Assembly (NCBI GenBank): GCA_945898055.1
Contig: CAMDGV010000051.1
Location: forward strand, 1 to 32,713
Source: Akkermansia muciniphila
Lineage (GTDB): Bacteria; Verrucomicrobiota; Verrucomicrobiia; Limisphaerales; UBA9464
Direction of reading: 5' to 3'
Length of the DNA stretch: 32,713 nucleotides
Shown here: piece by piece, positions 1 through 32,713 of the stretch
Position numbering within the stretch: position 1 is the stretch's first letter
How the letters are laid out: every line of letters starts with the position of its first letter
The notes under the pieces: generated by a model
The model's database searches: none
Seen by the model: the letters and a program-made list of their open reading frames with translations, nothing else
What the model was told of the DNA's origin: nothing
Program-made: the position numbers and the translations under genes

Positions 1-688
1 TATAACGCGTTTGATTGTCAAACGAGTTTGATATTAATGGAGAAAAAGTCAAAATGTTACCTATTAAATGAAAGCAAGCACATGCAAATACTGATTTGGT
101 TTTTTCGGCAATAGCACCAATTCCCCAACTTGCAAAAACAAGTATTCCGAAAAATTTTAATTCGTCAAATACTGTTGTCTCGTTTGATATAAAACTTAAG
201 TGCCATAAATACCAAAATGAACCAATTAATATAGCCCTTAAAAATGGTTTGAGATTCGTAAATTCATTATGTAAAAAACCGCGCCAACCATATTCTTCAA
301 ATACTGCATATAATGTTAATGAAGTTCCAACTATAAAACCGCAGTAATGTCTATTTAAATTTTGGTCATTATTTGCGCCAAAAATTGTAAACAGCAATAC
401 TGGGATAATTACCATTATGAAGCTTTTAGTTTTTTTAAAACCTAAAAAAGTAATGTCACATTTTTTCTTTATTGTTAACAAAACAATGGTCGCGCCAGCA
501 ATTGGCCCAATTCCCTCGAGTATGGATTTAATTACGATTGTCAACCCATATGGCAAAGTCATTTTATTGTGCCAATCAAATAGTCCAAGTCTAAATACTC
601 CTGATAATGTCGTAGCGATGATGAAATAAATTATTACATGAAACCAAGTTTGTTTTTTATTGTCATAATGTGTTTTGTCTTTATGCAT
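1..688 (-). CDS. CPBP family intramembrane metalloprotease (CAAX/Abi type), 3' end beyond the window
   Basis: An open minus-strand frame runs without a stop from ATG at 688 to the window edge, about 229 codons. Reading it gives several hydrophobic segments and the three CPBP signatures in order: EEYGWRGF (EExxxR), a FWYLWH segment, and FHLIGN (FHxxxN). These Glu/Arg/His/Asn residues form the metal-binding intramembrane active site in this family, whose members process membrane substrates or serve in bacteriocin immunity. Base composition is strikingly AT-rich compared with all other genes here, and an attC-like palindrome lies just upstream, so this looks like an acquired cassette. The start is the first ATG after that palindrome; the frame stays open for a short way upstream. 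Family assignment is firm, substrate unknown. Confidence 0.85.
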   Translation of the reverse strand, partial: MHKDKTHYDNKKQTWFHVIIYFIIATTLSGVFRLGLFDWHNKMTLPYGLTIVIKSILEGIGPIAGATIVLLTIKKKCDITFLGFKKTKSFIMVIIPVLLFTIFGANNDQNLNRHYCGFIVGTSLTLYAVFEEYGWRGFLHNEFTNLKPFLRAILIGSFWYLWHLSFISNETTVFDELKFFGILVFASWGIGAIAEKTKSVFACACFHLIGNILTFSPLISNSFDNQTRY

Positions 689-694
689 TACTGC

Positions 695-820
695 TAACGG
701 TTTAGGGCTTGGCGAAGGTGGCGATTTTCACTACAAATGTTGATGCGGAGAACCAAACTTTGATTAACCACAAATGTGGCTGCGGAGCACTGAACCGCCA
801 CTTTTGCCAAACCCGTGTTA
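695..820. repeat. attC-like imperfect palindrome next to the CPBP gene
   Basis: The segment starts with TAACGGTTTAGGGCTTGGCG and ends with GCCAAACCCGTGTTA; the arms are imperfectly complementary (TAAC pairs with GTTA, CTTGGCGAAGGTGGCG with CGCCACTTTTGCCAAA). The roughly 126 bp size, the TAAC/GTTA tips and the bulged arms resemble integron attC sites. From memory, similar sequences occur beside cassette-like genes in Bacteroidetes, but I could not check this. The sequence to 905 continues in the same style and contains GTTGGGC at 895-901, which fits the GTTRRRY core of an attachment site. No gene is visible between 689 and 905. The attC reading is an inference from shape. Confidence 0.5.
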
Positions 821-905
821 CCACCAGTGCTTCTCTGTCTGCCGTAGTTTGTATGTCCTGTTCTGATAACTCTCATTTGTCTTTCAGTAGTGCGGTTGGG
901 CATTA

Positions 906-944
906 TTGATAGGAAATTGCTTTTTTGACAGGGAGGGGAAAAAG
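906..944 (+). repeat. Border repeat, copy 1
   Basis: Forward copy of a repeat found six times in the window. It begins TTGATAGGAAATTG, continues with a T-run and GACAGGGAGG, and ends in GAAAAAG. The TTGATAGG end faces the CPBP/attC segment; the A-rich end faces the unassigned stretch 945-1117. With copy 2 it forms an inverted pair pointing inward. Confidence 0.75.
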
Positions 945-1117
945 AAGAATTGCTTTTTGGTGGGCTTATTTCGGACTTCATATTCCTCAAGGATAAGCGG
1001 TCATTGTCCCCTGTGACGTTTTTTTGGCGATCTAGCTTTTTAGTGCCTGAGTTTTTCTTGGGGTGTGTGGTGCGTCGTTAGGGTGACGATTCATAGTAGG
1101 GATTTGTTATTTCAGGG
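945..1117. other. Unassigned segment between two inverted border repeats
   Basis: These 173 bases hold no convincing reading frame on either strand. They contain a second partial match to the repeat core (GAATTGCTTTTT near 947-958) and several T-runs. Because they are enclosed by inverted copies of the repeat with A-rich ends inward, the block 906-1155 has the layout of a short non-autonomous element or of the worn remains of a larger insertion. Confidence 0.4.
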
Positions 1118-1155
1118 CTTTTTTCCCTCCACGTTAAAAAGCCATTTCCGATCAA
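1118..1155 (-). repeat. Border repeat, copy 2
   Basis: Minus-strand copy: TTGATCGGAAATGG, T-run, AACGTGGAGG, GAAAAAAG. It differs from the consensus at a few positions. Its TGA is the stop codon of the esterase gene (1152-1154), so the repeat starts exactly at the end of that gene. Confidence 0.7.
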
Positions 1156-2060
1156 TTCGCCAGCAACTTGGCCATGAGAAAGTCGTTCGCGTTGGAATAC
1201 TTCTCCGGCTTGGAGAAGCCTGGAACCAAGAGATAGCACTCGTGTCCAATCTTGTCAGATCTCTCCTTGAGTTTTACGCCGAAGATCGGGTGATGAATGC
1301 CGTGGCCGGCGTCTCTTGATGGCAGATCCATCTCGGCGCTACAGGTCATGAACAACGGGGGATCGCGGGAATCGACATGATTGATGGGTGAAAACTCCGC
1401 GTAGACGTTGCGATGTCGATCGTAATTTTTAAGAGCATCCTCGATTGTCTTTTCACCGACTGCCATGCAAATCATGGGATGCTTGAGCACGTGCGGGCCC
1501 AGCCAGCCCTCGATAACCTTCGGATCGATGGATGTTTGGCCCACCCCAACTGCGGCGGCGCAGACGCGCGACGATTGACGCAGCACGGCATCCGCCGCCT
1601 TTGGGTCGGCTAGGTCGTCATGCAGTAACAGCCACATTGATGTGCAAGCCCCCGCGCTGGGTCCGGTCAATGCAATGCGCTTTGCATCGATGTTCCACTC
1701 GACCGCTTTCGTCCTCAGGAATTGAATGGCTCGTGCGGCATCGTAAACTGGGGCGGGCAGCGGATGATTGGGAGCTAGGCGGTAGTTGAAGGCCGCACAG
1801 GAAATTCCCCGGTCGAGAAACGGCTGGAAGGCGGGCATCTTCTGAGTTTTGTCTCCCGTGATCCAGCCGCCGCCATGGATGTAAACCAGCAGCGGACGTG
1901 GGCCGTCCCCAACGGCCATCCAGAAGTCTAGGATGTTTCGAGCATCCGGCCCATAAGAGGTATTCGAGAAAGTGGGCTTGCGTTGTTCGGATATATCGAC
2001 TGCGAGCATTGAGCTGAGCCCAGCAAACAGAAATAACAAGGCAGAGATTCGTAATTTCAT
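1152..2060 (-). CDS. Secreted alpha/beta-hydrolase fold esterase (acetyl-esterase/BD-FAE-like)
   Basis: A 302-residue protein with an N-terminal signal peptide (hydrophobic ALLFLFAGLSSMLA stretch), so it is exported. The hydrolase domain shows the oxyanion-hole motif HGGGW near residue 62 and the nucleophile elbow GPSAG (G-x-S-x-G); a C-terminal His (in GHECYLL or the HH pair) and an Asp (in EMDLPS) are candidates for the rest of the triad. This pattern is typical of the hormone-sensitive-lipase/acetylxylan-esterase-like group that removes acyl groups from small esters or polysaccharides. It is widespread in polymer-degrading Verrucomicrobiota. The stop codon lies inside border repeat copy 2, so the original C-terminus may have been slightly changed. 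It stands alone and is separated from the next gene by transposon debris. Exact substrate unknown. Confidence 0.85.
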   Translation of the reverse strand: MKLRISALLFLFAGLSSMLAVDISEQRKPTFSNTSYGPDARNILDFWMAVGDGPRPLLVYIHGGGWITGDKTQKMPAFQPFLDRGISCAAFNYRLAPNHPLPAPVYDAARAIQFLRTKAVEWNIDAKRIALTGPSAGACTSMWLLLHDDLADPKAADAVLRQSSRVCAAAVGVGQTSIDPKVIEGWLGPHVLKHPMICMAVGEKTIEDALKNYDRHRNVYAEFSPINHVDSRDPPLFMTCSAEMDLPSRDAGHGIHHPIFGVKLKERSDKIGHECYLLVPGFSKPEKYSNANDFLMAKLLAN

Positions 2061-2218
2061 GGCTGACTGATGTTGCCTAACGATCCAACCTCCGTGATCC
2101 CTCCTATGACGGCGTCCGATTGCAACCTAGAAGCGGTGGCCGGGTTAGAAGCCATAGTGGGTTAAACGGGGCGCCACGAGGTGCCACGTTATGAAGGATA
2201 CCCACGTCATTCACACTG

Positions 2219-2669
2219 ATGAAAACATATACCCTCAAACCCGCCATGCCTTCGACCAACTTAACCACGCCCGCCACGCCCTGCAAGACGCCAGTGCCGT
2301 CGCGCGCTGAGATTGTTTCCGCCAAACCGCTGCTCAAGCTCGGCCTCGATGTTCATCTCGAATCTATCTTAGCCGTCGCGCAAAGCTTCCTCATCACCCC
2401 CGTCGCGCTCAACGGTCAACGCAAGACCGACAAACTTGAGGCACGGGCGTTGTGCCTGCGCCTCTCCCGCTGGCTCGATGTCAACCGGGACGAACTCGCC
2501 CCATTCGCATCCCCACCGAAGCCGAATAATCCCTTCGCGAAACCATCCGCCGCCGCCAATTCTTCGCGCGCAGAATCCGCTGACTTGCTAACCGTGGATT
2601 GGCCAGGTCGCCGAGGATTGCCACGAAGAACTTCCCGCCCGCTGGCGGGGCGCGCCCAACTGGAAGAGA
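2219..2669 (+). pseudogene. Degraded IS110-family transposase remnant
   Basis: Reading frame from 2219 gives KLGLDVHLESILAVAQ, the N-terminal motif with the first catalytic Asp of the DEDD domain in IS110 transposases, then directly QRKTDKLEARALCLRLSRWL, the second acidic motif. The spacer normally between them is missing, so there is an internal deletion. After DELAP the homologous sequence moves to another frame (IPTEAE, stop, SLRETIRRRQFF), and later to a third (EELPARWRGAPNWKRL), so there are at least two frameshifts and in-frame stops. It ends abruptly at border repeat copy 3. Nothing recognisable is seen at 2061-2218 apart from short GC-rich repeats. It cannot encode an active enzyme. 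Confidence 0.75.
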
Positions 2670-2706
2670 CTTTTCCCCTCCACCTCAAAAAACAATTTCC
2701 TATCAA
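2670..2706 (-). repeat. Border repeat, copy 3
   Basis: Minus-strand copy: TTGATAGGAAATTG, T-run, GAGGTGGAGG, GGAAAAG. The A-rich end abuts the IS110 remnant; the TTGATAGG end lies 12 bases before the start codon of the secreted hydrolase-like gene at 2719. Confidence 0.75.
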
Positions 2707-2718
2707 TATTTTGCTCTC

Positions 2719-5019
2719 ATGAAGCTCGTCTTTGCCATCGGACTTGTCACGCTTTCGGCTTTCAAAGCCTTCGGCGCTTCCCAGGTTGCCTTCTGGGATT
2801 TCACCCAAGCCCCGCAAGGTTGGACCGCCAATCGAATGGTCACCAACCCGCGGTCCACGACCGAGGGCTGGATGATGGAAGTCGAGGCGCCAGACCCGAC
2901 CCTAGTTAGCCCGCCAATGGATTGGCCGAGCGGACAATTCGGGGTTGTGACACTTCGGATGCGGTCAACCGGTGATGGCCTGGGACAGCTTTACCACGGA
3001 ACGAACTTCTCGGAGTTGATGAGCCGCGCGTTCGTCGTCCAGAATGATGGACAGTGGCACGACTACCGCATTCCGCTCCCCTCTTTGCAACAGGGATCCA
3101 GGCTTCGGCTCGATCCGAGTCATGAAGCGGGCACAATTACTCTCGCGTGGATTCGCGTTGAAGCCAGCCCGGAGAAGTTTAGAGATCCTTGGGCCAGCGC
3201 TCGGGAATTCAGGGGCAAGAAAATTGTCGGCGGTGGCCAATACGCGACCACGGGCGGTGACGCGGCGGTGACGTCCCGTTATCTGGCTAAGCACCCCGCC
3301 TTTCTTGATACGTTTCCTTTCGACGGCATGGTAGTGCCTGTGGTCCTCGACGCCGATTGGGCCGAGCGATTGACTCTCCCGCGCCGCGACTACTTCCTGC
3401 ACGAGCTGCTTTGGAACACCGTTAAACTACCCTACGAAGCCCTCGCCCCAGCGGTTGCCGATCTGAACTCCGTGCGGTGGGGTGGGGTCACTGACAATTT
3501 TCTTAACTATACCTTGATCGATGGGGCTCGCGGCCGGTTCACGCCAGATCTGTCTGACGACCGGGACTGGACCATCGTGGAACACAATGCTGCGATGGCT
3601 GCCCGCCTCTGTCGCGAGGCGAGACTCCAAGGATTCTGGCTCGACACCGAGCAATACGGTAATTATCGCTGGCGCACGGCGTCGGGGGTACCCGAGTTCG
3701 ACCCCAACCGGCCGGCTGATCTTAAGTTCCCTCTCGGCAAGGATACTCCGGAAGTCTTGAGGCGGCGTGGAGCGCAGTGGATCAAAGCCGTGCAGGCGGA
3801 GCTGCCCGCGGTGAAGATCATGATCACCTTCGCCTGGTCTCCCGATGCCGATGGATACGGACCGCTGAAGGGAACCACCGGCTTCTTGGACGGAGTCCTC
3901 GACGCCATCCAGGCTCCGGCTCAATTGATCCATGGTTACGAGAACACGTTTTATTATGGCCAAGGACCCGGGACGACGCATACGAAGGACGGGTTCCCTG
4001 GAGACCGCGGGAGATTCGAAGCGGCCCGCGCCTCGATGCGGAGTTGGCGTTCGCTCAGTTCCAACCCTGCCAAGTATGAGGCATTCGTAAAGGTCGGCAT
4101 GGCCGCCTGGATCGAAGATGATCCATGGAACCTCTGGAGTGGCTGGCCCAGCGGAACCAAGGATTCCTTCTGGTCGAATCTGCCGTTGGCGCTGGCCTAC
4201 AGCGACGAATATGTCTGGGTATGGTCCGAACACACGCGCTATGGGCAAGTCTCGAGTGATCGACTCAATCCCTTTCTCGCCTCGCTCCGCAACAGGACGT
4301 TCAACACGGGGCGCGAAGAAGTCGCCACGCTTGAGGATGATTTTTCGGCTGATCCGATGGCGCGCGGCTGGCACTTCGACTTCGACATGCTCGCCATCGG
4401 GCGGAAGAAGGAGCCCTCCCACGCCGTCCCGCTGATGAGCGCCGACGCAGTGCCATACGTGTGGGACCCGGCTGTGCACGGAGTGCGGGTTCGCGGACAA
4501 TCGCAACAAGGGGCGACTGGCCAACGCCGCCGTTTCGTTCATCCCGTTCAGCCGGTGGGCCGGAACCAAAGCATCCGTGCTGAGTTAGATTTCCAGGTGG
4601 ATGCCTTCGGCGACCCTCTGGACGATCCCTTTGTCTTGGGACTCTTCTCCAGCGGACAGCCCATCCAAAGCGTTTCACTCAGCCTTCAGATCGCGGGACC
4701 GGAACAGGTGCGGGTCGTTCTGGCGGAGAAGGGAGAGCCTAAGACCGTCCCGCTTTCCATCCCGGGCGGTCTGAAGACGGGTCGGACCTATCGACTAGCC
4801 TTTGACATCGATGGCGTAACCGGCCGCGTCCAGACCACTCTGAGCGAACCTGCGGGCGGAGCCTCTCAGGCGGCGCAGATCCACAGCAGCGTCTTCCCAG
4901 CGTCAGAACGTTTCGCATGGGACGAGCTTGGTATCGCTCTCTGGGAGGCCACGCCTGTGCCCAGCCCGTCTCAGAACTCGTATCGTTACCTGCTGATCAA
5001 AGCGGCCTGCCGTCGGTGA
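2719..5019 (+). CDS. Large secreted glycoside-hydrolase-like protein of unrecognised family
   Basis: A 766-residue product starting at ATG 2719, where a clear signal peptide begins (MKLVFAIGLVTLSAFKAFGA). The frame is open further upstream but that part reads through the repeat and transposon debris, so I reject it. Three parts are visible: an N-terminal beta-rich, carbohydrate-binding-module-like region (about 22-175, with FWDFTQAPQGW); a central region (about 180-570) resembling a TIM-barrel glycosidase, with GFWLDTEQYGNYRW, IMITFAWSPDADGY, AAWIEDDPWNLWSGWP and EYVWVWSEHTRYGQ, rich in Trp and acidic residues; and a C-terminal lectin-like region (about 580-755) with DDPFVLGLFSSG. Acidic catalytic candidates are D/E in WLDTEQ and in VWSEH. 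I do not recognise a named GH family. The last residues (LLIKAACRR) run up to an IS5 scrap, so the natural C-terminus may be lost. Confidence 0.75.
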   Translation: MKLVFAIGLVTLSAFKAFGASQVAFWDFTQAPQGWTANRMVTNPRSTTEGWMMEVEAPDPTLVSPPMDWPSGQFGVVTLRMRSTGDGLGQLYHGTNFSELMSRAFVVQNDGQWHDYRIPLPSLQQGSRLRLDPSHEAGTITLAWIRVEASPEKFRDPWASAREFRGKKIVGGGQYATTGGDAAVTSRYLAKHPAFLDTFPFDGMVVPVVLDADWAERLTLPRRDYFLHELLWNTVKLPYEALAPAVADLNSVRWGGVTDNFLNYTLIDGARGRFTPDLSDDRDWTIVEHNAAMAARLCREARLQGFWLDTEQYGNYRWRTASGVPEFDPNRPADLKFPLGKDTPEVLRRRGAQWIKAVQAELPAVKIMITFAWSPDADGYGPLKGTTGFLDGVLDAIQAPAQLIHGYENTFYYGQGPGTTHTKDGFPGDRGRFEAARASMRSWRSLSSNPAKYEAFVKVGMAAWIEDDPWNLWSGWPSGTKDSFWSNLPLALAYSDEYVWVWSEHTRYGQVSSDRLNPFLASLRNRTFNTGREEVATLEDDFSADPMARGWHFDFDMLAIGRKKEPSHAVPLMSADAVPYVWDPAVHGVRVRGQSQQGATGQRRRFVHPVQPVGRNQSIRAELDFQVDAFGDPLDDPFVLGLFSSGQPIQSVSLSLQIAGPEQVRVVLAEKGEPKTVPLSIPGGLKTGRTYRLAFDIDGVTGRVQTTLSEPAGGASQAAQIHSSVFPASERFAWDELGIALWEATPVPSPSQNSYRYLLIKAACRR

Positions 5020-5020
5020 G

Positions 5021-5128
5021 CATCAAACTCCATCGGAAGACATGATAGAACGTCTGCCACGCTGGGAACTCATTGGGCAGCAGCCGCCACCTCACCGCGT
5101 CAAACCAGCCCGACTTCTCAAACAGGCC
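5021..5128 (-). pseudogene. IS5-family transposase fragment (N-terminal region)
   Basis: Minus-strand translation gives GLFEKSGWFDAVRWRLLPNE followed by FPAWQTFYHVFRW, matching the conserved N-terminal part of IS5-group transposases (the WRxLP...WQTVYHYFRRW signature). Only about 35 codons remain. The fragment ends at the 3' end of the secreted hydrolase-like gene on one side and exactly at border repeat copy 4 on the other. Confidence 0.75.
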
Positions 5129-5164
5129 TTTTTCTCCTCCACGTCAAAAAGCAATTTCCTATCG
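5128..5164 (-). repeat. Border repeat, copy 4
   Basis: Minus-strand copy: CGATAGGAAATTG, then CTTTTTGACGTGGAGG and AGAAAAAG. The A-rich end joins the IS5 scrap; the other end faces the methyltransferase gene, about 73 bases before its start. Confidence 0.75.
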
Positions 5165-5237
5165 ATTTTAGATCATCGCACTTGGTAAAATTTTACGGCT
5201 TTGACATTCTTTTTCTCGCCGTCGTTCCTCTATTTTT

Positions 5238-5972
5238 ATGAACACAGTTGAGTCACAGGTCGCTTATGATCGATGGCATCGTGCTCAAGGGATTGAGACG
5301 ACTTCAGATAATCCGTGGCATCGTCAGATCAAGTCCTATTTACGGGATGCCAATCTGTCGATTTCCGGTAAAAAAGTTTTTGAAATCGGGTGCGGTCGTG
5401 GCGGTTTTTCATGCTGGTTAGCCTCCCAAACACCGAGCGCGGCTCAAGTAGTTGCGGCCGACTTTTCCTTGGCTGCGGTTGAACTTGGTAAAGAAGTAGG
5501 GCAGCAATTGGGACTTCAGGGCATTCAGTGGGAACAACAAGATATTCAACAGATCCGACATCCGGATCGCAGTTTTGACTGGGTGATTTCCTGCGAGACG
5601 ATAGAGCACGTTCCTCAACCACGGAAGGCGATTTTTGAATTGGCGCGCATCCTGAAGCCGGGTGGACTGTTAATGCTGACCCACCCGAACTATTTCAGCA
5701 CTTTTGGGATTTATCGGGTGTCTTTATTTTTGCGAGGGCGAAAATTCGAAGAAGAGGGGCAACCTATCAATCAACCCTTGCGATCTTTGCAGGTTCAAGG
5801 ATGGCTCCGAGAGGCCGGTTTGAAGCGTCGGCACTTTGGTTCCCGGGGACACTATTCGATTTGGCCCGGACGCGCTCCTTGCGAATCTAAAGTTCTAGCG
5901 TCGCCACGGTGGTTGGCGAAGTGGTGGGGGTTTCATCCCTTGCATGTTGCCCAAAAATCGGTCGACGCCTAG
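5238..5972 (+). CDS. Class I SAM-dependent methyltransferase (UbiG/type 11-like)
   Basis: A 244-residue soluble protein. Residues about 41-56 form motif I for S-adenosylmethionine binding (VFEIGCGRGGFSC), followed by the acidic adenosine-binding position in VAADFSLAAVELG, motif IV-like SFDWVISCETIEHV and the post-motif LKPGGLLMLTHPN. This is the layout of the Methyltransf_11/25 families that modify small molecules such as quinones, sugars or lipids. The fold is certain, the substrate cannot be told. It is the first intact gene after the left-hand patchwork and faces the pseudouridine synthase convergently. The segment between the repeat and the ATG is AT-rich, but I see no convincing ribosome binding site. 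Confidence 0.85.
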   Translation: MNTVESQVAYDRWHRAQGIETTSDNPWHRQIKSYLRDANLSISGKKVFEIGCGRGGFSCWLASQTPSAAQVVAADFSLAAVELGKEVGQQLGLQGIQWEQQDIQQIRHPDRSFDWVISCETIEHVPQPRKAIFELARILKPGGLLMLTHPNYFSTFGIYRVSLFLRGRKFEEEGQPINQPLRSLQVQGWLREAGLKRRHFGSRGHYSIWPGRAPCESKVLASPRWLAKWWGFHPLHVAQKSVDA

Positions 5973-6000
5973 CGAGGCTTCATTGAGGCGGAGTTTGAGG

Positions 6001-6076
6001 CAAAGTGCTGAAGGATGAATTAACGAACGAAGAGGGTTGATTCCCTCGAATCGGGAGTAGTCTTTTCGGCACTTTG
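6001..6076. repeat. Inverted repeat between convergent genes
   Basis: Arms CAAAGTGCTGAA (6001-6012) and TTCGGCACTTTG (6065-6076) are complementary over 12 positions with a single T/G wobble. Inside them a smaller hairpin is formed by GAGGG (6032-6036) and CCCTC (6043-6047). The structure fills the gap between a plus-strand gene ending at 5972 and a minus-strand gene ending at 6083, so a bidirectional transcript-end role is plausible; neither side has a long T-run. Confidence 0.5.
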
Positions 6077-6082
6077 AGTGAA

Positions 6083-7021
6083 TCAGCGGAGTTGTTCTAG
6101 GACATCGATAAAGTCCTGAGGTAAGGGGGCTTCGAAAGAACTGAGCAGGCCTGTTTTTGGGTGAGTAAAGGAAAGGGTGCGGGCATGGAGCATTTGACGT
6201 TTGACGCCCGTTTCAAGCTGCTGCCGGAATCGAGCATTGGCTCGTTCGCCGTAAATTTCGTCTCCTAAAACTGGAAATCCGAGATGGGCCATATGGACGC
6301 GAATCTGGTGAGTGCGACCGGTATGAAGGAGGCATTTAACCAATCCAGATCCGGCTAAAGATTCCTCAAGGCGATAACTGGTCCACGCATCTCGACCCTC
6401 ACCTAGGCTAGCAACGGTCATTTTTTTGCGATGCAAATTATGCCGTTCAATTGGAGCTCGGATATCCCCGGCGAGAGGTTGGACCGATCCAATGACGATG
6501 CATTGGTATACTTTGTGGACCAATCGATTAGCAAATTGAGCGGAGAGATGGATATGAGCGGCATCTGATTTAGCTACGACCAAACATCCACTAGTACCAA
6601 GATCGAGTCGGTGAACAATCCCAGGACGTTCCACGCCGCCGATGCCACTTAAACGACCGGCGCAATGATGGAGCAAGGCATTGACTAAAGTCCCATTGGC
6701 GTGGCCAGCGGAGGGGTGAACGACGAGATCTGCTGATTTATTTACGACGAGCAGATCCTCGTCTTCAAAGAGGACTTCGACCGGGATTTCTTCAGGGAGA
6801 ACTTCAGAAGCGATAGGTTCGGGCCACTGAATAAGAATGAGATCGCCGGCCCGAGGATTGTAGGTTGGTTTAGCTGGCTGCCCATTTACCTGAACGGCGG
6901 ATTCGGTGATGAGTTGATGGAACCGCCCGCGCGAGGATTCTGGAAAACGGGTGGCGAGAAAGCGGTCAAGACGGACACCACGTTGGCTCTCGGTAACAAG
7001 GATAGAATCGGCTTCAGGCAT
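6083..7021 (-). CDS. RluA/RluD-family 23S rRNA pseudouridine synthase
   Basis: About 312 residues from ATG 7021. An N-terminal S4 RNA-binding domain (RLDRFLATRFPESSRGRFHQ, then VQVNGQPAKPTYNPRAGD) is followed by the catalytic domain with HRLDLGTSG, whose Asp is the universal nucleophile of the RluA group, and the C-terminal HTGRTHQIRVHMAHLGFPV and LGDEIYG. These enzymes isomerise uridines in large-subunit rRNA; the S4 plus RluA layout fits the RluD/RluC type. The frame stays open to 7177, but the extra 52 residues are low-complexity and Cys/Ser-rich, unlike the family, so I place the start at MPEADSILV. It is divergent from the M42 peptidase gene. Confidence 0.88.
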   Translation of the reverse strand: MPEADSILVTESQRGVRLDRFLATRFPESSRGRFHQLITESAVQVNGQPAKPTYNPRAGDLILIQWPEPIASEVLPEEIPVEVLFEDEDLLVVNKSADLVVHPSAGHANGTLVNALLHHCAGRLSGIGGVERPGIVHRLDLGTSGCLVVAKSDAAHIHLSAQFANRLVHKVYQCIVIGSVQPLAGDIRAPIERHNLHRKKMTVASLGEGRDAWTSYRLEESLAGSGLVKCLLHTGRTHQIRVHMAHLGFPVLGDEIYGERANARFRQQLETGVKRQMLHARTLSFTHPKTGLLSSFEAPLPQDFIDVLEQLR

Positions 7022-7181
7022 CGAGTGATCAGGATAAAAACAACGGCAGTAACCATCACCAACAGTGGAGAGAGTAGAGAGGTTAGCAACAGAAGACGAT
7101 GCGCATCGGTGACCGATTGGCAAACAGGATGAGGATTCTGGAGCTTGGCACTCGAGTGGATACGGTTGCATACTCAAGCCG
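7022..7181. promoter_or_regulatory. Divergent intergenic region
   Basis: About 160 bases separate the start of the pseudouridine synthase gene (minus) from the peptidase gene (plus), so both promoters should lie here. I could not point to a convincing -35/-10 pair or operator on either strand. If the pseudouridine synthase started at 7177 instead, the gap would be only four bases. Confidence 0.35.
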
Positions 7182-8252
7182 ATGCGCGCCGAATCTCTTC
7201 TGTTTCTCGAAACTTTGGTTAATACACCCAGTCCGGTAGGCTATGAAACCCGAGGATTGCGGGTGTGGTTGGATTATGTGGCGCAGTATGCAGACGAAAC
7301 CTTTTCCGATGCGTACGGCAATTGTGTGGCGGTATTAAACAAAGGGGGAGGGCCGCGTTTGATGTTGGCCGCGCATGCAGATGAAATCGCGATGTCAGTG
7401 AATTTTATCACCGCAGAAGGCTACATTCACGTGCGTCGTACCGGCGGGATTGATGCGGCGATTACCAAGGCCCAACGAGTCACTATTCATACCCGAAGCG
7501 GCCCAGTTTTAGGGGTGGTTGGGAATGTGGCCCCCCATCTAACCTCAGGAGAGGCAAAGGTTGAGGTGCCAAAGATTCACGAACTCTTCATCGATATTGG
7601 TGTCGCATCGAAGGTGGAGGCTTTCAAGTATGTGCGGATTGGAGATCCGATCACCTTAAATGATCGCTTTGAAATTTTGAGAGGTGATTTGGCGGTGGCG
7701 CGGGCATTCGATAACCGAATTGGTACCTTTGCCGTAGCGGAAACCTTACGATTACTAAAATCGGTCGCCCGAGAATTGAACGTCGAAGTGTGTGCGGTCG
7801 CTAATGTGCAGGAAGAAGTCGGTTTACTGGGGGCGAGGCAGATTGCCTATTCTTTGAATCCCCAAGTGGCGCTAGTGGTGGACGTGACTCATGCCACGGA
7901 TTATCCCACCATTGATCAGCGTCGGCATGGCGAAGTGAAATTAGGAGCAGGGCCCGCTTTGACTCATGGAGGGTGTAATCATCCTCAGGTGCTGGCTCGC
8001 TTAGAGGAGATCGCTGCGCAAAAAAACATCCCTCTGCAACACGAAGCGATGAGTGCCTCCAGCGGGACTGATACCGATGTTATTTTTTGGACACGCGGGG
8101 GAATCCCGAGTGGATTGGTTAGCCTTCCGAATCGCTATATGCATTCACCGGTTGAGGTGGTCAACTTAAAGGACTTAGAATACATCCCAGAATTGTTGGC
8201 CGGCTTTGCGCTGTCGATTGGTAAGGGAGAGACTTTCAAGGTGGTAATTTAA
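7182..8252 (+). CDS. M42 family metallopeptidase (glutamyl aminopeptidase/FrvX-like)
   Basis: A 356-residue cytosolic aminopeptidase. Metal ligands and catalytic residues of the M42 family are visible: AHADEIAM (His and Asp), ARAFDNRIGTF (bridging Asp), NVQEEVGLLGAR (Glu-Glu, general base plus ligand), VDVTHATDY (Asp ligand) and the final His in YMHSPVEVV. SSGTDTD is the usual substrate-side loop. Members form large tetrahedral or dodecameric shells that trim short peptides from the N-terminus. Length is standard. The ATG at 7182 directly gives the family-typical N-terminus (LLFLETLVNTPSPVGYE). It is alone on its strand, divergent from the pseudouridine synthase. Confidence 0.9.
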   Translation: MRAESLLFLETLVNTPSPVGYETRGLRVWLDYVAQYADETFSDAYGNCVAVLNKGGGPRLMLAAHADEIAMSVNFITAEGYIHVRRTGGIDAAITKAQRVTIHTRSGPVLGVVGNVAPHLTSGEAKVEVPKIHELFIDIGVASKVEAFKYVRIGDPITLNDRFEILRGDLAVARAFDNRIGTFAVAETLRLLKSVARELNVEVCAVANVQEEVGLLGARQIAYSLNPQVALVVDVTHATDYPTIDQRRHGEVKLGAGPALTHGGCNHPQVLARLEEIAAQKNIPLQHEAMSASSGTDTDVIFWTRGGIPSGLVSLPNRYMHSPVEVVNLKDLEYIPELLAGFALSIGKGETFKVVI

Positions 8253-8599
8253 GGTCACGCCAGGGTCGATGACGCAGAGATGAATCCAAGCGAGGTCATC
8301 ATTGTGGAGGCTAGAATTACCGGTTTGGTAGCCGCTCGACCCTTGGAATTGGAGGGTGACCGCGGCGCCTTGCTCGATAAAAGCGGAGGTCTGGGCGGTC
8401 GGGTGGCGACTCGACGTTCGGAGCATTATTTAGGGAGCAGATAGATTAAGCCCAGAAGGTTGCGGAAGAAGCAGAGAGGGAGTCTTGTTTTTCATCCCAA
8501 TCAATGAGGATCGAGGTCAACAGGGATTCCATTGGGAGCGTTGACCGATTGACTTCATCCGTGCACAGGTTATTTCAAGCGCGTCGAATTCGATATTAC
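8253..8599. other. Intergenic stretch with a possible coding remnant on the minus strand
   Basis: No intact gene is seen. On the minus strand from ATG 8426 down to the end of the peptidase gene, the translation contains AAVTLQFQGSSGYQTG and NDDLAWIHLCVIDPG, which has the look of a beta-sandwich segment from a secreted verrucomicrobial protein. It then runs into the peptidase gene antisense, so it may be the remains of a truncated gene. Support is weak. Confidence 0.25.
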
Positions 8600-8887
8600 A
8601 TGGCTAAAATTACCCTCTTACCCACCCACGCTTCTGCGGAAGTACCCGACGGTGAACTGCTCGTCGAAGCGGGTGAACTTGCTGGGGTAGAGATGGAGGC
8701 GGGTTGTTTTAGTTGTTCCTGTGGCACCTGTGTGGCCGAGGTTGTTTCGGGGATGGAGAATCTTTCTCCTGCGACGGACGAAGAACTGGATGTTTTGGAT
8801 CAGTGGAACAAGGATTCAGGGACGCACCGATTGACCTGTTGTGTGCGTTTGTTGAAGGGGGAGTGTACGTTGCGAACCGGGCATTAA
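8600..8887 (+). CDS. 2Fe-2S plant-type ferredoxin
   Basis: A 95-residue electron carrier. The sequence GCFSCSCGTC supplies three cluster ligands with the C-x4-C-x2-C spacing of plant-type ferredoxins, and LTCCVR near the C-terminus supplies the fourth. The beta-grasp fold is indicated by the N-terminal ITLLPTHASAEVPDG strand-turn and LLVEAGELAGVEMEAG. The frame is open from 8504, but the extra 32 residues are not family-like, so I take MAKITLL at 8600. There are three further cysteines near the cluster, more than usual. The redox partner is not in this window. Confidence 0.85.
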   Translation: MAKITLLPTHASAEVPDGELLVEAGELAGVEMEAGCFSCSCGTCVAEVVSGMENLSPATDEELDVLDQWNKDSGTHRLTCCVRLLKGECTLRTGH

Positions 8888-8935
8888 ATTTTCTGGCTCA
8901 GCCGTGGCGAGATTTAGGACGCAACTTGAATTTTT

Positions 8936-10969
8936 TTAGGCTGAGGCATCAGCAAGAGCCTTGAATGCTTCGAGTGGCAAAGTGAACTCAGTGGCGAGGT
9001 TGGGTTCGGAGCGAACTGACACCTTAGATCCGTGATTATTGGCGATTTCTTGGACAATTGCGAGGCCTAGGCCGGTACCGGCAATGACTTGGCCGACGCG
9101 TTCGAAGCGGTAGAAACGATCAAAAATTCGTTCAAGATGCTCAGCGGGAATACCGGGGCCATTATCACAGACCGAGAGAATCCATCGGCTACCCTCGCGA
9201 ACGATGCGGATCTCAATCGCACCCCCGTCCTGTGTGAATTTGCAGGCATTGCCGACAAGGTTTTCTACCGCTGACCTGAGTTGGTTTAAATCGCCTCGGA
9301 CCAGGACTTGTTCATCGGGAAAAAAACAGGTCAGAGATTGTTTGTGGAGGAGGGATTGAGGAGAAAAGTCTCGATGAGCAGCCGAGCATATTTCTTTGAG
9401 ATCCACAGAAATTTTGGGAAATAAAGCGGGGTTGGACCTAAGACGGGAGAACTGGAGAATATCAGTAATCAGGGTCATCAGACGCGCGGTTTGGTTACAG
9501 GCAATTCCGAGGAATTTGGAGCGGGTTTCTGCGGGCATAGAACTATCCAAATGGAGGATGTCGAGGAAGCCCTTAATGGAGGTGAGAGGGGTGCGGAGTT
9601 CGTGCGAGACTGAGGCGACAAAGTCACTTTTCATTCGTTCTAATTCCCGAACTTGCGAGACGTCGCGCATGGCGATCACCATCCCCATAACCTTCAAACC
9701 CGAGAGGAGTGGTGAGGCGACCAGAGTCACAGGAATTAGACCGATCAATGGGTTGTCAAGCTGACGCGGAGTATCGGTGCTATGCGGATTACCGATAAAA
9801 ATGCCCGATTTGAGAATCTCCAAAAGAAGTTCGGTAGGGTCACTTAAGCTATCTTTAAAGCGAAGGATGGAGCGGATATTATGTCCTAGCACTTTTTCGG
9901 ATTGGAGGCCCACTAGGCGGCAGCCTTCAACATTTATTACTTCAATTTTACCCTCACGATCGGTGGTGATAACCCCGTCGAAGATGCTCGCCAGTGTCGC
10001 TCGTAGGTTTTCCGACTGAGTTTCGAGAGCCGCCTCAGTTCGTCTGCGTTCCTTTACCTCGTTGTGGAGGCGGATATTTGTCTCAGAAAGTTCGCGGGTG
10101 GTTTGATCACGACTGGCAGAGAGCGCTGATAACCAGATGGAGGCAATTCCTGCGATTCCTGCGAAGGCCCAATAGCGGTTATAGGAGTCGAGTAATTCGG
10201 CGTTACCGAAGGGGCCTCTTTTTTGGACAGTACCGAGGGCGGATATGAGAAGGATCGCTCCATTGGCGAGGGTGACCGATTGAGATCCGAGACGCAGAGT
10301 AGCCCAAGCGATGAAAAGGAAGGGCAAATATTCCAAGCGATAACTCGTCAAGACTGAATTAGTGCTCAGAAAGAGCAGGCCCATGCAGACGATGAGCAAA
10401 AGAAAAAAGAGGCTACGTTCGAGGGAGAGAGAGAGGTTTGTTTCGAAGTGTTCCCGAGGGGGATGAATGAGAATGGGAGTCAGAGCAAGAACCGCCACCA
10501 TATCACCGGCCCACCACATCCACCACTCCCGAAGAAAGTGGGTGGTCGAAGAGGCTGTGGCAGCGCAACCGATGAGCGCGCTTATATTTACGGAGACAGC
10601 AAGGACAAGAATGAGGGGGAAAACGTCGCGCGGTTCGAGGAGCCGGCCGGGTAGCTTGAGCCATTTTCGGATCCAAATGCTGCTGACAGTCACTTCAACG
10701 GCATTACCAACGGTGGCTCCAATAATAAGTTCCCAAGAACTGCCGTACATCATGTAGACCAGCATATGCCCGAGGATAATGCCCGGTACGACGATGGGGC
10801 CTCGAAGTAGTCCAAGGCCAAGAGTGATGCCTGAGGGTAGCCAAATATCTGGGACTAGGTGACCGCCCTGAATCATAGCGTGAGACAAGCGTGCCAGCAC
10901 AAACTGGAGAATCGCGATTCCCAGCCAAAGTGCCCACGGCCAATTCAGGACTGATTTAAGTATTCGCAA
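8936..10969 (-). CDS. Membrane sensor histidine kinase: MASE1, PAS, HisKA, HATPase
   Basis: A 677-residue inner-membrane kinase. Residues 1-290 are hydrophobic with several membrane segments and the MASE1-type signature WLPSGITLGLGLLRG. After a short coiled linker (about 290-320) comes a PAS domain (about 318-440, GVITTDREGKIEVINVEGC), then HisKA with the phosphorylated His456 in VSHELRTPLTSIKG, and the HATPase domain with N box ENLVGNACKF, G1 DNGPGI, F box FDRFYRF and G2 GTGLGLAI. All residues for autokinase activity appear present. No response regulator or receiver domain is found nearby, so this is an orphan kinase; MASE1 sensors have unknown ligands. It is divergent from the nucleotidyltransferase gene. 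Confidence 0.9.
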   Translation of the reverse strand: MRILKSVLNWPWALWLGIAILQFVLARLSHAMIQGGHLVPDIWLPSGITLGLGLLRGPIVVPGIILGHMLVYMMYGSSWELIIGATVGNAVEVTVSSIWIRKWLKLPGRLLEPRDVFPLILVLAVSVNISALIGCAATASSTTHFLREWWMWWAGDMVAVLALTPILIHPPREHFETNLSLSLERSLFFLLLIVCMGLLFLSTNSVLTSYRLEYLPFLFIAWATLRLGSQSVTLANGAILLISALGTVQKRGPFGNAELLDSYNRYWAFAGIAGIASIWLSALSASRDQTTRELSETNIRLHNEVKERRRTEAALETQSENLRATLASIFDGVITTDREGKIEVINVEGCRLVGLQSEKVLGHNIRSILRFKDSLSDPTELLLEILKSGIFIGNPHSTDTPRQLDNPLIGLIPVTLVASPLLSGLKVMGMVIAMRDVSQVRELERMKSDFVASVSHELRTPLTSIKGFLDILHLDSSMPAETRSKFLGIACNQTARLMTLITDILQFSRLRSNPALFPKISVDLKEICSAAHRDFSPQSLLHKQSLTCFFPDEQVLVRGDLNQLRSAVENLVGNACKFTQDGGAIEIRIVREGSRWILSVCDNGPGIPAEHLERIFDRFYRFERVGQVIAGTGLGLAIVQEIANNHGSKVSVRSEPNLATEFTLPLEAFKALADASA

Positions 10970-11076
10970 TGAGCAGATAACTAATCAAATTAGCGTTAAC
11001 TCGACAAGTGTCTTACGGCATTTTGAGATGCTTCATGGCTTCCCACCGAGACCTCATGGAGGCATCCTGCTGGCCG

Positions 11077-11820
11077 ATGAAGGCTGTTATTTTAGCTGCG
11101 GGTAAAGGGACTCGCATGGGAAACCTGACTCAAGAACTACCCAAGCCGATGCTTGAAGTCGAGGGGCGTCCGATTCTAGATCATATCGTGGAAGGACTAA
11201 AATCCTGCGGAATTACTGAATTTCATATTATTACAGGATGGCGAGCCGATGTGATTGAAGCCCATTTTGGGGATGGCTCGACGTTTGGAGTTCGGATGAG
11301 TTATTCACGACAAGAGGTGCAGGATGGCACAGGTAAAGCCCCTGAGTTGGCAAAAGTATTTGTGGGCGACGACGACTTTATTCTGACTTATGGAGATATC
11401 TTGGTCCGACCTGAGACATACCGTCGAATGTTGGATCGATGGGCTTCAGGAAAATTCTCTGGCGTGATTACCGTGACCGAGGGAGAAGATGTGACCAAGG
11501 GAGGGCTTTTCTTTTTTGACGACCAATTTTGCCTCACTCGACTCGTCGAAAAACCGTCCCATGACGAAATTGAGATTCTTCGATCAACAGGTTGGATCAA
11601 AGCTGGGGAAAATGTTTGGTATAACGCGGGTATTTATCTTTTTCGACCCAGCCTGTTTGATTTCACTGCACGACTCCAAAAATCACCTCGAGGCGAGTAT
11701 GAATTAACCGATGCATTGTCCGCGATGATTGAGGGTGGTGATCTTTTGGCAGGTTTGAAAATCGAGGGGCGGTGGGTCGATGTGCGTGATCCCGCTGTAC
11801 TGGCTTCCCTTCAAACATGA
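11077..11820 (+). CDS. Sugar-1-phosphate nucleotidyltransferase
   Basis: A 247-residue cytosolic enzyme from ATG 11077. The N-terminal signature MKAVILAAGKGTRMG with PKPML is the nucleotide-binding loop and the catalytic Lys of the NTP_transferase (RmlA/RfbF) family; TYGDILV supplies the metal-binding Asp, and VEKP and YNAGIYLF are conserved sugar-site motifs; GRWVDVRDP closes the domain. RfbF-type (glucose-1-phosphate cytidylyltransferase) or RmlA-type activity is plausible, but the nucleotide cannot be told. The frame is open from 11008; the extra 23 residues precede the conserved start and are rejected, and a GGAGG lies about 15 bases before the ATG. It overlaps the following rRNA methyltransferase by four bases (ATGA), suggesting translational coupling. 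Confidence 0.85.
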   Translation: MKAVILAAGKGTRMGNLTQELPKPMLEVEGRPILDHIVEGLKSCGITEFHIITGWRADVIEAHFGDGSTFGVRMSYSRQEVQDGTGKAPELAKVFVGDDDFILTYGDILVRPETYRRMLDRWASGKFSGVITVTEGEDVTKGGLFFFDDQFCLTRLVEKPSHDEIEILRSTGWIKAGENVWYNAGIYLFRPSLFDFTARLQKSPRGEYELTDALSAMIEGGDLLAGLKIEGRWVDVRDPAVLASLQT

Positions 11821-13046
11821 GTCAGTTTTCTCAAACAACGAAATCGGGGGGGGCACGGTTGCGTTTACGCTTGGCGCCTTCAGCCGAAATGGCCGTTCGA
11901 TCGGGGCATCCTTGGGTCTATGCGGAACGGATACGTGAAATCAGTCGTGCAGGAATTTCTGGGGAAATTGCTATTGTCTACGATCGCAAGGACCGTTTTA
12001 TGGCCTTCGGGTTGTTTGACCCTGACTCACCCATCCGCCTTAGAATTTTGCATTCGGGTCCGCCGATGGTGGCGGACGAGGCTTGGTGGCAATCGCGGAT
12101 GACCTCTGCGGTAGAAAAAAGAACCCCGTGGTTTCAACAAGGCACCGATGGATATCGTCTCGTTAATGGTGAATCGGATGGCTGGCCCGCATTGATTTTG
12201 GACCGATACGGGTCGACCTTGGTCCTTAAGTTGTATTCTGCGGTGTGGTTGCCACGAATGGCGGATTTGCAACGATGGATTGTTTCGGCGGTGACGGTAG
12301 AGAGAATTGTGCTCCGCTTAAGCCGGAATGTTCAGGATGTCTTTGAGCGCGCTGGCTATCGCGACGGGCAAAATTTAGTTGGTATTGCAACCTCGGAGGG
12401 TGTGATTTTTCAGGAGGATGGATTACTGTTTTGGTCGGATGTTGTGAAAGGTCAGAAGACCGGGTTTTTTCTCGATCAACGAGAGAATCGGCGGCGGATC
12501 GGAGCGCTCAGTGTCGGCGCAGAAGTCTTGAACGCTTTTAGTTTCAGCGGTGGATTCTCGCTCCATGCAGCTCGAGGCGGTGCGGTCGCGGTGACTGATC
12601 TGGATTGCTCACCCCACGCACTGGAAGCCGCACGTCGGAATTTCCAACTCAACCATGACAATTCCACTCTCGCGTCCGCTCGGCATCAATCGGTGCAAGC
12701 GGATGCCTTTGACTGGTTAGAGAACGGCCCTGGTCAGTTTGACGTAGTGATTTGTGATCCCCCCTCCTTGGCCAGACGTGAACATGAACGTGCCGGTGCC
12801 ATTGATGCATACCGTCGATTGGCGACTTCTTCAGCTGGGAAAGTGCGCTCAGGAGGGTTGTTGCTAACCGCCTCTTGTTCGGCCCATGTTTTAGGCGAGG
12901 AATTTCATGCGGCAGTGACCGAAGGCCTGCGGCGGACGGGGCGTCGTTATGAAGAACTTGAGCAAGTTGGGCATGCTCTAGATCACCCGACCACTTTTGC
13001 GGAAGCTCGTTATTTAAAGGCAGTCTACCTGCGGATGTTGGACTGA
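11817..13046 (+). CDS. rlmI: RlmI-type 23S rRNA (cytosine-5)-methyltransferase with PUA domain
   Basis: A 409-residue protein. Residues about 12-90 are PUA-like (GHPWVYAERI, FGLFDPDSPIRLRIL), the middle contains the linking domain (DGYRLVNGESDGWPALILDR), and the C-terminal half is the methyltransferase: GFFLDQREN, motif I LNAFSFSGGFSLHA, DLDCSPHALEAARRN, motif IV VVICDPPSL and TASCSAHV with the catalytic Cys expected for m5C chemistry. This is the RlmI/YccW architecture and length; E. coli RlmI methylates C1962 of 23S rRNA. Its start overlaps the stop of the nucleotidyltransferase gene. Gene symbol by architecture; the exact target base is inferred. Confidence 0.83.
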   Translation: MSQFSQTTKSGGARLRLRLAPSAEMAVRSGHPWVYAERIREISRAGISGEIAIVYDRKDRFMAFGLFDPDSPIRLRILHSGPPMVADEAWWQSRMTSAVEKRTPWFQQGTDGYRLVNGESDGWPALILDRYGSTLVLKLYSAVWLPRMADLQRWIVSAVTVERIVLRLSRNVQDVFERAGYRDGQNLVGIATSEGVIFQEDGLLFWSDVVKGQKTGFFLDQRENRRRIGALSVGAEVLNAFSFSGGFSLHAARGGAVAVTDLDCSPHALEAARRNFQLNHDNSTLASARHQSVQADAFDWLENGPGQFDVVICDPPSLARREHERAGAIDAYRRLATSSAGKVRSGGLLLTASCSAHVLGEEFHAAVTEGLRRTGRRYEELEQVGHALDHPTTFAEARYLKAVYLRMLD

Positions 13047-13106
13047 ATTGGATTTGCAGGAGTGCGGAATTTGTAACTCAAGCTTGCCCGCCGTTACTTT
13101 CCGTCG

Positions 13107-14441
13107 ATGGTTGGGGCGATGTTAGGACTGAGACGTTTTGTGGGATGGATTTGGCGGGAATGTCGGCTGCCTTTTTCGCTCTGGGCTTTGGGACTGTGGT
13201 CGGTTGGATCTTCTGCGACAGCGCAAGAGTTTCAGACAGCGTCGAGTCCTACCTTTGACAAGTGGATGTACCCCTTTGAATTCGGGACCGGCGGAACTCG
13301 ACCTGTTGCTCCGACCTTTGCTTCCTTCGATCCGCGATTTGATACGCGAGACGCCCAATTTTTGATGGGATGGAAAACGGAAAGCTGGGTTCAAGTGGGG
13401 TTGCCTGCCTCTCGCTATATCCTTAGCAAAGTTCGCCTTTCTGTCTCCGTTTCGGCGGATCAGACCTTTATTTATGATCCGACTTTTGATTCTTACAGGA
13501 CCTATTTAGAGACCAACGAGATCGCGTGGACCCGCGATGAGGATGGGGGGCGTCCTGTGGAAATTTTTGGAACTGGATTTCGGAATGGACTCACCGCAGA
13601 GATCTACGCAAGTGAGAGTCCTTATGGTCCGGTTGGCGGATTTACCAGTGACACGATCTCGGTCGGAACACGCAATGCTTTTGCGGCGGTTTACGACACG
13701 CAAGGAAGCCTCATTGATACCTCCAATCATGTGGGGCAGAGGAATGCGAATTGGACCAACGCCCCCTTTGAAGCCGTGCCGTGGGCGGTAGGCTTGACCG
13801 GACAGGCGACTCCGGGGGCATTAGTTCCGGTCAACAGCATTTTCACCTTCGATCTGGATTTATCTGATCCCTTAATTGCGGGATATCTAGGGCGGGCTTT
13901 GTCGGCGGGCACTTTAGATCTGGTGTTAAGTTCTCTGTCACCCGCCCAGCAGGTGACTCCCGGTGGAACTGGATTTGGCGGCCTCGGTTCTTATCCCCAG
14001 TGGTCGACTCGCGAAAATCTTCTTTTCAATGGGCCCTTGCTGGAAGTGGAAGGAACGGTCATTCGTGATACCGATAGCGATGCTGATGGATTGCCAGATG
14101 ACTGGGAGAGATTGTTTTTTGGGGATCTTTCCGCAGCGGGAACAGGGGACGCGGATGGGGACGGATTATTGAATCAAGAAGAGTTTATTGCCGGAACAGA
14201 TCCTCGATCGGTGAAGTCGGCCTTTCGATTGACCTTAGGAGGCCCGCCTTTACAAACGGAGTTATCCTTCCAGTTTGCGCCGGGTCGCCGATATGTGGTC
14301 GAACAGAGTGAGGATCTTTTCCGATGGATTCGGGCAGCGGGACAGTTGAGCTATCCAAGTCGAGGTGTCGGTCTTTGGAAGGCGGACGTTCAACCGGCTA
14401 GTTCACTCTTTTACCGAGTCCGAGTTGACGAAATTCGTTGA
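13107..14441 (+). CDS. Secreted protein of unknown function with Asp-rich calcium loops
   Basis: A 444-residue product with an N-terminal hydrophobic export signal (LPFSLWALGLWSVGSSATA). The first 320 residues are rich in Thr, Asn, Gly and aromatic residues and look beta-structured; I recognise no enzyme motif. Around residues 320-365 lie two calcium loops of the thrombospondin type 3/EF-like kind, DTDSDADGLPDDWE and DADGDGLLNQEEF, followed by AGTDPR. This module precedes a short C-terminal beta domain (GRRYVVEQSEDLFRW), a tail very common in secreted proteins of Verrucomicrobiota. It probably acts at the cell surface or outside. No PEP-CTERM or LPXTG sorting signal is seen. It is convergent with uppP. 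Confidence 0.7.
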   Translation: MVGAMLGLRRFVGWIWRECRLPFSLWALGLWSVGSSATAQEFQTASSPTFDKWMYPFEFGTGGTRPVAPTFASFDPRFDTRDAQFLMGWKTESWVQVGLPASRYILSKVRLSVSVSADQTFIYDPTFDSYRTYLETNEIAWTRDEDGGRPVEIFGTGFRNGLTAEIYASESPYGPVGGFTSDTISVGTRNAFAAVYDTQGSLIDTSNHVGQRNANWTNAPFEAVPWAVGLTGQATPGALVPVNSIFTFDLDLSDPLIAGYLGRALSAGTLDLVLSSLSPAQQVTPGGTGFGGLGSYPQWSTRENLLFNGPLLEVEGTVIRDTDSDADGLPDDWERLFFGDLSAAGTGDADGDGLLNQEEFIAGTDPRSVKSAFRLTLGGPPLQTELSFQFAPGRRYVVEQSEDLFRWIRAAGQLSYPSRGVGLWKADVQPASSLFYRVRVDEIR

Positions 14442-14499
14442 ACTGAAGACGTTGATTAAGCCTTAAACGGGTTTCGCACTTGATTGGGCTTGGACGAAA

Positions 14500-15288
14500 T
14501 TAGGAGCGATAAGCCAAAGCCAGGAGTAAGATTCCGGCGACAATTCTGTACCAGCCGAAGGCGGTAAAACTATGAGACCGGACATAGTTCAGAAGCCATC
14601 GCACGGCGACGAAGGCGGTAATGGCTGCGATGGCACCTGCGAAAGCGATCAGGGCGATGGGTTCGTGTGGGGAAGGATGACGGAGAGCGTCCAAGGTTTC
14701 TTTGGCGCCGGCCGCCATCAAGGTGGGGATACCGAGGAGGAAAGAGAATTCAGTGGCAGCAGCGCGCGATAAACCAAAGGCCAAAGCGAGCAAGATAGTG
14801 GTGCCGGATCGGGAAGCTCCAGGGAAGGCGGCGGCGATGAGTTGGCCACCGGCCACCGCGATCGCAATGAGCCAAGTAATAGAATCACTGCCCGGCCGGT
14901 TTTTGAGACGGACCTCAAGGGCGACAAAGAGGATGCCGCCAGCGAGAGTGGCCCAAGCGACTGGGGCGAGGTTCTTAGGCAGTTTCATTCCGGCATTTTT
15001 TAAAGCTAATCCACCGATGGCAGTTATAACGAATGCGGTGGCTAGCTTGAGCAGGTAATCCCGCTGAGCCGGTTCATTCCATTGCGTAAGGAGCGTGCGA
15101 ACTCTGGAAGCGAAGACTACCAGAACTGCCAACACCGCTCCTGACTGAATGACCGTGTTGAATAGATCGGTATAGTGACGGCCGAGAAGTCTTTCGGCGA
15201 TGAGGAGATGGCCGGTCGAGGAAACAGGTAGAAATTCGGTGATCCCCTCGATCAAACCGAGGAGCGCTGCATAGAACCAGTCGGTCAT
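14500..15288 (-). CDS. uppP: Undecaprenyl-diphosphate phosphatase
   Basis: A 262-residue multi-pass membrane protein (BacA/UppP family) that removes one phosphate from undecaprenyl diphosphate, recycling the lipid carrier of cell-wall synthesis and giving bacitracin tolerance. Both family signatures are intact: EGITEFLPVSSTGHLLI near residues 14-30 and PGASRSGTTI in the second half, which together form the active site with Glu, Ser, His and Arg. Several hydrophobic helices fill the rest. It is transcribed alone, convergent with the secreted-protein gene and divergent from argB. Confidence 0.93.
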   Translation of the reverse strand: MTDWFYAALLGLIEGITEFLPVSSTGHLLIAERLLGRHYTDLFNTVIQSGAVLAVLVVFASRVRTLLTQWNEPAQRDYLLKLATAFVITAIGGLALKNAGMKLPKNLAPVAWATLAGGILFVALEVRLKNRPGSDSITWLIAIAVAGGQLIAAAFPGASRSGTTILLALAFGLSRAAATEFSFLLGIPTLMAAGAKETLDALRHPSPHEPIALIAFAGAIAAITAFVAVRWLLNYVRSHSFTAFGWYRIVAGILLLALAYRS

Positions 15289-15408
15289 AATTAGAGTATT
15301 AAGACGAGGAAAGTGCCTGATTTGAAATACCGAAGTTCAGTAAACTGTCAGAGAGAGATAAAAACTCGGACTGGCGATCCCTAGGGGTGACACCGCATAC
15401 TTTTGGCC

Positions 15409-16290
15409 ATGCAAGATCTTATTGCTAAGGCATCAGCCCTGCTTGAAGCGCTGCCCTACATTCAGAAGTTCGCCGGCCAAACATTTGTGGTGAAATACGG
15501 CGGCAGTTTTATGGATTCGCCGGATTTAGCCGTTCGTGAGGGAGTGGCCCGCGACCTCGTTTTTTTGGAGGCGGTCGAAATCAATCCGGTGGTGGTGCAC
15601 GGCGGTGGTAAAGCGATCACCCGAGCGATGGATATCGCGGGATTAAAGGCTTGTTTTATCCAAGGGCAACGAGTGACGGATGGCCCCACCGTTGAGGTAG
15701 TTGATCAGGTCTTGTCCCGAGAGATTAATCCGGAAGTGGTTCGGATGATCCAGCAATTGGGGGGGGTGGCGAAGGGGTTTGCTGGAACCGACATTTTTAT
15801 TTGTCGCAAGTTGTGGTTGAGCAACGCCTCAGGTGAACCGGTGGATATTGGGTTTGTAGGGGAAGTCACAGGTGTGAATATCGCTCCTTTGCTCGAGTGC
15901 ATCCAGAGCGGTATTATTCCAGTGATTAGTCCCACAGCACGGGACGAGACAGGTCAGATTTATAATTGTAATGCCGACGTGGCCGCCGCCATGGCAGCGA
16001 TTGCTTTGAAGGCTTGCCGATTGGTTTTTATGTCGGATGTACCAGGTTTGATGCGAGATCCCAAGGATCCGACGACGGTTATTCCCCACTTGCAGATTTC
16101 AGAGGTGCCCCAACTTAAGTCGCTGGGAATTGTTGATAAGGGAATGATTCCTAAGGTGGACAGTGCCGTGACTGCGTTGCGGGCGGGCGTGGACAAAGTT
16201 TCTTTGGTCGATGGTCGGATTGCTCACGCGGTCTTATTGGAAATCTTTACTGATGCTGGAATTGGCACCGAAGTCGTCTTGGGATCGTAA
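15409..16290 (+). CDS. argB: Acetylglutamate kinase
   Basis: A 293-residue amino-acid kinase that phosphorylates N-acetyl-L-glutamate, the second step of arginine synthesis. Visible motifs: VVKYGGS (ATP phosphate binding), VVHGGGK (substrate-binding glycine loop), YNCNADVAAAMAAIAL (substrate Asn/Asp), LVFMSDVPGL and DKGMIPKV (catalytic Lys region). Length matches the bacterial ArgB family. I choose ATG at 15409; a TTG two codons earlier would be an alternative. Other arginine genes are not adjacent. The N-terminal helix (LIAKASALLEALPYIQKF) is the extension seen in arginine-sensitive, hexameric ArgB proteins, so feedback inhibition is likely. Confidence 0.93.
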   Translation: MQDLIAKASALLEALPYIQKFAGQTFVVKYGGSFMDSPDLAVREGVARDLVFLEAVEINPVVVHGGGKAITRAMDIAGLKACFIQGQRVTDGPTVEVVDQVLSREINPEVVRMIQQLGGVAKGFAGTDIFICRKLWLSNASGEPVDIGFVGEVTGVNIAPLLECIQSGIIPVISPTARDETGQIYNCNADVAAAMAAIALKACRLVFMSDVPGLMRDPKDPTTVIPHLQISEVPQLKSLGIVDKGMIPKVDSAVTALRAGVDKVSLVDGRIAHAVLLEIFTDAGIGTEVVLGS

Positions 16291-16496
16291 GGAGACTTCT
16301 TAGTTTCTTTTCAAGGGAGCCAAATTTAAAAATCGAAAACCGCTGGAACGGATCCAATGTGCTTTGCGGACCTGAGCGAGGGAGTCCACCGCCCGAGTCG
16401 TCTTCTCTCTGGAGCCTCTCTGGGCCTTACCGCAGGCTTATGAAGGAGGGGTGAGAAAGAATATGATAAGAAATAGGGTAACAAACTCTGTGGGAA

Positions 16497-17255
16497 TCAT
16501 TGCGGATTGAAGGAAGCGGTATTGGTCCGCCAACGGTTGGAGGTGGCCCAAAGATTAATTGGGGCCAGACTTTTTCCATAGCGAAGGTACCGAACACTGC
16601 TGTCGACAAATGCGTAATTCGACCCCTTTCCTTTGGTGCTACCTGACCGCCCATGTCGTCCATGCTCCAATTCTTCAATATCGTCACCCAAAGCGCTAGC
16701 GAGGAGGTCCATGTGGAAGTGGCCGTGCGCTGGTGCATCGGAACGTTTCTCGCCAAAGATAATGGTTTCGGAAGGTTCGATGATGCCAGCATCGGGAACA
16801 CAATTGGTGACCGTGTGACTGAGGTAGTTTTTGAAGTCTTCAGGGGTCGAAATACTCTCAAACCAATCGTTCCAACCGTTCATAATATAACTGCGCGGAG
16901 CGTTGTCGGCGAGGTGGGTGGGATCGGGTGATCCAAAGGTGTGCGGCGGTTTTGGTCCATCACTGGGGCAGCGAAGAATTTTAACATCGACATAGCCGGG
17001 TTGCATCAGCGTCGGCCAAGCGGGTCGATAGGTGCGTGGAACCATTAGCCCAGCGAAATCAACTCGGTAGGTCGCATGCGCCAGTCCCATTTGACGGAGG
17101 TTGTTGACACAAGAAATTCGTTGGGCCCCACCTTTAGCACTGCCCAAAGAGGGAAGAAGCATTCCAGCGAGAATGGCGATAATGGCAATAACCACTAAAA
17201 GCTCGATCAAAGTGAACGCTTGAACCGTCGAGGTCGTTGATTTCTTCACGGACAT
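16497..17255 (-). CDS. Prepilin-type (type II pseudopilin-like) exported protein
   Basis: A 252-residue protein with a prepilin peptidase leader and N-terminal methylation motif, [18 protein letters not shown], starting at residue 14, then [10 protein letters not shown] and the conserved CVNNLRQMG. The C-terminal part contains [16 protein letters not shown], a variant of the F-x-DGSV element of the DUF1559-like heads. Such paralogues are very numerous in Verrucomicrobiota and Planctomycetes; no secretion or pilus genes lie nearby, so its partner machine is unknown. The first ATG at 17255 leaves a short Lys-containing leader, which suits prepilin peptidase. The 206 bases between argB and its stop hold no recognised feature. 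Confidence 0.85.
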
Positions 17256-17353
17256 TTTTTCCCCGACTCAATCAATGTGAAGAAGCTTCAAAAAAAGTTC
17301 GAAGAGGGTGGCTTCATTTCGCGTCAGGAGAATTTCTGTCTTGGCCTTGTTTC

Positions 17354-19186
17354 ATGCATCCTCTTCCCAATTTAATACGATCAATCGCACTCGTTTTATG
17401 GTTCGTTGGGGTCGTGCGTGCGGAGTCGATCCCGCATTGGGCCTTTCAACCGCCGGTTTCGCAACGGGTGCCTGTGGTCAGCAAACCCCATGGGATTCGG
17501 ACCCCAGTCGATGCGTTTATCGGCGATCGATTGGTTAAAGAAGGCATTAAACCGTCCGGGCCAGCGGATCGAGTGACTTTGTACCGCCGATTAGCTCTGG
17601 ATTTGACGGGTCTGCCGCCACCACCTGAAGAGGTCGATGCCTTTGTTGGAGACCGAACTGAGGGGGCTTATGAGCGTCAAGTGGAGCGATTGCTGAATTC
17701 GCCTCGATTTGGGGAGAGGTGGGCGAGGCATTGGCTCGATTTGGCTCGGTATGCGGATAGCAGCGGCTATCAGGTGGACCGCGAGCGACCTTGGGCTTGG
17801 GTTTATCGGGATTGGGTGGTTCGTTCGTTCAATCGAGATCAAGGTTTTGATCGATTCAGCCTAGAGCAACTTGCGGGAGATTTGCTCTATGAGGAGGAGC
17901 GGACGCCGAGGGGCGATCCCGATTTATTGATTGCAGGGGGATTTCATCGGATGGCTTTAAGCAACCATGAGGACGGCATTGATGCCGCTGAATTTGCGGT
18001 TCGGACCCAAGTAGACCGAGTCGCTACCACTGGAACAGCTTGGATGGGATTAACCTTGGGGTGCGCTGAGTGTCACTCGCATAAATACGACCCGATCAGC
18101 CAACGGGAGTTTTATCAATTTTTCGCCTTTTTTAACACCGCCGAAGAGGCGGACCCGACGGTGGCACCTGGGGTGACTGCGTACAGTTTTCGTCAACGGC
18201 GAGAGCCCTTAAAGACCTTTGTGCATGTTCGGGGTGATTTTCGGCGACACGGGGAGGAAGTTCGGCCTGGATTTTTGCTGGGAGTGACATCGATAAAGCA
18301 GGTGGTGGCGTCTGCCCCGACTCGTTTGGATCTAGCCCGTTGGATCGTATCGTCAGAAAATCCACTCACGGCTCGGGTGGCAGTGAATCAAATTTGGCTC
18401 CATTTGTTTGGGCGAGGATTGGTGTCGACAACCGAGGACTTCGGGATTCGCGGGGAGGCTCCGTCGCACCCAGAGTTACTCGATTGGTTGGCAACTGAGT
18501 TTATTCGGTCTGGTTGGAGCCGTAAGCATCTTATCCGACTCATTGTCTGTTCTGCCACTTATAAGCAATCGTCAGAGGTACGATTGGAATTAAAGGAAAG
18601 AGATCCGGAGAATCGCTTATTGGCGCGGCAAAATCGGATTCGGTTGGAAGGAGAGGTTTTGAGAGATAGTGCATTGGCGGCAGGCGGAGTGCTGAATTTG
18701 GAACTCGGTGGACCCGCGTTTCGCGCAGAAATGCCCGAGGATGTGAAGTGGTTGGGAACAGCAGGCGCTTGGAGTTGGAAGGATGATACTGGGCCGATGT
18801 TGAATCGTCGGAGTCTTTATATGTATTCACAGCGGACCGTGCCGCATCCCTTACTGCCGGTTTTTGATCAAGCAAATCCGAACGAAGCCTGCACGCGGCG
18901 GGAACGTTCGAATACGCCACTTCAGGCCCTGACGCTTCTCAATAATAGCACCTTTGTTGACTCCGCACGGTCGCTGGCTCAGCTATTGGCCAGCCAGAAC
19001 CCTGCAAATCCAAAGGGGCAGATTCGAGAGGCATTTCGACGTTGTCTCGGGCGGAATCCGGGTCGTAGTGAAGTCATTCGTTTGGACGCGCTTTTCAAGC
19101 AGGTGCAGCGAATTGATCCTTCCCAAGCCTTGTTCATGGTGGTGCAGATAGTGATGAACTTGGATGAATTTCAAAATCGCGACTGA
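17354..19186 (+). CDS. DUF1549/DUF1553 (PSCyt2-PSD1) exported protein
   Basis: A 610-residue protein from ATG 17354, where a signal peptide starts (MHPLPNLIRSIALVLWFVGV, then VRAES); the longer frame from 17237 would overlap the pseudopilin start and lacks a signal. Residues about 40-260 are the DUF1549 (PSCyt2) domain with DRVTLYRRLALDLTGLPP and RWARHWLDLARYADSSGYQ; residues about 330-580 are DUF1553 (PSD1) with NPLTARVAVNQIWLHLFGRG and NTPLQALTLLNNSTFV. GCAECHSHKYDP carries a CxxCH sequence that could bind heme c. Family proteins often have an N-terminal cytochrome domain and a long middle section; both are missing here, so this is a compact version. It is followed after 30 bases by the DUF1501 gene, the usual partner. 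Biochemical function unknown. Confidence 0.87.
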   Translation: MHPLPNLIRSIALVLWFVGVVRAESIPHWAFQPPVSQRVPVVSKPHGIRTPVDAFIGDRLVKEGIKPSGPADRVTLYRRLALDLTGLPPPPEEVDAFVGDRTEGAYERQVERLLNSPRFGERWARHWLDLARYADSSGYQVDRERPWAWVYRDWVVRSFNRDQGFDRFSLEQLAGDLLYEEERTPRGDPDLLIAGGFHRMALSNHEDGIDAAEFAVRTQVDRVATTGTAWMGLTLGCAECHSHKYDPISQREFYQFFAFFNTAEEADPTVAPGVTAYSFRQRREPLKTFVHVRGDFRRHGEEVRPGFLLGVTSIKQVVASAPTRLDLARWIVSSENPLTARVAVNQIWLHLFGRGLVSTTEDFGIRGEAPSHPELLDWLATEFIRSGWSRKHLIRLIVCSATYKQSSEVRLELKERDPENRLLARQNRIRLEGEVLRDSALAAGGVLNLELGGPAFRAEMPEDVKWLGTAGAWSWKDDTGPMLNRRSLYMYSQRTVPHPLLPVFDQANPNEACTRRERSNTPLQALTLLNNSTFVDSARSLAQLLASQNPANPKGQIREAFRRCLGRNPGRSEVIRLDALFKQVQRIDPSQALFMVVQIVMNLDEFQNRD

Positions 19187-19216
19187 TGGGTGCCTGGAAA
19201 TCAGATCTATTGAAGC

Positions 19217-20686
19217 ATGAGTCCTGCTGAACACATTTTATTAACTCGCCGAGATTTCTTGGTGAACGCTTCACGGGGAATTGGAGGATTGGCGTTGTCA
19301 GCGTTGTTTGCTCAAGACGGTTTGCTGGCGGCATCGACGGCACCAAAGGCGCTTCAGGGGCCTCATTTCATTCCCCGCGCTAAAAATTGCATCTTTCTCT
19401 ACATGGAAGGTGGAGTAAGTCAGATCGATCTATTTGATCCCAAGCCCCGTTTAGTCGAATTAAACGGGCAAAAGATACCGGAATCTCTCACCAAGGAGGT
19501 GCGGTTTGCTTTCATTCAAAAGGAGAGCGCCTTGTTGATGGGATCACCCCATTCTTTTCGCCGTTATGGGGTCTGTGGGATGGAGATGAGTGGTTTGCTC
19601 CCTCATTTAGGAAGCTGTGCCGACGATATTGCCTTGGTTCGATCGATGCATACTGAGGCGTTTAATCATCATCCAGGCGAACTTTTGATGTATTCAGGGT
19701 CGATGATGCTCGGCCGACCGAGCCTCGGGGCATGGGTAAATTATGCTTTAGGAAGTCCCTCACGCAATTTGCCTGGATACGTTGTTTTGACTGCTGGCCG
19801 GGCGCCGAGCGGGGGAAATACGCTTTTTCAGAGCGGCTTTTTGCCCTCAAATCATTCGGGTGTGCTGTTCCGTTCGCGAGGAGAACCGGTTCAGGATTTG
19901 GACAATCCTGAGGGAATCACAGCCAAGATGCGCCACCATGGACTGAGTGCCTTGAGTGAACTCAACGCGATGCGGGGAAAGACGGTGGGCGATTCTGAAA
20001 TTGCAGCGCGAATTGAGAACTATGAGTTAGCGGCTCGTATGCAATTAGCGGTGCCGGACCTGACTGATCTCAGTTCTGAAACGGCCCTAACCCGCAGCGC
20101 CTACGGTGTAGACCGAGATGAGGGCGGGTTGAAAACACAACGCGGCGGTAGTGGGGATGCCCCGGGTATTTTTTCAAAAAATTGCCTGATGGCGCGTCGT
20201 TTGGTGGAGCGCGGAGTTCGGTTTGTCGCAATTCATCACGCGTCGTGGGATCACCACAATGATCTAGACTCGGATCTTCAGTACAATTGCCGGGTTGTTG
20301 ATCAACCGGTAGCGGCACTTCTCAAGGATCTAAAACAGCGAGGATTGCTCGAGGACACCTTGATCATCTGGGCCAGCGAATTTGGTCGGACCCCTCTTGG
20401 GGAAAATCGAGTTGGATTTGGCGGACGCGTGTCCGGACGGGACCATCATCCGTCTGCTTTTAGCGTCTGGTTAGCTGGAGGTGGGGTCCGCGGTGGTCAG
20501 GTGATAGGTTCTACCGATGAACTAGGTATGAGGATTACCGATGAACCTGTGCATGTTCACGATCTTCATGCGACGGTACTCAATCAGTTTGGTTTGGATC
20601 ATGAGCGACTGACCTATCGTTTTCAGGGTCGCGACTTCCGTCTCACAGATGTCGCAGGAAAAGTAGTTCGCCGATTGGTGTCATGA
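19217..20686 (+). CDS. DUF1501 family protein, Tat-exported
   Basis: A 489-residue protein with a twin-arginine signal (TRRDFLVNASRGIGGLALSA), so it is exported folded. The domain is of the DUF1501 type, distantly related to sulfatases and alkaline phosphatases: CIFLYMEGGVSQIDLFDPKP at the start, FNHHPGELLMYSGSMMLGRP in the middle, IWASEFGRTP and GRDHHPSAFSVWLAGGG towards the end. The repeated His and Asp residues would suit a metal site. It directly follows the DUF1549/DUF1553 gene, a pairing found in large numbers in Planctomycetes and Verrucomicrobiota and associated with polysaccharide use. Substrate unknown. Confidence 0.88.
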   Translation: MSPAEHILLTRRDFLVNASRGIGGLALSALFAQDGLLAASTAPKALQGPHFIPRAKNCIFLYMEGGVSQIDLFDPKPRLVELNGQKIPESLTKEVRFAFIQKESALLMGSPHSFRRYGVCGMEMSGLLPHLGSCADDIALVRSMHTEAFNHHPGELLMYSGSMMLGRPSLGAWVNYALGSPSRNLPGYVVLTAGRAPSGGNTLFQSGFLPSNHSGVLFRSRGEPVQDLDNPEGITAKMRHHGLSALSELNAMRGKTVGDSEIAARIENYELAARMQLAVPDLTDLSSETALTRSAYGVDRDEGGLKTQRGGSGDAPGIFSKNCLMARRLVERGVRFVAIHHASWDHHNDLDSDLQYNCRVVDQPVAALLKDLKQRGLLEDTLIIWASEFGRTPLGENRVGFGGRVSGRDHHPSAFSVWLAGGGVRGGQVIGSTDELGMRITDEPVHVHDLHATVLNQFGLDHERLTYRFQGRDFRLTDVAGKVVRRLVS

Positions 20687-20701
20687 CCTTGGGTTTTTGA
20701 G

Positions 20702-20952
20702 TTAGAAAAAATCTTCCTCGATGAGACCAAGAAGGCGATTTGAAAAAGGAAGTTTTTTGAAAAAAGAAGCCTCCGTGATCTCGGCAAAAATGGGGACTTG
20801 GACTTCCTCAAATCTCTCGATTTCTTCACGAATTTTGTTCAGAGGGATATTTTGAATCTGGCGGCTTCTTCATCGGTCGTTTCACGCCTGAAAAGTTCCT
20901 GTAATTTCAGATCTCGGATAACGAAATCAAGGACCCTTAAATCCCCTCCCAT
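20702..20952 (-). pseudogene. Small unknown gene, frameshifted by one base
   Basis: ATG at 20952 has a close ribosome binding site (AGGAG four bases upstream) and in-frame stops before it. The first frame reads MGGDLRVLDFVIRDLKLQEL and on to RETTDEEAARFK, then meets TGA. In the next frame the sequence continues naturally as NIPLNKIREEIERFEEVQVP and on through FFKKLPFSNRLLGLIEEDFF to a stop at 20702. Adding one A to the four-A run at 20850-20853 (minus strand) joins both into an 83-residue protein. The charged, helix-like, balanced composition argues for a real gene. Either a recent pseudogene or an indel in the sequence; no family recognised. It lies convergent with the DUF1501 gene and divergent from smc. 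Confidence 0.5.
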
Positions 20953-21181
20953 TCTCCTGCACTTATGAAGTCATCAGAGTTCCTTTTGAGCTCGGTAGTG
21001 ACTGATTTTAGGGTAGAGAGAGTGACTTGACCTCATGAGGTGTGCTGAGGAGGTCGGCGGGAGTCAGAACCTTTCGCTAAAAGGCAATCAGGATCTTTTT
21101 ATTTGGTTGTGAATAACTCCTCCCGCCGGAGAGGGCTTCACTCTTGCCAGCCTGAGGGAAGGTCCGTCCAATGGGGAACAG

Positions 21182-24100
21182 ATGTATCTCAAAAACCTGA
21201 CAGCGTTAGGGTTCAAGAGTTTTGCCGACAAGACGGTCCTAAACTTCCAGGAGGGAGTGACGGCGATTGTGGGGCCAAACGGGTGTGGAAAATCGAATGT
21301 TTCTGACGCGATTCGCTGGGTTTTAGGTGAGCAATCAGCCAAGGCACTACGAGGTGGTGAGATGTCGGATGTCATTTTTAATGGCACAGATACTCGAAAG
21401 CCGATGGGGATGGCTGAGGTATCGTTGACCTTAGGTGGGGTGGATGGAGATCCGTTACGTGCAGCAGGTATTGCAGTCGAGTTTAACGAAGTCACTTTGA
21501 CCCGCCGAGTCTTTCGAGATGGAGGCAGCGAATACTTTCTGAACAAAACAGCCTGTCGCCTTCGTGACATCCAACAGTTTTTTGCTGGGACCGGTATGGG
21601 CAAGGCCAGTTACTCGATTATGGCCCAGGGCAACATCACTCAAATTCTTTCGAGTAAACCAGACGATCGCCGCTTGGTTTTTGAGGAGGCGGCGGGCATT
21701 ACTCGGTTTAAGCAGCAGAAGAGGGAATCCCTAAGGAAATTGGAGGCAACCGAGCAGAACCTCTTGCGGGTCGATGATTTGGTCCGTGAGGTAAAACGCC
21801 AGATTGGATCTCTCCAAAGACAGGCAGGCAAGGCCCGGCGCTTCAAATCGATTCAGGTGGAGTTGCAGCATCTAGAAACCCAACTAGCTCGTCATCAATT
21901 TGATGTTCTCACCCTGGAAATTGCGCAGAAAAAGGAGGCGTCAGAACGTTCGACCTTCGAGTTGGAAGTGGGACAAGAGACGGTGACCCGTTTAGAAGCG
22001 GAAGTTCTTAAGTTACGCCATCAGTTGTCGGAGTTGGATCAGAGTATTTCTCTTCAACAACAGGGAGCCTTGGAGTTGAAAGCGGAGAGTGAGCGTCAGG
22101 AGAATACCATCGGTTTTAATGAGTTGCGAATGGCCGAATTGTCGGAACAAAACTCGAAAGCCGCTCAAGATATCACCCAATACAGTGAACGCCGCTCCAT
22201 TGCTGAGGTTGAATTGGAGATGGCTGTTGAACGAGCGGATATTTCTCGCGTTGCAGTGGAAGCATTACGGGCTGATTTGACGGTCAAGCGCGACTTCCTT
22301 TCGCGGGTGGAACAGGATCTTTCGGGAAAACAAGTGGAGCTCAGTCAAGCCCAGAGCGGCGCCCTTGCTGCGACCCAAGGATTGGGACGTATTCGTAATG
22401 ATATTAACCAACTCGCGGTTCAACTCGAGGGCAACGTAGTGCGTTTGGAGCGGTTGAGTTCGGAAAAAATTCAGTTCGAAGAAGAGAACCTGCGATTGGA
22501 GGCTCGAACGGTGGAATTTACCCTCCAAGTGGAGGAAGAAAAGGAGCGCGTTCAGACCTCGCGCTTGACCCTAGAGGAGCGGCGATATCAGTTGGGTGAA
22601 GTTCGCGAAGATATTCAAAGAGCAAGCCACTCTTTGGACAGCTTGTTACAGCAGCAAGCCGGTAAGATATCTCGGTTCAATTTGCTAGAGCAACTGGACA
22701 CCCAGCATGAGGGGTTTGCGGTTGGGGCTTTAGCCGCTCTGAAACAGAGTCGTCATGTTTTGGGATCCTTGGCCGACCGCATTCGGGTCTCCGACCCCTA
22801 TGTGACCGCTGTGGAGGCTGCCCTCGGTGCGAATCTGCAATTGGTGCTCACCAGCGAAGCGAGCGAAGCTTCCGAAATTTTGGCTGACTTGGCGGCCAAT
22901 AAAAAAGGTCGGGCCAGTATTGCTGCTCTTTCGTTGGCACCGGGACTTTTCGAGGAAGGCACTTCCCTCCCCTTGGGAACGATTGCGGCTTTGTCGGTTG
23001 TGACGGTCGAAGAATCGATTCGTGCGTTGGTCACGGCCCTACTCGGCAGAACTTTGATCGTCTCGGATATGGCCGCTGCCGCCAAGGCTTTCCAAAATGG
23101 CGGGGCGGGATTTGATTATGTGACCTCGACCGGTGACCTGCTTGATCGCCGAGGCATTTTCACCGGTGGAGCCCAAGCTTCCTCGGGGCAGGCTGCGGCC
23201 AGTATTTTAGGTCGTAAAAATCTCATTGCCGAAATTCAGTTGGAATTATTGAACCTCCAAGCTGCTGCGACCGAGGCCGCTGGTTTGAAGACTTCCCTCC
23301 AGGCCGAACAAGCGACTCTTCAGTCGAGCTTGGAACAGGTTCGAATGGAGTTGTCGCAGCAAGAGGTGGCGGTGGCGACTCGACAGGGGGAATTTAATGC
23401 CGTGCGATCAGCTCGCCAAGCCTTGGAATTGCGTTTGGATCAAACCGACCGTGAACTGGGTCTCTTGGGAGCGCAGGAAGTAACTCACCTTCAGAAACGT
23501 GAGTCTTTGGCTGCTCAAGTCGCAGAATTCGAACTACGCGAGCACCATGCTACCGGTAAGGTGACTGAGTTAAGTGTGGCCGTTGAGGACCTGCGCTGTC
23601 GTCGAGATACAGCCAATCAGGCTTACAATGACTCCAAGGTTGCCTTTGCCACTGAGGAACAGTTACTGAGCTCACATCTCAAGCAGCGAGCGCCATTGGA
23701 GTTGCGGATCAACGAGTTGCTTTCGGCAGTGGCGCGCCTTGAGAACGATCGAGGACAGTTCAATGATCGACGTGCCAACTTTGAAGCGGGGATCGGCCAA
23801 TGCCGACACAAGGTGGAACTGTTGAGGGTGGAACGGTCCACTCTAGCAAATCAGATAGCTCAGTTGGGTAACGACCGGAAGTTTGTCGAAGGCGAGATTC
23901 AAAGTCGTGAAGACCAACTCAGGGAGCGTCGTTTGAAGGTAACTTCTTTGCACAATCTAAGAGCTCAGTTGGAGGTCGAACTCGCGCAGAGAGTCATTAC
24001 TTTACAAAATCTAGGTGAACGTATTCAGATCAAATATCAGGTGGCCTTGGAGACTATTCGAGGCGAGGGGCTCCGCATTACCTCTGCGGATGACGGGCAA

Positions 24101-24904
24101 CCCAAGATTGAGACCGTGACAGATGAAGAAATGGTCGCCTCGAATTTAGTCACAGATTGGGAAATTGTGGCGGCGCAGGTGATTAGTCTGCAGAAAAAAA
24201 TCGATGATATCGGACCGGTGAATCTGGTGGCGATTGCCGACTATGAGGAGGCGGAACAGCGCTACACTTTTCTTCAGGCTCAGTGTGATGATTTAGTCAA
24301 AGCCAAGGCCGAACTCGTTGAGGTGATTAACCGGATCAATACCGAGACCAAGACCTTGTTCATCGATACTTTTGAAAAGATCCGTTTGAACTTTCAGTCG
24401 ATGTTCACTGAAATGTTTGGAGGTGGAAAAGCGGACTTGAAGTTAACCGAGTCAGAAGATGTTTTGGAGGCCGGTATCGAAATTGTGGCTAAGCCGCCAG
24501 GGAAGCAATTACAGACCATTTCCCTGCTGTCAGGCGGTGAACAAACCATGACTGCGGTCGCGTTGCTCTTCGCCATTTATCAAGTGAAACCATCTCCATT
24601 CTGCGTGCTAGACGAGTTGGATGCGCCTTTGGATGAGTCAAATATTCTGCGTTTTACTACGGTCTTGAAACGCTTTTTGGACCATAGCCAATTCGTGGTG
24701 ATCACCCATAATAAGCGGACGATTGGCATGGCCGATATTCTCTATGGTGTGACTATGCAGGAGCGGGGTGTCAGTAAGATCGTGAGTGTTCGGTTTAACC
24801 GAGACGAGGGATCCCCTGAACGCGTAACTGAAACGGCTAATCCCCCCCTCGCAGTACCGCATTCGGAATTACCCTTGGAGGGAGATCAGGTGCTGGCACG
24901 GTAA
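21182..24904 (+). CDS. smc: Chromosome segregation ATPase SMC
   Basis: A 1240-residue condensin subunit. The N-terminal ATPase half has Walker A GPNGCGKSN at residues 31-39 and FNGTDTRKPMGMAEV; two long coiled-coil arms (about 165-500 and 665-1000, rich in Glu, Gln, Arg, Leu) flank a hinge (about 505-660, with HEGFAVGALAALKQ and DYVTSTGDLLDRRGIFTGG). The C-terminal half carries signature LSGGEQTMTAVALLFA and Walker B FCVLDELDAPLDESN. Length and order are standard for bacterial SMC, which dimerises at the hinge and works with ScpA/ScpB in chromosome organisation; those genes are not here. A GGGGA precedes the ATG. Upstream, 20953-21181 contains a 12 bp palindrome ACCTCATGAGGT (21030-21041) but no other signal. 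Confidence 0.94.
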   Translation: MYLKNLTALGFKSFADKTVLNFQEGVTAIVGPNGCGKSNVSDAIRWVLGEQSAKALRGGEMSDVIFNGTDTRKPMGMAEVSLTLGGVDGDPLRAAGIAVEFNEVTLTRRVFRDGGSEYFLNKTACRLRDIQQFFAGTGMGKASYSIMAQGNITQILSSKPDDRRLVFEEAAGITRFKQQKRESLRKLEATEQNLLRVDDLVREVKRQIGSLQRQAGKARRFKSIQVELQHLETQLARHQFDVLTLEIAQKKEASERSTFELEVGQETVTRLEAEVLKLRHQLSELDQSISLQQQGALELKAESERQENTIGFNELRMAELSEQNSKAAQDITQYSERRSIAEVELEMAVERADISRVAVEALRADLTVKRDFLSRVEQDLSGKQVELSQAQSGALAATQGLGRIRNDINQLAVQLEGNVVRLERLSSEKIQFEEENLRLEARTVEFTLQVEEEKERVQTSRLTLEERRYQLGEVREDIQRASHSLDSLLQQQAGKISRFNLLEQLDTQHEGFAVGALAALKQSRHVLGSLADRIRVSDPYVTAVEAALGANLQLVLTSEASEASEILADLAANKKGRASIAALSLAPGLFEEGTSLPLGTIAALSVVTVEESIRALVTALLGRTLIVSDMAAAAKAFQNGGAGFDYVTSTGDLLDRRGIFTGGAQASSGQAAASILGRKNLIAEIQLELLNLQAAATEAAGLKTSLQAEQATLQSSLEQVRMELSQQEVAVATRQGEFNAVRSARQALELRLDQTDRELGLLGAQEVTHLQKRESLAAQVAEFELREHHATGKVTELSVAVEDLRCRRDTANQAYNDSKVAFATEEQLLSSHLKQRAPLELRINELLSAVARLENDRGQFNDRRANFEAGIGQCRHKVELLRVERSTLANQIAQLGNDRKFVEGEIQSREDQLRERRLKVTSLHNLRAQLEVELAQRVITLQNLGERIQIKYQVALETIRGEGLRITSADDGQPKIETVTDEEMVASNLVTDWEIVAAQVISLQKKIDDIGPVNLVAIADYEEAEQRYTFLQAQCDDLVKAKAELVEVINRINTETKTLFIDTFEKIRLNFQSMFTEMFGGGKADLKLTESEDVLEAGIEIVAKPPGKQLQTISLLSGGEQTMTAVALLFAIYQVKPSPFCVLDELDAPLDESNILRFTTVLKRFLDHSQFVVITHNKRTIGMADILYGVTMQERGVSKIVSVRFNRDEGSPERVTETANPPLAVPHSELPLEGDQVLAR

Positions 24905-24908
24905 CTGA

Positions 24909-24945
24909 CTGATAGAAAATTGCTTTTTTGACGTGGAGGGAAAAA
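24909..24945 (+). repeat. Border repeat, copy 5
   Basis: Forward copy: CTGATAGAAAATTG, T-run, GACGTGGAGG, GAAAAA. It starts five bases after the smc stop codon and its A-rich end runs directly into the transketolase scrap. Confidence 0.75.
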
Positions 24946-25176
24946 TGCCTCGACCTCAGCCTGCACCACCCGGACGTCCGGTTCATCGGCGACCTCGGCA
25001 ATGCGCTGGCTGAGAAGCTGGCGGAGGCGAATTTCAGCACGCCAAAGCGGTTCAAGCGCATTGGGATTCCAGATGGGTTCCCGGACAAGGAGGGCTCGCA
25101 AGCGACTCTACTCGCGCGGTATGGCAGTACGGCAGAGGGATCCGTGGCGGAGGTTCGGAAGCTGCTGGGGCGTTAG
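24946..25176 (+). pseudogene. Transketolase C-terminal fragment
   Basis: About 76 codons ending in a normal stop at 25176. The translation FIGDLGNALAEKLAEANFST, KRFKRIGIPDGFPDKEGSQA and LLARYGSTAEGSVAEVRKLL matches the end of the C-terminal domain of transketolase-type thiamine-diphosphate enzymes (the GLG..AE.LAE helix and the IPD.FP..YGSQ..L..RYG segment). The rest of the gene is absent and the 5' edge is exactly the border repeat, so it cannot function. It is GC-richer than smc. Confidence 0.65.
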
Positions 25177-25204
25177 TCCCACATCCAACGCAGCTTGCCC
25201 CTGC

Positions 25205-28411
<3,207 letters not shown>

Positions 28412-28417
28412 GGCGCG

Positions 28418-29686
28418 TCACGTCTTCTTCCCAGACTTTGGAGCGACGGTAACTGGTGGACTATTCGCCGGCGGTTGGCCTGATGCGTCCACCGTGACTG
28501 GCTGCCCATTCTGCAAATTTCCGGGGTTTAAGACCACTACATCGCCGGGCTTGAGCCCACCGAGCACTTCGATGAAATCCCCCGCGCGTCGGCCGATGGA
28601 GATGTTCTTCTCCGTCGCCCTGCCGTCCTTCACGAGGAAGATTTTTTCCATGCCGGCGAAAGTGATGAGCGCGTCCTTGTGGACGGTCGTAGTCGGATCC
28701 AACTCGGCGAGCACGATGTCCGCGCGAGCAAAGGTGCCGGGCCGCAGCAGGCCGGTCGGGTTCGGGATGTCCGCCTCCACGATGAGCATGCGGCTCACGT
28801 CCGTGATGGCGGGGCTGAGGCGCGAGAGGGTGCCGGCGTATTTATTCGTGTCTCCCTCGATGGCGAGGCGGATTTTCTGCCCAAGACGCACGCCGGTTGC
28901 GTTGCGCTCGGGGACTTCGACGCGCAGCCGCAGCGGGTCCACCTTCACGAGCGTGGCCACGGGCGCAGCGGTGTTGAGGAATTCGCCCGGGCTGGCCTTG
29001 CGCTCCTGCACGATGCCGTCGAAGGGCGCAACAATTTTCGTGTCTGCCAGCTGTTGACGAGCAATCTCCACATCCACGCGACGCTGCTGAAGCACACCCT
29101 GCCGTTGGCGAACGTCTTCGAGGGCTTCGAGATGGCGATTAAAAGCGATTTCGTAGTTCGCTTCGGCGATTTCCAAATCCGCCTGCGAGCTGATGCCGCG
29201 CTTGGCCAGTTCACGCGTGCGGTCGCGCTGCTTTTGCGATTCGAGCAACGACGCCTTCGCCTGCCGCACTGTGCTGGTTTCCTCCCCCTTCATCGTGTCG
29301 TCGGCACCGACCAGCAGAAGCCCAAGCCGCGCGCGGGCCTGCGCGAGCAGCGCCTCGGCAGATCGGAGCTTCAACTCGTAATCTACCGACTCGATTTGAG
29401 CGACGAGTTCGCCGCGCTTCACGCGCGTGCCGAGATCCACGATGAGGCTCTGGAGCCGACCGCTGACTTTCACGCTCAAGGTCGCCTGATCGATCGCCGC
29501 GAGTGCGCCGATGACGGACACGGCACGCTCCATCGGGCGCGACTCCGCCGGAGCTGCCTGCACGGTGCGCGAGGGCAGGTCGGGCGCGGCCTTGCCGTCC
29601 TTCTTTCCGCCCTTGGATGCTTCAGGCGGATTGCAGCCAGCGAGCAGTGCGGCGGTCAGCAGTGGAATGAATATTTGCTTGGTCAG
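28418..29686 (-). CDS. RND efflux membrane-fusion lipoprotein (AcrA/HlyD type)
   Basis: Periplasmic adaptor of the downstream permease. From residue about 40 the conserved parts appear in order: ALAAIDQATLSVKVSGRLQS (barrel-sandwich half), a coiled-coil hairpin (LLAQARARLGLLL to RQGVLQQRRVDVEIARQQL), KIVAPFDGIVQERKASPGEF (second lipoyl half), and the beta-barrel and proximal domains (LRVEVPERNATGVRLGQKIR). A GTG at 29563 would start the protein late and without any signal. Reading further upstream in the same frame gives LTKQIFIPLLTAALLAGC, a perfect lipobox with Cys coded at 29633-29635, so the true protein begins there. That stretch has no ATG, GTG or TTG before an in-frame TAA at 29693-29695; I set the start at CTG 29684-29686. 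Confidence 0.8.
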   Translation of the reverse strand: MTKQIFIPLLTAALLAGCNPPEASKGGKKDGKAAPDLPSRTVQAAPAESRPMERAVSVIGALAAIDQATLSVKVSGRLQSLIVDLGTRVKRGELVAQIESVDYELKLRSAEALLAQARARLGLLLVGADDTMKGEETSTVRQAKASLLESQKQRDRTRELAKRGISSQADLEIAEANYEIAFNRHLEALEDVRQRQGVLQQRRVDVEIARQQLADTKIVAPFDGIVQERKASPGEFLNTAAPVATLVKVDPLRLRVEVPERNATGVRLGQKIRLAIEGDTNKYAGTLSRLSPAITDVSRMLIVEADIPNPTGLLRPGTFARADIVLAELDPTTTVHKDALITFAGMEKIFLVKDGRATEKNISIGRRAGDFIEVLGGLKPGDVVVLNPGNLQNGQPVTVDASGQPPANSPPVTVAPKSGKKT

Positions 29687-29742
29687 GAGAGCTTAGGAGA
29701 ATAACGCAACGTCAAAGTGAGGGTCAACGGAGTTATTGAATT

Positions 29743-29781
29743 ATTAAGAGGAAATTGCTTTTTTGACGCTGAGGAGAAAAG
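29743..29781 (+). repeat. Border repeat, copy 6
   Basis: Forward copy: TTAAGAGGAAATTG, T-run, GACGCTGAGG, AGAAAAG. The outer end faces the 5' side of the efflux operon; the A-rich end joins the integrase scrap. It is the most divergent copy. Confidence 0.7.
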
Positions 29782-29805
29782 CGAAGCGCACGCCACCTCG
29801 CACTA

Positions 29806-29916
29806 CCTGGCCAGCCTCCTGACCCAGCGGACCTCCTCCTCCTCCGTGCGCTTGCGCAAAGATTTAAGCTGGATGAAACGGACGAAGGCGGGCTCTAAAT
29901 TAAATCGTAAAATGGT
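29806..29916 (-). pseudogene. Tyrosine recombinase (integrase) N-terminal fragment
   Basis: Minus-strand translation gives EPAFVRFIQLKSLRKRTEEE followed by EVRWVRRLAR, then a stop. This matches the N-terminal SAM-like core-binding domain of XerC/IntI-type integrases (the LRxRTEEAYVxWVRRF helix). Only about 37 codons remain between stops; the reading continues weakly past the stop into border repeat copy 6. The catalytic Arg/His/Tyr domain is missing. The stretch 29917-29967 between it and the transposon shows nothing recognisable. Confidence 0.55.
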
Positions 29917-29967
29917 CTAACGAGAGGACAATAAGATAGGGCTATTACCGATGCAGTATTGAAAAAG

Positions 29968-29983
29968 GTAACTACTCAGGTAG
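29968..29983 (+). repeat. Left terminal inverted repeat of the IS66-like element
   Basis: GTAACTACTCAGGTAG, identical to the reverse complement of 32513-32528. One mismatch then a further match follows inward. About 77 bases of AT-rich sequence separate it from the first gene; they should hold the promoter, but I cannot define -35 and -10 boxes with confidence. Confidence 0.9.
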
Positions 29984-30060
29984 CCCTCGGTAACATTTTT
30001 CTAAAAAACCGGATATTCTTTTAGCTGGACTCACTTTGATAAAGGCTCTATTTTGCATCT

Positions 30061-30939
30061 ATGGCAAGCGTCATGGTCATGCAAGGGCGGGAACTCAACA
30101 CTTCGGATATCGAAGGGATTTGCGGATTCCTCCAAGCGCATCCCGAGTGGAACCGCACACGGTTGAGTCGCGAGTTGTGTGAGCTCTGGGATTGGCGCAA
30201 CGCAGCGGGTCGGCTCAAGGACATGGCCGCGCGCACGCTGCTGCTCAAGCTCGAGCGGGCCGGCTGCATCGCGTTGCCCGCTCGGCAGAGGCCTTCGGCC
30301 AATGCGCGTCGCAATCTCCACATTGCGCCTGTCCTTGCCCCGGAGGAACCCATCAGCAGTCCGCTGCGCGAACTCCAACCCCTCGCCGTGAGCATCGCCA
30401 AACCCGGCACGCCCGATGCGCGGCTCGTCCAAGGTCTGCTGGCCCATGAGCACTATCTCGGAGCGCGCAACAGCGTCGGGGAAAACCTCCGCTACCTTGT
30501 GCGCGACCGGTTCGGCCGTCCAGTCGCCTGCGCGCTCTTCGGATCGGCGGCGTGGAAGTGCGCCGACCGCGATGCCTTCATTGGGTGGGATCGCACCATA
30601 CGCGAACGCAACCTCCAACACCTTACCAACAACACCCGCTTCCTGATTCCCCGCTGGGTGCGGGTCCCTCACCTCGCCAGCCATGTGCTCGGGCTCATCG
30701 CACGGCGCATCCGTGCCGACTGGCAGGAAAAATACGGCCACCCCGTGCATGCGCTGGAAACTTTCGTCGAACGTTCGCGCTTCCAAGGAACATGCTACCG
30801 TGCGGCCAACTGGCAACGGCTCGGCAAAACCTGCGGGCGCACCCGCAACGACCGAAACAACACGATCCGCGTGGGGATCAAGGATGTGTATCTGCATGCG
30901 CTCACTCCCGACTTCCGCAAGGAGCTCTGCGCGCCATGA
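30061..30939 (+). CDS. DUF4338 protein (Druantia DruA-like)
   Basis: A 292-residue protein. The N-terminal 80 residues look helical (IEGICGFLQAHPEWNRTRLS, LCELWDWRN, LKDMAARTLLLKLERAG), resembling a small DNA-binding region. The rest is the DUF4338 domain: LLAHEHYLGARNSVGENLRY, ACALFGSAAWKCADRDAFIG, LTNNTRFLIPRWVRVPHLAS and RFQGTCYRAANWQRLGKT. DUF4338 defines DruA of the Druantia phage-defence systems, though most members lie outside such loci; druB to druE are not here. Its stop overlaps the transposase start (ATGA), and both lie between the inverted repeats, so it belongs to the transposon. A role in transposition, in target choice, or as a carried defence gene is open. Alternative in-frame ATGs at 30073 and 30079 are possible starts. 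Confidence 0.8.
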   Translation: MASVMVMQGRELNTSDIEGICGFLQAHPEWNRTRLSRELCELWDWRNAAGRLKDMAARTLLLKLERAGCIALPARQRPSANARRNLHIAPVLAPEEPISSPLRELQPLAVSIAKPGTPDARLVQGLLAHEHYLGARNSVGENLRYLVRDRFGRPVACALFGSAAWKCADRDAFIGWDRTIRERNLQHLTNNTRFLIPRWVRVPHLASHVLGLIARRIRADWQEKYGHPVHALETFVERSRFQGTCYRAANWQRLGKTCGRTRNDRNNTIRVGIKDVYLHALTPDFRKELCAP

Positions 30940-32441
30940 CACGCGAGGAAGCCCAAGCCATTTACCGCGCCGGTGAGGAGACCGTCGTGCGCGTTCTTGT
31001 GGATCTTTCCGTTCGAGTCGATCAACTCACAGCCGATTTCGTCCTCCTCAAAGCCGAAAACCTCGCCCTGCGCGTCGAGTGCGGGACATTGCGCGAGCGC
31101 GTGCACACCCTCGAAGGACAAGTCGCCAAAGACTCGAGCAACAGCCACAAGCCACCCTCCTCCGACGGACTCGCCAAACCCAGTCCCAAAAGCCTGCGCG
31201 CGCCAAGCCAGCGTCCCAGCGGAGGTCAGCTCGGGCATGCCGGCCACACGCTCCGCATGGTTGAAACCCCCGACCGCATCGTCACCCACCGCGTCCAGCG
31301 ATGCTCGGCCTGCGGCCAATCCCTCGACACCGTCCAACCCGCCCGCGTCGAGCGCCGCCAAGTCCACGACCTCCCCGAGCCCAAGCTCGAAATCACCGAG
31401 CACCAAGCCGAAATCAAGACCTGCTCATGCGGTTGCGTCAACCGCGCCACCTTCCCGCCCGAAGCCCCCGCCCCCGTGCAATACGGCCCCCGCCTCAAAG
31501 GCACGGCCGTGTATTTGAGCCAATACCAGCTCCTGCCATTCGAGCGAACCAGCGAAATCCTGCGCGACCTCCACGGCTGCGAATCCTTCAGCCAAGGCAC
31601 GCTGGCCAACTTCCATGTCGACTGCGCGGCCCGGCTCGAGCCCACCGAAGCCGCCATCCTCAAGCAAGTCGCCGCTTCGCCCGTTGTCGGCTTCGACGAA
31701 ACCGGCGTCCGAGCCTCAGGCTCCCTCCACTGGCTCCACACCGTCTGCACCAAGGCGCTCACTTGGTATTACGCCCATAAAAAACGAGGTACCCAAGCCA
31801 TGGACGCCGCCGGCATCCTGCCAACCTTCCAAGGCTGCGCCATCCACGACTTTTGGAAACCTTACTTCAGCTACGACTGCCAGCACGCCCTCTGCAACGC
31901 CCACCTGCTGCGCGAACTCGTCTTCCTCCACGAGCAGGAAAACCAAACATGGGCCAAAGCCATGATCGACCACCTGCTCGCCATCAAGAACGCCGTCGCC
32001 ACAGCCCGCAGCGCCAATTTTCAAGCCATTCCCGACACCGAGAAAGTCCTCATCCATGCCAGATACAATCGCATCGTCAACGAAGGCTACACGGAGAACC
32101 CCCGCGCCGAGCCTCCAAGCGGACTCAAACGCCGGGGCCGTCGCAAACAAAGCAAAGCCCTCAATCTCCTCGACCGCTTCCGCGAGCATTCCCAGAGCAT
32201 CCTCGCGTTCCTCTACGACTTCGCCGTTCCCTTCGACAACAACCAATCCGAACGCGACCTGCGCATGATGAAGGTCCGCCAGAAAATCTCAGGCACCTTC
32301 CGCAGCCTCGACGCCCTCAAGAACTTCTGCCGCATCCGGGGCTATGTCTCCACAGCCCGCAAAAACAGCCTCACCGCCCTCGACGCCCTACGCCGCATCT
32401 TCCTCGGCGACCCGTTCCTCCCAACCCCCAACTCCTCCTGA
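30936..32441 (+). CDS. IS66 family transposase (TnpC type)
   Basis: A 501-residue DDE transposase. The N-terminal coiled coil (LKAENLALRVECGTLRERVH) leads into KDSSNSHKPPSSDG, the IS66 hallmark, then a zinc-finger-like segment with CSACG and CSCGC. The catalytic domain has VVGFDETGVR (first Asp), CAIHDFWKPYFSYDCQHALC with NAHLLREL (second Asp region) and FDNNQSERDLRMMKVRQKIS (Glu). All parts are in one frame and the length is normal. A longer frame from 30552 exists but it lies inside the DUF4338 gene; the start at 30936 gives the family N-terminus and the ATGA overlap. Confidence 0.92.
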   Translation: MTREEAQAIYRAGEETVVRVLVDLSVRVDQLTADFVLLKAENLALRVECGTLRERVHTLEGQVAKDSSNSHKPPSSDGLAKPSPKSLRAPSQRPSGGQLGHAGHTLRMVETPDRIVTHRVQRCSACGQSLDTVQPARVERRQVHDLPEPKLEITEHQAEIKTCSCGCVNRATFPPEAPAPVQYGPRLKGTAVYLSQYQLLPFERTSEILRDLHGCESFSQGTLANFHVDCAARLEPTEAAILKQVAASPVVGFDETGVRASGSLHWLHTVCTKALTWYYAHKKRGTQAMDAAGILPTFQGCAIHDFWKPYFSYDCQHALCNAHLLRELVFLHEQENQTWAKAMIDHLLAIKNAVATARSANFQAIPDTEKVLIHARYNRIVNEGYTENPRAEPPSGLKRRGRRKQSKALNLLDRFREHSQSILAFLYDFAVPFDNNQSERDLRMMKVRQKISGTFRSLDALKNFCRIRGYVSTARKNSLTALDALRRIFLGDPFLPTPNSS

Positions 32442-32512
32442 ACCTCTCGGGCACCTAAACAAAAAACAGCCACTGCCCGCTCAAAAATCCCCGAGCCATC
32501 ACCCGCTCGCGC

Positions 32513-32528
32513 CTACCTGAGTAGTTAC
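32513..32528 (-). repeat. Right terminal inverted repeat of the IS66-like element
   Basis: CTACCTGAGTAGTTAC on the plus strand, the exact complement of the left end. It follows the transposase stop codon by 71 bases; that spacer has no gene. Confidence 0.9.
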
Positions 32529-32647
32529 GGCATTTCAAAAAAAAATCGCCGATCCTGATCATCCACAAATATCGCCGCACGACGATTCCCTCGCGCCATC
32601 ACATGGTAAAATGCCCCCTCAAATTCCAATCGAATGCTTCGTGCCAT
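32529..32647 (-). pseudogene. REP-associated tyrosine transposase (Y1/IS200-like), cut by the IS66-like element
   Basis: From ATG 32647 on the minus strand the translation MARSIRLEFEGAFYHVMARG, then NRRAAIFVDDQDRRFFFEM, is the highly conserved start of RAYT-type transposases (MARPLRIEYPGAxYHVxxRGN, IFxDDxDRxxFL). After 39 codons it is broken by the right inverted repeat of the IS66-like element. The catalytic HUH and Tyr parts, expected further downstream, are not found on the other side of the element. Sequence 32648-32713 upstream shows no gene. Confidence 0.8.
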
Positions 32648-32713
32648 GCCGTTTGCTTAATCACTCCAAACAAAATCCCTCAACACAAAAATGAAAGGAA
32701 ATGCACACTGACC

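What the first reader, a model, noticed from the sequence alone, without database searches (positions are those of the whole stretch)
29968..32528. IS66-like transposon with a translationally coupled DruA-like (DUF4338) gene
Perfect 16 bp terminal inverted repeats enclose only two genes, DUF4338 and IS66 tnpC, joined by an ATGA overlap. The usual tnpA/tnpB helpers are absent. DUF4338 is the domain of DruA, a defence component of unknown biochemistry. A tightly coupled position inside a transposon suggests that DUF4338 proteins may originally serve transposition or protect the element, and that Druantia recruited them from mobile DNA.
Basis: partly seen in the sequence, partly recalled or inferred. 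Interest (0 to 1): 0.75.

Follow-up and report, generated by a model that had tools for sequence, protein, structure and literature searches.

The report
Jumping gene carrying a Mom-like protein
A small bacterial transposon carries, beside its transposase, a gene for a protein related to the phage Mu enzyme Mom, which chemically modifies DNA; the same kind of protein is paired with or fused to several different transposases, which gives a testable lead on what it does.

Summary
Perfect 16-bp inverted repeats (29968-29983, 32513-32528) enclose only DUF4338 and IS66 tnpC, overlapping by ATGA. The window copy has no target duplication, but three related two-gene elements have matching repeats and perfect 8-bp duplications, so DUF4338 is part of a mobile unit. 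Of 81 loci (window plus 80 relatives), 66 have a DDE-type transposase beside or fused to DUF4338, 9 are cut by the contig end, 6 have none. Partners are of at least five kinds (IS66, Tn5-like, ISAs1-type, UPF0236, DDE_5).

The main new point: the transposon-linked DUF4338 family is related to phage Mu Mom, a DNA adenine-modifying enzyme with a GNAT fold. Profile comparison gives 96% probability; Mom is the best solved structure after realignment (Z 14.8, next 13.0); the H-Y, R, D/E, G, Y, A, N, G pattern is shared. The window protein alone shows no sequence hit to Mom. Druantia DruA and a DndF fusion lack this signature, so 'DruA-like' misleads. I propose a transposition accessory that modifies or binds element DNA; catalysis is inferred, not shown.

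The parts
29968..29983 (+). left terminal inverted repeat, GTAACTACTCAGGTAG
   Evidence: similar repeats bound related elements
30061..30939 (+). DUF4338 (PF14236) gene, 292 aa: helical N-terminal domain, possibly a winged helix (about residues 1-75), and a GNAT-fold Mom-like domain (about 104-290)
   Evidence: N-terminal domain (weak matches)
30451..30456 (+). codons for H131-Y132, equivalent to the invariant H48-Y49 of Mom
30769..30825 (+). codons 237-255, holding E237, G243, Y246, A248, N250 and G255, equivalent to Mom D139, G146, Y149, A151, N153, G158
30936..30939 (+). ATGA overlap of the DUF4338 stop and tnpC start codons
   Evidence: a possible start codon at this -1 position in 24 of 41 loci with TnpC downstream, window included
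30936..32441 (+). IS66-family transposase TnpC, 501 aa (DDE_Tnp_IS66, zf-IS66, DUF6444)
32513..32528 (-). right terminal inverted repeat

Best explanation
This is a two-gene IS66-type transposon. The upstream gene encodes a DNA-directed accessory protein: an N-terminal helical, possibly winged-helix, domain plus a GNAT-fold domain that shares ancestry and an active-site-like residue pattern with the phage Mu DNA modification enzyme Mom. Its gene overlaps that of the transposase; in other elements the same domain is fused to a DDE transposase. Shown by sequence: the anatomy; past mobility of two-gene units in relatives (target duplications); recurrent pairing with at least five kinds of transposase; homology of the family to Mom. 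Inferred: the protein acts on transposon-end or donor DNA, most likely by adding a Mom-type group to adenines, so as to regulate or target transposition or to shield the element from nucleases. A binding-only role is the main alternative.
For: Unit and mobility: TIR-bounded elements of 2,606 (L038), 2,430 (L046) and 2,381 bp (L075) with perfect 8-bp target duplications hold both genes. Association: 66 of 81 loci have an adjacent or fused transposase (41 IS66 TnpC downstream, 3 upstream, 1 in one open frame; Tn5-like 8 fused and 5 downstream; UPF0236 4; ISAs1-type 2; DDE_5 1; DDE_Tnp_1 1), 9 are cut off, 6 have none. Outside that set: fusions to ISAs1-type and DDE_5 transposases, three ISAs1 fusions with 10-bp duplications (L117, L118, L125), four identical copies in one genome. 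Mom homology: hhalign 96.1%, E 3.6e-9, 165 columns. Pfam Mom matches 30 of 61 family members at E<=0.1, a generic GNAT model 1 of 61; L056 passes Pfam's Mom cut-off (29.1 bits, cut-off 27.1). A Mom HMM, run over 10,795 fragments and as many reversed decoys, finds at E<=1 96 of 161 DUF4338 fragments (13 at <=1e-3), 1 other fragment and 0 decoys. AF2 model pLDDT 90.1; Mom 8bv8 first in VIA-align, Z 14.8 against 13.0. Conserved of 61: H131 61, Y132 59, R193 61, S207 60, position 237 D34/E26/Q1, G243 61, Y246 60, A248 61, N250 60, G255 61. The usual acetyl-CoA loop [QR]xxGx[GA] is absent in 61 of 61 and in 14 of 14 Moms.
Against: The window protein itself hits neither Pfam Mom nor my Mom HMM at E<=1, and pairwise BLAST with Mom shows nothing significant. 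Of 10 relatives scanned one by one, 1 passes Pfam's Mom cut-off. Foldseek alone ranks other acetyltransferases first and Mom is not among the 50 rows shown. Of 24 Mom columns at least 85% conserved, only 8 carry the same residue in at least 70% of the transposon forms; Mom G71, E98 and H173 are not matched. Position 237 is E here, D in 14 of 14 Moms. DUF4338 stays similar while its partner changes: L028, L029 and L036 have 65-76% identical DUF4338 with TnpC at 26%, and L028 and L036 have another inverted repeat, so strict recognition of one repeat is unlikely. Six loci with room have no transposase found beside the gene. No activity has been measured.
Confidence: 0.5

Rival explanations
1. Non-catalytic transpososome subunit: the Mom-like fold is kept only to bind DNA, and the protein replaces TnpA/TnpB as a regulator or end-binding factor.
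For: tnpA and tnpB are absent; gene overlap and in-frame fusions to transposases; position 237 varies between D and E; a possible DNA-binding N-terminal domain.
Against: Near-invariance of the shared residue set across 61 proteins from many phyla is more than binding should need.
Confidence: 0.27
2. Anti-restriction cargo: it modifies the element and host DNA to escape restriction, as Mom does for phage Mu, with no direct part in transposition.
For: Homology to Mom; Mom protects Mu DNA against many restriction enzymes (PMC6483171, abstract and passages).
Against: Cargo would not be expected to fuse in frame with transposases of three kinds (Tn5-like, ISAs1-type, DDE_5) or to sit in the same place upstream of so many.
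Confidence: 0.15
3. Protein acetyltransferase that modifies the transposase or a host factor.
For: GNAT fold; the first Foldseek matches are small-molecule and protein acetyltransferases; PMC10853773 calls DUF4338 a GNAT domain (passages).
Against: The acetyl-CoA loop motif is absent in 61 of 61; Mom is the closest solved structure after realignment.
Confidence: 0.06
4. Stray defence gene (DruA) caught by chance in an insertion sequence.
For: Pfam names the family DruA.
Against: 66 of 81 loci carry a transposase beside or fused to it; the DruA-type proteins examined lack the signature residues; PADLOC DruA E is only 0.0023.
Confidence: 0.02

Closest known systems
IS66 family, tnpC-only (ISBst12-type) elements
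   Same: TnpC with DDE_Tnp_IS66 and zf-IS66 domains; GTAA-starting inverted repeats; 8-bp duplications in three relatives
   Different: An extra upstream DUF4338 gene overlapping tnpC. The subgroup name is recalled, not tested.
Phage Mu Mom (PF25680; PDB 8bv8)
   Same: Fold, a collinear set of conserved residues, lack of the usual acetyl-CoA loop
   Different: An added N-terminal domain; lies in a transposon; E instead of D at 237 in this copy; Mom G71, E98 and H173 not matched; the window protein has no Pfam Mom hit
Druantia type I DruA (PF14236, PADLOC PDLC00002)
   Same: Same Pfam family
   Different: About 430 aa in L170, in an operon with DruD and DruE; the H-Y pair and the D and A-x-N positions are replaced or not alignable
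DndF-fused DUF4338/GNAT domain (PMC10853773)
   Same: Same Pfam family
   Different: Fused to an ATPase in phosphorothioate-related systems (compare L175); same loss of the H-Y pair as DruA
Proteins annotated as ISAs1 family transposase that hold DUF4338 (for example WP_216644545.1 on plasmid pTs417)
   Same: DUF4338 in one protein with what is annotated as a DDE transposase
   Different: Fused rather than separate; in the ISAs1 fusions examined the DUF4338 match starts after the N-terminal helical domain

Membership tests
IS66 insertion sequence family | TnpC with DDE_Tnp_IS66 domain | tested here: met
   PF03050 E 3.3e-47; NF033517 305 bits against a cut-off of 180
IS66 insertion sequence family | terminal inverted repeats starting GTAA (start recalled) | tested here: met
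IS66 insertion sequence family | 8-bp target duplication (length recalled) | tested here: inconclusive
   Absent in the window copy; perfect in L038, L046, L075
IS66 insertion sequence family | tnpA and tnpB helpers (usual but not universal in the family; recalled) | tested here: not met
   Two genes fill the element; this is not a requirement for tnpC-only members (recalled)
Mom DNA modification enzymes | GNAT fold most like Mom | tested here: met
   VIA-align: 8bv8 Z 14.8, rmsd 4.2, 171 aligned; next 13.0. Foldseek alone ranks other GNATs first
Mom DNA modification enzymes | H48, Y49, R101, D139, G146, Y149, A151, N153, G158 pattern (from alignment A2) | tested here: met
   Collinear H131, Y132, R193, E237 (D in 34 of 61, E in 26), G243, Y246, A248, N250, G255
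Mom DNA modification enzymes | Mom G71, E98 (invariant in A2) and H173 (invariant in the rows that reach it) | tested here: not met
   Not matched in the joint alignment
Mom DNA modification enzymes | score above Pfam Mom cut-off (27.1 bits) | tested here: not met
   Window protein has no hit; the relative L056 passes (29.1 bits) and L109 nearly does (26.1). So a relative, not filed as a member
Mom DNA modification enzymes | adenine modification activity | not testable with these tools
   needs expression and nucleoside mass spectrometry
Druantia type I | other dru genes in the operon | tested here: not met
   Only tnpC follows; element closed by inverted repeats
Druantia type I | strong match to the DruA model | tested here: not met
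   PADLOC DruA1 E 0.0023, 15 bits, against 651.7 bits for the DruA of L170
PF14236 (DUF4338/DruA) domain family | Pfam gathering score | tested here: met
   113 bits against a cut-off of 27
Canonical GNAT acetyltransferases | acetyl-CoA loop [QR]xxGx[GA] (motif recalled) | tested here: not met
   0 of 61 in A1, residues 188-228

The most novel reading that the evidence does not exclude
DUF4338 is a widespread transposon-borne branch of Mom-like DNA hypermodification enzymes. At least five kinds of transposase have coupled or fused to it so that transposition uses, or is guided by, a bulky adenine mark at transposon ends or donor DNA. Druantia DruA and the DndF domain are relatives that lost the active site and may work as readers of such DNA.
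Probability: 0.33. Interest if true: 0.9.

Novelty: new variant of a known kind. Interest (0 to 1): 0.74.

Why it matters
DruA/DUF4338 is a named defence component whose biochemistry I found described only as a GNAT fold (PMC10853773). The Mom link gives a concrete reaction to test and separates two branches: one with a Mom-type residue set (transposons) and one without (Druantia, DndF, HerA-NurA operons). If the transposon branch modifies DNA, insertion sequences would carry their own base-modification step, comparable to what host Dam methylation does for IS10 and IS50 (recalled) but encoded by the element.

Tried and rejected
Chance adjacency, rejected: recurrence, inverted repeats and target duplications. 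Uniqueness to this locus, rejected. Empty site for the window insertion: the 30 genomes of the relatives search, own included, gave no match that spans the junction. Strict coevolution of DUF4338 with one inverted repeat, unlikely: L028, L036. Druantia nested within transposon forms: seen in the quick tree but not upheld by the AU test. Solved relatives by sequence profile: only chance-level matches for A1. The N-terminal domain alone gave only weak matches, best Z 4.8, and Foldseek E values of 1 or more, so DNA binding by it is inferred. The single-sequence link of the window protein to Mom failed. Phage collection: no DUF4338 match with the window protein; plasmid collection: two records. 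Pfam gave no supporting hit for the downstream pieces of L055, L056 and L105 that I scanned; L055 and L056 are classed by likeness to the UPF0236 protein of L052, L105 by a Tn5-like profile.

Literature: searches. Judged by titles, openings of abstracts and term counts, no listed paper joins DUF4338 or DruA with IS66 or with Mom; the lists were cut (40 of 47, 15 of 49, 20 of 198) and most subscription papers are not held. Three papers hold DUF4338; the DUF4338 passages that I saw describe no transposon link. Of papers I read passages only, besides listings. Recalled, from no call: ISBst12, usual IS66 features, the GNAT motif, family names for UPF0236 and DDE_5 elements, the Dam comparison, and that S124 in the title of 8bv8 is S114 in the numbering used here (position 124 is not serine here).

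Rows dropped: of 134 relatives the tool kept 80; of these, 60 went into alignment A1 with the window protein. The others matched in several pieces, were not near full length, or held a stop (L095). A3 used 52 of the 61 rows of A1. For A2, 13 Mom relatives were fetched out of 280 phage records. The six 'none' loci were not examined further. The test set also held 19 whole proteins, of which 11 were hit, all transposase fusions.
Full report
What is there. A perfect 16-bp inverted repeat (GTAACTACTCAGGTAG) bounds 29968-32528, 2,561 bp. The 16-mer, with up to three mismatches, occurs nowhere else in the window; 0.03 matches are expected by chance and no shuffle of 100 had two. Between the repeats are two plus-strand genes: DUF4338 (30061-30939, PF14236, E 1.6e-32) and an IS66 TnpC (30936-32441, PF03050 E 3.3e-47, with zf-IS66 and DUF6444), sharing ATGA. 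The flanking octamers differ, so this copy lacks a target duplication. The genome, 4.63 Mb in 136 contigs, shows one complete copy at the DNA level and four partial matches; by profile it has 10 DUF4338 and 12 IS66 stretches, the window's own included, several with stops inside. No empty site was found in the relatives search.

Is the gene part of the mobile unit? A scan of named genome contigs found 134 relatives, of which the tool kept 80. I classed window plus 80 by profile searches of all frames within about 600 bp. Results for the 81: IS66 TnpC directly downstream in 41, upstream in 3, in one open frame in 1 (L087); Tn5-like transposase fused in 8, downstream in 5; UPF0236 downstream in 4; ISAs1-type downstream in 2; a DDE_5 and a DDE_Tnp_1 transposase in 1 each; contig ends too close in 9; no such transposase despite room in 6. 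That is 66 of 81, or 66 of the 72 that could be judged. The set is chosen by likeness to the window protein, so the IS66 share is inflated; the spread of partners is not explained by that. Pfam names the partner in at least one locus of each kind (L052, L057, L058, L086, L099, L103, L107); several of these kinds share the DDE_Tnp_1 domain, so they are different but not all unrelated. Three two-gene elements have matching inverted repeats (14, 12 and 14 of the first 14 bp) and perfect 8-bp target duplications around both genes: L038 (TCCTGGAA), L046 (AAATCAAT), L075 (TCTCGCAA). Their lengths (2,606, 2,430, 2,381 bp) leave no room for tnpA and tnpB. For the other loci with an IS66 partner my scan reported no target duplication; many end at contig edges. 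A possible tnpC start lies at the -1 overlap position in 24 of 41 loci.

A less biased sample. In 145 genomes spread over the window's phylum, own genome included, 16 have DUF4338 and 37 have IS66 transposase. Eleven of the DUF4338 loci taken from it are fusions with ISAs1-type transposases (L113-L118, L124, L125, L129, L131, L132), and one each with DDE_5 (L109) and Tn5-like (L111). Three ISAs1 fusions have 10-bp target duplications (L117, L118, L125). One genome has four copies identical over about 1.9 kb in different surroundings, without duplications in the three that were checked. A plasmid homologue is annotated simply as 'ISAs1 family transposase'.

What the protein is. PMC10853773 (passages only) calls DUF4338 a GNAT acetyltransferase domain. 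I find a closer relative. Pfam's Mom family hit a DDE_5 fusion at 8e-6. I therefore built alignments of 61 DUF4338 proteins (A1) and of phage Mu Mom with 13 relatives (A2). Profile comparison gives 96.1% probability, E 3.6e-9, 165 columns, Mom 27-221 of 231. Pfam Mom matches 30 of the 61 at E<=0.1 (best 9.5e-7) against 1 of 61 for a generic GNAT model; L056, at 29.1 bits, passes Pfam's Mom cut-off of 27.1. A Mom HMM of my own, run over 10,795 open fragments and as many reversed decoys, finds at E<=1 96 of 161 DUF4338 fragments (13 at E<=1e-3, 62 at E<=0.1, best 9.6e-7), one other fragment and no decoy. The AlphaFold2 model of the window protein has mean pLDDT 90.1; among 997 chains realigned by VIA-align the best is Mom (8bv8, Z 14.8, 171 residues), the next GNATs reach 13.0. 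Nine Mom positions that are at least 92% conserved in A2, H48 Y49 R101 D139 G146 Y149 A151 N153 G158, line up with H131 Y132 R193 E/D237 G243 Y246 A248 N250 G255. Both families lack the usual acetyl-CoA loop (0 of 61, 0 of 14).

Limits of that. The window protein alone is not found by Pfam Mom or by my Mom HMM, and BLAST between it and Mom finds nothing significant. Foldseek by itself ranks other acetyltransferases first and does not show Mom in its 50 rows. Of 24 Mom columns conserved to at least 85%, 8 carry the same residue in at least 70% of the transposon forms and 4 in the defence forms; Mom G71, E98 and H173 are not matched in the transposon forms. The carboxylate at 237 is E in this copy and in 26 of 61 in all, D in 34, Q in 1. 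Homology of the family is therefore well supported; catalysis in this copy is plausible but unproven.

The N-terminal part. Residues 1-75 form a small helical domain found in the unfused proteins (model pLDDT 81.3). Solved-structure matches are weak (best Z 4.8); they include winged-helix proteins such as AsnC/Lrp and DeoR and others that are not DNA-binding. DNA binding is an inference.

Relation to Druantia. A search of 274 genomes of one class with PADLOC's DruA model gave matches in 10 genomes, among them five near-complete proteins. One of the five lies in an operon with DruD and DruE (L170); four lie in operons with NurA and HerA-like proteins (L171-L174). Another match (L175) is a fusion with a DndF/SspF-like ATPase, as PMC10853773 describes. 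In these six the H-Y pair is aligned with W-S and the D position mostly with N. Alignment is uncertain there; a tyrosine in their SSxYN motif might correspond to Y246. Pfam Mom hits none of the five DruA-model proteins, and my Mom HMM none of the five. The quick tree with Mom as outgroup puts the six defence forms inside the transposon forms on a branch of length 3.03, but holding the 73 transposon forms together raises the likelihood by 18.6, p-AU 0.805. I draw no conclusion on direction.

How it may work. Shown: a mobile unit with a conserved Mom-type domain tied to the transposase by gene overlap or fusion. Inferred: the protein is made with the transposase and acts on the element's DNA. 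In-frame fusion with Tn5-like, ISAs1-type and DDE_5 transposases argues for action in the transposition complex rather than for free cargo. Mom in phage Mu protects DNA from many restriction enzymes (PMC6483171, abstract and passages) by a methylcarbamoyl adenine mark (PMC8281217, passages). A similar mark at transposon ends could time, target or protect transposition. DUF4338 can stay similar while TnpC changes (L028, L029, L036) and while the repeats change (L028, L036), which suggests a general step, not recognition of one end sequence.

Verdict. The element is a new variant of a known kind, with a fair chance that its accessory gene represents a use of DNA modification that I found described nowhere in the searches named above.

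Noticed in passing
window 32565-32713: The DNA right of the element, up to the end of the window, is a dispersed repeat: nine further places in the same genome match parts of it at 96-100%. Its nature is unknown.
   Followed up: partly
L171, L172, L173, L174: Four of five near-complete hits of PADLOC's DruA1 model lie in DUF4338-NurA-HerA operons, not in Druantia: possibly a separate defence system that the model would mislabel.
   Followed up: partly
L175:182-3913: 1,244-aa fusion of a DUF4338 domain with a DndF/SspF-like ATPase, the architecture reported in PMC10853773.
   Followed up: partly
G000 contigs C38, C13, C11, C90, C36, C84, C103: Remains of other DUF4338 genes in the window's genome, some with stops inside: C38 and C13 lie by IS66 pieces, C11, C90 and C36 by ISAs1-type pieces, and for C84 and C103 no partner was found.
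   Followed up: partly
L087:542-2791: IS66 TnpC and DUF4338 in one open frame with TnpC first; L091, L092 and L094 have the same reversed order.
   Followed up: no
window 25205-29563: Two minus-strand genes that look by eye like an RND efflux pump and its membrane fusion protein, left of the element; not searched.
   Followed up: no
window 21182-24904, 17237-19186, 8936-10969: SMC chromosome protein, a PSD1/PSCyt2 protein and a MASE1 sensor histidine kinase: ordinary chromosomal surroundings.
   Followed up: no
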